Source of the DNA: Eggerthia catenaformis OT 569 = DSM 20559
Lineage (GTDB): Bacteria > Bacillota_I > Bacilli_A > Erysipelotrichales > Coprobacillaceae
DNA length: 64,000 bases
Direction of reading: 5' to 3'
NCBI RefSeq assembly: GCF_000340375.1
Contig: NZ_KB446646.1
Location: 417,150 to 481,149, forward strand
The stretch's first letter is position 1; the number at the start of each line of letters is the position of its first letter. The position numbers and the translations under genes were made by a program. This document shows positions 1 to 64,000 of the stretch, piece by piece. The notes below the pieces were generated by a model. The model saw only the letters and a program-made list of their open reading frames with translations. It made no database searches and was not told the origin of the DNA.

Positions 1-510
1 GAGGTAAATATTCCAAACTACGAAAGTAAACTGATAAAGAATGCGGACAAAGACTACACAATCATAAACACAAATACAGAAACAGTGGAAGTGAAAGTGA
101 ATAAGAAATGGGTAGGAGAAGAAGCAGATCAAATAACAGTAGAACTGTATGCGGATAATGAAAAGATTTCATCTCAAAAGATCACAAAAGCAGATAAATG
201 GATGTATACATTTAAAAACTTAGATAAGTACAATAAGAAAAATGGAAATATAATAAAGTACGAAATTAAAGAAGTAAAACTTAAAGGATATAAGAGTGAA
301 ATTAAGGGAGATGCTAAAAACGGTTATATTATCACAAATACTCAAGAAAAGCCAAATGTAACTGAAACTCCAAAGAAGCCGGAACCTAAGGAGAAAACAC
401 CAAAGAAACCGGAGACAGGAGATCAGACATCTGTTATTGGAAATATGATGGTGATGACGGGATCATTATTGACGGCTTTATTAATTATTAGAAAGAAAAA
501 ATTTAATTAA
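1..510 (+). CDS. Sortase-anchored Cna-B domain surface protein (3' end only)
   Basis: The frame is open from base 1, so the start lies outside the window. The visible 169 residues hold the tail of one repeat, then a full Cna-B-like beta-sandwich (from VEVKVNKKW to YIITNT). Its Lys, central Glu (KYEIKEV) and terminal Asn are placed as in isopeptide-forming Cna-B folds. A Pro/Lys/Glu-rich wall spacer follows, then a sorting signal: PETGD, a hydrophobic helix and a basic tail (RKKKFN). The residue before PETG is Lys rather than Leu, so the LPXTG motif is degenerate. It is probably an adhesin or pilin-like wall protein; the ligand cannot be told. A strong terminator follows, so it is not part of the pyr operon. 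Confidence 0.85.
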   Translation, partial: EVNIPNYESKLIKNADKDYTIINTNTETVEVKVNKKWVGEEADQITVELYADNEKISSQKITKADKWMYTFKNLDKYNKKNGNIIKYEIKEVKLKGYKSEIKGDAKNGYIITNTQEKPNVTETPKKPEPKEKTPKKPETGDQTSVIGNMMVMTGSLLTALLIIRKKKFN

Positions 511-531
511 TTAGCTGTTTGATTGTAAAAC

Positions 532-564
532 AGAGGATAAATGTTTAAACATTTATCCTCTTTT
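532..564 (+). terminator. Rho-independent terminator after the surface protein
   Basis: A perfect inverted repeat (gaggataaatg and complement, centred near 546) is followed by TTTT. Confidence 0.85.
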
Positions 565-621
565 CAATGGGGAAGATATTGTAAAATTTTAATGCTCATT
601 CTTTCCTAAAGCAGAGAATAC

Positions 622-630
622 TGATATAAT
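622..630 (+). promoter_or_regulatory. Extended -10 promoter for pyrFE
   Basis: TGATATAAT matches an extended -10 (TGnTATAAT). No good -35 is visible. The predicted transcript start near 637 excludes the in-frame ATG at 629 as the pyrF start. Confidence 0.6.
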
Positions 631-652
631 GTATGAAATAATGGAGGAATAC

Positions 653-1366
653 ATGTTTATGAATAGAAGTCGTGTTTGTATTGCATTAGATTTTCAAACA
701 AAAGAAGAAGTACTTGCTTTTTTGGATAAGTTTGATGAGAAACTTTATGTGAAAGTAGGAATGGAACTTTTTTATGGAATGGGTATTGAGATTGTTGAAG
801 AAATTAAGAAAAGAGGGCATGCAATCTTTTTAGATCTTAAGCTTCATGATATTCCTAATACTGTTAAGCAGGCTATGAAGCAGCTAGCAAAATTGGATGT
901 GGATATGATTAATTGTCATGCCGGTGGTGGAATTGAAATGATGAAAGCTGCAATAGAAGGATTAGACGAAGGAAAGACAGGTCCTCATCGTCCGAAATGT
1001 ATTGCGGTTACATGTCTGACATCTTTAGATCAGAGTGTTTTAGATCATCAGTTGTTAATTCATGAACCATTAAATGATGTTGTCGTGAAATGGGCAAATA
1101 ATGCTAAGGAAGCAGGACTGGATGGAGTGGTTTGTTCACCATTGGAATCAAAGATTATTCATGAATCTTGTGGAAATGATTTTATAACATGTACACCGGG
1201 TATTCGTTTAGCTGATGATTCTGTGAATGATCAAAAGAGAGTGACAACACCTTCTCTTGCTAGAGAGTTATCTTCTACAGAAATTGTAGTAGGAAGAAGC
1301 ATCACTAAGGCGGATGATCCGGTAAAGGCCTATCATGAATGTGTTAGACAATTTGAAGGAGAATAG
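653..1366 (+). CDS. pyrF: Orotidine 5'-phosphate decarboxylase
   Basis: Catalyses the last step of UMP synthesis, decarboxylating OMP in the cytoplasm. The family signature [11 protein letters not shown] carries the catalytic Asp/Lys/Asp triad, and the phosphate-binding GRSI segment is near the C terminus. At 237 residues it has normal length for a TIM-barrel OMPDC. ATG 653 is chosen because GGAGG lies at 643-647 and an earlier in-frame ATG (629) sits inside the -10 box; ATG 659 is also possible. pyrE starts one base after the stop, so the two are co-expressed. No other pyr gene and no PyrR-type leader is visible. Confidence 0.95.
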
Positions 1367-1367
1367 T

Positions 1368-2006
1368 ATGAATAATGAAAGAAAAATCGCAAAAGATTTA
1401 TTAGATATTAAAGCTGTTTTTTTAAAGCCTAATGATCCTTTTACATGGGCATCGGGGATTAAGTCACCTATTTATTGTGATAATAGATTAACATTATCTT
1501 ATCCGGAAGTAAGGGAAGATGTAGAAGAAGGACTGGCTTCTTTAATTAAAGAATATTTTCCTGATGTAGAGATTATAGAAGGAACATCTACAGCCGGGAT
1601 TGCTCATGCTGCTCTTGTCGCTAATAAGCTAAAGCTACCGATGGGATATGTAAGAGGCGGTCATAAGACACATGGGCGTGGTAATCAGATAGAAGGTATT
1701 GTACGTCCCGGTATGAAAGCTGTTGTTGTTGAGGATTTAATATCTACCGGAGGGTCTTCTTTAGAAGTTGTTGATGTACTGAGAGAGGCAGGATGTGAAG
1801 TTTTAGGATTAGTTGCTATTTTTACTTATGGTCTTGATTCTTCAGTAAAGAATTTTGAAGATAAGAATTGTAAATTTGTAACTTTATCTAATTATAATAC
1901 GCTTTTAGAAGTTGCTTTGGAGAATGGATATATCAAAGATAATGAGTTGGAAAAATTAAGACAATGGAAGAAGAATCCTAAAGATGAATCATGGATGATT
2001 CAATAA
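1368..2006 (+). CDS. pyrE: Orotate phosphoribosyltransferase
   Basis: Joins orotate to PRPP to give OMP, the substrate of PyrF next door. The PRPP-binding loop reads [13 protein letters not shown], and a catalytic flexible loop with GGHKTHGRG precedes it. The 212 residues are typical. The start is ATG 1368, with AGGAG inside the end of pyrF and one base between the genes. An in-frame ATG at 1335 inside pyrF is rejected because it has no ribosome site. Confidence 0.95.
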
Positions 2007-2010
2007 TTCA

Positions 2011-2039
2011 TTGATTTATAGGATGATTTGTTGTATAAG
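2011..2039 (+). promoter_or_regulatory. Probable promoter of the teichoic-acid cluster
   Basis: TTGATT (2011-2016), a 17-base spacer, and TATAAG (2034-2039), located between pyrE and the permease gene. Confidence 0.5.
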
Positions 2040-2069
2040 TAAGTTGTTTTACTAAAGGAGGACATATGC

Positions 2070-2885
2070 GTGTTCAGTTATATAAGAAAAAGCATAAAAT
2101 TTGTTCTGGAAGAGAATTTAAATAATATATTTCGTATTTATTCAATTGCTAAGTATCAGGTATTAGCTGATATGAGAGATAGTAAGCTTGGTCTCTTTTG
2201 GAACTTTGCGAATCCTGTTATTCAATGTTTAACATATTTGTTTATGTTTAGTTTAGTTTTGAATAGAAAAAGTGTAGATGGGATTACTTATATCTGGTGG
2301 ATGCTGGGAGGAATGGTAGTCTGGTTTTATATTTCGCCGTGTATTACTCAAGGATGTAATGCTATTTTTGAAAAGATTAATATTATTACAAAGATGAAGT
2401 TTCCTGTATCAATATTACCTGCTACAGTTGTTTTAAGTAAGTTGTTTGATCATTTTTGCTTGATGCTTATATTAACTGTGTTGTTTATATTTGGCGGCTA
2501 TCCGCCTACTATTCATTGGCTGGGTCTTATTTATTATTGTTTTTGTGGAACAATATTTTCTATTGCTTTATCTATGACAACATCAGTATTAAATATGCTG
2601 GCACGTGATACAAGAAAATTGATACTTGCGATTATGAGATTGCTGCTTTATATGACACCTATTTTATGGAATATTAAGATGTTACCTCCATTACTGCAAA
2701 GAGTAATGATGTCTAATCCTATTTATTATGTTGTTCAGGGATACCGTGACTGTTTCTTTTATCATAATGGATTATTTCATTATAGTTATTCAGCTATTTG
2801 CTTTTGGGTTATCACGTTAATATTATTTGTGATTGGCAGTGGTATTTTATATAAATTTAAAGCTAAGTTTGTTGATTTTATTTAG
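2070..2885 (+). CDS. ABC-2 type polysaccharide/teichoic acid export permease (TagG-like)
   Basis: A 271-residue membrane protein with about six hydrophobic helices. The N-terminal amphipathic region reads DSKLGLFWNFANP, the hallmark of TagG/Wzm exporters. It should flip a lipid-linked teichoic acid or glycopolymer across the membrane with the ATPase that follows 9 bases later. The start is GTG 2070, placed 8 bases after AAAGGAGG. An ATG four bases upstream (2066) is out of frame and closes after about 20 codons. The polymer is inferred from neighbouring tagD and tagF-like genes to be glycerol-phosphate based. Confidence 0.85.
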   Translation: MFSYIRKSIKFVLEENLNNIFRIYSIAKYQVLADMRDSKLGLFWNFANPVIQCLTYLFMFSLVLNRKSVDGITYIWWMLGGMVVWFYISPCITQGCNAIFEKINIITKMKFPVSILPATVVLSKLFDHFCLMLILTVLFIFGGYPPTIHWLGLIYYCFCGTIFSIALSMTTSVLNMLARDTRKLILAIMRLLLYMTPILWNIKMLPPLLQRVMMSNPIYYVVQGYRDCFFYHNGLFHYSYSAICFWVITLILFVIGSGILYKFKAKFVDFI

Positions 2886-2894
2886 GAGGATAGA

Positions 2895-3716
2895 ATGGAT
2901 AAAGATATTGCGATTAAAGCAGACCATGTCTCTAAGATCTATGAACTTAGAGGTAAAAGAAAAAAGAATAAAGGATCAAAATTCTATGCGTTAAAAGATC
3001 TTAATTTTGAAATTAAAAAGGGTCAAGTCTTAGGTGTTTTAGGGACAAATGGATCGGGTAAATCTACAATTTCTATTATTTTAGCCGGTATTTGTGATCC
3101 TGATGAAGGAACTATTGAGATGCAGGGTACACAGGCTCTTATTGCGATTAATACCGGCTTAAATGCTCAGTTATCAGGTATGGAGAATATTGAGTTAAAA
3201 GGGGCTCTTTTGGGATTAAGCAAGAAACGTATTGAACAGATTAAAGATGGTGTTATTGAGTTTGCAGAAATTGGTGATTTCCTCTATCAGCCGGTTAAGA
3301 CTTATTCATCAGGGATGAAATCAAGGTTAGGCTTCTCAATTAATCTTTGTCTTGATCCTGATATTATGATTGTTGATGAAGCTTTATCTGTAGGGGATAA
3401 AGGTTTTGCTCAGAAATGCATATCAAAGATGAAAGAGCTTCGTAATCAGGGGAAAACTATTGTCTTTATCTCTCATAACTTAAAACAAGTCAGAGACTTT
3501 TGTGATTCTGCTATGTGGATAGAAGGCGGTATGTTAAAGGAATATGGTCCTATTGATGAAGTATGTGATCATTATGCAGAATATGTTGACTACTATAATT
3601 CTTTAGATGCTAAGGAAAAGAAGAAAGAAAGAGAAAAAAAATTTGAAAAAAGAATGATTGCTCATTCAAAGATGACTCTAGGTGATAAGTTCTTTGCAGC
3701 AATTCGTACAAGATAG
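2895..3716 (+). CDS. ABC exporter ATPase for teichoic acid/polysaccharide (TagH-like)
   Basis: The nucleotide-binding partner of the upstream permease, 273 residues. It shows Walker A GTNGSGKST, the signature YSSGMKSRLGFS, and Walker B MIVDEALSVGD with the SVGD variant typical of the TagH/Wzt/KpsT exporter group, plus the SHN switch histidine. A basic charged tail of about 40 residues replaces the longer C-terminal domain of B. subtilis TagH. An AGGAGG site lies just upstream. Confidence 0.88.
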   Translation: MDKDIAIKADHVSKIYELRGKRKKNKGSKFYALKDLNFEIKKGQVLGVLGTNGSGKSTISIILAGICDPDEGTIEMQGTQALIAINTGLNAQLSGMENIELKGALLGLSKKRIEQIKDGVIEFAEIGDFLYQPVKTYSSGMKSRLGFSINLCLDPDIMIVDEALSVGDKGFAQKCISKMKELRNQGKTIVFISHNLKQVRDFCDSAMWIEGGMLKEYGPIDEVCDHYAEYVDYYNSLDAKEKKKEREKKFEKRMIAHSKMTLGDKFFAAIRTR

Positions 3717-3726
3717 GAGATAGTAT

Positions 3727-4125
3727 ATGAAAGATGGGAAGAAAGTTGTAATTACATATGGAACATTTGATTTGTTTCATGTTGGACATTTAAACATATT
3801 AAAACGAGCAAAGGAATTAGGAGATTATCTGATTGTTGCAGTCTCTTCAGATGCTTTTAATGCCGGGAAAGGAAAGACTGCTTATCATTCACAGGAAGAT
3901 CGTAAAGCAATTTTAGAATCTGTTCGCTATGTAGATGAAGTTATTTTTGAAGACTCATGGGATCAGAAAGTAAAAGATGTACAAGAACATCATGTAGATG
4001 TATTTGTGATGGGAGATGACTGGAAAGGAAAGTTTGATTTCTTAAAGGATTATTGTGAAGTAGTCTATCTTCCTAGAACAGAGGGAATCTCTACAACAAA
4101 GATTAAAAAGGACTTGCATAAATAA
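3727..4125 (+). CDS. tagD: Glycerol-3-phosphate cytidylyltransferase
   Basis: Makes CDP-glycerol from CTP and glycerol 3-phosphate, the donor for poly(glycerol phosphate) teichoic acid. Its 132 residues carry the nucleotidyltransferase motifs GTFDLFHVGH and RTEGISTTKI, which match TagD. It sits between the exporter and a CDP-glycerol glycerophosphotransferase, and its stop overlaps the next start by one base. Confidence 0.93.
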   Translation: MKDGKKVVITYGTFDLFHVGHLNILKRAKELGDYLIVAVSSDAFNAGKGKTAYHSQEDRKAILESVRYVDEVIFEDSWDQKVKDVQEHHVDVFVMGDDWKGKFDFLKDYCEVVYLPRTEGISTTKIKKDLHK

Positions 4126-6386
4126 TGAAAATTTCAGTTATAATACCATTTGATTGTTATGAAAACTATTTAAAAGACTGCCTTGATTCACTTGAAAATC
4201 AGACATTTAAGGATTTTGAAGCACTTCTAATTGCGAATGCTGATACTTATTTAGATCAGAGTATGCTTGATGGCTATACTCTTAACCTAAGAGTTATTCC
4301 GGCAGATGCTTCATCTTCTACCGCAGTAAAAAGAAATATTGGATTAAATAATGCTACGGGAGAGTATGTTTATTTTTTAGATGCTGATGATTATATTGCA
4401 CCGGATGCCTTAGAAAGGTTAGCAGCTGTTAGTTATGATGTTGAGCTGATTAGTGGTATAAGAAAGCATACATGGTTTAAAAAAGATGTTTTTGAAGCGA
4501 TGGGTAATCAAAAGAATGATGAACTGGATCTTAAAGATAAGGATCATGATCAGTTAGAATTAGTCTATGACAAGATGTATAATGAAAATAATAAAGATGA
4601 AGAAAAGACAGATGTTCTTGTTCAGTCAAGAAATACTCTAAATGATATTTCTGTTTTGAATATTCTGATTAAAAAATCATTAATTGATAAAATAGATCTT
4701 CGTTTTAATGAAGAGTTTGAGTACTATAGTGATGTTCCATTTGTGATATCTTTAGTTAAAGAAGCTAAAAGTTTTGTCTTAGCTGAAAAAGCAATCTATG
4801 TGAAGCGTAAGCATAATGATCCTATTAATACACCTGCATTATCTCAGGTTAAAGATCCTGCTAAACGTTTTGATGAATTTATTCAGGCATATCTTTATGG
4901 AGCTTCTATTGTTTCATCAGATAGCTATGAAAGACTTAGTCTTGATGAAAAGCTATTATTCTTTTATGAAGATACTTTTGCCAAAAAGATTCATCGTTCA
5001 GAAGATGATGACTGGCGTAATGAACGTTTTAAAACTATGGGGAGTGTATTAAAGCTGGTTCATCCTGATGTTGTTAAAGCATCACGTTACCGTAAAAAAT
5101 TGACTGCTGCTGCGATTGAAGGGGATTTAAAAGGAGCAGAAAAGATTATTAAACGTAAACTTGCTTTTGATAAAGCTAAGAAAATTTTTCAAAATAAGAA
5201 TGAATGGAATAAGTATCTATACCAGCATAATTATAAGAATAAACCTGTTGATTCAAGGATTATAGTTTTTGAGTCGTTTAGAGGTGCCAGCTATTCAGAT
5301 ACGCCTAAATATATTTATGAATATCTGGCTAAGAATTATCCCGGTGAATATAAGTTTGTATGGGTATTAAATGATAAATCTTATACATTGCCTTATGAGG
5401 GACAGATTGTGAAGCGCTTTAGCCGTAAATATGCTTATTATATGGGAATTGCTAAGTATTTTGTTTTTAATACCAGACAGCCTTTATGGTTTAGAAAAAG
5501 AGAGGAACAGATATTTTTAGAAACATGGCATGGGACTCCGCTGAAAAGACTGGCATTTGATCAGGAAGAAGTTACAGCTGCTTCACCTTCTTATAAGACA
5601 CAATTTTATCGACAGAAACAGGAGTGGGATTTCCTGATTGCTGCTAATAAATTTTCTTCAGATGTTTTTAGAAGCTGTTTTATGTATGATGGTCCAATGC
5701 TGGAAACAGGCTATCCTAGAAATGATTTATTAAAGGATCCTGATCGTGATGAAATTACGATTGAATTAAAAAAGAAATGTGGAATACCATTATCTAAACG
5801 TACTATTCTTTATGCACCAACATGGCGTGATGATGAGTATTATGGCAATGGCTCTTATAAATTTCAGATTAAGCTTAATTTAGAAATGATGAAAAAAGAA
5901 TTAGGTGATGAATATGTGGTTATCTTAAGAACACATTATTATATTGCTGATAATATTGATCTCACAGGATTAGAAGATTTTGCTTATAATTTATCTAAAT
6001 ATGATGATGTAACAGAGATTTATCTGATGAGTGATATTCTGATTACTGATTATTCAAGCGTATTCTTTGATTATGCCGGCTTAAGAAGACCGATGCTGTT
6101 TTTTACTTATGATTTAGATAAGTATAGAGATATTTTAAGAGGTTTTTATATTGATATGGAAAAAGAGCTTCCGGGACCTCTTGTCTATACAACAGAAGAA
6201 GTTATTAATCGGATTAAATCAATAGATGAGATGAATAAGGAATATGCATCACGTTATGATGCTTTCTATGAAAGATTCTGTTGCTGGGAAGATGGACATG
6301 CGACTAAGCGTGTTGTAGATGCTGTATTCTTTGGTGATAAGGAATATATTAATTGTGTAGAAAATGATGAAGAAAAGACTGCTTAA
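4125..6386 (+). CDS. Fusion of family 2 glycosyltransferase and CDP-glycerol glycerophosphotransferase (TagF-like)
   Basis: A 753-residue protein with two catalytic parts. Residues 1 to about 230 form a GT-A family 2 glycosyltransferase (SVIIPF start, FLDADDY metal-binding motif near residue 85). Residues about 375-740 form a TagF/TagB glycerophosphotransferase, with ETWHGTPLKR, YAPTWRD, RTHYY and DYSSVFFDYAG, which include the catalytic His motifs of the family. The enzyme should use the CDP-glycerol made by TagD to build or decorate a wall polymer before export. Which sugar the N-terminal part adds cannot be read from sequence. The stop lies in a terminator loop. Confidence 0.88.
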   Translation: MKISVIIPFDCYENYLKDCLDSLENQTFKDFEALLIANADTYLDQSMLDGYTLNLRVIPADASSSTAVKRNIGLNNATGEYVYFLDADDYIAPDALERLAAVSYDVELISGIRKHTWFKKDVFEAMGNQKNDELDLKDKDHDQLELVYDKMYNENNKDEEKTDVLVQSRNTLNDISVLNILIKKSLIDKIDLRFNEEFEYYSDVPFVISLVKEAKSFVLAEKAIYVKRKHNDPINTPALSQVKDPAKRFDEFIQAYLYGASIVSSDSYERLSLDEKLLFFYEDTFAKKIHRSEDDDWRNERFKTMGSVLKLVHPDVVKASRYRKKLTAAAIEGDLKGAEKIIKRKLAFDKAKKIFQNKNEWNKYLYQHNYKNKPVDSRIIVFESFRGASYSDTPKYIYEYLAKNYPGEYKFVWVLNDKSYTLPYEGQIVKRFSRKYAYYMGIAKYFVFNTRQPLWFRKREEQIFLETWHGTPLKRLAFDQEEVTAASPSYKTQFYRQKQEWDFLIAANKFSSDVFRSCFMYDGPMLETGYPRNDLLKDPDRDEITIELKKKCGIPLSKRTILYAPTWRDDEYYGNGSYKFQIKLNLEMMKKELGDEYVVILRTHYYIADNIDLTGLEDFAYNLSKYDDVTEIYLMSDILITDYSSVFFDYAGLRRPMLFFTYDLDKYRDILRGFYIDMEKELPGPLVYTTEEVINRIKSIDEMNKEYASRYDAFYERFCCWEDGHATKRVVDAVFFGDKEYINCVENDEEKTA

Positions 6387-6398
6387 GGCAGTCTTTTT
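6373..6398 (+). terminator. Terminator of the teichoic-acid cluster
   Basis: A 10-bp stem (aaaagactgc) with a 5-base loop that contains part of the stop codon, followed by a T run. Confidence 0.85.
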
Positions 6399-6454
6399 AA
6401 GTCTTAGCATATTTTTGTTTTCTCAAACAAGAAATAATAGTATATAATAAGCAT

Positions 6455-6862
6455 ATGAAACTTTATTTATTAGAATATATAGATCAAAATCTTCCTCGTG
6501 ATTTTACACCTTACTCCATTTATGAAATAGAAGCAGATTCTATGATTATAGGTAGTCTGGTATTTAGGGAAGGTACTGATCAGATGCATTATTATGATGG
6601 GCATATCGGCTATACAATTGAAAAAGATTATCAGGGGCATTATTATGCTTATCAAGCCTGTCTTTTATTAAAAGATATTTTAATAAAGAAAGGCTATAAT
6701 CATGTCATCATAACATGTGATCCGGAAAATAAAGCATCTATAAAGACAATTGAAAGATTAGAAGCACAATATCTGGAAACTGCTGATATAGCAATTCGAT
6801 TACGTCATGTTTTTACAGAACATGAGAAAGTAAAAAGAATATATAGATGGGAGCTGAGATAG
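6455..6862 (+). CDS. GNAT-family N-acetyltransferase
   Basis: A 135-residue protein with a GNAT pattern: a beta hairpin around IGSLVFREG, HIGYTIEKDYQGHYYA in the acetyl-CoA loop region, and a CDPENKASIKTIERL C-terminal helix-strand typical of RimJ/RimL-like members. The substrate is unknown. No Shine-Dalgarno sequence precedes ATG 6455, and -10-like sequences (TAGTAT 6438, TATAAT 6443) sit 7-12 bases upstream, so the message may be almost leaderless. sbcD begins directly after its stop. Confidence 0.75.
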   Translation: MKLYLLEYIDQNLPRDFTPYSIYEIEADSMIIGSLVFREGTDQMHYYDGHIGYTIEKDYQGHYYAYQACLLLKDILIKKGYNHVIITCDPENKASIKTIERLEAQYLETADIAIRLRHVFTEHEKVKRIYRWELR

Positions 6863-7981
6863 TTGAGAATCATACATTTAGCTGATCTGCATTTAGGTAA
6901 GATGCTACATCAGGCAAGTCTGATAGATATTCAAAAAGAATTATTAGAACAAATAACTGATTATATTAAAACCCATAAAATAGATGCAATAATACTGGCA
7001 GGGGATATCTATGATCGTTCTATCCCGCCATTAGAAGCAGTTCATTTATTAAATAGCTTTTTAAGTTGTTTGATTAATGAATGTCACTTAAAAGTCTATA
7101 TGATTTCCGGAAATCATGATTCCAGTGAAAGATTAGATTTTGGCAGTGGAATACTTGAAAAACAGGGACTCTATATAGAAACACATTTGCATCATAAAAT
7201 ACCTTTTATTCAGCAGGAGAATGTCAGGTTTTATATGCTTCCTTATAGTAAGCCGATTGATTTTAAGATGCTTGATGAAACATCGCCGGTCAGTTCTTAT
7301 CAGGAAGCTATAGCTTATTATATGAATAAGCAGGATATTGATTCTGCATATACAAATATTTTAATTACTCATCATTTTGTAGGTCATACCAGCCGGATAA
7401 GCGAATCAGAGGTATCTATAGGTATAGGAGGAAGTGAGATTATTGATCCTCACTTGTTTGAATCCTTTGATTATGTTGCTTTAGGACATCTTCATACACC
7501 GCAGTATGTTCTTAATGAAAAGATAAGATATAGCGGATCATTATATAAATATTCATTCTCTGAAGCAAATAGTACAAAAGGCTTTATTATTTACGATACA
7601 GAGTCTCATCTTATTGAAAATATACCACTCTGCCCATCAAGAGATGTACAGGTATATCAAGGATATTATAAGGAATTTATGAATTTAGATTTTATTAAGA
7701 AAAAGGATGATTATCTTTCTATAGAACTCTTGGATCATGAAATTATTCCTCATGCGATAGAACATTTAAAAATGCTTTATCCTTATTTATTAAAACTGAC
7801 TTATCCTTCATTAATAAATGAAAAAGCAATTGTTGATAGGAGTATAGATAAAATGAAATCTTTACAAACAATAGATTTATATAAAGATTTCTATCAGAAT
7901 GTATCAGGACAACCTTTAGATGAAGAGAAAGAAAAGATTATGAGAGATGTTTTGGGAGGAATCAATAATGAAGCCGCTTAA
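6863..7981 (+). CDS. sbcD: SbcCD nuclease subunit D
   Basis: The Mre11-like phosphoesterase subunit of the SbcCD complex, which cleaves DNA hairpins and processes ends. The metallophosphatase motifs are in order: DLHLG, GDIYDR, GNHD, THHF and GHLHTP. The length (372) is typical. The start is a TTG at 6863, nine bases after GGGAG (6849-6853), immediately following the stop of the acetyltransferase gene. It overlaps sbcC by 14 bases, as expected for a translationally coupled pair. Confidence 0.93.
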   Translation: MRIIHLADLHLGKMLHQASLIDIQKELLEQITDYIKTHKIDAIILAGDIYDRSIPPLEAVHLLNSFLSCLINECHLKVYMISGNHDSSERLDFGSGILEKQGLYIETHLHHKIPFIQQENVRFYMLPYSKPIDFKMLDETSPVSSYQEAIAYYMNKQDIDSAYTNILITHHFVGHTSRISESEVSIGIGGSEIIDPHLFESFDYVALGHLHTPQYVLNEKIRYSGSLYKYSFSEANSTKGFIIYDTESHLIENIPLCPSRDVQVYQGYYKEFMNLDFIKKKDDYLSIELLDHEIIPHAIEHLKMLYPYLLKLTYPSLINEKAIVDRSIDKMKSLQTIDLYKDFYQNVSGQPLDEEKEKIMRDVLGGINNEAA

Positions 7982-10900
7982 ACTAACAATACAGGCATTT
8001 TCTGCTTATTTAAATAAAACGGTTATTGATTTTGAAGAATTAAATAAAAGAGGATTGTATCTGATATGTGGAGATACAGGATCAGGTAAAACAACAATTT
8101 TTGATGCGATATGCTTTGCATTATATAAAGAAACATCAGGAACATTCAGAAGTCATGATATATTTAGAAGTCATTATGCATCCTATAATATTCCTACAAT
8201 TGTAGAACTCACATTTATGCTTAATTCTAAAATTTATACTGTTCATCGGGAACATAAGTATTCAAAGACAGGAAAAACTGCAACTGATAATGATTATATT
8301 CTATCTTCAGATAAGACAATATCAGGAGTTATTAAAGTTAATGAAAGAATGAAAGAATTATTACAGGTAGATGTCAGACAATTTAGACAAATTGTGATGA
8401 TTGCTCAGGGAGAATTTTCTAAGCTTTTGACTGCCTCCTCAGATGATCGGGTTAAGATATTCAGAAATATCTTTCATACTGAAAAACTTGTAGAAGTAGA
8501 AAAACTGCTTAAAGAAAAAAACAGTCTTTTAGATAAACAATATACTTTACTGTCTGATAGATTAAATACTCTTTATAGTCAATATACAGGAAATGATGAT
8601 ATCTTTAATGAACAGTCATTATCTTTGATGAAAGAGGAGCTTTCCTTCAAGAATAATGAGATAGAGAAGTATCAAATTCTTTTAAAAGAATCTAAGGAAA
8701 AGCTTCAAAAAGCTTCTGATAAACTTAATCAGGTTTTAAAGATTAATGAGCTTTTTAGACAGTATGATTTTTATCAGCAGTCATTAGAAGAATTGTTAAA
8801 GTGTAAAAAGACATATAAAGAACAGATTCATTCGATAGAATTAATGAAAAAAGCTAAGGAACTTTCTTATCAGGAAGAAACAATTCATACTTTAGATAGA
8901 CAAATTAAAGAATTAGAGGAACTTCTTAAAAACAATAAAGACCGGCAAAGAAAGCTGTTTAATAAAGAAGAGAGCTTTATTAAAGAAAAAGAAAAACTTC
9001 CGGAGTATCAAAAAGAACTCCAGTTTCTTAATGAAATGATAAAAAGACAGGAAGATCTTATTTCATATCAGCATGACTATTTATTAAATGATCAGAAGAT
9101 TAATGAGCTTAAGAGCACCTATCAGGAGCTGATAAAAAAGCAACAAGAAAAACAGGCAAGAAGAGAAAAACTGTCACGTCATTTAAGTAGAGATCAGTTG
9201 AGTATTACTGAATATACAGATTTGGCAGTTAAAAAGAATCAGCTGGAAACAAAAATGAAAAAAGTTAATGAGCGTAAGATACAGCTTCATTATCTTTCTG
9301 ATGATTATGAAACTCTTTATATATTAAGAGAAAATCACTATGATAAAATTCATGAATTTGATAAACAGAGAGCAATCTATAATAGATGTTTTGAATTATA
9401 TAAAGAGACTTATGATCATTATATGAGTCAGCTTACCGGACATTTGGCAGCATCTTTAAAAGAAGGAGAACAATGTCCGGTATGTGGCAGTATCCATCAT
9501 CCCGATCTCGCCGTTTTAGAAGGAAAAAAGATTGATATTAATGATCTTAATAGATTAGAAAAAGCAGCTGATAAAGAGAAAGACGCTTTTGATTTAGCAA
9601 GAGATAATGTCTTAAAAGCACAAGAAGAGATTAAACAGAAAGAATCTGTAATAAAAACATTATCTGAGTCATTAGGTATTACTCAGGATCTTAATAAAGA
9701 GCTTTTTATTTATTTGTTGAATGATATCAGTCAGCAAGAAAAAACAGATCGTCAGGATTATCTGGAGATATCTAATCGGATAGAATATCTGGATAAATTA
9801 AAAGAATCTGTCAAGGAGAGTCAGAATGATTTAGATTATCTTAATGAAGAGCTTTCTTTTTTAGAAAAAAAGATTCAGAACATACTCATAGATAAGAATG
9901 GTCTTGAGAGTATTAATCTTGAAATTATCAGACAATATCCCGAACTTAAAGATTTTGATAAAGAAACTATTTTATTAATAAAAGCTAAGAAAGAGAGATT
10001 GGAAAAGAAGATAGATAGTTTTGTAAAAATGGACACTTTCTTTATCAGTCAGAAGACAGAACTTCAGACACAGATAAAAGAGCAGGAAATACAAATACAA
10101 AAGACAGTTCTATTAAAGACGGAGAAAGAGAATATATTGATAACAGGGATGAAGAATGATTTTCATTCTTCCGATGATTATCAGTATTATAAGAATCTTT
10201 TAGAAGAATATGATGATTATGAAAAGAATGTCCGAAATTATGAAAATCAGTATTATAATCTTAATGAAAATTTAAAATCGCTTAATCATCAGTTAGAGGG
10301 TAAAATAAGAGAAGATCAAGTTTTTTATCAGAAAGCATTTGACGATTTAAAAAATAAGATAGAGATAGAAGAAGATGACTTTAAAGAGATGATGATGGAT
10401 ATGCAAAGAAAGAAGAAGCTTTATTCTGATATAAAGAAGCTTTATCAAAAGAGTGAGAATCTTTTAAAGGAATATGGACATTATCATACTCTTTATGAGA
10501 TGACTAGCGGCAGAAACAGTGCTAAACTTTCTTTTGAGCGTTATGTATTGACTAGTTATTTTGATTGTATTTTGGATTATGCAAATGTAGAACTGAGAAG
10601 ACTGACACAATCACGATATCAGTTTATGAGACGTTTGGAGGCAAAAGGAAATTCAGGGCAAGGACTTGACTTAAATGTGATTGATTATCAGACGGGACTT
10701 TCCAGAGATATCAAGAGTCTTTCCGGCGGTGAATCATTTAAAGCTGCTTTAGCGTTGGCATTAGGGTTATCTTCAATGATTCAGAGCTATGCCGGCGGTA
10801 TTGAATTAAATGCATTGTTTATTGATGAAGGATTTGGTACACTGGATGATGAATCATTGAATCAGGCAATAGAAGTTCTGGCAGATTTAAAATCTGATAA

Positions 10901-11009
10901 CAAGGTTATTGGTATTATTTCACATGTTGGTGAAATAAAAGATAGGATAGATGCCTATATTGAAGTAAAGAAAGGAAATAATGGCAGTCTTCTGACTGTT
11001 AGAGTGTAG
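7968..11009 (+). CDS. sbcC: SbcCD nuclease subunit C (SMC-like ATPase)
   Basis: The Rad50-like partner of SbcD. Of 1013 residues, Walker A (GDTGSGKTT) is near residue 36. Long coiled coils on both sides of a zinc hook (CPVCGS, near residue 503) form the middle. The signature SLSGGESFKAALALALG is near 917 and Walker B LFIDEGFGTLD near 952. ATG 7968 is preceded by GGGAGGA (7954-7960); an upstream in-frame ATG at 7947 lacks such a site. Confidence 0.94.
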   Translation: MKPLKLTIQAFSAYLNKTVIDFEELNKRGLYLICGDTGSGKTTIFDAICFALYKETSGTFRSHDIFRSHYASYNIPTIVELTFMLNSKIYTVHREHKYSKTGKTATDNDYILSSDKTISGVIKVNERMKELLQVDVRQFRQIVMIAQGEFSKLLTASSDDRVKIFRNIFHTEKLVEVEKLLKEKNSLLDKQYTLLSDRLNTLYSQYTGNDDIFNEQSLSLMKEELSFKNNEIEKYQILLKESKEKLQKASDKLNQVLKINELFRQYDFYQQSLEELLKCKKTYKEQIHSIELMKKAKELSYQEETIHTLDRQIKELEELLKNNKDRQRKLFNKEESFIKEKEKLPEYQKELQFLNEMIKRQEDLISYQHDYLLNDQKINELKSTYQELIKKQQEKQARREKLSRHLSRDQLSITEYTDLAVKKNQLETKMKKVNERKIQLHYLSDDYETLYILRENHYDKIHEFDKQRAIYNRCFELYKETYDHYMSQLTGHLAASLKEGEQCPVCGSIHHPDLAVLEGKKIDINDLNRLEKAADKEKDAFDLARDNVLKAQEEIKQKESVIKTLSESLGITQDLNKELFIYLLNDISQQEKTDRQDYLEISNRIEYLDKLKESVKESQNDLDYLNEELSFLEKKIQNILIDKNGLESINLEIIRQYPELKDFDKETILLIKAKKERLEKKIDSFVKMDTFFISQKTELQTQIKEQEIQIQKTVLLKTEKENILITGMKNDFHSSDDYQYYKNLLEEYDDYEKNVRNYENQYYNLNENLKSLNHQLEGKIREDQVFYQKAFDDLKNKIEIEEDDFKEMMMDMQRKKKLYSDIKKLYQKSENLLKEYGHYHTLYEMTSGRNSAKLSFERYVLTSYFDCILDYANVELRRLTQSRYQFMRRLEAKGNSGQGLDLNVIDYQTGLSRDIKSLSGGESFKAALALALGLSSMIQSYAGGIELNALFIDEGFGTLDDESLNQAIEVLADLKSDNKVIGIISHVGEIKDRIDAYIEVKKGNNGSLLTVRV

Positions 11010-11019
11010 GAGAGAAGAA

Positions 11020-12180
11020 ATGAATAAAGTAAAACAGATCCCTGATTTTAAGGATCCTTATAGTACTGTAGAAACAAATGAATATAATGATTATTTAGAT
11101 AAGGTTACTGTCAAATATGGTGCAAGGGATGAATTAAATCGACAAGTAAGTGCTAATGGCACTGAAGGAATTTGGACAGCATACAAAGATCGGAGTCATT
11201 ATTATGTTGTTTACTGGAAACTGGCTAAGTATGAAGGAAGCAAAGTAAAAATAGATATTGAGAAAGATTTTATTAAAAGTTTAAAGCAAAGAGAAGAGTG
11301 TATTCGTAAAGCTAAAGAAACAAATAAGAGCGGAAAAGAAAAGATTGATTACTATAAAGGATTGATGAATGAGTGGAAAAGTATTAAACATTTTCATATT
11401 TCTTTAGAAGATCAGTTATGGAAGTCTTTTCAGAATACTATTCAGAGTTTTTATGATCAGCTTCATGAAGAAAACAAATTGGGTACTCAAAAGAAACAGG
11501 AACTGATTGAAAAAGCACATAGTTTTTTGAATAGTGATAACTATGATGCGGATACAAAAAAAGTATTATCTTTACAAAAACAGTGGAAAGAACTTGGATA
11601 TACCGGAAAAGATGATTATAATCTTTATCAGAAATTTAAAAAAGAATGTGATGAGTTTTTTGCTTTAAAGAAAGAATATTTTAAAAAGAATATTGAACCG
11701 TTATGGAATGAAGCAAAAGCAAAGAAAGAAAAACTTATTGAAGAAGCTGTTGAGGCATGTAATCTGGAAGATTTACAGGAAGCACAAAATATATTGAGAC
11801 GATTAATGGCTTTATGGAAAGAGGCCGGATATGCCGGGCGAGATGATCAGAAGCTCTGGCAGCAATTTAACACGCATCAGAATGTTTTCTATCATAAGAA
11901 ACAGGCTTTTTATCAGGAAAAGCATAAAGACTGGGATAATAACTATAAAGCTAAGAAGGAATTAATTGAAGAGGCTGATCGAATCAATAAGGATGCTTCA
12001 TATGATCATGATTATAACCATGATCGAACAGAAAGAATGAAAGAAATTATGAATCAGTTTAAGGAAATAGGAGTCTGTGGAAGAGAAAGAGATAATCAGT
12101 TATGGACTTCCTTAAGAAAGTCTATGGATCAATATTTTGATGAATTAAGGAAATATGCTTCTTTCAGATATCTGAAATAA
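11020..12180 (+). CDS. DUF349 repeat protein
   Basis: A 386-residue, highly charged, helical cytoplasmic protein. Four repeats are visible, each with a W/F-K-E-hydrophobic core followed by a charged turn and an LW or LY: near residues 115 (EWKSI), 188 (QWKELGY), 263 (LWKEAGY) and 345 (QFKEIGV). This pattern matches DUF349. The N-terminal 95 residues show no family I recognise. It starts 10 bases after sbcC and is probably in the same operon, which suggests but does not prove a role around nucleic acids. The function of the family is not established. Confidence 0.8.
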   Translation: MNKVKQIPDFKDPYSTVETNEYNDYLDKVTVKYGARDELNRQVSANGTEGIWTAYKDRSHYYVVYWKLAKYEGSKVKIDIEKDFIKSLKQREECIRKAKETNKSGKEKIDYYKGLMNEWKSIKHFHISLEDQLWKSFQNTIQSFYDQLHEENKLGTQKKQELIEKAHSFLNSDNYDADTKKVLSLQKQWKELGYTGKDDYNLYQKFKKECDEFFALKKEYFKKNIEPLWNEAKAKKEKLIEEAVEACNLEDLQEAQNILRRLMALWKEAGYAGRDDQKLWQQFNTHQNVFYHKKQAFYQEKHKDWDNNYKAKKELIEEADRINKDASYDHDYNHDRTERMKEIMNQFKEIGVCGRERDNQLWTSLRKSMDQYFDELRKYASFRYLK

Positions 12181-12202
12181 TACTTTTACTTTCTTTGATA
12201 TT

Positions 12203-12211
12203 TGGTATAAT
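12203..12211 (+). promoter_or_regulatory. Extended -10 promoter for proS
   Basis: TGGTATAAT (TGnTATAAT) with a poor -35 region. The proS ATG follows at 12236 behind AAAGGAGAAGGG. Confidence 0.6.
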
Positions 12212-12235
12212 GAGACGGTAATAAAGGAGAAGGGT

Positions 12236-13678
12236 ATGGCAAAGAATTTTAAGAATAATGCAATTACTTCAAGAGATGAAGATTTTGCTCAATGGTATAC
12301 AGATATATGTAAAAAAGCAGAATTGATGGATTACTCGAGTGTAAAAGGATTTATTATCTATCTTCCCTATAGTTATGCAATGTGGGAAAACATTCAGCAT
12401 TATATGGATAAGAAGTTTAAAGAGACAGGACATGAAAATGTTTATATGCCAATGCTGATTCCTGAATCATTATTAGAAAAAGAAAAAGATCATGTAGAAG
12501 GTTTCGCTCCTGAGTGTGCAGTTGTCACTAAGGGAGGAATGAATGAATTAGAAGATCCATTAGTTATCAGACCAACATCAGAAACATTATTCTGTGAACT
12601 TTATGCAAAGATCGTGAATAGTTATAGAGATCTGCCTAAAAAATATAATCAGTGGTGTTCTGTAGTACGCTGGGAAAAAACAACACGTCCATTTTTAAGA
12701 GGTTCTGAATTCTTGTGGCAGGAAGGTCATACTATTCATGCTGATGAAAAAGAGGCTAAAGAAGAGACATTATTGATGAGAGATATCTATAATCAGACTG
12801 CTAAGGATTTATTGGCTATTCCAATGCTGACAGGACGTAAAACTGATAAAGAGAAATTTGCGGGAGCAGAAGAAACTTATACAGTTGAAGCATTAATGCA
12901 TGATGGAAAAGCTTTACAATCCGGGACATCTCATTATTTTGGACAAGGATTTGCTGAGGCATTTAATATGCAGTTCTTGGATAAAGATAATAAGCAGAAA
13001 TATGTTTATCAGACATCATGGGGTGTTTCCACAAGACTTCTAGGAGCGATTATTATGGTTCATGGAGATGATAATGGACTTGTCTTGCCACCTCGGGTAG
13101 CACCAATACAAGCTGTTATTGTACTTATTCAGTCACAAAAAGAAGGTGTTTTGGAGAAAGCTTATGCTCTTAAGAAACAGCTTGAAGAAGCAGGTATAAG
13201 AGTAAAAGTAGATGATTCTGATAAGACACCGGGGTATAAATTTGCGGATGCTGAGATGAGAGGTATTCCTATACGTATTGAATTAGGACCACGTGATATT
13301 GAACAGGGACATTGTATTATAGCTAAAAGAAATGATGGAACAAAGCGTACTGTTTCGATTGATGAGACTTTGGGAGATTATGTATCTTCATTAATAGATA
13401 CAATACATGAAGAAATGTACCGCAAAGCAAAAGATTTCTTAGATAGTCATATAACGATGGTTACATCATTTGATGAAATAGGGAAAGTTCTTGATGAAAA
13501 AGGCGGTTATGTTAAAACATACTGGTCCGGTGAATTAGCCTCTGAATTAAAGATTAAAGAGGCTTTTCAAGCGACATCACGCTGTATTGCTGAAGATGAA
13601 TATCCTCCTGAAGGAGCTATTGATCCTGCGGATAATAAACCGGCAAAATATATTATTTATTATGCTAGAGCTTATTAA
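12236..13678 (+). CDS. proS: Prolyl-tRNA synthetase, archaeal/eukaryote-like type
   Basis: Charges tRNA-Pro. At 480 residues it lacks the inserted editing domain of the usual 570-residue bacterial ProS and belongs to the compact type. Class II motifs are present (RPTSETLFCE; VVRWEKTTRPFLRGSEFLWQEGHT; GVSTRLLGAII), followed by an anticodon-binding domain and the terminal YARAY tail. A C-terminal Cys-containing loop is shortened, so zinc binding as in some relatives is doubtful. It has its own promoter and terminator. Confidence 0.94.
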   Translation: MAKNFKNNAITSRDEDFAQWYTDICKKAELMDYSSVKGFIIYLPYSYAMWENIQHYMDKKFKETGHENVYMPMLIPESLLEKEKDHVEGFAPECAVVTKGGMNELEDPLVIRPTSETLFCELYAKIVNSYRDLPKKYNQWCSVVRWEKTTRPFLRGSEFLWQEGHTIHADEKEAKEETLLMRDIYNQTAKDLLAIPMLTGRKTDKEKFAGAEETYTVEALMHDGKALQSGTSHYFGQGFAEAFNMQFLDKDNKQKYVYQTSWGVSTRLLGAIIMVHGDDNGLVLPPRVAPIQAVIVLIQSQKEGVLEKAYALKKQLEEAGIRVKVDDSDKTPGYKFADAEMRGIPIRIELGPRDIEQGHCIIAKRNDGTKRTVSIDETLGDYVSSLIDTIHEEMYRKAKDFLDSHITMVTSFDEIGKVLDEKGGYVKTYWSGELASELKIKEAFQATSRCIAEDEYPPEGAIDPADNKPAKYIIYYARAY

Positions 13679-13699
13679 GAACACGTTTGTGTTCTTTTT
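13677..13699 (+). terminator. Terminator after proS
   Basis: An 8-bp stem (aagaacac), 4-base loop, then a T run. It begins at the proS stop codon. Confidence 0.8.
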
Positions 13700-13730
13700 C
13701 TTTATTTGACTTTTCTATTCATTAAAAAGG

Positions 13731-13739
13731 TGATATATT
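13731..13739 (+). promoter_or_regulatory. Probable promoter for mnmA-recD2
   Basis: TGATATATT is an extended -10. TTTTCT at 13711-13716 is 17 bases upstream, and a better TTGACT (13706) is 22 bases away. Confidence 0.45.
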
Positions 13740-13760
13740 AAATCGGATGGAGGCACATAT

Positions 13761-14888
13761 ATGGAACGAGTAGTATTAGGACTAAGCGGCGGTGTTGATA
13801 GTGCAGTTGCTGCTTATTTATTAAAAAAACAAGGATATGAAGTGATCTGTGTTTTTATGAGAAACTGGGATTCTTCACTTAATAATGATGTATTAGGAAA
13901 TCCTAACAATAATAATGATGTCTGTCCACAGGAAGAAGATTATAATGATGCTGTTAAGACAGCACAGCATTTAGGATTAGAAATCAGGAGAGTAGACTTT
14001 ATCAAAGAATACTGGGATGAAGTCTTTACTTATTTCTTAGATGAATATAAACAGGGAAGAACACCTAATCCGGATATTCTCTGTAATAAGCATATTAAAT
14101 TTAAAGCATTTTTGAATTATGCTAAAAGTATTCATGCGGATTGGATCGCAACAGGTCATTATGCCAGAATAGAACATCATGGTGATCGCTCGGTGATGCT
14201 AAGGGGAATTGATGATAATAAGGATCAGACCTATTTCTTATGTCAGCTTAATCAGCAGCAATTAAGAAATACATTATTTCCAATCGGTCATCTGACAAAG
14301 AAAGAAGTAAGAGAAATAGCTGCTCAATTAAAGTTGTCTGTTGCAGATAAGCGAGATTCTACAGGTATCTGTTTTATTGGTGAAAGGGATTTTAGAGAAT
14401 TTTTAAAGAATTATATACCTGCTAAGCCGGGGAAAATGATTGATATTGAAACCGGAAAAGTAATTGCTGAACATCAGGGAATTATGTATTATACCATTGG
14501 TCAAAGAAAAGGATTGAATATCGGCGGCAAGGGGGGTCCATGGTTTGTCGCAGGAAAAGAATATGATCAGAATATTCTTTATATTGCGAGCGGTGATCAG
14601 AATAAGTGGCTTTTATCAGAAGGAGCTCTTATTACTGCTGTGAACTGGATTTCTGATAATTTCCCTAAAGAAGATTTAAACTGTACCGCTAAATTTAGAT
14701 ATCGCCAGCAAGATAATGAAGTTTCTCTGCATTTTATTAATCAGCATACTCTCTATGTGACCTTTAAGCATCCTATTAAGTCAGTAACACCCGGGCAGGC
14801 TGCTGTTTTCTATCTGGGAGAAGAATGTCTTGGTGGCGGAACTATTGATAAAGTTTATAAAGAAGGCAAGGAGATTGATTATTTATAA
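13761..14888 (+). CDS. mnmA: tRNA-specific 2-thiouridylase
   Basis: Adds sulfur to position 2 of wobble uridine in tRNA-Lys, -Glu and -Gln. Among 375 residues, the PP-loop ATP-binding motif SGGVDS is at residues 9-14. The two catalytic cysteines lie in PNPDILCNK (near 104) and STGICFIGER (near 203). C-terminal beta domains follow. SD GGAGG is 7 bases before ATG 13761. The stop overlaps the start of recD2 by one base. Confidence 0.95.
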   Translation: MERVVLGLSGGVDSAVAAYLLKKQGYEVICVFMRNWDSSLNNDVLGNPNNNNDVCPQEEDYNDAVKTAQHLGLEIRRVDFIKEYWDEVFTYFLDEYKQGRTPNPDILCNKHIKFKAFLNYAKSIHADWIATGHYARIEHHGDRSVMLRGIDDNKDQTYFLCQLNQQQLRNTLFPIGHLTKKEVREIAAQLKLSVADKRDSTGICFIGERDFREFLKNYIPAKPGKMIDIETGKVIAEHQGIMYYTIGQRKGLNIGGKGGPWFVAGKEYDQNILYIASGDQNKWLLSEGALITAVNWISDNFPKEDLNCTAKFRYRQQDNEVSLHFINQHTLYVTFKHPIKSVTPGQAAVFYLGEECLGGGTIDKVYKEGKEIDYL

Positions 14889-17071
14889 TGCAGTCTTATA
14901 CCGGTACAATCATAAGAATTCGTTTTTATAGTGAAGAAACAAAATTTATTGTAGCCCAGTTTGAAACAGTTCAGGAAAGTAAACCTATTACTATTACAGG
15001 TAATATGAGTTATGTCAGTATGGATGAAAGGTATTTGATAGAAGGAGAATATGTTTTTCATCCTCGTTATGGCAAACAGTTTAAGCTCTCAGGATATGAA
15101 GTTTTGCTGGCTAATGATTCAAGAGAAATTATACGATATCTATCATCTTCATTGTTTAAAGGAATAGGTGAAAAACAGGCAAAGAAAATAGTAGATTATT
15201 TAGGAGAAGAATGTCTTTCGATGATTAAAGAAGATCCTTCGTGCTTAAATATGGTAGAAGGTATAACAGAGAAAAAAATTCAGACAATTAGTCAGGTTTT
15301 AAAATCACAGGATTATGATCAGGAACTATTGAATCTTTTTATGGGACATGGTATATCTTCTCGTTATTTGGAAATGATACAGTCAGTCTATAAGGAGAAA
15401 ACACTTTCTATTCTACAAACTAATCCTTATATGCTTATTGAAGATATAGAAGGCATAGGATTCAAGAGTGCTGATAGTCTTGCTTTTAAGCTTGGCTTTG
15501 AAAAAAACCATCCTTATCGTTTAAAAGCGGCTATCAGTTATTCATTAATGACAGTTTGTTTTCAAAGCGGCAGTATTTATACAAGCAAAGAGAATCTTTA
15601 TAAGCAGACTGGAAGATTAGTACCTATTGCATTAGAAGACTTTGAGAATTATCTTAGTGAACTGATAGAAGAAGAGAAGATTGTTTATGAGAATGATAAT
15701 TATTATACTTATGATCTTTATCATTCGGAACTAACAATTGCCTCTGATCTTAGAATATTAATGAATAGACCGGAAATAATCTCTGACAAATCGTTAATAG
15801 ATAAAAGAATTGATGAAGTACAGGAGTATTTAGGTATCCGGTATGACCGGATACAAAGACAGGCAATTCATAGTTTTTTAAAATCTTCAGTCATGATTTT
15901 AACCGGCGGTCCCGGGACAGGTAAAACCACCATAGTGAGAGGAATCATGAGAGTTTATCGTTCATTTTTTCCGGATCATATGATTGATTTGTGTGCACCT
16001 ACCGGTCGAGCAGCAAAACGGTTGGAAGAACTGACACATCTGGAAACATCAACTATTCATAGGCTGCTGAAATGGGATCTGCATAAGAATACTTTTGCAG
16101 TTAATAAAAAGAACCCTTTGGATACAAGATTAATGATTGTTGATGAATTTTCTATGGTAGACAGTTTATTGTTTGCCAGACTTCTTGAAGCAGGAACTCA
16201 TCTTAGTAAGCTATTAATTATTGGTGATGATAAGCAGCTTCCTTCTGTTTCACCGGGACAGGTTCTTAATGATCTTCTTGAAACAGGACAAATAGAAACA
16301 GTCAGACTTAATACAATTTATCGTCAAAAAGAAGATTCAGGAATTGTAGAATTAGCTCATGATATTAGAAATGATCGATATGATGAAAGAATTTTTGAAT
16401 TTTATCCGGCTATTCATTTTATCAATTGTTTATCTTATGAAGTATTAAAACATACTGTATCGATTGTTTTAGATTGTTTGGAAAGAGGCTATCAGCCTAA
16501 AGATATTCAGGTTCTTTCACCAATGTATCAAGGTATTGCCGGTGTGGATAGTATGAATGAAATATTACAGAATCTGATGAATCCTAAAAAGCTTTCTAAA
16601 CAGGAATTAAAGATAGGCAGCCGTCTGTTTCGTGAAGGCGATAAGCTGCTGCAATTAAAAAACAGACCGGACGATAATATCTATAATGGTGATATTGGAA
16701 CTTTAATAGAGATTATGCCTAAAGAGAAGGGTGATCTTTCCGAGACTCTTATCGTAGAATTTGATGATGGGAATTATGTCGAATATGTTCAGTCTGACTT
16801 CTCATCTCTTACACCGGCTTATGCAATGACTATTCATAAATCTCAGGGCAGTGAGTTTCCTGTTGTGATTATGCCTGTTTTAAGTGATTTTTCTATTATG
16901 AATAGAAAGAATCTTCTTTATACAGGAATGACCCGTGCTAAGAAAGAATTATATTTACTAGGCAGTCAGGATGTTTTAAAAGCAAGCTTAAAAAAACAGG
17001 CTGCTAAAAGGCATACATCTCTGAAAGAAAGATTTAATTATCCTATGCTGAAAATAGAAGATTTTGAATAG
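14888..17071 (+). CDS. recD2: RecD2-type 5'-3' DNA helicase
   Basis: A superfamily 1B helicase not bound to RecBC. Its 727 residues have an N-terminal OB-like domain (ITITGNMSYV), HhH repeats (IGEKQAKKIVDYLG, IEGIGFKSADSLA), Walker A GGPGTGKTT near residue 340, motif II VDEFSMVD, motif III GDDKQLPSVSPG, and motifs V/VI (TIHKSQGSEFP, YTGMTRAKKEL). No recB or recC is in the window. It is translationally coupled to mnmA, as in other Firmicutes. The alaS promoter overlaps its stop codon. Confidence 0.93.
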   Translation: MQSYTGTIIRIRFYSEETKFIVAQFETVQESKPITITGNMSYVSMDERYLIEGEYVFHPRYGKQFKLSGYEVLLANDSREIIRYLSSSLFKGIGEKQAKKIVDYLGEECLSMIKEDPSCLNMVEGITEKKIQTISQVLKSQDYDQELLNLFMGHGISSRYLEMIQSVYKEKTLSILQTNPYMLIEDIEGIGFKSADSLAFKLGFEKNHPYRLKAAISYSLMTVCFQSGSIYTSKENLYKQTGRLVPIALEDFENYLSELIEEEKIVYENDNYYTYDLYHSELTIASDLRILMNRPEIISDKSLIDKRIDEVQEYLGIRYDRIQRQAIHSFLKSSVMILTGGPGTGKTTIVRGIMRVYRSFFPDHMIDLCAPTGRAAKRLEELTHLETSTIHRLLKWDLHKNTFAVNKKNPLDTRLMIVDEFSMVDSLLFARLLEAGTHLSKLLIIGDDKQLPSVSPGQVLNDLLETGQIETVRLNTIYRQKEDSGIVELAHDIRNDRYDERIFEFYPAIHFINCLSYEVLKHTVSIVLDCLERGYQPKDIQVLSPMYQGIAGVDSMNEILQNLMNPKKLSKQELKIGSRLFREGDKLLQLKNRPDDNIYNGDIGTLIEIMPKEKGDLSETLIVEFDDGNYVEYVQSDFSSLTPAYAMTIHKSQGSEFPVVIMPVLSDFSIMNRKNLLYTGMTRAKKELYLLGSQDVLKASLKKQAAKRHTSLKERFNYPMLKIEDFE

Positions 17072-17097
17072 ACAAAAGGTTAAGTGTTCGTTATAAT
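17069..17097 (+). promoter_or_regulatory. Promoter of the alaS T-box transcript
   Basis: TAGACA (17069-17074), 17 bases, TATAAT (17092-17097). The -35 overlaps the recD2 stop codon. Confidence 0.75.
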
Positions 17098-17103
17098 AAA
17101 ATG

Positions 17104-17308
17104 GAAATCGATGAGAAAGAAAAAATCTTAGGATCTTTGCTTAGAGAAAAGACGGATGGTGAAAGTCTTCAAAGAGAAGAGATGGGCTGCTTTTGAGAGT
17201 GATGTAAACATCAACGTATTCCTTGCGTTAAAAGGATAAGAGGCAGTAGAATTACTGTGAACAAGGATGGTACCACGATTAGTCGTTCCTTATAGGAATG
17301 GCTTTTTT
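17104..17308 (+). ncRNA. T-box riboswitch, alanine specifier
   Basis: A leader that senses uncharged tRNA-Ala. The T-box sequence aacaaggatggtaccacg (17260-17277) includes TGGT, which pairs with the tRNA acceptor end and an A discriminator. Stem I has the distal loop ggatggtgaaa closed by agac/gtct. The 3' side of the specifier loop reads GCT (17186-17188), then a purine, CTTTT and GAG, so the codon is Ala. A terminator hairpin (17281-17302) with T6 follows; the competing antiterminator contains the T-box. Confidence 0.93.
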
Positions 17309-17322
17309 ATTAGGAGGAAATG

Positions 17323-19923
17323 ATGAAATATTTAACAGGAAATCAGACAAGACAGATGTTTCTTGATTATTTTAAATCTAAAGGACATATGATAGAACCG
17401 GGAGCTTCTTTAATTCCTTATAATGATCCAACATTATTATGGATTAATGCCGGTGTTGCCGCATTAAAAAAATACTTTGATGGAACTGAAAAGCCTGCTT
17501 CCAACAGGATTGCGAATGCTCAGAAATCTATTCGTACAAATGATATTGAGAATGTCGGAAAGACAGCTCGTCATCATACTTTTTTTGAAATGTTGGGAAA
17601 CTTTTCTATTGGTGATTATTTTAAAAGAGAAGCGATTCATTTCGCCTGGGAATTTTTAACTAGTGAGGAATGGATTGGTTTTGATAAAGAGAAGTTATAT
17701 ATTACTGTTTATACAGATGATAATGATGCTTATGACATCTGGACTAAAGAATGTGGTGTAGCTGAAGACCATATCTGGAAAACAGATGATAACTTCTGGG
17801 AAATTGGTGAAGGTCCGGGAGGTCCGGATAGTGAGATTTTTTATGATCGTGGAGAAGAATATGATCCTGATCATATCGGTATTAAATTGTTTCATGATGA
17901 TATGGAAAATGACCGATATGTAGAGGTATGGAATGTTGTATTTTCACAATATGACTGTAATCCATCAATAGATCGTAAAGATTATAAGGAGCTTCCTCAT
18001 AAGAATATTGATACAGGAATGGGCTTAGAAAGACTTGTTTCAATTATTCAGGGAGGAGAAACAAACTTTGATACAGATTTGTTTCTTCCAATTATAGAAG
18101 CCACAGAAAGATTATCTAATAGTGCATATAAAGATGAGCCGATGGCTTATCGTGTTATTGCTGATCATATTCGTACAGTTACTTTTGCTTTAAGTGATGG
18201 AGCAATGTTTGATAAAGCCGGCAGAGGATATGTCTTAAGACGTATTTTAAGAAGAGCTGTTCGTTATGGTAAGAAATTAGGTATTGATCATGCTTTCTTA
18301 TACCAGCTGGTAGATATTGTGGTTGAGAATATGAAAGAATTTTATGATTATCTGCCTGCCAAGAAGGATCTTGTAAAAGCAGCTGTAAAAAAAGAAGAAG
18401 AGGCTTTCCAGAAAACATTGAATCAAGGAGAAAAGCGTATTCAGAATTTTATGAATAATACATCAGATAAGATTATTGATGGAAAGACAGCTTTTATGCT
18501 TTATGATACATATGGTTTTCCGTTAGAACTAACAATTGAAATTGCTGATGAAAAAGGATTTACAGTGGATAAAGAAGGCTTTGATCAGGAGATGAAAGCA
18601 CAGCAGACAAGAGCCAGAAATGCCAGAGGAGAACAGGAGTCATTTGCTTCACAGAAGGCTGATTTAATGGACTTTACATTAGAATCTTCTTTTGATTATA
18701 ATCCTGCTCCTATTAAAGCTAAGATTATTGGATTATTTGAAAATGGTGTAAAAACAGATAAATTAATACATACTGGAGAAGTTATTTTAGATCATACTGT
18801 ATTTTATGCAGAAATGGGCGGACAGTGTGGAGATACCGGATATCTGGAAAATGGTGAAGCAAGATTAAAAGTAACAAATACGACTGCTGCTCCAAATGGT
18901 CAGCATCTTCATTTTGTAGAAATTGAAAAAGGTATACTTCACTTAGGGGATGAAGTAATGGTTTTAGTTGATTTAAAAAGACGAATGCTGATTGAAAATA
19001 ATCATACAGCAACACACTTATTAGATGCTGCATTAAAGAAAGTTTTAGGTGAACATGTTGCTCAGGCAGGAAGCTATATTGATGATAAGCGTTTACGTTT
19101 TGATTTTACTCATCCTTCTAAATTAACAGATGAACAGATTCAGGAAGTAGAAGAATTAGTTAATCAGCAGATTTTTGCAGGGACTCATCTAACAGTTGAA
19201 TATAAAGATAAAGAAGAAGCTGTTAAAGATGGAGCTACTGCTTTATTTGATGAGAAGTACGGTGATGTTGTAAGAGTTGTTTCAATAGGAGATTTTTCAT
19301 CTGAATTATGCGGCGGATGTCATGTGAATAATACGAGTCAAATAGGATTATTTAAAATTGATGTAGAAACATCGGTGGGTTCAGGAATCAGAAGAATTGA
19401 AGCTGTTACTAATCAGGTTGCTTATCGGAGTTTAAAACATGAAGAACAGGTATTATTAAAAGCCGGTCAAATGCTTAAAATAAAGAATAAGAATGATTTA
19501 TTAGAGAAGTTGGAACTGCTTCTTAATGATTTAAATGATTCTCATAAAAAAGCAAATCAGTTAAGTGCTAAATTGAATGCTTTAGAAGCAAAAGAAAAAG
19601 TTGATGAGATTGAAGAAATTAACGGCAGACAGTTCTTATATGTGCATGTTACAAAAGATGTGAAGGCAGCTAAGGCTTTAGTTGTTGATTATCGTGATTC
19701 ATTAAAAAATGGTGTAGTAGTCGTGAGCAGCAGCTTTGAAGGAAAGAATTCATATTTTATAGGATGTACAAAAGGGTTTGAATTAAAAGCCGGTGATTTG
19801 ATTAAGGAAATGAATGAAATCTTAGATGGAAGAGGCGGCGGGAAACCGGATATGGCTCAGGGTGGATGTCAGTCTTTGGATAAAATTGATGAAGCAGTTA
19901 GAAAAATCAAATCAAAAATGTAA
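17323..19923 (+). CDS. alaS: Alanyl-tRNA synthetase
   Basis: Charges tRNA-Ala; its expression is controlled by the upstream alanine T-box. A class II catalytic core is at the N terminus (INAGVAALKKYFDG; RHHTFFEMLGNFSIGDYFK). The editing domain carries HTATHLL and the zinc-binding CGGCH near residue 662, and a C-terminal C-Ala domain ends with GGGKPDMAQGG. Its 866 residues are normal. ATG 17323 is preferred to ATG 17320 because the AGGAGG at 17312-17317 is only 2 bases from the earlier one. Confidence 0.96.
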   Translation: MKYLTGNQTRQMFLDYFKSKGHMIEPGASLIPYNDPTLLWINAGVAALKKYFDGTEKPASNRIANAQKSIRTNDIENVGKTARHHTFFEMLGNFSIGDYFKREAIHFAWEFLTSEEWIGFDKEKLYITVYTDDNDAYDIWTKECGVAEDHIWKTDDNFWEIGEGPGGPDSEIFYDRGEEYDPDHIGIKLFHDDMENDRYVEVWNVVFSQYDCNPSIDRKDYKELPHKNIDTGMGLERLVSIIQGGETNFDTDLFLPIIEATERLSNSAYKDEPMAYRVIADHIRTVTFALSDGAMFDKAGRGYVLRRILRRAVRYGKKLGIDHAFLYQLVDIVVENMKEFYDYLPAKKDLVKAAVKKEEEAFQKTLNQGEKRIQNFMNNTSDKIIDGKTAFMLYDTYGFPLELTIEIADEKGFTVDKEGFDQEMKAQQTRARNARGEQESFASQKADLMDFTLESSFDYNPAPIKAKIIGLFENGVKTDKLIHTGEVILDHTVFYAEMGGQCGDTGYLENGEARLKVTNTTAAPNGQHLHFVEIEKGILHLGDEVMVLVDLKRRMLIENNHTATHLLDAALKKVLGEHVAQAGSYIDDKRLRFDFTHPSKLTDEQIQEVEELVNQQIFAGTHLTVEYKDKEEAVKDGATALFDEKYGDVVRVVSIGDFSSELCGGCHVNNTSQIGLFKIDVETSVGSGIRRIEAVTNQVAYRSLKHEEQVLLKAGQMLKIKNKNDLLEKLELLLNDLNDSHKKANQLSAKLNALEAKEKVDEIEEINGRQFLYVHVTKDVKAAKALVVDYRDSLKNGVVVVSSSFEGKNSYFIGCTKGFELKAGDLIKEMNEILDGRGGGKPDMAQGGCQSLDKIDEAVRKIKSKM

Positions 19924-19993
19924 AATTCTTTCATTTTTTGAAAGAATAGTATAGAATGAATTAAAGAATGCTTTTAAAATGAGGTGATGTATT

Positions 19994-20251
19994 ATGGCAA
20001 AGGATTTTACACAGACAAGAGTATTTAATTCAGAAGATATAAGACGTGAAGTCATTCATAGTAATTTAAATACTGTTGCTCAGGCACTGAATGAGCGCGG
20101 CTATAATCCGGTTCATCAGATTGCAGGATATTTAATTTCAAATGATCCTGCTTATATTTCTTCCCATAAAGGTGCACGTTCAATCATTCAGCAGGTTGAC
20201 CGTGATGAAATCATCGAAGAACTGGTTAAATCATACCTGGAGTCTAAATAA
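19994..20251 (+). CDS. ireB: IreB-family regulatory phosphoprotein (UPF0297)
   Basis: An 85-residue protein matching UPF0297 (B. subtilis YrzL, E. faecalis IreB), with the GYNPVHQIAGYLISNDPAYI core. In E. faecalis the N-terminal threonines are phosphorylated by the kinase IreK; two Thr lie at residues 6 and 8 here. No Ser/Thr kinase gene is in the window. It lies in the conserved order alaS-ireB-ruvX-yrzB. A hairpin at 19925-19947 upstream has no T run. Confidence 0.9.
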   Translation: MAKDFTQTRVFNSEDIRREVIHSNLNTVAQALNERGYNPVHQIAGYLISNDPAYISSHKGARSIIQQVDRDEIIEELVKSYLESK

Positions 20252-20670
20252 TGCAGAGAGTATTAGGGCTGGATTTAGGTAGCCGTACTTGTGGTGTTGC
20301 GGTTAGTGATGAATTGGGTATGTTGGCACATGGAGTAGAAACTTATCGCTTTAGCGAGAATGCATATAAGAAGTGTGCCTTTCATATTCAGTCTTTAGTG
20401 GAAAAATATCAAGTGCATACAATTGTTTTAGGACTCCCGAAGCATATGAATGGTGATTTAGGAGAAAGAGCTCAGATATCTATTGATTTCAAGAAGAGAT
20501 TAGAGGAAATGATGGATGTAGAAGTTATTTTAGAAGATGAACGCATGACGACTGTTATTGCAACACAGGCTTTACTGATGGGGGATGTTTCTCGTAAAAA
20601 AAGAAAGCAGGTTGTAGATAAAATGGCAGCGGTAGAAATACTTCAGGGCTATCTTGATAAGAATAAATGA
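20251..20670 (+). CDS. ruvX: Putative pre-16S rRNA nuclease / RuvX-type resolvase (YqgF)
   Basis: A 139-residue RNase H-fold protein with GLDLGSRTCGVAVSD at the N terminus, VLGLPKHMNGDLG in the middle, and DERMTTV plus a final DKMAAVEILQGYLD carrying the acidic active-site residues. YqgF proteins process the 5' end of 16S rRNA and have been called Holliday junction resolvase-like. It overlaps ireB by one base and the next gene by four (ATGA). Confidence 0.92.
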   Translation: MQRVLGLDLGSRTCGVAVSDELGMLAHGVETYRFSENAYKKCAFHIQSLVEKYQVHTIVLGLPKHMNGDLGERAQISIDFKKRLEEMMDVEVILEDERMTTVIATQALLMGDVSRKKRKQVVDKMAAVEILQGYLDKNK

Positions 20671-20960
20671 ATAAAATAACACTTTATAATGATGATCATC
20701 AAAAGAAAGAATATGATGTTATTTTTGAATATCAGAATCAGGAACATACTTATATTGTTTATACAGATTATCAGAATGTTTTTGCTTCAGAGGTGGATCA
20801 GAATTATAAATTAAATAAAATCACTAAAGATCAATGGTCCGAGGTGGAAAAAGCATTCCAAAGATTTAGAAATTCACATGAAAATGGATGTTCTCACTGT
20901 GTCTGTGATGGTGAGGATTGTGATTGTGAACAGTGTAATGAAATAAAGAATTCACATTAA
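20667..20960 (+). CDS. DUF1292 protein (YrzB-like) with a cysteine-cluster tail
   Basis: A 97-residue protein. Residues 1 to about 72 match DUF1292 (YrzB), the usual third gene after ireB and ruvX. Residues about 74-97 are unusual: six cysteines in the order C-x2-C-x-C-x4-C-x-C-x2-C, mixed with Asp, Glu and His. This looks like a compact metal site (Zn, Fe or Cu), an inference from the residues alone. The function of the family is unknown. It overlaps ruvX by ATGA. Confidence 0.85.
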   Translation: MNKITLYNDDHQKKEYDVIFEYQNQEHTYIVYTDYQNVFASEVDQNYKLNKITKDQWSEVEKAFQRFRNSHENGCSHCVCDGEDCDCEQCNEIKNSH

Positions 20961-20988
20961 TAAAGTATTTATCCTAAGGAGATCAGGT

Positions 20989-22074
20989 ATGGGTTTATTT
21001 TCAAGAACGAAAAATGTCGATATATTTTTTGTGGGTTGTGATGGTACGGATATTGACCGCGGGGTCTATTCTTTCTATCTTGATAGTGCAACCGGAGAGA
21101 TTATTAAGAAGTCATTTGTTAAGTCACTTGCTAATCCTCTATCAATGAGTAAATCGGGACGCTGGATGTATTTAGGCTATCGTAATGGCTCAGGACGAGC
21201 AACTGATGGCGGAGTCTGGCAATATTCCTGTATGGATCTCCAGTTAGGCTTAGCAGCTCGTGTTTCTTATGAAGGACGTACTTATATTAAGACTCTTATT
21301 GCTCCTGATAGATTACATGGCTATGCGATTGATTATTATAATGGAGAAATTGTAACTATGCCTATTCGCTACAGTAAGCTTGTCAGAGTTTCTGAAGCAA
21401 TTAAACTGAATGGTCATAGTATTGATCCTATCAAACAGACTGAATCACATCCTACTGATATTGTCTTAGCACCTGATCATAAAGTTATTGTTCTTGATAT
21501 GGGAGGAGATCAGGTTCTTGTTTATGATATTGATGAAAGAGGCTATTTAAAGCAGGATCAGGAACATTCATTTAATACGGAAGCAGGAAGCGGACCTAGA
21601 AAGATTCTCTTTAGCAACAGTGGTCAATATGCTTATATTATGAATGAAATCAATAGTCATATTGATGTTTATCAGTATGATTCAGGTCAGTTTACAAAGA
21701 TTCAAAGTACATTATCTTATTTATTAGAGGAATGTGATGGTAATAATATTCCGACTGATATGGTTCTTTTGGATGATGGATCACATCTTGCGATTATTAA
21801 TAAGGGTGATGATACACTTGTCTTATTTTCTATATTAGATGATGGTACAATTAAGCGTATTGATTGTATAGAAACAGATGAAGGACCAAATAATTTGATG
21901 ATTTTTAGAGACAGATGGTTTGTGGTAACTAGTAAAATAACTGGTACAATTGAAAGTTTTGAGCTTCGCTCTAATGAAAAAAGAGGAATTCTTTTTGAAA
22001 CACATTCAAGGCTGCCTTTACATGGACCTGTCTGTGTGGCTAAAGGAACAGAAAATTTAAGAGTGACAAGATAA
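20989..22074 (+). CDS. Beta-propeller lactonase-family protein (6-phosphogluconolactonase-like)
   Basis: A 361-residue cytoplasmic protein built from repeated beta-propeller blades, matching the PF10282 lactonase family. Features include an FVGCDGTDIDRGVYSF start, DSATGEI, SHPTDIVLAPD, GSGPRKILFSNSGQYAYIMNE and IDCIETDEGPNNLMI. Some relatives hydrolyse 6-phosphogluconolactone, but many have no proven substrate, and no pentose-phosphate gene is nearby. It stands between yrzB and mltG, which are usually adjacent, so it looks inserted. A terminator follows. Confidence 0.8.
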   Translation: MGLFSRTKNVDIFFVGCDGTDIDRGVYSFYLDSATGEIIKKSFVKSLANPLSMSKSGRWMYLGYRNGSGRATDGGVWQYSCMDLQLGLAARVSYEGRTYIKTLIAPDRLHGYAIDYYNGEIVTMPIRYSKLVRVSEAIKLNGHSIDPIKQTESHPTDIVLAPDHKVIVLDMGGDQVLVYDIDERGYLKQDQEHSFNTEAGSGPRKILFSNSGQYAYIMNEINSHIDVYQYDSGQFTKIQSTLSYLLEECDGNNIPTDMVLLDDGSHLAIINKGDDTLVLFSILDDGTIKRIDCIETDEGPNNLMIFRDRWFVVTSKITGTIESFELRSNEKRGILFETHSRLPLHGPVCVAKGTENLRVTR

Positions 22075-22093
22075 GACGGAAATTCCGTCTTTT
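22073..22093 (+). terminator. Terminator after the lactonase-like gene
   Basis: An aagacgga inverted repeat starting in the stop codon, followed by TTT. Confidence 0.75.
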
Positions 22094-22105
22094 ATTCTGA
22101 TAAGC

Positions 22106-22133
22106 TTGTGTTATTATTATTTTAGAATATAAT
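22106..22133 (+). promoter_or_regulatory. Promoter for mltG-trmR-trhP1-trhP2-udk
   Basis: TTGTGT (22106-22111), 16 bases, TATAAT (22128-22133). The mltG ATG is at 22152. Confidence 0.6.
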
Positions 22134-22151
22134 ACTTGAAGAGGTGCTATT

Positions 22152-23186
22152 ATGAAAAAGAAAATAATTGTGATTATCTTATTATTGCTTATTATTAGCG
22201 GTATGACAGGAGGTTACTATTTTTATAATGAAACTGTTAATCAGGGACATCATAGTTCTAAACAAGTGATTGTTGAAGTAGAACAGGGTGAAACTCCTAA
22301 AAATCTTTTAAATATTATGTATAAGAAAGGTCTTGTTAAAAATATAATGATGGGTTCATTATATTTAAGACTTACCAATCCTAAGATCAAAGCGAATACT
22401 TATGCTTTTAATACATCTATGTCTTTAAAAGATATGTTTAAAGAAATGGGTAATGATAAAAGCAGTTATATTATGAATTCTAAGTTGATTATTCAGGAGG
22501 GATTAACTATTCCTGCGATTGCTAAAAAAGTAGCTAAATTATTAAATATGAATGAAAAAACAATATTAAAAACATGGAATGATCAGAATTATCTAAAGAC
22601 ACTTGCTAAAGATTATTGGTTTTTGGATATGAAAACATTAAGTAATAAGAGTCTTTTATATCCTTTAGAGGGATATTTATATCCTGATACTTACTTTATT
22701 AATGATAAGAAACCTACATTAGATTTAGTCACACGTAAATTATTAGATATGACAAATAAGAAAATTACACCTTATAAAAATAAGATGACAGGCATGTCAG
22801 TTCATCAATATTTGACACTAGCATCAATAGTTGAAAAAGAATCTCTCTATGATGAAGATATTTCTAAGATAGCCGGTGTTTTTATGAATAGATTAAATAA
22901 AGGAATGAGACTGGAAAGTGATATTACTGTTAATTATGCATTGCAAAGAACAGGAGTAAAGGTTACTCATAAAATGCTTCAGACAAAATCTCCTTATAAT
23001 ACATATCTTTATAAAGGATTGCCGGTAGGACCTGTATCAAGTGTACAGATTAAAACACTTGATAGGACAATTCATTATGCAAAGCATGATAATTATTATT
23101 TCTTTGCTAAAAAAGATGGTCAGGTTATTTATTCCAAGACTTATAAACAGCATTTAGAGGCTGTTGAGAAATACAAGTGGTATTAA
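22152..23186 (+). CDS. mltG: Endolytic murein transglycosylase
   Basis: Cleaves nascent glycan strands at the membrane. Its 344 residues have an N-terminal membrane anchor (about residues 4-25), then the YceG domain with EGYLYPDTYF, the catalytic Glu in ASIVEKES, VFMNRLNKGMRLESD and the final SPYNTYLYKGLPVGPV. This is the yrrL position of the conserved Firmicutes order. The protein ends one base before trmR starts. Confidence 0.93.
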   Translation: MKKKIIVIILLLLIISGMTGGYYFYNETVNQGHHSSKQVIVEVEQGETPKNLLNIMYKKGLVKNIMMGSLYLRLTNPKIKANTYAFNTSMSLKDMFKEMGNDKSSYIMNSKLIIQEGLTIPAIAKKVAKLLNMNEKTILKTWNDQNYLKTLAKDYWFLDMKTLSNKSLLYPLEGYLYPDTYFINDKKPTLDLVTRKLLDMTNKKITPYKNKMTGMSVHQYLTLASIVEKESLYDEDISKIAGVFMNRLNKGMRLESDITVNYALQRTGVKVTHKMLQTKSPYNTYLYKGLPVGPVSSVQIKTLDRTIHYAKHDNYYFFAKKDGQVIYSKTYKQHLEAVEKYKWY

Positions 23187-23187
23187 T

Positions 23188-23787
23188 ATGATAACTTTAG
23201 ATAAATTAGAGGATTATGCTTTAAGACATGATATACCTATTATGCAAAAAGAAGGCATTACTTATCTGATTAATGAATTAAATAAACATCAAGCTCATAG
23301 TGTTTTAGAAATAGGCAGTGCAATAGGATACTCCGGTATGATGATGGCTTTAAATACCAAAGGCTTATTGGTAGAAAGCATCGAAAGAGATGATCTCAGG
23401 TATCAGCAGGCATTAGATAATATTCATAAGTATCATCTTACTGATCGTATTCATTTAATCCATGCTGATGCATTAGAATATGATAAAAGATTATTAAAAT
23501 TTGCTCCTTATGACTGTTTATTTATTGATGGGGCAAAAGCACAGTATCGTAAATTTTTTGAAAAATATATTGATCTTTTAAAAGAAGATGGATTTGTACT
23601 TGCCGATAACTTAGATTTTCATGGTATGATTTTTGATATTGAGCATATTAAAAATAGAAATACAAGAGCTTTAGTAAGAAAGATTAAGAAATTTAAAGAT
23701 TGGATTTTTAATCATGATGAATATCAGGCTCATTATATAGAATTAGGTGACGGTCTTTGCCTAATTACCAGAAAGGATAGAAAATGA
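23188..23787 (+). CDS. trmR: tRNA 5-hydroxyuridine O-methyltransferase (YrrM/TrmR)
   Basis: A 199-residue class I SAM methyltransferase: VLEIGSAIGYSG is motif I, ESIERDD the acidic end of strand 2, and YDCLFIDGAKAQY the motif IV region. B. subtilis YrrM is TrmR, which methylates 5-hydroxyuridine at tRNA position 34 to 5-methoxyuridine. The assignment rests on similarity and on the two U32-family genes that follow, as in B. subtilis. The start is ATG 23188; an ATG at 23164 lies inside mltG. Confidence 0.85.
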   Translation: MITLDKLEDYALRHDIPIMQKEGITYLINELNKHQAHSVLEIGSAIGYSGMMMALNTKGLLVESIERDDLRYQQALDNIHKYHLTDRIHLIHADALEYDKRLLKFAPYDCLFIDGAKAQYRKFFEKYIDLLKEDGFVLADNLDFHGMIFDIEHIKNRNTRALVRKIKKFKDWIFNHDEYQAHYIELGDGLCLITRKDRK

Positions 23788-24680
23788 GATTAGCATTACA
23801 TCTGACCAATAAAGACTATCTTTATGATTTTATAGTTATGGGGATAGAAGTTTATATTACAGCAGGTGATTATGGAACATTTACTTTGGAACATTATTCA
23901 ATAGCTGAATTAAAAGAAATAAATAATCAAGTCAATACATTATATGTATTGGTGAATGGTCTTTATGATGAAAAGGAATTAGAGGAATTATTTAATCATA
24001 TTGATGATCTTGCCAAGATCGGAGTATCAGGACTTCTGTTTCAGGATATGGCTGTTTTACGCTATGTTATCAAAAAGAAATATTCTTTTAATATGATGTA
24101 TGCTCCTCATACCTTAAATACAAATCCTCTAACTTTAGAAACATTAAAAAAGCTGGGAATCAGCAGTGCTTTTGTATCTAAGGAAATTCCCTTAGAAGAA
24201 CAGTTATATATTAAAAGGAATACATCACTTCCTTTAATGATACAAGGTCATGGTGTAATGTATATGGCTGCAAGTAAAAGAAAGCTTATTAGAAACTATA
24301 TTCAGGAAACAGATAAAGAACTATCTGATCATTTGATTATTAATCCGAGAGGACAGGATTACCGCTGTCATATTTATGAAGATAATAGAGGAACCTGTAT
24401 TTATACAGAAAATAAACTCTATACTTTAGATTTATTTAATATAATAAATGTATTTGATTATTTATATATTGAAACATTGTTTATGGATCCATTAGAAATG
24501 ATTGAAGTTTCGCATATGTATCAGGAATGTATTCATGCTTTAGAAACCGGAAAATATAATCATGATGTTAAAGAGTATATGCCTTTATTAAAAAATGTTT
24601 CTTATCCTTTAGATAGAGGTTTCTTAAAAGATAAGACACTTTATCATATTGAAGATGTTAAGAGGAGGGATAATTCATGA
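23784..24680 (+). CDS. trhP1: U32 peptidase-family protein, tRNA 5-hydroxyuridine synthesis (YrrN/TrhP1-like)
   Basis: A 298-residue short U32-family TIM-barrel protein (GLLFQDMAVLRYV; APHTLNTNPLTLE; SLPLMIQGHGVMYM). With its neighbour it corresponds to YrrN and YrrO of B. subtilis, needed for hydroxylating U34 of tRNA. It overlaps trmR and trhP2 by four bases each, which supports one functional unit. No protease activity should be assumed. Confidence 0.82.
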   Translation: MRLALHLTNKDYLYDFIVMGIEVYITAGDYGTFTLEHYSIAELKEINNQVNTLYVLVNGLYDEKELEELFNHIDDLAKIGVSGLLFQDMAVLRYVIKKKYSFNMMYAPHTLNTNPLTLETLKKLGISSAFVSKEIPLEEQLYIKRNTSLPLMIQGHGVMYMAASKRKLIRNYIQETDKELSDHLIINPRGQDYRCHIYEDNRGTCIYTENKLYTLDLFNIINVFDYLYIETLFMDPLEMIEVSHMYQECIHALETGKYNHDVKEYMPLLKNVSYPLDRGFLKDKTLYHIEDVKRRDNS

Positions 24681-25921
24681 ATTCGCAAATCATTAATGGT
24701 CATCGCGTAATTCTTAAGAAACCGGAATTATTAGCTCCCGCAGGTAATCTGGAGAAATTAAAGGTAGCTATTCTTTATGGTGCTGATGCTGTTTTTGTAG
24801 GAGGTAAAGAGTTTTCTTTAAGAAGTGCCGCTTCTAATTTTTCATTAGAAGATATTAAAGAGGGGGTACGCTTTGCGAAAGCTCATGGAGCAGATATTCA
24901 TGTAACATGTAATATTATTCTTCATAATGATAATTTAGAAGGCTTGGAAGAGTATTTAAAAGCCTTGGATGAAATAGGAGTTAAAGCTATCATTGTAGCT
25001 GATCCTTATATTATGATACTTGCAAAGAAACTTCAACTTCATTTAGAAGTTCATGTTTCTACCCAAATGTCAACGCTAAACAGTGAAGCGATCTTATTTT
25101 ATCAGGATATGGGTATGGATCGTGTAGTTTTTGGGCGAGAGACTGAGTTTGAAGATCTCAAGATCATTAGAGAGAAATGTCCTGATATAGATCTTGAATA
25201 TTTTATTCATGGTGCTATGTGTATTCATTATTCAGGCAGATGTATGCTTTCTAATTATTTTTCTCGAAGAGATGCAAATAGAGGAGGCTGTTCACAAAGT
25301 TGTCGCTGGAGTTATGATATTTATGATTCCGGTATATTAAAGACTTTGGAATCAGATACACCTTTCTCAATGAGTTCTAAAGATATGTGCTTAGTAAATC
25401 ATATTGGTGAATTGATTGAATTGGGAATTGATTCTTTTAAAATAGAAGGACGGATGAAATCTCTTCATTATATTGCGACAGTTGTCTCATCTTATCGTAA
25501 GTTGATTGATGCTTATTGTGAGAATCCGGATAGTTTTTCTTATGAGGGATATTTGCAGGAATTAGAAAAGGCAGCTAATCGTGCCTTTTGTACAGGCTTT
25601 TATAATGGTGATCCCCAAAATAATGCTCAATTGTTTAATTTAAGAGATGAACATCCTACACAGGAATTTGTTATGAGAATCTTGGATTATGATAAAGATC
25701 AGCAGATTATGAAAGTAGAGCAGAGGAATTATTTTAAAAAAGGAGATAGAATTGAGATATTCTCACCATCTCATAATAATTATTTATTTACTATAGAAAA
25801 AATCATAAATGAAGAGAATATAGAAGTAGAAACAGCTAATCATCCAATGGAAATACTTTATATTCCTTTAAATAAAGAAGTCTATAAAGATGATATGGGA
25901 AGGAAGGTTAGAGATGAATAA
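24677..25921 (+). CDS. trhP2: U32 peptidase-family protein, tRNA 5-hydroxyuridine synthesis (YrrO/TrhP2-like)
   Basis: A 414-residue long-form U32 protein. The family signature is clear: [21 protein letters not shown] followed by [12 protein letters not shown], giving four clustered cysteines that could bind an Fe-S or other metal centre, then [10 protein letters not shown] and a C-terminal beta domain. With TrhP1 it should hydroxylate U34 for TrmR to methylate. Its end overlaps udk by 8 bases. Confidence 0.87.
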
Positions 25922-26543
25922 GCAGGCTATTATTATTGGGATTGCCGGTGGGAGTGCTTCGGGAAAGACGACTATTGCCAGATCAGTATATGATGCTTTT
26001 AAAGGTAATCATAAAGTTTATATTGTAAAACAGGATGATTATTATAATGATCAGAGTCATCTTCCGATGAGTGAAAGAATAAAGACAAATTATGATCATC
26101 CTTTTGCTTTTGATACAGATTTACTAGTTAAACATCTTAAAAAATTAAAGAACAGAGAAACTATTAAAAAACCTGTTTATGATTATACTTTGCATACCCG
26201 TTCAGATAGAACAGAAGAGATTTCTAATAGAGATGTTATTATTTTAGAAGGAATATTTGTATTAGCTGAAGAGAAAGTTAGAGATCAGTGTAATATATTA
26301 GTTTATGTTGATACTGCCAGTGATATTCGCTTTATTAGACGATTAAGACGTGATATTGAAGAAAGAGGACGTTCTTTAGATTCTGTATGTAATCAGTATT
26401 TATCTACTGTCAGACCTATGCATGAACAATTTATTGAACCTTCTAAAAAATATGCTCATGTTATTATTCCTAATGGAGGAGAAAATATGGTTGCGATAGA
26501 TCTCTTAATTACAAAGATAAAATCTATCATTGATGAATCATAG
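25914..26543 (+). CDS. udk: Uridine kinase
   Basis: Phosphorylates uridine and cytidine in pyrimidine salvage. Its 209 residues carry P-loop GGSASGKTT, the DDYYND substrate loop, YDYTLHTR, and the LID region [15 protein letters not shown] 25914 is chosen because the purine-rich GGGAAGGAAGG site precedes it; an in-frame ATG at 25890 inside trhP2 is not needed. This is the same order as B. subtilis yrrO-udk-greA. Confidence 0.95.
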
Positions 26544-26569
26544 ACATTATATAAGAATTATGCTATAGT
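26541..26569 (+). promoter_or_regulatory. Promoter for greA
   Basis: TAGACA (26541-26546), 17 bases, TATAGT (26564-26569) with an upstream TG (extended -10). The -35 overlaps the udk stop. Confidence 0.7.
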
Positions 26570-26590
26570 GTAGAACACGAGGTGAATAAT

Positions 26591-27067
26591 ATGGATAACA
26601 CTGTACTTTTAACAAAAGAGGGTATTGAAAAATTAAAAGAAGAAAAAGAACATTTAGTCAATGTTGAAAGACCACAGGTCATTGAAGAAATTCAGCTGGC
26701 AAGAAGTCAGGGTGACTTATCAGAAAATGCTGACTATGATGCTGCTAGAGATAAACAGGCCCATTTAGAAGCAAGGATTAAAGAAATTGATAGTATGCTT
26801 CTGAATGCTAAGATTATTGATGACAGTGATCGTGATGTGACTGTTATTAAAGCCGGGGCTACTGTAACGGTTCTTGATTTAGAGGATAATACAGAAGATA
26901 CTTATACAATTGTTGGTACTTTTGAAACAGATCCGTTAAATGGAAAAATTTCTAATGAATCTCCATTAGCAAAAGCAATGATGGACCATAAGGTTAATGA
27001 AATTGTAACTGTTGGGGTTGCACAGCCTTATGATGTGAAGATTTTAAATATTAAATATCATTCATAA
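26591..27067 (+). CDS. greA: Transcription elongation factor GreA
   Basis: Rescues stalled RNA polymerase by stimulating transcript cleavage. Its 158 residues have an N-terminal coiled coil with the acidic tip (ARSQGDLSENADYDAARD) and a C-terminal FKBP-like domain (ISNESPLAKAMMDHKVNEIV). ATG 26591 follows GAGGTG; a GTG at 26582 lies inside that site and is rejected. It is monocistronic, with its own promoter and terminator. Confidence 0.96.
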   Translation: MDNTVLLTKEGIEKLKEEKEHLVNVERPQVIEEIQLARSQGDLSENADYDAARDKQAHLEARIKEIDSMLLNAKIIDDSDRDVTVIKAGATVTVLDLEDNTEDTYTIVGTFETDPLNGKISNESPLAKAMMDHKVNEIVTVGVAQPYDVKILNIKYHS

Positions 27068-27088
27068 AGAGCGAAAGCTCTTTTTTTT
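27066..27088 (+). terminator. Terminator after greA
   Basis: A 7-bp stem (aaagagc), GAAA loop, then T8. Confidence 0.9.
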
Positions 27089-27123
27089 ATAGGGTAAATT
27101 ATCATAACAAGTGCAATACCAAT

Positions 27124-27147
27124 AAAAAAAGGGTAGTTTTACTACCC
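27124..27147 (-). terminator. Terminator of the TrpXYZ-like operon
   Basis: On the minus strand, a gggtag stem with loop and ctaccc, followed by T7. It overlaps the ATPase stop codon. Confidence 0.85.
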
Positions 27148-27936
27148 TAAAAGCATTCGATCATTTACAAATTCACTGCCGCTTGCTTCTTCAAACTTCT
27201 TTAATAAATCATTAACTTTTAATGATTTTTTTTCTTCACCGCTGACATCATAAATAATTTGGCCATCATACATCATAATCAAACGATTTCCAACATCAAT
27301 CGCATCCTGCATATTATGTGTAACCATCATCGTTGTTAGATGCATTTCATTAACGAGTTCATTAGTGAGGGTTAATACTTTAGCACTTGTAGCAGGATCA
27401 AGAGCCGCTGTATGTTCATCTAATAAAAGTATTTTAGGTTTTGTGAGTGTAGCCATAAGAAGTGTTAAAGCTTGTCTTTGACCACCTGATAATAATCCTA
27501 CTTTATTGGTCATACGATCTTCTAAGCCCAAGCCCAGCTTTTTAAGATGCTGATAAGAATCTTTAGTTTCCTGTTTTGTAATACTCCATTTAAGTCCTAA
27601 AGATTTTCCCCGTCTAAAAGCCATAGCCAGATTTTCCTGAATATTCATATCAGCAGCAGTCCCCATCATAGGATCCTGAAAGACATGACCAATGAACTGT
27701 GCTCTCTTATATTCAGGATATAATGAAATATCTAAATCATCCAGAATAATATGTCCACAGTCTATAGGATATAATCCGGCAACCATATTCATTAAAGTAC
27801 TTTTACCGGCACCATTACCTCCTATAATAGTAACAAAGTCTCCGTCATTCAATGTTAAAGTAATATTTTTTAAAGCTTTTTTCTCATTAATCGTTCCTGT
27901 ATTGAACGTTTTAGAAACATTTTTAATTTGAAGCAT
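27142..27936 (-). CDS. ABC transporter ATPase of a TrpXYZ-type uptake system
   Basis: The energy-coupling subunit, 264 residues: Walker A GGNGAGKST, Q-loop FQDPMMGT, signature LLSGGQRQALTLLMA, Walker B LLLDEHTAALDP and the THN switch. It matches the ATPases encoded beside PF04392 binding proteins. ATG 27936 is preferred because the minus-strand GAGGTGG is adjacent to the earlier ATG (27945) but 9 bases from this one. It overlaps the permease gene by 14 bases. The substrate, judged from the T-box, is likely aromatic, possibly phenylalanine. Confidence 0.9.
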   Translation of the reverse strand: MLQIKNVSKTFNTGTINEKKALKNITLTLNDGDFVTIIGGNGAGKSTLMNMVAGLYPIDCGHIILDDLDISLYPEYKRAQFIGHVFQDPMMGTAADMNIQENLAMAFRRGKSLGLKWSITKQETKDSYQHLKKLGLGLEDRMTNKVGLLSGGQRQALTLLMATLTKPKILLLDEHTAALDPATSAKVLTLTNELVNEMHLTTMMVTHNMQDAIDVGNRLIMMYDGQIIYDVSGEEKKSLKVNDLLKKFEEASGSEFVNDRMLLG

Positions 27937-28861
27937 TTTTAGCATCCACCTCTTGTGTTAATTTCTTATAATTAGCCATTTGATGACGATGACTGAGGAC
28001 TACAGGAATAGTTAGTGCAATACCGACAATGATTGCAGTTAATAGTTTTAAATCATTTGTAGATAATCCCATTTGTAAGACAAATGCAATTACAACACGA
28101 TAAATAATAGAGCCAATCACAATCGAAACAAGTCTTAATAGAAAATATCCTTTAGTAATCTTAGAAAAGATGACTTCTCCAATCACAATAGAAGCTAAAG
28201 CAATTACAATGGCACCAATACCCATTTTAACATCAGAGCTTCCTTGTGACTGTGCGACTAAGGCACCGCTCATAGCAATAAGACCATTGGATAAAGTAAC
28301 ACCAATCAATTTTGTGGTATTGGTATTAACACCGACAGCTCTAACCATTTGTTCATTATTACCGGTAGCACGAATGGCACTGCCAATTTCTGTGCCAAAG
28401 AACCAGTATAAACCGGCAATAATAATAATCACAAAGATTAAGCCGACAAAGATAATAGCATAAGAATCTCTTAATCCCAGATTTCTAATCCAGTCAAAGA
28501 TACTCTTTGCTGAAAGAAGAGGGATATTAGATTTATCACCCATGATTCTTAAGTTAATTGAATAGAGTCCTATTTGAGTTAATATTCCGGATAAAATAGC
28601 CGGAATATGACATTTCGTGATTAACAATCCGGTTATAAAACCGGCAATACATCCGGCAAGTGTTCCTGCACATACCGCTATTAGAGGATGCACACCGGAA
28701 ATAATTAAAACTGCACAGATTGCTCCTCCTGTTGCAAATGAACCGTCAACAGTCAGATCAGCAATATCTAATATTCTGAAAGTTATATAGACTCCAAGAG
28801 CCATAATGCTCCATAAGATACCTTGTGCTAAGGCACCTTCAAATGCAGATAATAAAGCCAT
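27923..28861 (-). CDS. ABC transporter permease of a TrpXYZ-type uptake system
   Basis: A 312-residue integral membrane protein with eight or more hydrophobic segments and the branched-chain-permease-like pattern DLTVDGSFATGGAICAVL and GTEIGSAIRATGNNEQMVRAVGVN, seen in permeases next to PF04392 lipoproteins. It transports the ligand delivered by the lipoprotein encoded 14 bases upstream. A GAGGAGG site precedes ATG 28861. Confidence 0.9.
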   Translation of the reverse strand: MALLSAFEGALAQGILWSIMALGVYITFRILDIADLTVDGSFATGGAICAVLIISGVHPLIAVCAGTLAGCIAGFITGLLITKCHIPAILSGILTQIGLYSINLRIMGDKSNIPLLSAKSIFDWIRNLGLRDSYAIIFVGLIFVIIIIAGLYWFFGTEIGSAIRATGNNEQMVRAVGVNTNTTKLIGVTLSNGLIAMSGALVAQSQGSSDVKMGIGAIVIALASIVIGEVIFSKITKGYFLLRLVSIVIGSIIYRVVIAFVLQMGLSTNDLKLLTAIIVGIALTIPVVLSHRHQMANYKKLTQEVDAKNASN

Positions 28862-28875
28862 TCAAAAGCCTCCTC

Positions 28876-29847
28876 TTAAATATATTTAACCTGTTTCTTT
28901 AAATCTTCAGGAATACTGATACCAAATCTTTCAGCCTGCTTTTTGTTAATGGATAATTCACAGTCTGATGCTTTTAAATATTTAATAGGCATTGTCTGAG
29001 GCTTTTCTTTACCTTCTAAGATGGAAACAGCCTGCTTGCCTGCTAAATGCCCTAAGGCATTATAATCAATACCATAAGTAGCTAAACCGCCATGAGTTAC
29101 CATATTTTTTTCACCGACAATAACCGGAATCTTACTGGCATTAGTAGACTGAATAACAGTTGGCATATTTGCTGCTAATAAATTATCAGTAGGAATATAG
29201 ACAGCATCCACTTTACCGGCAAATGAGTCAGTAACTGCCTGTACATCATTAGAATCAGAAACAGTCTTGCTCACTGTTGTAAAACCTAATGCTTTAGCCT
29301 CCTTGATTGCGATTTTCGCCTGAAATTCAGAATTTGATTCAGAACCGTTATATAAGATACCTACATTCTTTGCTTTAGGCATTAACTTCTTCAATAGTTC
29401 CATTTGTTCTTTAACAGGAGTTAAGTCACTAGCTCCGGTAACATTAGTATCAGGCTTACTATTAGACTTTACAAGCTTAGAAGTTGCCGGATCAGTTACA
29501 GCACTGACCACAATAGGAATATCTTTTGTTTTATTAGCAACAGCTTGAGCAGCAGGTGTCGCAATCGCATAAATTAAGTCACTTCTATCATTAACTAACT
29601 GAGAAGCAATCGTTTCACAGTTGCTTGTTTCACCGCTGGCATTTTTAACATTCTTATCATCAATCTTATAACCGGCTTTTTCAACCTCTTCTTTAAATCC
29701 TTTGTAAGAAGCATCTAAGGCATCATGCTGAACAAATTGAATAATACCTATTTTTACTTCACTTTTGTTTTTCTTCCCCGTATTTGAAGAAGAACAACCG
29801 CTTAATAATAACCCGCAGGCAAGAACTGCACCTAAGACTTTTTTCAT
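28876..29847 (-). CDS. ABC substrate-binding lipoprotein, TrpX family (PF04392)
   Basis: A 323-residue lipoprotein: the signal peptide ends in the lipobox LLSGC (Cys17), then a periplasmic-binding fold (KIGIIQFVQHDALDASYKGF; IATPAAQAVANKTKDIPIVV; AVTDPATSKLVKS; VGILYNGSESNS; TYGIDYNALGHLAGKQA). It is the first gene of the operon and is controlled by the T-box leader just upstream. The family is usually linked to tryptophan, but the leader reads a Phe codon, so the ligand may be phenylalanine. Confidence 0.88.
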   Translation of the reverse strand: MKKVLGAVLACGLLLSGCSSSNTGKKNKSEVKIGIIQFVQHDALDASYKGFKEEVEKAGYKIDDKNVKNASGETSNCETIASQLVNDRSDLIYAIATPAAQAVANKTKDIPIVVSAVTDPATSKLVKSNSKPDTNVTGASDLTPVKEQMELLKKLMPKAKNVGILYNGSESNSEFQAKIAIKEAKALGFTTVSKTVSDSNDVQAVTDSFAGKVDAVYIPTDNLLAANMPTVIQSTNASKIPVIVGEKNMVTHGGLATYGIDYNALGHLAGKQAVSILEGKEKPQTMPIKYLKASDCELSINKKQAERFGISIPEDLKKQVKYI

Positions 29848-29870
29848 ATATAACCCTCCATCCCTTTATA

Positions 29871-30115
29871 AAAACAAAAAAGATCCGCCAAAAGAGGGCG
29901 AATCCACGCGTTACCACCTCTAGTTTACCATCTATTCACATAGATAGTCTCGCTAGGTTTACAACCTTATGATTTAACGATCATAACTCGGGATAACCTT
30001 TAAGCTAACCAACTCCGTGGTGAATTCAGAATAACTTACGTATCATTTACACCGCCCATGATATCTCTTGTGTCGCATCATTCTTACTATGTCACTTCAA
30101 TGTTTTTATGAATAT
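29871..30115 (-). ncRNA. T-box riboswitch, apparent phenylalanine specifier
   Basis: Minus strand. The T-box core agaggtggtaacgcg is at 29907-29921. A terminator stem (gattcgcc with ggcggatc; 29882-29904) and a T run follow. Stem I has loop-E halves AGTA and GAA flanking the agaat/attct helix and a distal loop gggcggtgtaa. The codon after GAA is TTC (plus coordinates 30022-30024), followed by A, CCACG and GAG. This is the same spacing as GCT-G-CTTTT-GAG in the alaS leader. The TGGT in the T-box fits an A discriminator (Phe), not G (Trp). Confidence 0.88.
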
Positions 30116-30121
30116 GATGAT

Positions 30122-30150
30122 ATCATAAAGAAATAATAGTAATTTGTCAA
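30122..30150 (-). promoter_or_regulatory. Promoter of the T-box / TrpXYZ-like transcript
   Basis: On the minus strand, TTGACA (30150-30145), 17 bases, TATGAT (30127-30122). Confidence 0.8.
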
Positions 30151-30286
30151 TACTTTTATAAAAAGACTAAAAAAAATAAAAAAACACATAAAAAATAGAA
30201 AATAGAGATACTAAAAAGTATCTTGGCTTTGTAGTGTGTAAAAAACTTAAAATTAATATACAAATAGAGATATTAATTAAGCTATT

Positions 30287-30310
30287 TGAGGTGACCTCCA
30301 AAAGTTAGAC
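30287..30310 (-). mobile_element. Possible terminal inverted repeat of an IS3-family (IS150-group) element, solo
   Basis: On the minus strand the sequence ends in GTCTAACTTTTGGAGGTCACCTCA. This resembles right ends of IS150-group elements, which read like GTCxAACTTTTGGGGTGC. No second end, transposase motif or target duplication was found by eye, so it is a scar at most. Confidence 0.4.
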
Positions 30311-30484
30311 TTTTTTGGTTAATTCTTCCATTGAAGTTTCTTTAAATGCATTAGAATAATCAAAACTAATATGAATTTCAGGATTAAGTTTTAACTTTGC
30401 TTTGTAATAAATATTACTTTCTTTACCATTATAGAATATCTTTAAATTATTAGTTTGCTGTAAAAATAAGAAGATTTTTAAATT
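30305..30484 (-). pseudogene. Open fragment ending inside the IS-like repeat
   Basis: A minus-strand frame without a start codon upstream (bounded by TAG at 30485-30487) encodes about 59 residues ending ETSMEELTKKV and stops within the repeat at 30305-30307. I do not recognise a family. It may be the decayed 3' end of the gene carried by the element, or chance. Confidence 0.25.
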
Positions 30485-30499
30485 CTATAGCAAAAACTT

Positions 30500-30523
30500 A
30501 AAAAACCACAGAAATCTGTGGTT
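30500..30523 (-). terminator. Terminator of the TPR/cold-shock gene
   Basis: On the minus strand, an aaccacaga / tctgtggtt stem followed by a T6 run. It overlaps the stop codon. Confidence 0.85.
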
Positions 30524-31721
30524 AATAGATAGTTCTTAAGAGAATTGCCTTATATGTAGACTCATCTTTTTTACGATCATAAGATTTAATAAGACTATAG
30601 CTGACATTATCATATTTTAAGACTTCTTCATCATAAATATAATCTGCTTGTCTAAAGAAAATACGCTGGTCATGATCAATTAAGGTACCAAATCCTTTGT
30701 CTTCATTGTAATAGACAACTTTGCCTTCATGACGCTTAATAAATAATTCAAGGTGATTCATCAAAGAATCATATAATTTATCAAAGACATGAGAAGCATC
30801 AAGATCTTTATAGTCTTCACTCTCTTCATTTTTCATTTTAGCAAGGAGTGCATTTATTAAAGATAGTTGCTTAGAAGCTTCTTTTTCCTTGCACATTGAT
30901 TGAATTTTTAAATAAATAGGCATCAGCTTAATATCAAAGCCATTCAAGAAAAATTCATAGAGAAGGCTTGTATAAGCTTCATTTTCCTTGCCTGTATTCA
31001 TATAAAGTTGAAATAAGATGTCTGAGAAATCAGCTGCTCGAAAATGATCTTTTAAGGCAATAAAAGTATTTTCAGCTTCTTCATAGCGACCAAGTTTTAC
31101 TAAGCTTGATGCACGATAGTATTGAATCCATGATTTATTATTATAATGCCATTTAAACTGAGAAGCGATAGCAATATTAGCAGTTTCTAGACATAATGAG
31201 TAATTCTCTGTTTCATAGAGAGCTCTAACCTTCTGACGATACCATTTTTCTTTCTTGCTTTCAAACTCCTTGCCATCTTTATTGATAAAAGGCTGATCAT
31301 CTAAAGTAGGACCATCAAGCATATCAAGGAGTTCATTTAATTTACTATAATCAACAGGACTCTTTGACATTTCATATTTAATAGCTTTATTAACTGAAGC
31401 TTCTAAGGGAGAATAGCGTTCCTGACGACAGTTCTCTTTAATTTCTTTTAAGATAGTATAGAATAAATTTTCATTTTCAGATATCTTTTCTAAAGAAATA
31501 TTAATATAACGATTATAAAGAGCATATCCAAAATAATTAACATAGTCATTTAATTCGGGTTTCTGTTCTAATAATGTTCGTCCTACTTCTATAGCTTTAT
31601 CAGTCTGTCCCTGATTTTTTAATTCTTTAATATAGTCTGAAGCTTGAAATTCAGTAAAAGAAGAAAGATCTTCATTAAACTGCTGCTCATAAGCTGTTAG
31701 ATCTTTTAATTTTTTATCCAT
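30522..31721 (-). CDS. TPR-like protein with a C-terminal cold-shock-type domain
   Basis: A 399-residue cytoplasmic protein. Residues 1 to about 320 are helical with TPR-like pairs (QTDKAIEVGRTLLEQKPE; NYSLCLETANIAIAS; RYEEAENTFIALKDHF). The last 70 residues resemble a cold-shock/OB domain: EGKVVYYNEDKGFGTLI carries the KGFG RNP1-like motif, followed by RIFFRQADYI as RNP2. It may bind single-stranded nucleic acid, an inference from the motifs. ATG 31721 follows GAGGTG; a GTG at 31730 lies inside that site. It is downstream of glmS on the same strand with its own promoter. Confidence 0.75.
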   Translation of the reverse strand: MDKKLKDLTAYEQQFNEDLSSFTEFQASDYIKELKNQGQTDKAIEVGRTLLEQKPELNDYVNYFGYALYNRYINISLEKISENENLFYTILKEIKENCRQERYSPLEASVNKAIKYEMSKSPVDYSKLNELLDMLDGPTLDDQPFINKDGKEFESKKEKWYRQKVRALYETENYSLCLETANIAIASQFKWHYNNKSWIQYYRASSLVKLGRYEEAENTFIALKDHFRAADFSDILFQLYMNTGKENEAYTSLLYEFFLNGFDIKLMPIYLKIQSMCKEKEASKQLSLINALLAKMKNEESEDYKDLDASHVFDKLYDSLMNHLELFIKRHEGKVVYYNEDKGFGTLIDHDQRIFFRQADYIYDEEVLKYDNVSYSLIKSYDRKKDESTYKAILLRTIY

Positions 31722-31742
31722 AATAATCACCTCTCATTGCCT

Positions 31743-31771
31743 ATTATAACAAGTTTAAATATCAAAGTGAA
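31743..31771 (-). promoter_or_regulatory. Promoter of the TPR/cold-shock gene
   Basis: On the minus strand, TTCACT (31771-31766), 17 bases, TATAAT (31748-31743). Confidence 0.6.
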
Positions 31772-31805
31772 GTTTTATTAAATTCTTTCTTTCTATGAAA
31801 CCTGT

Positions 31806-33608
31806 TTATTCAACAGTTACTGACTTAGCCAGATTTCTAGGCTTATCTACATCACAGCCTTTTAAGACAGCTGTATGATAAGCAATCAGCTGTAATGGTA
31901 TAGCTACTAATACACTCATTAATAACGGATTGATTTCAGGAAGGTTATAAACGTTCTTAATCTGATCAGTTTTTTGAGAAGATGTTGTAAATAAGATAAC
32001 ATCTGCTCCGCGGGCTATTGTTTCTTGAATATTAGAAATTGTTTTACCGGCAACATGAGGTTGTGTTGCTGCTGCAATAACAACACTTCCTTCTTCAATA
32101 AGAGCAATAGGACCATGTTTTAATTCACCGGCAATATAAGCATCAGCATGAACATAAGATACTTCTTTTAACTTTAAGGCACCTTCCAATACAGAGGCAT
32201 AATCAAGGCTTCTGCCAATAAAATAACAGTCATGCTGATGTTTTAATAATTGAGCATATGAAGCAAAAATTTTATCATCTTTAAGAATTTTCTCTACCAG
32301 TTCACTGAGCTTACTAAGCTGATTCATAACATCAATATCAACTTTTAGATTCAATCTTTGAGATACATATAATGCAAATAAGGTTAATAAAACAAGCTGA
32401 GTCGTATAAGCTTTAGTAGATGCTACAGCAATTTCCGGACCGGCTGCGGTATAAAGAGTATAGTGTGCATCACGGGAAATAGTTGATCCTAATACATTAG
32501 CAACCGCAAGAGTGACTGATTTTTTCTCTTTTGCAAGTCTAAGGGCTGCCAGTGTATCAGCAGTTTCGCCGGACTGAGAAACAAAGATACATAGGGTATG
32601 TTCATCAATGATTGGATCACTGTAACGGAATTCACTGGCCACCTGTGTTAAAACAGGTAATTTAGTTGCTCTTTCCAGAATATTAGCACCACAGAGGCAG
32701 GCATGATAAGCTGTGCCGCAGGCAACAAAATAGATTTTATTAAACTGAGTAAAATCAAGATCATCTAATTCTTTTAGAATAATCTGATTATCAAAGATAC
32801 GTCCTCTCAGTGTTTCATTAATAACATGTGGCTGTTCATAAATTTCCTTAAGCATATAAGTATCATAGCCATCTTTCTGGGCAGCTTCTAAGTCATAAGG
32901 AATTGTTACTAGAGAAGGATGAATTTCTTCTTTATGACGATTATAGAATGTCACATGATCATTTTTTAGGATCGCAATATTATTATCTTCTAAAAAATAA
33001 ACATCCTTTGTATAGGCTAAAAGAGCAGGAATATCACTGGCGGCAACATATCCATCTGCTGTTTTTCCAATAACGAGAGGACTATCTTTTTTAGCAACAA
33101 TAATCTGATCCGGCTGATCAGTAGATAAGATGCTTAAAGCATAGCTTCCATCAATGCAGTTTAAAGTTTTAAATACTGCTTCTAATAAATCCCCTTGATT
33201 AAAGTAATCAAGACACATTACTGCCACTTCTGTATCTGTTTCACTTTGAAACTGATATCCCTTCTTTTTAAGAATCTCTTTTAGTTCACGATAGTTCTCA
33301 ATAATCCCATTATGTACAATACTTAGTGTATTAGAGGGATTTGTATGAGGATGTGAATTGAGATTTGAAGGAACTCCATGAGTTGCCCATCTGGTATGAC
33401 CAATGCCTACATGACCGGTCATATCATATTTTTTAACTTCCTGTTCTAATTGAGCCAGTCTGCCTTTACATTTGACAGTCTGAAGATGGTGATTATTTAA
33501 GATAGTCACCCCGGCAGAATCATAGCCACGATATTCTAACCGTGAAAGACCCTGCATCAAAAATGGTAAAGCCTGTCCTTTACCTACATAAGCTGTAATT
33601 CCACACAT
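31806..33608 (-). CDS. glmS: Glutamine-fructose-6-phosphate aminotransferase (isomerizing)
   Basis: Makes glucosamine 6-phosphate for cell-wall precursors. Its 600 residues have the N-terminal nucleophile Cys2 (MCGITAYVG), glutaminase motifs GHTRWATHG and HNGIIENYRELK, two SIS domains (CGTAYHACL; SQSGETADTLAAL; VASTKAYTTQ) and the C-terminal DKPRNLAKSVTVE. It lies behind a self-cleaving glmS ribozyme that gives feedback control by its product. AGGAGGA precedes the start. Confidence 0.97.
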   Translation of the reverse strand: MCGITAYVGKGQALPFLMQGLSRLEYRGYDSAGVTILNNHHLQTVKCKGRLAQLEQEVKKYDMTGHVGIGHTRWATHGVPSNLNSHPHTNPSNTLSIVHNGIIENYRELKEILKKKGYQFQSETDTEVAVMCLDYFNQGDLLEAVFKTLNCIDGSYALSILSTDQPDQIIVAKKDSPLVIGKTADGYVAASDIPALLAYTKDVYFLEDNNIAILKNDHVTFYNRHKEEIHPSLVTIPYDLEAAQKDGYDTYMLKEIYEQPHVINETLRGRIFDNQIILKELDDLDFTQFNKIYFVACGTAYHACLCGANILERATKLPVLTQVASEFRYSDPIIDEHTLCIFVSQSGETADTLAALRLAKEKKSVTLAVANVLGSTISRDAHYTLYTAAGPEIAVASTKAYTTQLVLLTLFALYVSQRLNLKVDIDVMNQLSKLSELVEKILKDDKIFASYAQLLKHQHDCYFIGRSLDYASVLEGALKLKEVSYVHADAYIAGELKHGPIALIEEGSVVIAAATQPHVAGKTISNIQETIARGADVILFTTSSQKTDQIKNVYNLPEINPLLMSVLVAIPLQLIAYHTAVLKGCDVDKPRNLAKSVTVE

Positions 33609-33615
33609 ATATTTG

Positions 33616-33766
33616 TCCTCCTTGCTTTCAAGAGAGTACCTGATAGAATCTGTTAGACAATCACTTATCTTTTTTACCTATCTTTTTAGACAGTACTATG
33701 CCTCCAGATCATCCGCCGAATATTTCGATAAATCTGGTCCTCGTCAACTCATTGAGTTCTGGCGCT
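33616..33766 (-). ncRNA. glmS ribozyme (glucosamine-6-phosphate-activated self-cleaving RNA)
   Basis: The minus-strand leader contains the conserved ribozyme segments in order: AGCGCCAGAACU at the cleavage site, GUUGACGAGGA, UUUAUCGAAAUAUUCGGCGG, then AAAGAUAGGUAAAAAAG and GUGAUUGUCUAACAGAUU, and CUCUUGAAAGCAAGGAGG, whose end is also the glmS ribosome site. Cleavage is expected between positions 33766 and 33765 (A|G). Glucosamine 6-phosphate acts as the cofactor, and cleavage leads to mRNA decay. Confidence 0.96.
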
Positions 33767-33772
33767 TAAAAA

Positions 33773-33778
33773 ATATTA
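33773..33778 (-). promoter_or_regulatory. Probable -10 of glmS
   Basis: TAATAT on the minus strand about 7 bases before the ribozyme cleavage site; no clear -35. The transcript would begin at or within a base or two of the cleavage point. Confidence 0.4.
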
Positions 33779-33918
33779 TCACTTGAAAGCTTTTTTTATT
33801 ATAAAAAGAATACTGTGAAATGCAATGAAAATCACATACTTTTTATAATTTGAAAATAATAATAAAAATATGAGAAATTAAAAAAATTTTTGAGTATAGA
33901 ATATTAGGAGGAAATAAA

Positions 33919-34440
33919 ATGATTGAGGAAGATGAATTAGACTACTTTAAGCTACAGCTTAAACATCTTGAAGAGAGCGGTAACTTTGATGTTGAGAAGT
34001 ATAAAAAGTCTTTAGTCTTTCAGACCGGTCAGCTTGAATATTTCTATTGTCATATTGTGAAGGATGGAGATTGCGATCATGCAGTTTATCAGGTAAAGAA
34101 CAGACCAGAAGAACATTCTATGGCTTATTTCAATATCGGAAGGGGTTTCCCTAAAGAACTGATGGATGGGCACTGGTGTTATGTAGTCAGAGATTTAGGA
34201 ACTAAAGTTCTTATTATTCCGTGTACATCGATTAAGAAAGAATCCAGGGACTATAACCCCCGATTTGAAAAAGATATTATTATTACTGATTCTCACAAGG
34301 AATTAAAAAGTAGAATGCAGCTGTCAGATATGAGAATGATTGACATTCAGAGACTTGATACTCGTAAACAGTTTTATCAGGTTCTTACACCAAGAAATGA
34401 GATTAATCAATTCATTATCTCAAGACTTTTTGATGGATAA
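33919..34440 (+). CDS. PemK/MazF-like protein, no adjacent antitoxin
   Basis: A 173-residue protein. After a helical N-terminal segment, residues about 70-165 resemble the PemK/MazF fold: YFNIGRGFPKEL, HWCYVVRDLGTKVLIIPCTS, and SRMQLSDMRMIDIQRL match the usual sequence of strands ending in an R-x-I-D-x-x-R-L type helix. MazF enzymes cut mRNA; the activity here is unproven. No antitoxin-sized gene lies beside it, so it may be a solitary domestic copy. AGGAGG precedes ATG 33919. It diverges from glmS. Confidence 0.65.
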   Translation: MIEEDELDYFKLQLKHLEESGNFDVEKYKKSLVFQTGQLEYFYCHIVKDGDCDHAVYQVKNRPEEHSMAYFNIGRGFPKELMDGHWCYVVRDLGTKVLIIPCTSIKKESRDYNPRFEKDIIITDSHKELKSRMQLSDMRMIDIQRLDTRKQFYQVLTPRNEINQFIISRLFDG

Positions 34441-34498
34441 TCATAAAAGCAATCATTATGAATCCTCTGAAAGTATGATTGCTGCTTTCAGATCCTCC

Positions 34499-34525
34499 AA
34501 AGTACATCTTAAGATGTACTTTTTT
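34499..34525 (+). terminator. Terminator after the PemK-like gene
   Basis: A perfect 12-bp repeat (aaagtacatctt) followed by T6. Between the stop and this stem lie two overlapping alternative hairpins (agcaatcat/atgattgct 34448-34483 and ctgaaag/ctttcag 34467-34491). Confidence 0.85.
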
Positions 34526-34577
34526 GGTTTCTTAATCCGGATGTTACTCTTGATTTGACAATTCATTAATAAAAGTC

Positions 34578-35240
34578 TTAATATTTATTAAAACTTTCTA
34601 AAATAGGATAGATATCTTTTTCTTCTTTAATAAAATGTACAGACATTTCTTTTATTTTTTTTTCGTACATCTGACTATAGTCATCATAGACTCCTATTAG
34701 CTGAAAATGATTTTTATAAGCACATGATGCAGCATGGATTGCATCTTCAAAAACATAAGTATTCTCAGGTTTACTATTCATATATTGACAGGCTTTATAG
34801 TAGATTTCAGGATTATCTTTTCCTGATCCTACTTCATCACTGGTAAGAATATACATGAAGTAATCAGCTAATCCAAATCTTTCCATTGTTTCATAGATAA
34901 GACTTTTTTCATTACTGGTACATATCATCATAGGAATATGATTTTTATGAAACGTTAAAATTAATTCTTTCATCCCCGACTTTAATGAGACTTTATGCAG
35001 ATAAAAATCTCTGACGAGTGATAAGATATCATGAAGCATTATTTCAATAGAATCCTTTATATGAAAGGTATCTTTCATGTATTGCAGTGAGGATTCCATA
35101 GTCATTGTAGAAAATTGACGTGATAGTTCTTCTGTAGCCTGAAAACCGTGCTTTTCTAAGTACATTGCATCTACCTGACTCCAGATACCCATCGAATCAA
35201 TTAAAGTTCCATCAACATCAAATATTACACCTTTTATCAT
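34578..35240 (-). CDS. HAD-superfamily hydrolase (beta-phosphoglucomutase-like)
   Basis: A 220-residue HAD IA enzyme: motif I DVDGTLIDS, motif II CTSN, motif III lysine in GSGKDNPEIY, and motif IV VFEDAIHAA. A helical cap lies between motifs I and II. It probably acts on a sugar phosphate or similar small phosphate; the substrate is not readable. It is transcribed away from the DUF402 gene, with AAGGAG on the minus strand before its ATG. Confidence 0.85.
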   Translation of the reverse strand: MIKGVIFDVDGTLIDSMGIWSQVDAMYLEKHGFQATEELSRQFSTMTMESSLQYMKDTFHIKDSIEIMLHDILSLVRDFYLHKVSLKSGMKELILTFHKNHIPMMICTSNEKSLIYETMERFGLADYFMYILTSDEVGSGKDNPEIYYKACQYMNSKPENTYVFEDAIHAASCAYKNHFQLIGVYDDYSQMYEKKIKEMSVHFIKEEKDIYPILESFNKY

Positions 35241-35263
35241 TAGTATTCTTCTCCTTAAAAAGT

Positions 35264-35269
35264 ATTATA
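35264..35269 (-). promoter_or_regulatory. Probable -10 of the HAD gene
   Basis: TATAAT on the minus strand 24 bases before the start codon; -35 unclear. Confidence 0.35.
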
Positions 35270-35327
35270 TAAGGATATTTAGTTAAAGAAAACAAAATTG
35301 TTCATTTTATTATAAGTAGAAAACGTG

Positions 35328-35333
35328 TATAAT
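35328..35333 (+). promoter_or_regulatory. Probable -10 of the DUF402-tsaE-tsaB-rimI-tsaD-rex-asnS operon
   Basis: TATAAT with a weak TTTTAT 17 bases upstream. The gene start is at 35358 behind AGAGGT. Confidence 0.45.
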
Positions 35334-35357
35334 GCATGTGAAAGAGGTATTTTTTAA

Positions 35358-35900
35358 ATGATGAATGAAAAGAATACAAGGAAAGAAATTGTGATTCATT
35401 GTTATAAGCATGATGGAACTATTCACCGCTGCTGGGAAAACTGTATGGTTCTAGAAGAAACAGATAAGCATTTTATTGTAATTAATAATCATACTTTAGT
35501 GACTGAAAGCAATGGTAGAAAGTGGATGACAAGAGAGCCGGCTATCTGTTATTTTCCTAAGGATAAATGGTATAATGTAATTTGTATGATTAGAAAAACA
35601 GGAATATATTATTATTGTAATATCGCATCTCCAACATTATATGATGGAGAGGCTATTAAATATATTGATTATGATTTGGATTTAAAGGTTTATCCGGATC
35701 ATCATTATAAAATATTAGATGAAGCTGAGTATAAAGCTCATCGCCGGTTATATCATTATAGTGATGAACTTGATAAAATATTTCATCAACAGCTTGATAT
35801 ATTGATAGAGATGACAAAAACAATGAAAGGACCTTTTCATAAAGATTTTGCTTTACGATGGTATTCTGAGTATCAGAAGATGCTGGGTGAGAATGTATGA
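35358..35900 (+). CDS. DUF402 protein, probable nucleoside tri-/diphosphate phosphatase (YgaC-like)
   Basis: A 180-residue protein of the DUF402 family: WMTREPAICYFPKDKWYNVICMI, YYCNIASPTLYDGEAIKYIDYDLDL and KILDEAEYKAH follow the acidic cluster that binds metal in B. subtilis YgaC and S. aureus Ntdp. Relatives hydrolyse nucleoside di- and triphosphates; the exact substrate is inferred. It overlaps tsaE by four bases and so leads a seven-gene operon. Confidence 0.85.
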   Translation: MMNEKNTRKEIVIHCYKHDGTIHRCWENCMVLEETDKHFIVINNHTLVTESNGRKWMTREPAICYFPKDKWYNVICMIRKTGIYYYCNIASPTLYDGEAIKYIDYDLDLKVYPDHHYKILDEAEYKAHRRLYHYSDELDKIFHQQLDILIEMTKTMKGPFHKDFALRWYSEYQKMLGENV

Positions 35901-36340
35901 ATATAAAGACAGAAGAAGAACTGATTGTTTTTGGAAAGAGATTAGGAGAAGTATTAGAAGCTCATACGGTTATTACTCTCAATGGTAATCTGGGAGCGGG
36001 TAAGACGACAATGACGAAAGGAATCGGACAGGGATTAGGGGTTAAGAAGATTATTAACTCTCCTACTTTTACTATTTTAAAGGTTTATGAAGGAAGATTA
36101 CCTTTATATCATTTTGATGCCTATCGATTGGAAGGAACCGATGATGATCTGGGGTTTGAAGAGATCTTTGATGATGAGGGTGTATGCGTGATTGAATGGG
36201 CAGAGTTTATTGAAGAAATTTTGCCTGCTGAACGATTAGAGATTAGTATTGAAAAGAAAGATGATAACAGTCGAGAATTACAATTTGTATCAAAGGGAAG
36301 AAAATATGATAAGCTGTTAGAGGAGCTGGAAATATGTTAA
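35897..36340 (+). CDS. tsaE: tRNA t6A synthesis ATPase TsaE
   Basis: A small P-loop ATPase (147 residues) that drives turnover of the TsaB-TsaD complex making t6A at tRNA position 37. It shows Walker A GNLGAGKTT, NSPTFTILKVYEG, HFDAYRLEG and CVIEWAEFIEE. It overlaps DUF402 (ATGA) and tsaB by 7 bases. Confidence 0.94.
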   Translation: MNIKTEEELIVFGKRLGEVLEAHTVITLNGNLGAGKTTMTKGIGQGLGVKKIINSPTFTILKVYEGRLPLYHFDAYRLEGTDDDLGFEEIFDDEGVCVIEWAEFIEEILPAERLEISIEKKDDNSRELQFVSKGRKYDKLLEELEIC

Positions 36341-36936
36341 GCATTGTATTAGATACATCAAATCAATATTTAGGGATAGGTATTTATAAGGATCATCAGA
36401 TGATAGATTCTTTACTTGAAGCAGGCAGTAAAAAGCAGTCTGAGTATACAATTCCGCGTTTGCAACAACTTCTTGAGAATCATCATTTATCTTTAAAGGA
36501 TGCTGATGAAATGATTATTACTCAAGGACCGGGAAGTTATACGGGGGTTCGTGTCGCAATGACTATTGCAAAAGTCATGCATGTGATTAATGGCTGCCGG
36601 ATTAAATGTGTTTCAAGCTTAAATGCTTATGCGGGATTGAACCATATGATTAGTGTAATTGATGCAAGAAGTCATAAAGTCTTCGTTGGATTATATGATA
36701 AAGGGAAACCTTTGATGGAAGAGACTTTAATGACAATTGATGAAGCAAGAGCTTTTATTAAAGAAAGGAATCTTCCGGTTACTGGGGAAACACAGGTTTT
36801 AGGATTTGAGGCAACAAAATGTGATTTGGTTGATTCAATCTATCAGCTTTCTCTTTCTAAAAAACCGGTAGAGCATCCTGATTTATTAACACCTGTTTAT
36901 ATTAAAGAGGTAGAAGCAAAGAAAACATGCTTATAA
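36334..36936 (+). CDS. tsaB: tRNA t6A synthesis protein TsaB
   Basis: A 200-residue ASKHA-fold protein that dimerises with TsaD. It has the N-terminal VLDTSNQYLGIGIY, the family signature ITQGPGSYTGVRVAM, and SVIDARSHKVFVGLY. The ATP-site residues of TsaD are absent, as normal. It overlaps rimI by 10 bases. Confidence 0.93.
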   Translation: MLSIVLDTSNQYLGIGIYKDHQMIDSLLEAGSKKQSEYTIPRLQQLLENHHLSLKDADEMIITQGPGSYTGVRVAMTIAKVMHVINGCRIKCVSSLNAYAGLNHMISVIDARSHKVFVGLYDKGKPLMEETLMTIDEARAFIKERNLPVTGETQVLGFEATKCDLVDSIYQLSLSKKPVEHPDLLTPVYIKEVEAKKTCL

Positions 36937-37358
36937 GAAAGATGCAAGTTAGTGATCTTGAAAAGATTTTGGAATTGGAAAATAGTCTTTTTAGTTCACC
37001 CTGGAGTTATCAGGATTATTGTTTTGAGCTTAATAATCCTTTTGGATCTTATTATGTTTTAGAAGATCAGCAAATTATTGGTTACTTAGGATTATGGATC
37101 ACTTATGATACTATGACAATTACAACAATTGGTGTTTGTTTTAGTGAACAGGGAAAAGGTTATGGTAAGTATCTTTTGGATTTTGTTTTAGAAATGATGA
37201 ATAAAAATGATATTCAGACATGTACTTTAGAGGTACGTGTCTCTAATGATAAGGCTATACATCTTTATGAGAAATATGGCTTTCAAAAGAAAGCAGTAAG
37301 AAAGAATTATTATGCCGATAACCATGAAGACGCTTATTTAATGATTAAGGAAGGATGA
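36927..37358 (+). CDS. rimI: Ribosomal protein alanine N-acetyltransferase
   Basis: A 143-residue GNAT enzyme: FSSPWSYQDYCFEL, the acetyl-CoA loop CFSEQGKGYGKYLL (Q-x-x-G-x-G pattern), LEVRVSNDKAIHLYEKYGFQKKAVRKNYY. The RimI signature and its position between tsaB and tsaD support the name. It acetylates the N terminus of a ribosomal protein (S18 in E. coli) and may have other targets. Confidence 0.92.
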   Translation: MLIRKMQVSDLEKILELENSLFSSPWSYQDYCFELNNPFGSYYVLEDQQIIGYLGLWITYDTMTITTIGVCFSEQGKGYGKYLLDFVLEMMNKNDIQTCTLEVRVSNDKAIHLYEKYGFQKKAVRKNYYADNHEDAYLMIKEG

Positions 37359-37360
37359 AT

Positions 37361-38359
37361 ATGAGTACGATTTTAGCAATTGAATCAAGCTGTGATGAGA
37401 TGAGTGTTGCAATCATGAAGAATAATCAGCTGATTGCCAATGTAGTGGCTTCACAGATTGATATACATAAACAATATGGCGGTGTTGTTCCTGAAATTGC
37501 CTCCAGAAAGCATGTGGAATGTGTCAGTACGGTTTTAAGAGAAGCACTGAATGTTTCAAAGATTCAACTGGAAGAACTGGACGCTGTTGCAGTTACTAAA
37601 GGTCCAGGTTTGGTAGGCAGTCTTCATGTAGGAATGCAGGAGGCTAAGACACTTGCTTTAGCTTTAAATATTCCTTTGATTGGTGTTCATCATATTGCAG
37701 GACATATTTATGCAAATCTTATTGAAGATACCATTGATTATCCGGCATTAGCTTTAGTAGTGAGCGGTGGTCATACAGAACTTGTTTATATGAAGAGTGA
37801 ATTTAATTTTAAAGTTATTGGACAGACTTTTGATGATGCGATTGGTGAAGCTTATGATAAGGTTGGACGTGTTATGAACCTTCCTTATCCGGGCGGACCG
37901 GTTGTTGATAGAATGGCTCATGTAGGAAAGAGTGTTTATTCTTTACCTAAACCTCTTGATGATGGCAGTTATAACTTTTCTTTCTCCGGCTTAAAGAGTG
38001 CAGTGATTAATTTGCTTCATAATGCTTCACAGAGAGGAGAAACGATTTGCTTTGATGATTTGGCTTCTTCTTTTCAGGATGTCGCTATGGATACAATTGC
38101 TGAGAAAACTATGAAAGCAGCATCTGATTTTCAGGTTAAGATGGTTATTGTAGCCGGAGGAGTCAGTGCTAATAAGGGATTAAGGGAGAAGATGAGTAAT
38201 CAGGATATACCGGTTATTTTTCCGCCAATGAAATACTGTACAGATAATGCAGCTATGATTGTTTCTGCTGCTAATGTTATGTATAAATATAAAAAATTTG
38301 AATCATTAGATTTATCAGTTAAACCTGACTTTGATTTAGAAAAGGAGAGTGTTGAATAA
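37361..38359 (+). CDS. tsaD: tRNA N6-threonylcarbamoyladenosine transferase TsaD
   Basis: Transfers the threonylcarbamoyl group to A37 of ANN-decoding tRNAs. Its 332 residues have ILAIESSCDEMSVA, the metal-binding HHIAGHIYA, VSGGHTELVYM, DDAIGEAYDKVGR, VVAGGVSANKGLR, and the final CTDNAAMIV. ATG 37361 is favoured over ATG 37355 because AAGGAAGG (37347-37354) directly abuts the earlier one. Confidence 0.95.
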   Translation: MSTILAIESSCDEMSVAIMKNNQLIANVVASQIDIHKQYGGVVPEIASRKHVECVSTVLREALNVSKIQLEELDAVAVTKGPGLVGSLHVGMQEAKTLALALNIPLIGVHHIAGHIYANLIEDTIDYPALALVVSGGHTELVYMKSEFNFKVIGQTFDDAIGEAYDKVGRVMNLPYPGGPVVDRMAHVGKSVYSLPKPLDDGSYNFSFSGLKSAVINLLHNASQRGETICFDDLASSFQDVAMDTIAEKTMKAASDFQVKMVIVAGGVSANKGLREKMSNQDIPVIFPPMKYCTDNAAMIVSAANVMYKYKKFESLDLSVKPDFDLEKESVE

Positions 38360-38997
38360 TGTCAGAAAAACGTAAAGTATCTCGTGCTACTATGTCTCGT
38401 TTCCCAATTTATCTAAAAGCATTAAGGGAACTAGGTCATTCAGGAAAGGAAAGTTTCTTATCAAGTGAACTTGCTGAAATAACGCGTATTAAGGATACAA
38501 CAATCCGCCGTGATTTTAGTTTTCTTCCTCAAAAAGAAATGCTTGGTAAAAGAGGATATGGATATGATACACATAATATTATTAAAGCATTATCTCAGGT
38601 GTTAGGTCTGGGATTGGATGAATCAATCATTTTGATTGGTGTAGGAAATCTGGGAAGTGCTATTTTAAAGTATAATAAATGGAAATATACTGTTGGTAAG
38701 ATTGTTCGTGCCTATGATTTGGATGAAAATATTGTAGGCAGCAGATTTGGTGTAGAAATACAGAATATTAATGATCTGGAAAAGACTTTTCCAAAGGGAT
38801 GTAAAATTGCAATATTGGCTATTAGTGAAAATGTTCAGAATACAGTTGATCGTCTGATTAAATTAGGTGTTAAAGGCATTGTAGATTTTACACATAGTCA
38901 TTTTGTGGTGCCTGAAGATATTGAAGTACAATCAGTTGATGTTGTAGTAGCTATTCAGGAACTGGAAATAAAAATGAAAGCTAAAGAGAAGGAGTAA
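38359..38997 (+). CDS. rex: Redox-sensing transcriptional repressor Rex
   Basis: A 212-residue repressor that reads the NADH/NAD+ ratio. The winged-helix domain is residues 1 to about 80 ([26 protein letters not shown]), and the Rossmann domain carries [13 protein letters not shown] and [16 protein letters not shown]. It is placed after tsaD as in B. subtilis. I found no clear Rex operator in the window, so its targets probably lie elsewhere. Confidence 0.94.
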
Positions 38998-39001
38998 TGA
39001 T

Positions 39002-40396
39002 ATGTTTGAATTCATGACAGTTAGAGAATTATATGAAATGTGTCTTGGCGGAGAGAATCAGGAAACTGACAGCTTAGAATATGTAGAGCTGGAAGGATGG
39101 GTCCGCACAAATCGTCCAAGTGGGAAAATCGGCTTTATTGCTTTAAATGATGGGACATATTTTAGAAACTGCCAGGTTGTATATAATGAAGATAATTTAG
39201 ACAATTTTAAGGAGACTGCTCATATTTCTACAGGTAGCAGTGTTCATGTTTTAGGAAAACTAAAACTAACACCGGAAGCTAAACAACCTTTTGAGATTGA
39301 AGCAACACATATAGAAATAGAAGGAGTATGTGATGAAGATTACCCATTACAGAAGAAAAGACATTCTTTTGAGTATTTAAGAGATATTCCTCATTTAAGA
39401 GTTAGAGGAAATACTTTCTTTGCGATTTTTAGAATTCGTTCTATTTTATCAATGGCTATTCATGAATTCTTTCAGTCACAGGGATTTGTTTATGTTCATA
39501 CGCCAATCATTACCGGTAATGATGGTGAAGGAGCAGGAGAAATGTTTAGAGCAACAACTATTGATAATACAAAGTTTGAAGAAGATTTCTTTGGTAAAGA
39601 AGCTTTTTTGACTGTAACAGGACAGCTTCATGTAGAAGCTTTTGCAATGGCATTTAGAGATGTTTATACGTTTGGTCCGGCTTTTAGAGCAGAAAATTCT
39701 AATACTACAAGACATGCTTCAGAATTCTGGATGATTGAACCGGAGATTGCTTTTGCTGATCTGGAAGATGATATGGATTTAATTGAAGATATGGTTAAGT
39801 TCTGCATTGATTATGTTTTAGAAAATGCTCCTGAAGAAATGAAGTTCTTTGCTGAAAGAATAGATCATGATTGTATTAATCGTATTACTAAAGTAAGAAA
39901 TTCTCACTTTGTACGAATGACTTATACAGAAGCTATTAATCATCTAAATAAGGCTATTGAAAATGGTTATAAGTTTGAGAATAAGGTTTACTGGGGAATG
40001 GATTTAAACAGTGAACATGAAAGATATATCTGTGAGGAAGTTGTTAAGGGACCTGTTTTCTTAACTGATTATCCAAAAGAAATTAAAGCTTTCTATATGA
40101 GGCTTAATGATGATCAGAAGACTGTTGCAGCTTGTGATCTGCTTGTTCCCGGTATAGGAGAGCTTGTTGGCGGTTCTCAAAGAGAAGAACGCTATGATGT
40201 CCTTAATCAGATGATGACTGAAAAAGGGATGTCAAAAGAAACATTACAATGGTATATGGATTTACGCCGTTTTGGCGGTTGTAAACATGCAGGCTTTGGA
40301 TTAGGCTTTGATAGATTCTTAATGTATTTGACAGGTATCGAAAATATCAGAGATGTTGAGCCGTTCCCAAGGACACCTAGAAATTTAAAATTTTAA
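39002..40396 (+). CDS. asnS: Asparaginyl-tRNA synthetase
   Basis: Charges tRNA-Asn. Its 464 residues have the N-terminal OB anticodon domain ([24 protein letters not shown]), class II motif 2 [25 protein letters not shown] and motif 3 [13 protein letters not shown]. The LNAHCEXPFY-like sequence and TGE motif of the amidotransferase system are absent. AAGGAG lies at the end of rex. No T-box leader is present. Confidence 0.95.
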
Positions 40397-40397
40397 G

Positions 40398-40419
40398 AAA
40401 GAGCGTCTCGCTCTTTTTT
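40398..40419 (+). terminator. Terminator after asnS
   Basis: An 8-bp stem (aaagagcg), 3-base loop, then T6. Confidence 0.88.
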
Positions 40420-40433
40420 GTTTGTCTGAAAAA

Positions 40434-40442
40434 TGATAGAAT
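40434..40442 (+). promoter_or_regulatory. Extended -10 promoter for the phosphoesterase gene
   Basis: TGATAGAAT fits an extended -10; no convincing -35. Confidence 0.45.
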
Positions 40443-40459
40443 GAGTTGAGGTGAGTCAT

Positions 40460-41887
40460 GTGAATGAGTTAGATTATTTATTATATTTTTACAATTATAT
40501 ATATTCTGATGAGCCTAGTATTGATCGCAGCTTTCAGGTGGATTATGTACAATTTGATGGATTTAAGAATTGGCTTATTAATCATAATATTTATATAGAT
40601 GCTATTATGAAAATTAATGAGGCAATGTTTAATCTTGCTAAAAGTGCAAAATCTGCAAGTAAGATTGAACAGCTTTTGCATATAAATCTAACTGAGGAGT
40701 TACTAAAGATTAAGCATCAGTATGAACATATGATCCATGTTGTATTTTTTAAAGGAAATGATGATTTCCCTACTTTTTCTATTGAAAAAGAGAATGTTGT
40801 TTTTCATTATATAGAGAATGCTTTAGATGAACATTATCTGTCTTTAACTGATCCGTCACAGCCATTTCTTTTTGGCATATTTCATGCTGATGAATATCCC
40901 GGTGCTTTAATTTTCACTAAGGATAAACAAAGATTTTTTAAAATGAATGATGAAAATGATATTTCAGCTCTTTCTGATTTGTTAGATGATCCATGCTTGT
41001 TTGAATACAAAGAAACAGGATATTCTTATTATATTCATTTAAGTGATACCCATTTTAATTCTAGAAAATATAAAGCCTTAGAATGTCTTTATGAATCATT
41101 GAATATACTGACTTCATTAATTAAGACTGATCATCAGCTTAAAGTTTTTATCACCGGTGATTTAATGAATACGCCTAATGAAAAGAATATGTATATGGCT
41201 AATGATTTTATGCATACTGTTAAGAAACACTATCATGCTGATGTAACCTTTATTTTAGGAAATCATGATATGATTACTGCAGGCTTATCTATGTCTACAA
41301 GAGAAAAGACAAAGGCTATAGCCTATCTTTTAGGTGAGAAGATTAAGATTTTAGAGGATGATAAAATCATCTTATTAAAGATAGATTCTAATATGTCGGG
41401 TAATTTTGCGAGAGGGCGAATTGGGGAAAGACAGTTGGCGGAGATAGAATATGAGTTATCAGATGTAGAACATTTAGAAGAATATACTATAGCGGCTCTT
41501 CTTCATCATCATGTCTATCCTGTTACAAAAGCTGATTTTATTAAGAGAAAATGGAATGAGAAGTTTATTATTGGAAAATTGATGGATTCATCAAAATCAT
41601 TAATAGATTCTCAGAAATTTATTGATTGGTTAGAGAAACATCATATTCATTATGTGTTTCATGGTCATAAGCATGTTCCGTTTCTCTTAAATAAGCATAA
41701 CAGTTATGTTATTTCTGCCGGCAGTGCAACAGGAACACTGAAGGAAAGCGAATCACGTTATCTATCTTATAATTTGTTAAAGTATGATTATATAAAAAAA
41801 CAGTTTGTTTCATGTTTTATTTTTTATAAAGATAAAAAAGAATCTAAAAAGCTGCGTATTGAAACATATCTGATGGAGGAAAAATAA
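40460..41887 (+). CDS. Metallophosphoesterase with an uncharacterised N-terminal domain
   Basis: A 475-residue protein. Residues about 195-440 form a calcineurin-like phosphoesterase: YIHLSDTHF, FITGDLMN, ILGNHDM, LLHHHVY and VFHGHKH supply the metal ligands. Residues 1 to about 190 match no family I know. GTG 40460 is proposed as start, after GAGGTGAG; an ATG at 40458 is out of frame and meets TGA at once. It has no signal peptide, so it is cytoplasmic. Its stop overlaps the dehydrogenase start by one base. The substrate is unknown. Confidence 0.8.
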   Translation: MNELDYLLYFYNYIYSDEPSIDRSFQVDYVQFDGFKNWLINHNIYIDAIMKINEAMFNLAKSAKSASKIEQLLHINLTEELLKIKHQYEHMIHVVFFKGNDDFPTFSIEKENVVFHYIENALDEHYLSLTDPSQPFLFGIFHADEYPGALIFTKDKQRFFKMNDENDISALSDLLDDPCLFEYKETGYSYYIHLSDTHFNSRKYKALECLYESLNILTSLIKTDHQLKVFITGDLMNTPNEKNMYMANDFMHTVKKHYHADVTFILGNHDMITAGLSMSTREKTKAIAYLLGEKIKILEDDKIILLKIDSNMSGNFARGRIGERQLAEIEYELSDVEHLEEYTIAALLHHHVYPVTKADFIKRKWNEKFIIGKLMDSSKSLIDSQKFIDWLEKHHIHYVFHGHKHVPFLLNKHNSYVISAGSATGTLKESESRYLSYNLLKYDYIKKQFVSCFIFYKDKKESKKLRIETYLMEEK

Positions 41888-43278
41888 TGAATATACAAAT
41901 GAATAAAAACCAAGAGGATTTCTTAATAGATAGTTTATTAAACTTTACTAAGGCTTATCATAAATCTGTTGGTATGGATTTATATCAGTGTGTGTTGGCC
42001 TTTCTTAATACACCATTAGTAATGAATAATATACTTCGATTTAAGACATTATCACAGCTGGTAGGCTATTGTATTTCTCAGAATCCGGACTTTGTGAGTG
42101 ACATCAAAGAAAGAGCAGAAGAATCTAAGTCTTTAATAACACATCTGCTTGGTATTGCCTTGGTAAGACAATGTTTGATATTTGATATCAATGAGCAGGT
42201 CGTAACAGCTTTATTGAATGATGATTGTCATTTTAATTATGACCGGAAATCTTATTATTTAGGAAATCTATTTAAAGGTATCACTTACCGGGACTTTTTA
42301 AATATTCTTTCAGGAAAAAAGCATAAGATAGTGGTTTTACAAAGAGATAGTGTAGGAAAGGATATTGATTTTTCATTTTTTGAGGCTTTAGGAGATATTA
42401 CATATTATAATCAGACAGCAGAAAATGAAATTATTAAGCATTCATTAGGTGCAGAAGTTATAGTTACCAATAAGAATCATATGACTTCAGAGATCATTGA
42501 TCAGCTTCCCGATCTTCGTTTAATCTGTCTACTTGCGACAGGCTATAATAATATTGATATTGAATATGCAAAAGCAAAAGGTATTAAAGTTGCTAATGTT
42601 TCAGGCTATTCTACTGATTCAGTAGTACAGGAAACATTTGCTTTAGCTTTAGAATTAATAGAACATATACATCAATATGATCAGTATGTAAAACAGGGAA
42701 GCTATTCTTTATCTGATTCATTTAGTTTTTTTGAATATCCAATCAAAGAACTTTCTGAACTTGTTTGGGGAATTGTTGGCTTAGGAGCAATAGGAAGAAA
42801 AACGGCTTCTATTGCACAAAGTTTTGGAGCACATGTTCAATATTATTCTGTCCATGGTCCACATAATAATGAAAGCTATCCTTATGTGGATTTTAAAACA
42901 TTGTTAGAAACAAGTGATATTATATCTATTCATGCTCCTTTAAATGATAAGACTTATCATATGTTTAATAAATCAGCTTTTCATCAGATGAAAGATAGTG
43001 CTTATCTGATTAATGTGGCGAGAGGTCCAATTGTAGATGAACAGGCTCTTTCAGATGCTTTAAATAATCATGAGATTGCCGGAGCGGGATTGGATGTCTT
43101 TGAAAAAGAGCCATTACCGTCTGATTCACCATTATTTATGGTGAATAATAAAGATCAGCTGATTATGGTTCCTCATATTGGCTGGGGTTCAAAAAGTGCC
43201 AGAGAACGTCTTGTTAAAGAGGTATATTTAAATATTGAAGCTTTTTTTAAAGGGGAAGAGAGAAATATTGTTCAGTAA
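41887..43278 (+). CDS. D-2-hydroxyacid dehydrogenase with an extra N-terminal helical domain
   Basis: A 463-residue protein. Residues about 147-463 form an NAD-dependent 2-hydroxyacid dehydrogenase: LLATGYNNIDIEYAKAKGI, VQETFALALELI, the Rossmann loop VGLGAIGRK, ARGPIVDE with catalytic Arg, a catalytic Glu in EKEPLP, and PHIGW with the catalytic His. The order is as in glycerate/hydroxypyruvate reductase-like enzymes. Residues 1-146 are an added all-helical domain, unusual for a family of about 320 residues. It is coupled to the phosphoesterase by a one-base overlap, with GGAGGA at 41875. Confidence 0.87.
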   Translation: MNIQMNKNQEDFLIDSLLNFTKAYHKSVGMDLYQCVLAFLNTPLVMNNILRFKTLSQLVGYCISQNPDFVSDIKERAEESKSLITHLLGIALVRQCLIFDINEQVVTALLNDDCHFNYDRKSYYLGNLFKGITYRDFLNILSGKKHKIVVLQRDSVGKDIDFSFFEALGDITYYNQTAENEIIKHSLGAEVIVTNKNHMTSEIIDQLPDLRLICLLATGYNNIDIEYAKAKGIKVANVSGYSTDSVVQETFALALELIEHIHQYDQYVKQGSYSLSDSFSFFEYPIKELSELVWGIVGLGAIGRKTASIAQSFGAHVQYYSVHGPHNNESYPYVDFKTLLETSDIISIHAPLNDKTYHMFNKSAFHQMKDSAYLINVARGPIVDEQALSDALNNHEIAGAGLDVFEKEPLPSDSPLFMVNNKDQLIMVPHIGWGSKSARERLVKEVYLNIEAFFKGEERNIVQ

Positions 43279-43302
43279 ATGCATTATGCATTTACTTTTT
43301 TT
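43275..43302 (+). terminator. Terminator after the dehydrogenase
   Basis: A 9-bp stem (gtaaatgca), TTA loop, then a T run. It overlaps the stop codon. Confidence 0.85.
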
Positions 43303-43319
43303 TATAATCTATGTACAAT
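43291..43319 (+). promoter_or_regulatory. Probable promoter for folT
   Basis: TTTACT (43291-43296), 17 bases, TACAAT (43314-43319). The -35 lies within the upstream terminator stem. Confidence 0.45.
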
Positions 43320-43341
43320 GTTATATTTGAAAGGAGTTCGA

Positions 43342-43377
43342 ATGTACGGGGAACCGGAATTAACGCCTGTGGACTAG
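43342..43377 (+). CDS. Possible 11-codon upstream reading frame (MYGEPELTPVD)
   Basis: ATG 43342 has the best ribosome site in the leader, AAAGGAG at 43330-43336 with 5 bases between. The frame ends at TAG 43375-43377, two bases before the likely folT start. folT itself has no Shine-Dalgarno sequence, so its translation may depend on ribosomes finishing here. Whether the peptide matters or only its translation is unknown. Confidence 0.45.
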   Translation: MYGEPELTPVD

Positions 43378-43379
43378 AA

Positions 43380-44219
43380 ATGAGGATGAAGCAGGAACAT
43401 TTGAAGCAGTATAAGAAAATGATACAAATTGTATTACTAGGTATTTTGGGACTATATGGTTATTTATGCTTTAAGAAGGAGCCTATTTATAAGGATACAA
43501 GGCTCTTGATGATTTCAGCAATGTTTGTGGTTATTACATTAATCGCAAAAAGATTAGCTATTATGGTTCCTTTATTTGGGATGGAGAGTCTTAGGATCAG
43601 TATAGAATTGATTCCTATTATGTTGTCAGGATATCTCCTTCCATTAGGATATGGATATATGATAGGTATAGTCACTGATCTGATTGGTTTGATTATTGTA
43701 CCGACAGGATTTCCTTTTTTTGGTTTTACATTATCTTTAGTATTAGCAGCAACATTGCCTAGATGGATTCATTTATATTTTAAGAATATCAATGGAAAAG
43801 TATTATATCGTATAATGAGTCTTATCATTATATTATTATCTCTGGGAGGACTGTTATTTGTGAGTCAGACTGATAGTCTGAATATATCTAAAGTACAGTA
43901 TTCTTTTTCATCAGCTTTTAAAATAGCAATGATAGTATTTATAGGGATAATGTGTGCTGTTTTTGAATATCTTCTCTATCGTCAGAATAAAACTATGAAT
44001 GAAAAAGATCATCAGCTTCTTTATGATTGGATGATGATAGTTATTACAATAGAATCTCTTATTACATTTATTTTAACGCCATTATGGCTTGATATTATGT
44101 ATTCTATTCCTTTTATGGTTTCACTTTCAATACGATTATTTAAAGCATGTTTTATTCTGCCTATTGATATAATAGTAGGTTATGCTTTATTAAAAGTAAT
44201 AAAAAGTCTTAAAATCTAA
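43380..44219 (+). CDS. folT: ECF transporter S component, FolT-like (folate family)
   Basis: A 279-residue membrane protein with about six or more helices. The central part (LAIMVPLFGMESLRISIELIPIMLSGYLLP, then GIVTDLIGLIIVPTGFPFFGFTLS, positions about 43563-43740) follows the FolT substrate-binding pattern. It would bind folate and dock on a shared ECF module, whose genes are not in this window. The start is uncertain: ATG 43380 and 43386 both lack a normal ribosome site. The C-terminal third has additional hydrophobic segments. Confidence 0.75.
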   Translation: MRMKQEHLKQYKKMIQIVLLGILGLYGYLCFKKEPIYKDTRLLMISAMFVVITLIAKRLAIMVPLFGMESLRISIELIPIMLSGYLLPLGYGYMIGIVTDLIGLIIVPTGFPFFGFTLSLVLAATLPRWIHLYFKNINGKVLYRIMSLIIILLSLGGLLFVSQTDSLNISKVQYSFSSAFKIAMIVFIGIMCAVFEYLLYRQNKTMNEKDHQLLYDWMMIVITIESLITFILTPLWLDIMYSIPFMVSLSIRLFKACFILPIDIIVGYALLKVIKSLKI

Positions 44220-44229
44220 GACTTTTTTT
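44201..44229 (+). terminator. Terminator after folT
   Basis: An 11-bp stem (aaaaagtctta), 5-base loop and a T7 run, overlapping the stop codon. Confidence 0.85.
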
Positions 44230-44253
44230 GTTATTATGGAAAGGAGGTGGGTT

Positions 44254-44973
44254 ATGGATTATCAGGTAACAACGGAAAATTTTACAGGACCTTTAGATTT
44301 ATTGCTTCATTTAATCAAAGAACATCACATGGACTTAATGGACTTAGATGTTTCTATCATCTGTGATCAGTATCTGGCTTATATTGAAACAATGGAGCCG
44401 TCTTTATTAGAAACAGTCTCTGAGTATTTAGTGATGGCGGCATGGCTGATTGAAATGAAAAGCAAGCTTCTGCTGCCAAAGAATGAAATAGATGAAGAAG
44501 ATGATTATGAGCAGGAAAGACAGAAGATGATCAAACGATTATTAGAAAAAAATCAGATTAATGAAGTCTTAGAGAATTTTAATCAAGCATATGAAAACAG
44601 ACAATCCATGCATTCTCGCATTCCTGCATCTCTGGAGAACTTTATTGAAGAAGATAATAATCTTCCTGATCATTTAGAAATATATAATCTGATTGGAGCT
44701 ATGCAGAAAGTCTTACAAAGACAAATTTTACTACAGCCATTGGAATCAAGATTGGCAAGAGTAGAGATTACAATTGATGAAAGAACATCTCAAATAGAAG
44801 ATTTTTTTGATAACCATAAGAATGAACGTATTAATTTTATTGAATTATTTGAAGGTGGAGATAAATATTTTGCGATAGTGACTTTTTTAAGTATTCTTGT
44901 TTTGGTCAAGAATGATAAAATTGAAATATCACAGGAAAATAATTTTGAAGATATTTATCTGAAAGGAAAATAA
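44254..44973 (+). CDS. scpA: Segregation and condensation protein A
   Basis: The kleisin subunit of the SMC-ScpAB condensin. Its 239 residues have an N-terminal helical domain (FTGPLDLLLHLIKEHHMDLMDLD; EYLVMAAWLIEMKSKLLLP) that binds the SMC neck, an acidic linker, and a C-terminal winged helix (FLSILVLVKNDKIEISQ). ATG 44254 follows AAGGAGGTGG; an ATG at 44236 before that site is rejected. scpB starts three bases after its stop. smc is not in the window. Confidence 0.95.
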   Translation: MDYQVTTENFTGPLDLLLHLIKEHHMDLMDLDVSIICDQYLAYIETMEPSLLETVSEYLVMAAWLIEMKSKLLLPKNEIDEEDDYEQERQKMIKRLLEKNQINEVLENFNQAYENRQSMHSRIPASLENFIEEDNNLPDHLEIYNLIGAMQKVLQRQILLQPLESRLARVEITIDERTSQIEDFFDNHKNERINFIELFEGGDKYFAIVTFLSILVLVKNDKIEISQENNFEDIYLKGK

Positions 44974-44975
44974 AC

Positions 44976-45548
44976 ATGGATCATATGAATTATTTATCTG
45001 TCATTGAAGGGATGATTTTCCTTTCAGGTGATGAAGGTATGAGTATTAAAGATATTATGAATACTCTGGACATTTCTAAAAAAGAAGCAGTAGAATTGCT
45101 GGATGAATTAATGAATTATTATTCACAAAAAGAAATAAAAGGATTTGATATTACTTGTTTCGGCGGTATTTATCGGATGACAACATTAGCTTCACATGAT
45201 CAGTATTATGCCAAGATGATGGCAAAGAGTTCTTCAAGAATATCTAAATCAGCTTTAGAAACACTTGCGATTATTGCTTATTACCAACCTATCAGTAGAA
45301 TATCTGTTGAAGAAATAAGAGGAGTTGGCTGTGAAGCAATGATTAGAAAATTGCTGGCTAAAGCATTGATTAAAGAGGTAGGACGTGAAGAAACACCCGG
45401 CAGACCTATCCTTTATGGAGTTACAGATGAATTTATGAATGCTTTTCAGCTGACCAGTCTTGAAGAATTACCAAAGCTTAAAGAAATTAAGAATGATTTT
45501 GATGAAGATGATTTATTTAATACAAAATATAAAGAGAGTTCAGAGTGA
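44976..45548 (+). CDS. scpB: Segregation and condensation protein B
   Basis: A 190-residue protein with two winged-helix domains that binds ScpA as a dimer: SVIEGMIFLSGDEGMSI at the start, SALETLAIIAYYQPISRISVEEIRG as the signature (positions about 45248-45322), and GREETPGRPILYGVT. AAAGGA precedes ATG 44976. Confidence 0.95.
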   Translation: MDHMNYLSVIEGMIFLSGDEGMSIKDIMNTLDISKKEAVELLDELMNYYSQKEIKGFDITCFGGIYRMTTLASHDQYYAKMMAKSSSRISKSALETLAIIAYYQPISRISVEEIRGVGCEAMIRKLLAKALIKEVGREETPGRPILYGVTDEFMNAFQLTSLEELPKLKEIKNDFDEDDLFNTKYKESSE

Positions 45549-45560
45549 ACTCTCTTTATA
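45531..45560. terminator. Bidirectional terminator between scpB and the small membrane protein gene
   Basis: A 12-bp stem (aaagagagttca), GAG loop; A-rich on one side, T-rich on the other. It overlaps both stop codons. Confidence 0.8.
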
Positions 45561-45930
45561 TAATATTTTCTTTTCTTTTTAAAGCATCCAGTTTATTTTT
45601 AAAATCCTGAATACGTATTGAAATATGCTTTCTAACCGCACGAGCTGTTGTTTCAGCTAGAATTAAGGAAATAAGCATAATAGCTAAAATAGAAAAGAAT
45701 AAAACATATAGGTAGAATATTCTATTAGTCAGCATAAAGCTTCCTAGAGTGAAAACTATCATAAATAGAGCGTATCTCCAGCTTCTTTTTCCTAAGAAAT
45801 AGCTATAGAGTTCAGTACGTATATTAGCATAAATATTTTCTAATACCTGAATTTGATTTTTAAGAGATTCTTTATCATTCATATTGATATTATTATCAAT
45901 ATCTGATTGTAAATTAATTTGAAATTTCAT
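45556..45930 (-). CDS. Small membrane protein, unknown function
   Basis: A 124-residue protein with a charged, coil-prone N-terminal half, two hydrophobic helices (about residues 52-95) and a basic coiled tail (IRIQDFKNKLDALKRKE). I recognise no family. GAGGTGA lies 6 bases before the ATG on the minus strand, and an extended -10 is upstream, so it is probably expressed. It is inserted between scpB and rluB against the direction of both. Confidence 0.65.
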   Translation of the reverse strand: MKFQINLQSDIDNNINMNDKESLKNQIQVLENIYANIRTELYSYFLGKRSWRYALFMIVFTLGSFMLTNRIFYLYVLFFSILAIMLISLILAETTARAVRKHISIRIQDFKNKLDALKRKENII

Positions 45931-45952
45931 CTGATATCACCTCGGTTTGTAT

Positions 45953-45961
45953 ATTATATCA
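45953..45961 (-). promoter_or_regulatory. Extended -10 promoter of the small membrane protein gene
   Basis: TGATATAAT on the minus strand (TG at 45961-45960, TATAAT 45958-45953). It diverges from the promoter at 45986. Confidence 0.55.
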
Positions 45962-45985
45962 CTATCTTAAAAAAATGAAAGAAAT

Positions 45986-46013
45986 TTGACAATAAGGGTA
46001 ATTTATGTATACT
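45986..46013 (+). promoter_or_regulatory. Promoter of the DUF5662 gene
   Basis: TTGACA (45986-45991), 16 bases, TATACT (46008-46013). Confidence 0.75.
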
Positions 46014-46033
46014 TTTCAGCTGTAGGTGATGAT

Positions 46034-46576
46034 ATGAAAATATGGGAACATCTTAAGACAATTACATATCATAAGATAATAGTAGGAAAATTATGTTTTC
46101 GGGTACATTTATATAGGCAGGGACTGCTTCATGATTTGTCAAAGTATTCATGGGAAGAATTCTCAACCGGTATTCATTATTATTCCGGAAGCTATTCACC
46201 TAATAGTGCTGAGAGGAATACTATAGGATATTCAAAGGCATGGCTTCATCATAAAGGAAGAAATAAGCATCATTGGGAATACTGGGTAGATTTTACGAGA
46301 AAAGGTCTTGTAGCTGCTAAGATGCCTTATCGTTATGTTTTAGAGATGTTCTGTGATCGTGTAGGAGCAAGTAAAGTCTATAAAGGAAAAGACTATGATG
46401 ATTCTTATCCTCTGGAGTATTATGAAGGAGGAAAGCATTCTTATATTATGAATGAGGAAACACGAGCATTACTGGAGTATTTGCTTCAATATTTAAGTGA
46501 ATATGGGCTAGAGAAAACAATAGAATTAATTAATACAAAAAAAGGATATGAAGATTATCCATTATTAGAAAAATAG
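46034..46576 (+). CDS. DUF5662 family protein
   Basis: A 180-residue soluble protein resembling DUF5662: HLKTITYHKIIV, HDLSKYSWEEF, AWLHHKGRNKHHWEYWVDF, MFCDRVGASKVYKGKDYDD. The many conserved His and Asp residues suggest a metal site, perhaps HD-like, but no activity is established. ATG 46034 follows AGGTGAT; an in-frame codon at 45986 is inside the -35 box and is excluded. It lies 8 bases before rluB and is probably co-transcribed. Confidence 0.72.
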   Translation: MKIWEHLKTITYHKIIVGKLCFRVHLYRQGLLHDLSKYSWEEFSTGIHYYSGSYSPNSAERNTIGYSKAWLHHKGRNKHHWEYWVDFTRKGLVAAKMPYRYVLEMFCDRVGASKVYKGKDYDDSYPLEYYEGGKHSYIMNEETRALLEYLLQYLSEYGLEKTIELINTKKGYEDYPLLEK

Positions 46577-46584
46577 GGGACAAT

Positions 46585-47319
46585 ATGGAAAGATTACAAA
46601 AAGTGATTGCTCAAAGCGGGTATACATCAAGAAGAAAAGCAGAAGAATTGATTGTTCAAGGAAGAGTAACTGTTAATGGTGAGGTATGTAAAGTATTAGG
46701 AACAAAGGTTTCTTCTAAAGATATGATTACAATTGATGGCTATACATTAAATAAAGAAGAAAAAGTATATTACATATTTTATAAGCCGGCCGGTGTCGTA
46801 ACGACAATGCATGATGAATTTGATAGAAGATGTATTGCTGATTACTTTAAAGATGTTCCTCAGAGAGTCTTTCCTGTAGGACGTTTGGATTATGATACAA
46901 CGGGTGTTTTATTAGTAACAAATGATGGAGAATTTGCGAATCTGATGATGCATCCATCATCTCATTTACCAAAAATTTATGAGGTCTCTATTGACGGTAT
47001 TTTAAATCATCAAGAAAAAAGAATGCTTGAACAAGGGATTTATTTAGAGGGTGTAAAAACATTACCTTGTGAGATAAAAATTGTTGGTGTGGATGAAAAG
47101 CATGGTACAACAATGCTGATGATTAGATTAATAGAAGGTAAGAATAGACAGATTAAAAAGATGTTTGAATCTATTGGTTTTAATATTAAAAGACTACATC
47201 GTCTTTCAATTGGAGATATTAAGTTGGGAGGTATGACTCCGGGATCATATAGACGTATGAAGATTAAAGAAGTACGTGTCATGAGAGCACAGGCACTGGA
47301 AAAGAAAAAAGGAGCATAG
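46585..47319 (+). CDS. rluB: 23S/16S rRNA pseudouridine synthase, RsuA/RluB family
   Basis: A 244-residue enzyme with an N-terminal S4 RNA-binding domain (RLQKVIAQSGYTSRRKAEELI) and the catalytic motif VGRLDYDTTGVLLVTNDGE with the essential Asp, then EGKNRQIKKMFESIGF. Members convert a uridine in the peptidyl-transferase region. RluB is favoured by its neighbourhood with scpAB, common in Firmicutes; RsuA-type specificity cannot be excluded. Confidence 0.88.
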   Translation: MERLQKVIAQSGYTSRRKAEELIVQGRVTVNGEVCKVLGTKVSSKDMITIDGYTLNKEEKVYYIFYKPAGVVTTMHDEFDRRCIADYFKDVPQRVFPVGRLDYDTTGVLLVTNDGEFANLMMHPSSHLPKIYEVSIDGILNHQEKRMLEQGIYLEGVKTLPCEIKIVGVDEKHGTTMLMIRLIEGKNRQIKKMFESIGFNIKRLHRLSIGDIKLGGMTPGSYRRMKIKEVRVMRAQALEKKKGA

Positions 47320-47327
47320 CTCCTTTT
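47305..47327. terminator. Bidirectional terminator between rluB and ferredoxin
   Basis: A 9-bp stem (aaaaggagc), ATA loop; four T on the plus side and a longer T run on the minus side. Confidence 0.7.
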
Positions 47328-47334
47328 CAAATAC

Positions 47335-47517
47335 TTATAATTCAATTGCTTCTACCGGGCAACTTTCGGCAGCTTCTTTAACGGAATCCATTAAGTCAGC
47401 AGAAACATCTTCACCTAATGTATTAAAAGCTTTACCTTCATCATTAAGATCAAATACATCAGGACAGACAGCTGTACAAGCGCCGCAACCAATACAAGTA
47501 TCATTAACTTTTACCAT
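47335..47517 (-). CDS. fer: 4Fe-4S ferredoxin
   Basis: A 60-residue acidic electron carrier. CIGCGACTAVCP (C-x2-C-x2-C-x3-C-P) and a later CPVEAI Cys bind clusters; the second half lacks a full C-x2-C-x2-C set, so a single 4Fe-4S cluster is expected. GAGGAGG lies before the ATG on the minus strand. Confidence 0.92.
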   Translation of the reverse strand: MVKVNDTCIGCGACTAVCPDVFDLNDEGKAFNTLGEDVSADLMDSVKEAAESCPVEAIEL

Positions 47518-47550
47518 AAAATAACCTCCTCATAATATTTACACACTTTT

Positions 47551-47579
47551 ATTATAAACTAATGAGGGTTATTTTTAAA
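47551..47579 (-). promoter_or_regulatory. Probable promoter of the ferredoxin gene
   Basis: On the minus strand, TTTAAA (47579-47574), 17 bases, TATAAT (47556-47551). Confidence 0.5.
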
Positions 47580-47604
47580 GGCTATTTTAATAATATTTGT
47601 GATA

Positions 47605-47613
47605 TGATATAAT
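47605..47613 (+). promoter_or_regulatory. Extended -10 promoter before the tail-anchored protein gene
   Basis: TGATATAAT, diverging from the ferredoxin promoter; weak -35. Confidence 0.55.
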
Positions 47614-47636
47614 ACGATTAATTGAAGGTGATAACT

Positions 47637-48248
47637 ATGGAAAAACAAACAAGAACAGATAAATATAAGGAATTAAGAGCTTCTTTATCAGATAAAGAAG
47701 AAAAGACAAAGAAAGTTATTGAAGAAGTGACAGATGAGACTGATGATGATTTTTTAGCTTTTTTACCTAAAAAAGAAGAGAAGTTAGATGAGCTTCATCC
47801 TTTGACTTATGATTCATTAAAAGAAGATGAAGCAGTCAGAACAGCAATCAAGGAAGCAAAAATCAATGTGGGTAAACAGGAATATAATACTCGTATGGAT
47901 ATTTTAAATAAGCTTAAAAAAGATCATCCTGTCCGGGAGACTGAAGATAAAAATGAGGATTATGATGCCGGCTATGATGTCAGTAAAGCTGAAGTTGTTG
48001 AAGAAGCTGCACAGGAAATTGAAGATGAAGAAAGTAAGATGGAAGAAACGCTTAAATCTTTGCCTAAAGAGAATGTACGTATTTATGGCATTGATGAAAA
48101 AGAAACATCTTCTGAGGAGATAGAGGAAATAGAAGAAAAAGAACCTAAAAAGAAGAGTATTGTGCCTATTCTTTTAGATATTATTATTGTGATATTGATT
48201 ATTGTTTTTGTGACATTATGCATTATTTATTTTAAAAAGATGTTTTAG
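47637..48248 (+). CDS. Acidic tail-anchored membrane protein, unknown function
   Basis: A 203-residue protein. The first 170 residues are very acidic and low-complexity (runs of Glu, Lys, Asp) with no recognised domain. The last 28 are one hydrophobic helix (IVPILLDIIIVILIIVFVTL) ending in KKMF, so the body should face the cytoplasm. AAGGTGAT precedes ATG 47637. It lies 11 bases before cmk and is likely co-expressed with cmk-der-gpsA. I recognise no family. Confidence 0.65.
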   Translation: MEKQTRTDKYKELRASLSDKEEKTKKVIEEVTDETDDDFLAFLPKKEEKLDELHPLTYDSLKEDEAVRTAIKEAKINVGKQEYNTRMDILNKLKKDHPVRETEDKNEDYDAGYDVSKAEVVEEAAQEIEDEESKMEETLKSLPKENVRIYGIDEKETSSEEIEEIEEKEPKKKSIVPILLDIIIVILIIVFVTLCIIYFKKMF

Positions 48249-48259
48249 AGGGGTTAACA

Positions 48260-48925
48260 ATGAAAAAGATATCTATTGCGATAGATGGACCGGCAGCTGC
48301 CGGTAAGTCAACAATTGCTCAAATGGTAGCAAGAAACTTAGATTATACGTATATTGATACAGGAGCTATGTATCGCTGTGTGGCTTATTACGCTTTTATC
48401 AGCGGTGTAGATTTTCATGATGAAGATAAGGTTATTAGTTTATTGAAGGATATCAAGATTCGTATGCTTCCTGATGGTAGCGTTCATTTAAATGGACAGG
48501 AAGTTACTGCGGCTATTAGAGCTAATGAAGTCTCTATGGGGGCGAGTATTGTTTCACAGTATGCTAAGGTGAGAAGCTTTTTAGTAGCTCAGCAAAGAGA
48601 AATGGCTAAAGGCGGAGGAGTTATTCTAGATGGACGTGATATTGGAACAGTTGTTTTGCCTGATGCTCAGTTAAAGATTTATCAGGTTGCTTCTATTGAT
48701 ACACGTGCTCATAGAAGATATAAAGAAAATATTGAGAAGGGAATTCCTAGTGATTTAGAAGCTTTGAAAAAAGAAATTGCTGAGCGTGACTATCAGGATG
48801 CTAATCGGGAAGTATCACCTCTTAAAAAAGCAGATGATGCGATTGAAATAGATACATCTGACATGAGTTTAGAAGAAGTTGTTGCCCATGTGATGGATTT
48901 ATGTGAAGAAAGAATTAAAGATTAG
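48260..48925 (+). CDS. cmk: Cytidylate kinase
   Basis: Phosphorylates CMP and dCMP. Its 221 residues have P-loop DGPAAAGKSTIAQ, the CMP-binding region YTYIDTGAMYRCVA, DGRDIGTVVLPDA and the LID RYKENIEKG; RDYQDANREVSPLKKADDA is a family hallmark. The rpsA homologue that often follows cmk in Bacilli is absent, and der follows after 15 bases. Confidence 0.95.
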   Translation: MKKISIAIDGPAAAGKSTIAQMVARNLDYTYIDTGAMYRCVAYYAFISGVDFHDEDKVISLLKDIKIRMLPDGSVHLNGQEVTAAIRANEVSMGASIVSQYAKVRSFLVAQQREMAKGGGVILDGRDIGTVVLPDAQLKIYQVASIDTRAHRRYKENIEKGIPSDLEALKKEIAERDYQDANREVSPLKKADDAIEIDTSDMSLEEVVAHVMDLCEERIKD

Positions 48926-48940
48926 AAAGGTTGTGGCATA

Positions 48941-50248
48941 ATGAGTCATGGAACAGTTGCGATAGTAGGACGTGCCAATGTCGGGAAATCTACTTTATTT
49001 AATAGAATTGTTGGTGAACGGATATCTATTGTTGAAGATACACCCGGAGTAACACGTGATCGGATTTATGCACGTGCCTTATGGCTTACAAGAGAGTTTA
49101 ATATTATTGATACAGGCGGCATTGAATTAGAAGATGATGATTTTACACAGTCTATTAAAATACAGTCAGAAATTGCGATTGAAGAAGCAGATGTTATTAT
49201 ATTTGTGGTGAATGGACGTGAAGGTATTACATCGGAAGATGAGATGGTAGCACGTATTCTTCAAAAATCAAATAAGCCTATTGTCTTAGCGGTGAATAAG
49301 ATTGATGATAAGATTTTTGCTGATAATATTTATGATTATTATGCTTTAGGCGTAGGAGATCCTATTCCTGTTTCAAGTGCTCATGGAATTGGTGTTGGAG
49401 ATCTTCTTGATGAAGTGATTCATTTACTTCCTAAAGATGAGTCTCCCCAAGAACATGATGATATAAGATTCTGTATTATTGGCAGACCTAATGTTGGGAA
49501 GTCTTCACTTACTAATGCTTTGTTGGGTGAAGATCGTGTTATTGTTTCTGAAATTGAAGGAACAACAAGAGATGCTATTAATTGCTCTTTTGAAAAAGAT
49601 GGAACTAAGTATACCGTGATTGACACTGCGGGTATGAGAAAAAGAGGAAAAATCTATGAGAATATAGAAAAATACTCTGTTTTAAGAGCTTTATCGGCTT
49701 TGGAGAATAGTGATGTTGTGTTAGTGGTACTTGATGGTGAAAGAGGCATTATTGAACAGGATAAGCATATTGCCGGATATGCTCATCAATCGGGTAAAGG
49801 TGTTCTTTTTGTGGTTAACAAGTGGGATGCTGTTAAAAAAGATGAAAAGACGATGGCAAAGTTTGAAAAGAAAATACGTGAAGAATTTAAATATCTTGAT
49901 TATGCGAGAATTGCTTTTGTGAGTGCATTAAAGAAAAAACGTATTGATACATTATTTAGTCTTATTCAGGAAGCCTATAGTAATACACGTAAACGTATCG
50001 CTACAAATGTTTTTAATGATATTATTGTGGATGCACAGGCTATGAATCCGACAAGTAATTTCCAGGGTGGAAGACTGAAGATTTATTATGGATCACAGGT
50101 CGCAGTTACTCCGCCAACATTTGTTTTATTTGTGAATGATCCTAAATATCTTCATTTTTCCTATAAACGTTACTTAGAAAATAAATTAAGAGATGCTTTT
50201 GGATTTGAAGGAACACCTATTCATATTATTTGCAGAAAGAGAGATTGA
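48941..50248 (+). CDS. der: Ribosome assembly GTPase Der
   Basis: A 435-residue double-GTPase needed for 50S assembly. Its two G domains have P-loops [11 protein letters not shown] and [15 protein letters not shown] / DTAG switch II, and NKID / NKWD specificity motifs, followed by a C-terminal KH-like domain ([19 protein letters not shown]). The stop is two bases before gpsA. Confidence 0.96.
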
Positions 50249-50250
50249 TT

Positions 50251-51255
50251 ATGAAAACAGCAATATTAGGAACAGGAAGCTGGGCTACCGGTCTGGCTAG
50301 AGTATTAAATGATAACGGTGTTGAAGTACTTATGTATGGTGTTGATAACAGAGAGATTGATGATATTAATATTAGACACTGTAATTATAAATATTTTAAA
50401 AATGTTAAGCTTGAAAAAGAAATAAAAGCAACAAATAATTTATCAGAAGCTATTGATGGTGCAGATTATATTCTTATTACTGTACCTACAAAGTTTGTTC
50501 GTTCGGTATTAGAAGAGGTAAAGCCTTTATTAAAAAAGAAAGTTACAGTGATTAATGCATCAAAGGGATTTGATATGGAAACGAATATGAGTATGTCTAA
50601 TACTATTCGTTCAGTATTCACAAATAATGAGATTAATTCTGTTGCTTCTATTATTGGACCATCACATGCAGAGGAAGTTGTAGTCAGAATGCTGACAGCT
50701 GTTTGTGCAGTCTCTAAAGATATTGAAGTAGCTAGAGCTGTTCAGCATTTATTCGCAAATGATTATTTTAGAGTTTATACAACAACGGATGAAACAGGTG
50801 CTGAAATGGGTGTAGCCTATAAGAATGTTATTGCGGTGGCTTCAGGGATACTTTCAGGGCTGGGTTATGGTGATAATGCGAGAGCAGCCTTGATTACAAG
50901 AGGTCTTTATGAAATGACACGCTATGGAATGCTTAAAGGAGGAGAATTGTCTACCTTTATTGGATTAACAGGTGTTGGAGATTTGATAGTGACGTGTTCC
51001 AGTATACATTCAAGAAACTTTCAGGCAGGAAAAGAGATTGGATTATCCAATGATGCCAGTGATTTTATGATAGGTAATAGTAAAACAGTTGAAGGGGTTA
51101 GAACTGCAAAGGTTATTCATGATGAAATTAAAGAAAGATTTCCTCATTTTGAAGCACCAATTTTAGACGCTGTCTACTCTGTTTTATATGAGAATGCTAT
51201 CCCCAGTGTAAAAGTTAAGGATTTAATGAATAGAGCTTTAAAATCAGAACAGTAA
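50251..51255 (+). CDS. gpsA: Glycerol-3-phosphate dehydrogenase [NAD(P)+]
   Basis: Makes sn-glycerol 3-phosphate for phospholipids and, here, also for TagD-dependent teichoic acid. Its 334 residues have the Rossmann loop AILGTGSWATGLA, ILITVPTKFVRS, the catalytic Lys in GVAYKNVIAVASGI, GLTGVGDLIVTCSS. Order der-gpsA-hup as in B. subtilis. A terminator follows. Confidence 0.95.
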   Translation: MKTAILGTGSWATGLARVLNDNGVEVLMYGVDNREIDDINIRHCNYKYFKNVKLEKEIKATNNLSEAIDGADYILITVPTKFVRSVLEEVKPLLKKKVTVINASKGFDMETNMSMSNTIRSVFTNNEINSVASIIGPSHAEEVVVRMLTAVCAVSKDIEVARAVQHLFANDYFRVYTTTDETGAEMGVAYKNVIAVASGILSGLGYGDNARAALITRGLYEMTRYGMLKGGELSTFIGLTGVGDLIVTCSSIHSRNFQAGKEIGLSNDASDFMIGNSKTVEGVRTAKVIHDEIKERFPHFEAPILDAVYSVLYENAIPSVKVKDLMNRALKSEQ

Positions 51256-51278
51256 AAGGAGCAGAATGCTCCTTTTAC
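51252..51278 (+). terminator. Terminator after gpsA
   Basis: A 12-bp stem (gtaaaaggagca) with GAA loop and four T inside the 3' arm; possibly leaky. Confidence 0.65.
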
Positions 51279-51300
51279 CTTTAATCATAGGAGTTAATAT

Positions 51301-51804
51301 ATGAAAAGTCTTGTTATTACAGATAAAGATCTGGCAGCAGATTTATTTAAAAAATCAGTTATAGTAAATCTTAATAATTTAAGATATTCATTCTGTACAG
51401 GAGGGCTGGAGTGCCTAAAAAATGAAGGGCAATGTTATTTTTATGATGATATGAGTACGCTTTCTTCATGGATTAATGATTCAAGTCTGATTATTATGAT
51501 TACGAGAACTATTTATGGTGGAATGGATGTTCCTTTAAAAAAGATGTTTGAAAGAATGATTGTGAATAGTGAGCCATATTATACTATAGAAGATGGAAAG
51601 ACATGTCATCTTAATCTTTCAGCTTCTAAAAAGAGGTTGCTTATTATAGCATATGGAGATACCAGCAAAGAAGATCAGGCTTTATTTAAAGGATATTTCG
51701 ATACCGTAAAATTAGGTTACAATATTACTTTATCTCATTATTTCTGCAAAGAAGAAGAGTTAAATGATATATTAAAAGCTTTTGGAGGTGTAGATGATGA
51801 ATAA
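51301..51804 (+). CDS. Flavodoxin-fold FMN reductase / iron-sulfur flavoprotein-like protein
   Basis: A 167-residue protein with a flavodoxin-like alpha/beta fold: SLVITDKD at strand 1, then a Cys-rich loop CTGGLECLKNEGQC followed by DDM, as in iron-sulfur flavoproteins (C-x2-C-x2-C-x5/6-C then DDM), and TRTIYGGMDVPLKKMFERM. One of the four usual cysteines is Gly here (GG for GC), so a normal cluster is doubtful. It overlaps the next gene by 11 bases. The electron donor and substrate are unknown. Confidence 0.7.
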   Translation: MKSLVITDKDLAADLFKKSVIVNLNNLRYSFCTGGLECLKNEGQCYFYDDMSTLSSWINDSSLIIMITRTIYGGMDVPLKKMFERMIVNSEPYYTIEDGKTCHLNLSASKKRLLIIAYGDTSKEDQALFKGYFDTVKLGYNITLSHYFCKEEELNDILKAFGGVDDE

Positions 51805-52384
51805 TAATGTTCTGATTATTTCTTGCAGTCTGCTTCATAATTATATTCATACAGAGATGTTTGTTAAGTCAATGCATACAATGCTTACCGGTGAAATTAA
51901 AAATGTTGATATCAGGGATGTTCATTGTTTTGATATTAGCAGCTTCAGTCAGTATGATACAGTCTTATTTATTTATGAGCTTTCTATGGGGACTTTACCT
52001 TCTGTTGCGATTACATTATTAAAACAGTTGGAAACTGTTTTAAAACATGCTGATATTTACTGTATTGCAGCTACTGATCTTTATGAACCGGAAGCGTGTG
52101 AGATTTCCTGCCGTCAGCTTGAGAGATGGGCACAACTTAATCATCTTAATTATATGGGTTCTTTAATGATTGGCAGTCTTTATCTTCAGAATTATCTTTC
52201 TATTCGAATGGTTACTAAAGCTTATTTAAAAAGACTTTCTAAAGCTATCAAAGAGAATTCTCAAATAAGTCTTCAGACAACTTGTTTTTCAATGAAACAG
52301 TTTATGAAATTGGGAAATATTTATTGGAAAAAAGAAATCAAAAAGAAACAGAAAGAGCTTTTTAAGAAAATGAAAAATCAGTGA
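51794..52384 (+). CDS. Flavodoxin-fold partner protein, NADPH-dependent FMN reductase-like
   Basis: A 196-residue protein that starts as a flavodoxin-like fold (NVLIISCSLLHNYIHTEMFVKS; YDTVLFIYELSMGTLPSVAITLLKQLE) but lacks a clear T/S-x-T-G-x-T phosphate loop. A basic tail (KKEIKKKQKELFKKMKNQ) ends it. ATG 51794 or 51797, behind GGAGGTG, inside the end of the preceding gene. The two probably act together. Confidence 0.55.
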   Translation: MMNNNVLIISCSLLHNYIHTEMFVKSMHTMLTGEIKNVDIRDVHCFDISSFSQYDTVLFIYELSMGTLPSVAITLLKQLETVLKHADIYCIAATDLYEPEACEISCRQLERWAQLNHLNYMGSLMIGSLYLQNYLSIRMVTKAYLKRLSKAIKENSQISLQTTCFSMKQFMKLGNIYWKKEIKKKQKELFKKMKNQ

Positions 52385-52403
52385 TAAATTCATGGCTTTT
52401 TTC

Positions 52404-52432
52404 TTGAATGAATGTTTAACTTTTGTTATAAT
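52404..52432 (+). promoter_or_regulatory. Promoter of the HU gene
   Basis: TTGAAT (52404-52409), 17 bases, TATAAT (52427-52432). Confidence 0.8.
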
Positions 52433-52458
52433 TTCATAGTATTAAATAGGGGGACAAA

Positions 52459-52731
52459 ATGAATAAAAAAGAATTAGTGGAGATTGTTTCAGTTAAGCAT
52501 GATCTTACAAAAAAAGAAGCAGATATCTTAGTGGATACTGTATTTGATACAATGATAGAAACTATGATGAATGGAGAAAAAGTACTGATTTCAGGTTTTG
52601 GAACATTTAAAGTGAATGAAAGAAAGGCTAGAAAAGGTGTTTCACCAAAGACAAAAGAAGCTATTCTTATTCCGGAAAGCAGAACGATTACTTTTAAGCC
52701 AAGCAATAAACTGAAAGATGCTATGAATTAA
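52459..52731 (+). CDS. hup: DNA-binding protein HU
   Basis: A 90-residue nucleoid protein: KKELVEIVSVKHDLTKKEAD helix pair, GEKVLISGFGTFKVNERKAR and the beta-arm region KGVSPKTKEAILIPESRTITFKPS. The arm lacks the usual RNPxT sequence (it reads KGVSPKT), a modest divergence. Strong promoter, GGGGGA ribosome site and a terminator suggest high monocistronic expression. Confidence 0.94.
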   Translation: MNKKELVEIVSVKHDLTKKEADILVDTVFDTMIETMMNGEKVLISGFGTFKVNERKARKGVSPKTKEAILIPESRTITFKPSNKLKDAMN

Positions 52732-52743
52732 GCATCTTTTTTC
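52714..52743 (+). terminator. Terminator after hup
   Basis: A 9-bp stem (aaagatgct), 8-base loop, T run. It overlaps the stop codon. Confidence 0.82.
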
Positions 52744-52795
52744 ATATTGAGTTCATAAAATGTTATTATATTATAGAAGTTAAGAGGTGATTGAT

Positions 52796-53503
52796 ATGTT
52801 GTGGTGGTACTTATATTCAAATCCATATTATTTGTTAGGAACTGTATTTGTTGGTATTGCTATGATCTTTTCTTTATATGCACAAACTAAGGTGAGAAAT
52901 GCCTATACTAAATATCGTATGGTAAGGAATCATTTGAATATGACAGGAGCACAGGTAGCTAGAGAAATATTAGATGCTAATGGGATGAGAGATGTTCCCG
53001 TACAGATGGTTTCAGGAGAGTTAACTGATCATTTTGATCCTAGAAAAAGAACGGTTAATTTATCAGCAGATATTTATCAGGGAACATCTATTTCTTCTAT
53101 GGCTATTGCTGCTCATGAATGTGGACATGCTATTCAGTGGCATAAGAATTGGGGACCAATTAAATTTAGAGATAGATTGGCTCCTTTATGCTCAGTCAGT
53201 AATACTCTTGGCTGGGTGGCTATTATGATTGGTTTAATAATGGGTCATACTAGAATAGCTTGGATAGGATTTTTCCTGATGCTTGGTATTTTGCTGTTTC
53301 AGCTTGTGACTTTACCGGTTGAATTTGATGCTTCTAAAAGAGGATTAGAGATATTGGAAGGACATTACTTATATGCTGATGAAACAGATCAGGCTAGATA
53401 TGTTTTATCAGGAGCGGCTTTAACTTATGTTGCTGCTACATTTGCTACAATAGCTTCATTATTAAGAATATTTCTTTTGATTAATTCTTCGAATCGTGAT
53501 TAA
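52796..53503 (+). CDS. Zinc metallopeptidase, YugP family
   Basis: A 235-residue membrane protein of the PF04298 family: an N-terminal hydrophobic helix, MTGAQVAREILDANGM, DHFDPRKRTVNLS, the zinc site AAHECGHAIQW (HExxH-type), then two to three membrane segments and EFDASKRGLEIL. ATG 52796 follows GAGGTGA; a GTG at 52787 is inside that site. The substrate is unknown; it may process membrane proteins. Confidence 0.9.
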   Translation: MLWWYLYSNPYYLLGTVFVGIAMIFSLYAQTKVRNAYTKYRMVRNHLNMTGAQVAREILDANGMRDVPVQMVSGELTDHFDPRKRTVNLSADIYQGTSISSMAIAAHECGHAIQWHKNWGPIKFRDRLAPLCSVSNTLGWVAIMIGLIMGHTRIAWIGFFLMLGILLFQLVTLPVEFDASKRGLEILEGHYLYADETDQARYVLSGAALTYVAATFATIASLLRIFLLINSSNRD

Positions 53504-53525
53504 AGAGCTAAAAGCTCTTTTTTTG
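53501..53525 (+). terminator. Terminator after the metallopeptidase gene
   Basis: An 8-bp stem (aaagagct), AAA loop, long T run. It overlaps the stop codon. Confidence 0.88.
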
Positions 53526-53538
53526 TTCTTTAATTATA

Positions 53539-53547
53539 TGTTATACT
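53539..53547 (+). promoter_or_regulatory. Extended -10 promoter for the ypmB-like/dnaD/nth operon
   Basis: TGTTATACT (TGnTATACT); no strong -35. Confidence 0.5.
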
Positions 53548-53569
53548 ATTGAATGAATTGAGGGATATT

Positions 53570-54055
53570 ATGGAAATGAAAAAACAGAAAAACTATTTAT
53601 TTAGAATTATTGTTACAATTTTAATTATTCTTTTTATGATTGTTTCATTCTATACTTTTAATGTTCATATTCCTTATGTTAATCATCAGAAAGATTTAAT
53701 ACAGGTAAGAGATAAGATTATTAGAGATAATCATTTAAACTATGATGGTTATTTTAATGCTTATGACCGAGAGAAGACAATTTATATTATCAAGGTTAAA
53801 GAAAATAATGCATCAGTCTATCAGGCTTATGATTATAATTATAAGATATTAAAAAGCTATCAGGGAACATCAGCATCTAAAAACTTTGTAAAGAGTCAGA
53901 TAAAAAAGAAATATAAAGTTGATGTTTCTAATATTAATATTGGTTATGAGAATGATAAATTTTTATATTATGGTTCATATCAGACAGATAATCATTTATA
54001 TTACTATTATTATTCATTTGAAGATGGAACTTTTATAAAGGAGTATATTTTATAA
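53570..54055 (+). CDS. YpmB-like membrane-anchored protein (DUF5590)
   Basis: A 161-residue protein with one N-terminal membrane helix (about residues 10-33) and an extracellular PepSY-like region that is rich in Tyr and Lys. The match to YpmB is weak in sequence, but the position immediately before dnaD and nth, near ponA and recU, is that of B. subtilis ypmB. ATG 53570 follows GAGGGAT. It overlaps dnaD by one base. Confidence 0.65.
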   Translation: MEMKKQKNYLFRIIVTILIILFMIVSFYTFNVHIPYVNHQKDLIQVRDKIIRDNHLNYDGYFNAYDREKTIYIIKVKENNASVYQAYDYNYKILKSYQGTSASKNFVKSQIKKKYKVDVSNINIGYENDKFLYYGSYQTDNHLYYYYYSFEDGTFIKEYIL

Positions 54056-54633
54056 TGGACTTACTACAATATGACTGTATAAATTTTAAGAAACTTCTTA
54101 TTCTTAAGAGTAAAGAAATAGAATTGGAAGATCATGAAGTTTATATATTACTTATTATGATGACAGTAAAGGAAATGGGGATTAAGATTATTACGCCATC
54201 AGTTATTTCTCGTTATTCTTCATTGCCTCTTAAACAGATAGATGAGATTATGCTTAAGCTAATTAATGCTCATTATTTAGATCGTCAGAATGGGGTACTA
54301 GAATTTAATCCTTTATATCAGAAATTATTAAATATTAAGACTGAAGAAAAACAGGAAAAGAATCTGATTGCTGAATTTGAAGACTGGATGGGAAGAGCGT
54401 TATCTGCTACAGAAATTGAATTTATTAATACTTATAAAAGAGATGGCTATGATGATCAGATGATTATAGATGCTAAAAATGAAGCAGTAAAAAGTAATGT
54501 ACGTAATTTCAGATATGTTGATAAGATACTTGATAACTGGAGACATTATGGTAAGAAAATGAGAAAAGAAATTAAGGATGAGAAAGAAGTTGACAGTATG
54601 ATTGCTGATTATAAGTGGTGGGATGATGAATAA
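54055..54633 (+). CDS. dnaD: DnaD-domain replication initiation/restart protein
   Basis: A 192-residue protein with an N-terminal winged-helix dimerisation part (LEDHEVYILLIMMTVKEMG; PLKQIDEIMLKLINAHYL) and a C-terminal DnaB_2 domain ending FRYVDKILDNWR, the family motif that binds DNA. DnaD loads helicase with DnaB and DnaI in low-GC Gram-positives. Located directly before nth as in B. subtilis. Confidence 0.88.
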   Translation: MDLLQYDCINFKKLLILKSKEIELEDHEVYILLIMMTVKEMGIKIITPSVISRYSSLPLKQIDEIMLKLINAHYLDRQNGVLEFNPLYQKLLNIKTEEKQEKNLIAEFEDWMGRALSATEIEFINTYKRDGYDDQMIIDAKNEAVKSNVRNFRYVDKILDNWRHYGKKMRKEIKDEKEVDSMIADYKWWDDE

Positions 54634-55270
54634 AGAAACATTAGAAAGAATTTTAGAAACATGGGATACGATGTTTCCTGATGCAAAATGTGAATTAACT
54701 CATAGTAATCCATTAGAACTTTTAATTGCCGTGATGCTTTCAGCACAGACAACGGATGCTGCTGTTAATAAAGTAACACCGGCTTTATTTGAAGCTTATC
54801 ATAGTGCAAAAGATTATGCATGTGCAGATATTAATGATTTACAGAGATATATTAAAAGAATAGGCTTATATCGTAATAAAGCTAAGAATATTCAGGCAAT
54901 GTGTCAGGTATTAATAAATGATTATCAGGGTGTGGTACCATCCGTTATGGAAGAATTAATAGATTTGCCGGGAGTAGGACGTAAAACAGCTAATGTAGTA
55001 TTAGCTGATGCTTTCAATATTCCGGGAATAGCTGTAGATACTCATGTGACAAGAATTGCTAAGAGATTAAAATTCTGTTACTTAAAGGATAATGTAGGAA
55101 CAATTGAGAAGAAATTAAGAAAAAAGATACCTCAGGATCGATGGATTAAAAGTCATCATCAAATGATCTTTTTTGGACGCTATCACTGTAAAGCAATTAA
55201 TCCTCATTGTTATGAATGTCCATTAATTGATATTTGCAGAGAAAAGAATAAGAAATTAAAAAGAAACTGA
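54626..55270 (+). CDS. nth: Endonuclease III
   Basis: A bifunctional DNA glycosylase/AP lyase for oxidised pyrimidines. Its 214 residues have AQTTDAAVNKVTP, HhH LPGVGRKTANVVLADAF with the catalytic Lys, the catalytic Asp in AVDTHVTRIA, and a 4Fe-4S site C-x6-C-x2-C-x5-C (CKAINPHCYECPLIDIC). The start is ATG 54626 or 54623; both overlap the end of dnaD. Confidence 0.94.
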   Translation: MNKETLERILETWDTMFPDAKCELTHSNPLELLIAVMLSAQTTDAAVNKVTPALFEAYHSAKDYACADINDLQRYIKRIGLYRNKAKNIQAMCQVLINDYQGVVPSVMEELIDLPGVGRKTANVVLADAFNIPGIAVDTHVTRIAKRLKFCYLKDNVGTIEKKLRKKIPQDRWIKSHHQMIFFGRYHCKAINPHCYECPLIDICREKNKKLKRN

Positions 55271-55290
55271 CAATCTATCAGTTTCTTTTT
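55261..55290. terminator. Bidirectional terminator between nth and the PBP gene
   Basis: A 10-bp stem (aagaaactga), 7-base loop, T run on the plus side and an A-rich flank on the other. Confidence 0.8.
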
Positions 55291-55294
55291 ATTA

Positions 55295-57946
55295 TTATGC
55301 AGCAACCGTAAAGGTAAAGCTGCCTAATTCTTTTGTATTAGTTCCATCACTTTCAATGATTTTAACATTATAATTTGATCCTTTAGGAAGCTGTGTGAAT
55401 GAAACAGTATTTCCGGCATCAATAGTCTTGCTGACTGTTGCACCACCACTCATTTCAAAGATTATCTTGTGTCCTTTAGGACCGGAAGTGGTGAAAGTAA
55501 TCTCATCATTTGAGATAGTACTGCCGCTGGAAACCGATGAACCCTTACTTTTAGCACTATAAGTAGCTGTTCCTAATTCAGTTTTTATTTCTTTGGTAGT
55601 TACTGATGTAGAGATTTTATTTGATGTACTGCCATCATTAGCCCATGCATAACATCCGGTAATAGTATAGGTAGTATTAGATTTAGCATCAAAACTTATT
55701 GTTCCTGATGACGATGTCAGATTTTTGGTAGCTATCAGCTGAGAGCCGTTATAAATCTGTACTTTATAGATTAAATCATCATATGCTGTAGAACCTGTAT
55801 AATCAGCAAATTTAACTTCCAGTTGTCCCTGATTATTAATAGTAGCGGTAAATGATTTTAAATCATCCAGTTTAGCCGCTTTAACAGACTGATCGCTTCC
55901 GCTAGGACCATGGCCTTTTGTAAACCATGCTGTACCAATACGAGAAAGAGGTGTTGTTGGACTTGGTGAAACATAAGGGTAAATACCTTTAATATATTTA
56001 GCTTCATAGACTGTATCCGGAGTTTCATAAGATCCTTTTGTCTTACTATGGAGAAGACGACCTATCTGAGCAGCTATCTTACGAGACTCATTCTGACCGG
56101 AACGAATATACTTATGTTTAGAATTTTGTATTGATTCAGGATATCCATTCCATGTTGACCATGAATAAGTAGGATTAAAGCAGCAGAACCAGTTATCTTT
56201 TGCAGCTCCATCAGGAATGCCTTTCTTACCTCCATGAGTACTTGTTCCGGTTTTAGCGCCAATCTCATCACCAATACTATTAACAAGAGAATAGCTGCCG
56301 GAATATGTTTTAACAATACTTGTTAAAATTGTTCGCATCAGGAAAGCAGAAGATGAAGAATAAACCTGTTTAGCATTTTCCTGTGCTTTCTGATCTAAAT
56401 AAATTGTTTCACCGGTAGTATTAATCACAATCTTTTCAACTGTATGGGGTTCAATATATTTTCCACCATTCACAATAGTAGCATAAGCAGCAGCTTGTTG
56501 CATAGGAGTAGTTCCATCAATCCATCCGCCGATGGCATAAGATGCTGAAAATTTATTAGGAGATGATAATGCACTATCAGTATATCCAAGCTCTTTCATA
56601 TAATTAATGATCTTTGTAACACCTTCTTTTTTGATAACCTCATTATAAGTATTAATAGCCGCTAAGTTCCATGAATGACCCAGTGCATCATAAAGGGAAA
56701 CATTTCCATGATAACGTCTATCCCAGTTTTGAGGATTCCATGAGCCGGAAGTATACTGGTTGTCATTAACCAGATGACCGGTTGAATAATAAAGATGTTC
56801 AAAGGCTGGAATATAATCAAGAATAGGCTTGATTGAAGAACCCGGTTGATGTCTCATGGTTGTGCCATAGTTATGATAATTAGCGGCTGTACCATAGTTA
56901 CGTCCGCCCATAATACCAACAACACGACCTGTTTTATTTTCCTGCACAACACTTCCTGCCTGCATATCAATATCAGAATATCGGTATTTCTTGCCTGAAG
57001 CAATATTATCTAATTCTGTCTGTATTGTCCGATCCATATAAGTATAAATAGTCATATTCGTTTTATTTGGATCATAATGAGTTTTAGATTTTATTTCCTC
57101 AGTAACTCTATCTACATAAGCAGCATAATCTTTAGTGCTTTTTAATGGATTAGAATCTAAAGTGTTCTCGACCGGAATCTGCTGAGTCTCATTTTTCTGC
57201 TTCTCTGTAATATAGCCATGCTGATGCATAAGACTTAAGATAATGTTTCTTCTCTTTTGAGCTTTCTTTAGATCATAGAAAGGATCATAATAGACAGGAG
57301 AATTGATAGTACCGGCTAATAAGGCGGCTTCGGGTAGAGTTAACTGTGAAGGATTCTTATTAAAATAATAATAGCTGGCTGCATAAATACCCACTGTATT
57401 AGGACTTCTGCCAAAATAAATCTTATTCAGATAAAGCTCCATGATTTTCTCTTTAGAAGTCAGACGAGTTGCCTGAGTGGAAAGAATAACTTCACCGATT
57501 TTTCTTTGCAGTGTTTTCTCCTCAGCCGGATAATAAGTCTTTTTGATCAGCTGTTGGGTAATAGTACTGCCACCGGCATTAATTTTTCCTGCAAAAAGAT
57601 TTGTAAACATGGCTTTGATTATTCTTGGTAAATCAAAGCCATCATGGATAAAGAAACGGGAATCTTCTGCTGCTATGACAGCATCAACTAAAACTTCAGG
57701 TATATTCTCGTATTTAACATATTTTCCTGATGCTCCGCCATAGGTATAATAACTTTTGCCATCAGAAGCAATCAGCTGAGAGTATGAAGTTGCAGTTAGC
57801 TTCTTGATATCAAAATCTTTAATTTGCTTGTAGACAGTGAATCCTAAATAGAATCCTGAACCGACCAAAGCAACAACAATAATCAGAATAATACTTTTTA
57901 TAATTCTGCTTCTGGTTATCAGACTGGTTTTCTTTTTAACTTTCAT
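55295..57946 (-). CDS. ponA: Class A penicillin-binding protein 1A
   Basis: A bifunctional peptidoglycan synthase, 883 residues. A cytoplasmic basic tip, one membrane helix (about 16-38), a GT51 transglycosylase domain (AAEDSRFFIHDGFD, GGSTITQQLIKKTY, KIMELYLNKIYFGR), then a transpeptidase with SSIK (near 370), SWN and KTG (near 565). The C-terminal 200 residues are Ser/Thr-rich beta-type repeats resembling fibronectin III, as in other Firmicutes PBP1. It overlaps recU by 11 bases, the conserved recU-ponA pair. Confidence 0.95.
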   Translation of the reverse strand: MKVKKKTSLITRSRIIKSIILIIVVALVGSGFYLGFTVYKQIKDFDIKKLTATSYSQLIASDGKSYYTYGGASGKYVKYENIPEVLVDAVIAAEDSRFFIHDGFDLPRIIKAMFTNLFAGKINAGGSTITQQLIKKTYYPAEEKTLQRKIGEVILSTQATRLTSKEKIMELYLNKIYFGRSPNTVGIYAASYYYFNKNPSQLTLPEAALLAGTINSPVYYDPFYDLKKAQKRRNIILSLMHQHGYITEKQKNETQQIPVENTLDSNPLKSTKDYAAYVDRVTEEIKSKTHYDPNKTNMTIYTYMDRTIQTELDNIASGKKYRYSDIDMQAGSVVQENKTGRVVGIMGGRNYGTAANYHNYGTTMRHQPGSSIKPILDYIPAFEHLYYSTGHLVNDNQYTSGSWNPQNWDRRYHGNVSLYDALGHSWNLAAINTYNEVIKKEGVTKIINYMKELGYTDSALSSPNKFSASYAIGGWIDGTTPMQQAAAYATIVNGGKYIEPHTVEKIVINTTGETIYLDQKAQENAKQVYSSSSAFLMRTILTSIVKTYSGSYSLVNSIGDEIGAKTGTSTHGGKKGIPDGAAKDNWFCCFNPTYSWSTWNGYPESIQNSKHKYIRSGQNESRKIAAQIGRLLHSKTKGSYETPDTVYEAKYIKGIYPYVSPSPTTPLSRIGTAWFTKGHGPSGSDQSVKAAKLDDLKSFTATINNQGQLEVKFADYTGSTAYDDLIYKVQIYNGSQLIATKNLTSSSGTISFDAKSNTTYTITGCYAWANDGSTSNKISTSVTTKEIKTELGTATYSAKSKGSSVSSGSTISNDEITFTTSGPKGHKIIFEMSGGATVSKTIDAGNTVSFTQLPKGSNYNVKIIESDGTNTKELGSFTFTVAA

Positions 57947-58532
57947 GAGATGACCTCCTTAAATAAAACTCATCTACAATTTTAAGATAATCTAAACGAG
58001 GGGCATAGCTCTGCTTTATCAGATGTCCCATTTTTTTGATAAAATCATAACTCAGATGTCTAGGTGACTTTTGGTAATAATGATTAATCATATAGGATGC
58101 ATCAAGCAAATAAACCTCATCAAGAGAAGTAAATGCAATAATAAGAAAGGCGATACCGCCATGATCTTTAATATGCTTTAGGTGTTCAACCTGGTGATCA
58201 GCAATATTTGCAAAAGGAAATCTATTCTTAAATTTTGTTTCCTTTGCTTCAAAATCAATATAACAACCTTTATATAATCCATTATAATCAGTAGTAGAAG
58301 GTTTACGATAATAAGCTTCTGTAATTTTAGCGGCTGTACGAACCGGATATTCTACTTTGACAATCTGAATAGGTGTCGGCTTCTTATAGATGACTGCTAA
58401 ATCATGATCAAGATAATATTGATTGCTTTCACTAATAGCCTCTTCAAGATTCATACCACGTCCAGCAGTATAATGCTTATCATGATTTAGGGGATTATCT
58501 AAAACTATATTTTTCTTATTAGGGTAGTGCAT
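57936..58532 (-). CDS. recU: Holliday junction resolvase RecU
   Basis: A 198-residue nuclease that resolves recombination junctions: NKGCYIDF-like segment YKGCYIDFEAKETKFKNRFPF carries the PD-(D/E)xK active site, and NIADHQVEHLKHI follows. ATG 58532 is chosen because the minus-strand GAGGAG abuts the alternative ATG 58538. It is coupled to the PBP gene downstream. Confidence 0.93.
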   Translation of the reverse strand: MHYPNKKNIVLDNPLNHDKHYTAGRGMNLEEAISESNQYYLDHDLAVIYKKPTPIQIVKVEYPVRTAAKITEAYYRKPSTTDYNGLYKGCYIDFEAKETKFKNRFPFANIADHQVEHLKHIKDHGGIAFLIIAFTSLDEVYLLDASYMINHYYQKSPRHLSYDFIKKMGHLIKQSYAPRLDYLKIVDEFYLRRSSHES

Positions 58533-58551
58533 ATTCATCTCCTCTTTTAGT

Positions 58552-58559
58552 ATTATATC
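58552..58559 (-). promoter_or_regulatory. Extended -10 promoter for recU-ponA
   Basis: On the minus strand, TGATATAAT (TATAAT at 58557-58552); no clear -35. Confidence 0.5.
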
Positions 58560-58617
58560 ATAATGTGAGTGAAAGGCTACAAAAAGTAGAATGAAGAATA
58601 GAAAGACTTATTTTTCC

Positions 58618-58645
58618 TTGCATTATTTTTTAATTTTTGTACAAT
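58618..58645 (+). promoter_or_regulatory. Promoter of gpsB (and possibly rnpB)
   Basis: TTGCAT (58618-58623), 16 bases, TACAAT (58640-58645). Confidence 0.55.
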
Positions 58646-58667
58646 ATTTAAGAGGAGATGATTTAAT

Positions 58668-58997
58668 ATGGAAAATAAAATCGTTCTTAGTCCCAAAAAA
58701 ATATTAAATAAACAGTTCGAAATTACATTTAAAGGATATAGTGCTGATGAGGTTGATCATTTTTTAGATGTTGTTGCTGCTGATTATACAAATTTTGCTG
58801 CAATGCTTAATGAGTCATATGAAGAAATTGAATCATTGCAGACTCAATTAAGTAAAATGAAGGAACAGCTGGAAACTGTTTCTAAAACGGAACAGGAAGA
58901 GAAAACACGTGTAACTGAAGCTAATTTAAATAGTAATATTGATTTATTAAGAAGACTTTCTCAATTGGAAAAGGAAGTCTACAATAAAAAAGATTAA
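58668..58997 (+). CDS. gpsB: Cell cycle/cell-wall regulator GpsB
   Basis: A 109-residue DivIVA-like coiled-coil protein: the membrane-binding N terminus ILNKQFEITFKGYSADEVDHFLD and a long coiled coil. GpsB links PBP1 to division in Firmicutes; its neighbours recU/ponA and rnpB are the same as in B. subtilis. Confidence 0.92.
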   Translation: MENKIVLSPKKILNKQFEITFKGYSADEVDHFLDVVAADYTNFAAMLNESYEEIESLQTQLSKMKEQLETVSKTEQEEKTRVTEANLNSNIDLLRRLSQLEKEVYNKKD

Positions 58998-59000
58998 GAA

Positions 59001-59324
59001 GATGTCTGCGAGAATCAATCGCTAGAAATAGAGGAAAGTCCGTGCTATCACTGACTGAGATGTCAGTAGTGTGCGTGCCAGACCTAATAAGTCTGGGCTT
59101 AGACGACAGTAGAAGCCTAAGTCGTAAGATAGGGTGTATACTTTAAAGTGCCACAGAGACTATATCTTTGCGAAAGCAAGGGGTGAAAAGAGGTAAACTC
59201 CGCGCGATAGAAACCCAAATTTCGGTAGGGGAGTCTGATAGAAGGAATTCAACTGACATCAGATAGTAAAACTAAGATAAATGATTGATTGAAAAACAGA
59301 ACACGGCTTATCAGAGCAGACTCT
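59001..59324 (+). ncRNA. rnpB: RNase P RNA
   Basis: The catalytic RNA of RNase P, which trims tRNA 5' ends. Conserved pieces are visible: GAGGAAAGTCCGTGCT (about 59031-59046), ACAGAGACTATA, GGGTGAAAAGAGGTAAACTC (59181-59200) and the 3' ACAGAACACGGCTTA (about 59297-59310). The P1 helix is closed by GTCTGC (59004-59009) and GCAGAC (59316-59321). The ends are approximate. It begins a few bases after gpsB and probably shares its transcript. Confidence 0.95.
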
Positions 59325-59328
59325 TTTT

Positions 59329-59350
59329 AACACGATAGTTATCGTGTTTT
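59329..59350 (+). terminator. Terminator after rnpB
   Basis: An 8-bp stem (aacacgat), AGTT loop, then TTTT. Confidence 0.8.
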
Positions 59351-59410
59351 ATATTGTAAAGATTTTTAAATTATGATTTAATTATCATGTTATTATGCGA
59401 GGAGGCAAGC

Positions 59411-60349
59411 ATGAATAATTTAGGAGAACAGATTAAGCAGAAGAGAATAGAAAAAGGCATGTCTATTGAGGATTTATCTAATCGAACGCTATTATCGCCT
59501 GCTATTATAAAAGATATAGAGAATGGAGCTTTTGATCGTTATGAAGGCGATGAAGCTTATGTCAAAATGTATTTAAAAAAGATTTCTGATGCCTTGGATA
59601 TGGATCGTGAAGAAGTCACTCAGAGCTATATTGCCCTGACTGAAGAAATTAAAAAAGAGGAACTTGAAGAGGCAAGAAAAAGAGCGGAAATGCAGGAAGC
59701 TGAAAGAGAAAGCAGACCCAAAAAAGAATTTCATTTTGCGAAACCTTTCTTTACTTCTAAATCTTCTGTTTATGAAGATAAGAGTCATTTGAAGGTTATT
59801 AGAATCGTAATTGTTTTATTATTGATAGTTTTAATTGTGGCAGTAGCATGGATTGGTCTTAATAGTCTAAAGCCTGCTGATAAGACTTATACAAACGGCA
59901 GTGATAAAGTAACCGGTCAGGTAGAAACAAAGAAAAAAGAAAATACACAAAATGAAACTGAAAAGAAAGAAAATACTGAAGAAAAGAATAAAAAAACAGC
60001 TGATAATAAAATAACTTTTACTAGAAACAGCAAGCTTAATTATAATATTAAGTTGCCAAGTGGTAGTGAAGAATTTACTTTTAAGGTCACATTTGGGAAT
60101 CGTACATTTGCTTCATTAAGGGTGAATGGAAAAGCAGTTGCTGATTTTCAGGGAAAAGTTTATTCTGCTTCTCAGGAAGCTCAGGTTAAATTAAAAGTAA
60201 AGGAATTTAAGACATTAACTTTACATTTAGCTAATAATCATGGTACAGTATATTATATTAATGATACTAAAATAACTTTAAGCGATGATGATGAAAAACA
60301 TACAGGGGCAACTGATCTTATTTTAAAGCTGGATATAGTAAATGAGTAA
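59411..60349 (+). CDS. rodZ: RodZ-like HTH membrane protein
   Basis: A 312-residue cell-shape protein: a cytoplasmic HTH_25 domain (LGEQIKQKRIEKGMSIEDLSNRT; YVKMYLKKISDALD), a charged linker, one membrane helix near residues 127-148, a Lys/Glu/Thr-rich extracellular linker and a C-terminal beta domain (DUF4115-like). ATG 59411 follows GAGGAGG. In B. subtilis ymfM (rodZ) also precedes pgsA, cinA and recA. It overlaps pgsA by 8 bases. Confidence 0.88.
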   Translation: MNNLGEQIKQKRIEKGMSIEDLSNRTLLSPAIIKDIENGAFDRYEGDEAYVKMYLKKISDALDMDREEVTQSYIALTEEIKKEELEEARKRAEMQEAERESRPKKEFHFAKPFFTSKSSVYEDKSHLKVIRIVIVLLLIVLIVAVAWIGLNSLKPADKTYTNGSDKVTGQVETKKKENTQNETEKKENTEEKNKKTADNKITFTRNSKLNYNIKLPSGSEEFTFKVTFGNRTFASLRVNGKAVADFQGKVYSASQEAQVKLKVKEFKTLTLHLANNHGTVYYINDTKITLSDDDEKHTGATDLILKLDIVNE

Positions 60350-60944
60350 GATGAATTTACCTAATCGCTTAACAAGTATTCGTTTATTACTGGTTCCTGT
60401 ATTCATCATGATATATTTGTTTGATTTTAGGTATTTTAATATTGATGTTCCGGTTTATGATATCTTAGGAACAAGTTTATCGCTAATAGATATTTTAGCT
60501 GCAATTATTTTTGTAAGTGCTGCAATTACTGATTATTTTGATGGCAAGCTGGCTCGCAGGAAAAATCTTGTAACAACATTCGGTAAATTTATAGATCCGA
60601 TTGCTGATAAGTTGCTTGTTAATTCAGCTCTGATTCTATTAACATATTTTAATAGAATGTCTGTGATTGCATTGCTTATTATGATTTTAAGAGATACATT
60701 TGTTGATGGTATACGCCTAGCCTGTGTTTCTAAGAATGTTGTTCTTCCGGCTAGTATCTATGGAAAAGCAAAAACAATGACACAGATGATTGGTATTACT
60801 TTACTGATTCTAAATAATCCTGTTTTTCATTATTTTAAGATTCCTTTTGCATCAATTGTCATTTGGATAGCTGCTTTCATAAGTGCGCTTTCAGGAGTTG
60901 ATTATTTTGTTAAGAATAAGGGCTATATTATGGAGTCAATGTGA
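60342..60944 (+). CDS. pgsA: CDP-diacylglycerol-glycerol-3-phosphate 3-phosphatidyltransferase
   Basis: Makes phosphatidylglycerol phosphate at the membrane. Its 200 residues have several membrane helices and the CDP-alcohol transferase signature DGxxARxxxxxxxxGxxxDxxxD, seen as DGKLARRKNLVTTFGK followed by FIDPIAD. The substrate glycerol 3-phosphate could come from GpsA encoded upstream. The stop overlaps the cinA start. Confidence 0.94.
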   Translation: MSKMNLPNRLTSIRLLLVPVFIMIYLFDFRYFNIDVPVYDILGTSLSLIDILAAIIFVSAAITDYFDGKLARRKNLVTTFGKFIDPIADKLLVNSALILLTYFNRMSVIALLIMILRDTFVDGIRLACVSKNVVLPASIYGKAKTMTQMIGITLLILNNPVFHYFKIPFASIVIWIAAFISALSGVDYFVKNKGYIMESM

Positions 60945-61405
60945 TGGAAAAGCTGGGGAAATTGTTGATTGAAAAAGGTTACTCTCTGTCCAGCACAGAG
61001 AGTTTTACTGTTGGCGGTTTTGCTTCTCAGATTGGTTTGGTACCGGGAATTAGTACTGTTTATAAAGGGACTCTTGTATCTTATCAGACTGTTGTTAAGG
61101 AACAGGTGTTACATATTAAGAAAGCTCTTCTTGACAGATATGGTGCTGTTTCTTCTCAATGTGCAGAAGCTATGTGTAAAAAAGGAGCAGAGTTATTTGA
61201 AAGTGATATATGCATTTCTTTTACCGGGAATGCCGGACCATTACCAATGGAAGATAAGCCGATAGGATTAATATATATTGGGATAGTCTTTTTCAATGAG
61301 ATATTTATCTATGAATATCAGTTAAATGGCAGTAGAAAAGAGATTATAGATCAGGCTATTCATATAGGAAAAGAAAAACTTTTAGAACTTTTAAGAAAAA
61401 GATAG
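60944..61405 (+). CDS. CinA C-terminal-type protein (NMN amidohydrolase family PncC)
   Basis: A 153-residue protein that contains only the C-terminal domain of CinA. The ESFTVGG loop corresponds to the ESCTGG/ESLTAG active-site loop of relatives, followed by YKGTLVSYQT, YGAVSSQCAEAM and SFTGNAGPLPMEDKPIG. The N-terminal MoaB-like domain of full CinA is missing, and the usual GPxGGT segment is altered. The family deamidates NMN. ATG 60944 is preferred over a GTG at 60941. Located before recA as in other Firmicutes. Confidence 0.85.
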   Translation: MEKLGKLLIEKGYSLSSTESFTVGGFASQIGLVPGISTVYKGTLVSYQTVVKEQVLHIKKALLDRYGAVSSQCAEAMCKKGAELFESDICISFTGNAGPLPMEDKPIGLIYIGIVFFNEIFIYEYQLNGSRKEIIDQAIHIGKEKLLELLRKR

Positions 61406-61440
61406 CTCAAAAGAGTATAAACAAATAGGAGGAGCTGAAA

Positions 61441-62475
61441 ATGGCTAAAAAAGAAAGCAAGGCTTTAAATTTAGATACAGAAAATGAATCTGCTTTAAAT
61501 GATGCGATTAAACAGATAGAAAAGAAATTCGGAAAAGGATCTGTCATGAAACTGGGAGATCGTGTTGCGGTAGATGTAGATGTTATTCCTTCAGGCTCTT
61601 TAACTTTAGATGCTGCTTTAGGGATAGGCGGTTATCCTAAGGGACGTATTATTGAAATATATGGACCTGAATCAAGCGGTAAGACAACATTGACTCTTCA
61701 TGCGATTGCTGAATGTCAAAAGCAGGGAGGAAAAGCAGCCTTTGTTGATGCTGAACATGCCATTGATCCGGTTTATGCAAAGAATCTCGGCGTTAATATT
61801 GATGAATTGATTCTCTCTCAGCCGGATAGCGGAGAGCAGGCTTTAGAGATTGCGGAAATGCTGGTACGTTCAGGTGTTATTGATCTTATCGTGATTGATT
61901 CAGTAGCAGCTCTAGTTCCACAGGTTGAACTAGATGGAGAAATGAGTGATCAGAATATGGGCTTGCAGGCCAGACTTATGTCTAAGGCATTAAGAAAGCT
62001 TTCCGGAGTTATGAATAAGACCAACTGTACTGTTATTTTTATTAATCAGCTGCGTGAGAAGATTGGTATTATGTTTGGAAATCCAGAAACGACAACAGGC
62101 GGTCGTGCCTTAAAGTTCTATTCTTCTGTGCGTATTGAAATCAGACGCAGTGAGCAGATTAAAAATGGGTCTGATGTTGTTGGTAATAAGACAAATATTA
62201 AGGTTGTAAAGAATAAGGTAGCACCTCCATTTAAGACAACGCAGGTAGATATTATTTATGGAAAAGGCATCAGCCGTGATGGAGAAGTTCTTGATTTAGC
62301 TACTGAGAATGATATTATTGAGAAATCAGGTGCTTGGTATGCTTATCAGGGTGAAAAGATAGGTCAGGGTCGTGAGAATGCAAAAGCGTTCTTAGTAAGT
62401 CATCCGGAAATGATGAGTGAAATTGAAGGATTGATTAAAGCAAAAATGTTCGGTGAAAAAGAAATCCATGATTAG
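61441..62475 (+). CDS. recA: Recombinase RecA
   Basis: Strand-exchange and SOS co-protease. Its 344 residues have Walker [10 protein letters not shown], the Walker B region [12 protein letters not shown], loop 2 [26 protein letters not shown] (positions about 62041-62118), and a short C-terminal domain. AGGAGG precedes the ATG. No LexA-type operator is evident in the 35 bases before it, so transcription may come from upstream genes. Confidence 0.97.
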
Positions 62476-62488
62476 GATTTCTTTTTTT
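62458..62488 (+). terminator. Terminator after recA
   Basis: A 10-bp stem (aaagaaatcc), 7-base loop, T run. It overlaps the recA stop. Confidence 0.88.
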
Positions 62489-62493
62489 GCTGA

Positions 62494-62522
62494 TTGTAAT
62501 TGAAAGCTAATTTATGTATAAT
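62494..62522 (+). promoter_or_regulatory. Promoter of rny
   Basis: TTGTAA (62494-62499), 17 bases, TATAAT (62517-62522). A small hairpin (gtgttaaaacac, 62530-62541) lies at the start of the leader. Confidence 0.65.
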
Positions 62523-62571
62523 AATATTTGTGTTAAAACACGAATAACACTAACAATGGAGGAATGATGAG

Positions 62572-64000
62572 ATGGATATAACAATTGGTGTTATAATCCT
62601 CGTTTCTGGTATTGTTTTAGGTATGATTGCATACTATGTTTTAGTAAAGATGAAAATCACTAAATCATCAAATGATGCAAAAAAGATTGTTGACGATGCA
62701 AATTCTAAAGCGGAGAACATTGTCAAAGAAGCGAATTTAGATGCTAAGACTCAGGCTTATGAATATAAGCTGGAAGCGGAAAAAGAAATTAAAGCGGAGC
62801 GTCTAGAACTCGATAAATTTGAAAATAAGCTCTTAGAAAGAGAACATAACATTGATCGCAGAGATATAGCTTTACAGGGTAAAGAAGATAATCTTGATCA
62901 AAAAGCCCAACAATTAGAAAAAAAACAGACAGAACTAGGAAAATTAGAAAAGCAGTTAAAGACTCAGATTGATGAAAAGATTGTTGAATTGGAGAAGATT
63001 GCTGCAATGACAGCACAGGAAGCTAGAGATGAACTTTTTAGACAAGTTGAGCAAAGAATGGAAAATGAGCTTACAGCTTATATTAAAGAACAGGAAGAAG
63101 AAGCTAAAAGCAAAGCATCCTTATATGCAAAAGATATTATAGCTGATGCGATTAATCGTTACTCTCAGGAAGAAGTAGTAGAGAGAACAGTAAAAGTTGT
63201 GTCATTACCATCAGAAGAAATGAAAGGACGTATTATTGGGCGTGAAGGACGTAATATTAGAGCAATTGAGAATGCAACCGGTGCTGAATTAATCATTGAT
63301 GATACACCGGAGGTTATTACTGTATCTTGCTTTGATCCGGTAAGAAGAGAAATTGCCAGACTTTCATTAGAAAAATTGATTAAAGATGGTCGTATACAGC
63401 CGGGACGTATTGAAGAAGTTGTTGAAAAAACTAAAAAAGAAATTGAAGAAACTATTTATAAAGCCGGCGAAGATACAATCTTTAATTTAGGTCTTTCTAA
63501 ATTTAAGAAAGAAGAAATTATGATGATTGGTAAATTAAAATATCGTACCAGCTATGGACAGAACGGTCTTCAGCATTCTGCGGAAGTTGCCCATTTTGCG
63601 GGAATCATGGCTGCTGAGCTGGGTTTAAATCAGCAATTGGCAAAGCGTGCCGGTCTGCTTCATGATATCGGGAAAGCTATGGATCATGAAATGGAAGGAA
63701 GCCATGTAGAATTAGGTGCTAAATTTGCCAGAAAGATGGGAGAAAGTCCGATTGTTATTAATGCGATTGCGTCCCATCATGGTGATGTGCCGCCTACTTC
63801 AGTTATTTCAGTCTTAGTAGCTGCCGCTGATACTTTATCAGCTGCCAGACCTGGTGCAAGAAGTGAAACAATTGAGAATTATATTCAAAGACTGGAAAAG
63901 CTGGAAGAGATATCAAAAGGCTTTGCAGGTGTTGATAAAGTCTTTGCGATGCAGGCAGGACGTGAGATTCGAGTCATTGTTAATCCTGAAAAGATTGATG
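62572..64000 (+). CDS. rny: Ribonuclease Y (3' end beyond the window)
   Basis: The membrane-bound endonuclease that starts mRNA decay. About 476 residues are visible, roughly 40 short of the usual length. It has an N-terminal membrane helix (ITIGVIILVSGIVLGMIAYY), a long coiled coil, a KH domain (GRIIGREGRNIRAIENATG), and an HD domain with HSAEVAHF, GLLHDIGKA and IASHHGD. ATG 62572 follows GGAGG at a 9-base distance; ATGs at 62564 and 62567 are out of frame. Confidence 0.95.
   Translation, partial: MDITIGVIILVSGIVLGMIAYYVLVKMKITKSSNDAKKIVDDANSKAENIVKEANLDAKTQAYEYKLEAEKEIKAERLELDKFENKLLEREHNIDRRDIALQGKEDNLDQKAQQLEKKQTELGKLEKQLKTQIDEKIVELEKIAAMTAQEARDELFRQVEQRMENELTAYIKEQEEEAKSKASLYAKDIIADAINRYSQEEVVERTVKVVSLPSEEMKGRIIGREGRNIRAIENATGAELIIDDTPEVITVSCFDPVRREIARLSLEKLIKDGRIQPGRIEEVVEKTKKEIEETIYKAGEDTIFNLGLSKFKKEEIMMIGKLKYRTSYGQNGLQHSAEVAHFAGIMAAELGLNQQLAKRAGLLHDIGKAMDHEMEGSHVELGAKFARKMGESPIVINAIASHHGDVPPTSVISVLVAAADTLSAARPGARSETIENYIQRLEKLEEISKGFAGVDKVFAMQAGREIRVIVNPEKID

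Follow-up and report, generated by a model that had tools for sequence, protein, structure and literature searches.

A phenylalanine-codon T-box on a PF04392 importer operon with a tyrosine-type binding pocket in Eggerthia catenaformis

A T-box-controlled importer operon and its tryptophan paralogue

The window (i.e. the whole stretch of 64,000 nucleotides of Eggerthia catenaformis DNA that was analysed) carries on its minus strand a three-gene operon for a binding lipoprotein, a permease and an ABC ATPase, preceded by a promoter and a T-box leader (Table 1). The leader matched Rfam family RF00230 over its full length (positions 1-219) with 102.8 bits (E 1.4e-21; gathering score 93), confirming the T-box placed on this strand by an initial annotation made from the sequence. 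The same annotation described a loop-E pair, AGTA/GAA, followed by TTC, a purine, five bases and GAG; all of these elements were found where it had put them, with A, CCACG and GAG following the TTC. The strong intrinsic terminator (folding z -3.3) shares sequence with the 3' arm of the antiterminator, so that by folding and pattern scan the two hairpins are mutually exclusive. The host tRNA-Phe has anticodon GAA and A73, matching both the specifier and the bulge of the window leader. As judged from its sequence, this leader is a transcription-attenuating T-box reading the Phe codon UUC, with read-through itself a prediction.

Table 1. Coordinates of the features discussed (window positions unless marked as genome positions)
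Feature	Position	Strand	Basis or detail
alaS T-box	17102..17293	+	92.3 bits, just below Rfam cut-off 93; GCT specifier 17186-17188
Terminator-like hairpin, operon end	27130..27148	-	pattern scan
ABC ATPase, PF00005	27142..27945	-	Pfam match
Permease, PF02653	27923..28861	-	Pfam match
Binding lipoprotein, PF04392 (268 bits)	28876..29847	-	profile match; Glu246 codon 29112-29110, Tyr262 codon 29064-29062
Intrinsic terminator, 9-bp stem and U-run	29881..29905	-	folding and pattern scan
T-box leader	29891..30109	-	Rfam RF00230
Antiterminator AGAGG ... CCTCT	29893..29921	-	folding and Rfam alignment
T-box bulge TGGT, partner of the tRNA NCCA end (A73 in tRNA-Phe)	29913..29916	-	sequence
Specifier TTC (Phe)	30022..30024	-	this frame yields the cognate codon in 11/11 own-genome leaders with an assigned amino acid
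Loop-E 3' side GAA	30025..30027	-	own-genome leader alignment
Loop-E 5' side AGTA	30085..30088	-	sequence and Rfam alignment
Sigma-70-type promoter TTGACA-17-TATGAT	30122..30150	-	consensus bases 11/12
Second PF04392 operon (L077)	genome C2:445024-445983	-	own permease and ATPase; UGG T-box 81 bits, below Rfam cut-off

The combination of PF04392, PF02653 and PF00005 genes is that of a TrpXYZ operon. The UGG specifier that also belongs to TrpXYZ is found on a different operon, whereas the window leader has TTC. Exactly one other PF04392 gene is present in the genome (locus L077), and the two binding proteins are 37-38% identical. The L077 leader reads TGG-A-CCTGT-GAG, and L077-type relatives in the family to which the window belongs have Ala246, with UGG in all readable leaders. 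The L077 operon is probably the tryptophan transporter of this genome. The existence of this separate operon with a UGG leader sustains the proposal that the window operon does not have that role. The accompanying premise, that PF04392 proteins with this leader type are generally tryptophan transporters, was too narrow, as structures have been solved of members with Tyr or Phe bound (PMC6816091).

Specifier frame and T-box bulge

The specifier frame was examined with a ladder of own-genome leaders assigned to an amino acid by the gene they precede. Specifier regions were aligned and the triplet located nine bases before GAG was read, giving GTA for valS, TAC for tyrS, AAA for lysS, CTC for leuS, TTC for pheS, ATG for metG, GAC for hisS-aspS, ATC for ileS, CGC for argG, GCT for alaS and TGG for trpS. 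The cognate codon was obtained in all 11 leaders, as compared to 0/11 in frame -1 and 1/11 in frame +1, which rules out a reading of the window leader as ATT (Ile, frame -1) or TCA (Ser, frame +1). The alaS T-box of the window, cited in the initial annotation as an internal control, has the same spacing as the window leader (i.e. GCT-G-CTTTT-GAG). The pheS leader reads GAA-TTC-A-CCTTG-GAG and has the GAA-TTC-A-CC context in common with the window leader. Both the ladder and this common context uphold the assignment of UUC as a Phe specifier.

The T-box bulge did not provide a second line of evidence. TGGT had been taken to favour tRNA-Phe over tRNA-Trp, but this sequence was present in all own-genome T-boxes tabulated, including those of trpS and the Trp transporter, despite the G73 of the own-genome tRNA-Trp. 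According to TBDB, a U at the discriminator-pairing position of the bulge (i.e. a G:U wobble) occurs in 46% of Trp T-boxes (PMC7778990). TGGT is thus compatible with A73 of tRNA-Phe but is not discriminating in this genome; because Trp leaders also carry it, the bulge cannot exclude Trp here, whereas the specifier does.

A whole-genome search of the 1.94 Mb genome detected 14 T-boxes, to which the L077 leader, missed by that search, was added; a fifteenth match of only 10 bits was left out of the count. The thrS leader (L011; genome C2:139640-139835, plus strand) was not placed on the ladder as its GAG is degenerate: it reads ACT-C-CCTGT-TAG, and the absence of the usual GAG makes its specifier less certain. 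A CGC (Arg) T-box (L006; genome C2:429673-429881, minus strand) precedes a polar amino acid ABC transporter, which is probably an arginine importer. A GTA (Val) T-box (L001; genome C4:62053-62255, minus strand) is followed by an ORF of 214 residues and then by valS.

The binding pocket and the leaders of related operons

Structures of CD0873 (Tyr-bound), VC_1101 (Phe-bound) and SP1069 (Trp-bound) differ at two pocket positions, with Glu, Ala and Ala, respectively, at one and Tyr, Tyr and Gln at the other; the Glu of CD0873 hydrogen-bonds the tyrosine hydroxyl (PMC6816091). Glu246 and Tyr262 of the window protein align, in a gap-free stretch, with Glu263 and Tyr279 of CD0873, and Tyr262 also takes the position of SP1069 Gln284, a residue stated to aid Trp binding. 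CD0873 was the best PDB match of the window protein both by sequence and by fold, with 6hnj (E 1e-31) and 6hni as the top Foldseek matches of its AlphaFold model (pLDDT 89.7). A protein tree grouped the window protein with CD0873, itself on a long branch, and apart from the Trp-leader paralogues (support 100/98). The comparisons of sequence and predicted fold indicate that the window importer is descended from a tyrosine-type (i.e. Glu-pocket) lineage.

Known members of the fold differ from the window operon in one or more of these features. CD0873, a tyrosine-binding lipoprotein of C. difficile (PDB 6hni, 6hnj, 6hnk; PMC6816091), has the PF04392 fold, pocket Glu and Tyr and, on the first tree, clade in common with the window protein. 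However, PMC6816091 makes no mention of a T-box for CD0873 and it is not in the C. difficile T-box table (PMC11477304), whereas the window operon has a Phe T-box. TrpX of S. suis and S. pneumoniae (SP1069, PDB 3lft; PMC9382623) is, like the window protein, encoded with a permease and an ATPase under a T-box, which senses the tRNA of the imported amino acid (PMC9382623). TrpX combines a Trp specifier with an Ala/Gln pocket, as compared to UUC and Glu/Tyr in the window. VC_1101 of Vibrio cholerae (Phe-bound PDB 3lkv) has the same fold and a Tyr at 262 as in the window protein, but Ala in place of the Glu.

In a sister family, many genomes encode two binding proteins, mostly in tandem and each with its own T-box. 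All 17 proteins with Glu246 had a UAC leader, and all 12 with Cys, Val or Trp at that position had a UUC leader; these rows are related and do not amount to 29 independent cases. This sister set includes G009, an outlying genome of the window's own family, and the same-order genome G575 (UAC), and three of the 12 UUC leaders (L188, L237 and L224) were read by hand where the automatic rule failed. Tandem Phe- and Tyr-type proteins with matched UUC and UAC leaders were present at L191, L192, L210, L213, L219, L220, L221-L223 and L236. Four independent pocket changes were each matched by the specifier, although four pairs are too few for significance (sign test, p 0.125). Outside the window clade, the leader codon would thus normally track the pocket. 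The sister-family pattern is consistent with the view, proposed from crystal structures, that Glu at this position denotes tyrosine, and suggests that an uncharged residue (Cys, Val or Trp) denotes phenylalanine. In Collinsella and other Coriobacteria (L144, L151 and L154), a pair of Cys- and Glu-type PF04392 proteins is encoded at each locus, with no T-box detected by scan.

As read from pocket and leader, the window clade is an exception to this pattern, in that a Tyr-type pocket is combined with a Phe-reading leader. With G009 set aside and G575 counted with the sister set, 26 leaders of this clade have TTC and eight have TAC, with no other codon, and Glu246 is present in all 34 proteins. 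Ligand contacts listed in the literature are identical under UUC and UAC leaders. By parsimony, the specifier changed seven times on the first protein tree, where the TAC label must change six times or more to fit the supported branches, and 11 times on a larger tree that includes the sister family. On the larger tree, specifiers differ within eight independent, supported pairs: four show a corresponding pocket change and four show none. In one genus, sister leaders are ~91% identical and differ by T/A at the middle specifier base. Leader replacement by recombination is not needed in this genus, as the leaders are this alike and vertically inherited. One genome of the set (G024, L052) has tandem Glu-type copies with separate T-boxes, the first reading UUC (1244-1460) and the second UAC (2682-2898). 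A Glu246 protein behind a GAA-TTC T-box was also found in two Clostridia MAGs (L143:3620-3875 and L155:3412-3658), while most other Glu-type relatives in named genomes have no T-box upstream.

No clean link was observed between specifier and presence of the Tyr-forming enzyme, since enzyme-bearing genomes have both codons. Genomes without a convincing PF02153 match and with a readable single leader also had either UAC (G030 and G034) or UUC (G008). Genes for prephenate dehydratase and for prephenate dehydrogenase are both present in the E. catenaformis genome, and the host therefore need not be auxotrophic for Phe or Tyr.

Substrate and signal of the window importer

The initial annotation suggested that the operon imports phenylalanine instead of tryptophan. 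The exclusion of tryptophan stood, but phenylalanine as sole substrate fits poorly with a Glu246 as in CD0873 and with the occurrence of Glu under Tyr leaders in relatives; these pockets and leaders point rather to Tyr, alone or together with Phe. We favour, at a probability of about 0.55, an importer for both tyrosine and phenylalanine that senses tRNA-Phe; read-through on Phe starvation, Tyr uptake, Phe binding and hence the dual substrate range are inferred. The T-box would monitor charging of tRNA-Phe, and a shortage of Phe would lead to read-through into the three genes of a PF04392/TrpXYZ-type, non-tryptophan ABC importer most likely to take up Tyr and Phe. The genome lacks a Cys/Val/Trp-type copy, its only other PF04392 gene being the UGG paralogue, and for this reason one protein of the Glu type may handle Tyr as well as Phe. 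If one importer serves Tyr and Phe, then either tRNA would be an acceptable signal. A single base change, UUC to UAC, would suffice to switch the sensed tRNA because tRNA-Phe and tRNA-Tyr both have A73, and repeated flips of this kind with a constant pocket are what the window clade would represent. Among 20 amino acids, only tyrosine significantly stabilised CD0873 (KD 94 uM; PMC6816091), and this result for a protein with the same Glu argues against Phe binding.

The strong Tyr preference of CD0873 (PMC6816091), with its Glu/Tyr pocket equivalent to Glu246/Tyr262, and the 17/17 association of Glu with Tyr leaders in the sister family would fit a Tyr-specific importer governed by tRNA-Phe, such that the sensed amino acid differs from the imported one. 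With Tyr imported, more prephenate would be left for making Phe, a possibility given that both prephenate enzymes are encoded. Such a mismatch would, however, have to hold for the Glu/UUC majority of the clade (26/34) and for the two Clostridia MAGs, which is much to ask, and whether a genome has the Tyr-forming enzyme is no clean predictor of its specifier. We consider this reading rather doubtful, and give the same tentative standing to its extension to the whole clade, namely a tyrosine importer switched on by phenylalanine starvation, in which sensing and import became uncoupled and were re-coupled several times by single-base specifier changes. If that were true, a T-box codon would be no proof of transporter substrate. 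The original proposal of a phenylalanine importer, in which Glu246 would confer no Tyr preference within the window clade, appears unlikely: it accounts for the UUC specifier, the commonest in the clade, and accords with the usual identity of T-box codon and transported amino acid (PMC2494555), but UAC leaders precede almost identical proteins whose pocket is the same, and the Phe-leader proteins of the sister family have Cys, Val or Trp in place of Glu. It is very improbable that the operon imports tryptophan under an atypical leader, as the TrpXYZ-like gene order and Pfam families are set against a specifier other than UGG, a separate Trp-leader operon and a separate clade, and the pocket is Glu/Tyr rather than Ala/Gln (Trp-bound SP1069) or Ala/Tyr (UGG paralogues).

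T-box control of TrpXYZ is already known (PMC9382623), and a 2008 survey found T-box specifier and transporter substrate to agree in every verified case (PMC2494555). The papers searched, which did not extend to two older T-box surveys (PMC2271356 and PMC2650889), describe neither a T-box with a Phe or Tyr codon ahead of a PF04392 operon nor a match between specifier and pocket. The closest parallel is the Phe T-box of an NSS transporter in the B. cereus group, likewise an aromatic transporter, for which an origin from a Tyr T-box was proposed (PMC2494555); that case involves an unrelated transporter family and a single inferred change, in contrast to repeated flips on orthologues in the window clade. 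T-box specifiers are used to assign transporter substrates, and in the window clade orthologues of a single importer, constant in pocket, have either Phe or Tyr leaders. The sister-family and paralogue patterns lend genomic support to a pocket rule for PF04392 proteins (Glu for Tyr; Cys, Val or Trp for Phe; Ala with UGG for Trp within this order), which takes further an idea drawn from three crystal structures. The single-base specifier switches on near-identical leaders also form a natural series for testing tRNA sensing against substrate choice.

Two further structured RNAs were detected in the window, a glmS ribozyme before glmS (33631-33777, minus strand) and a class B RNase P RNA (59009-59312, plus strand), both of which are ordinary for the group.
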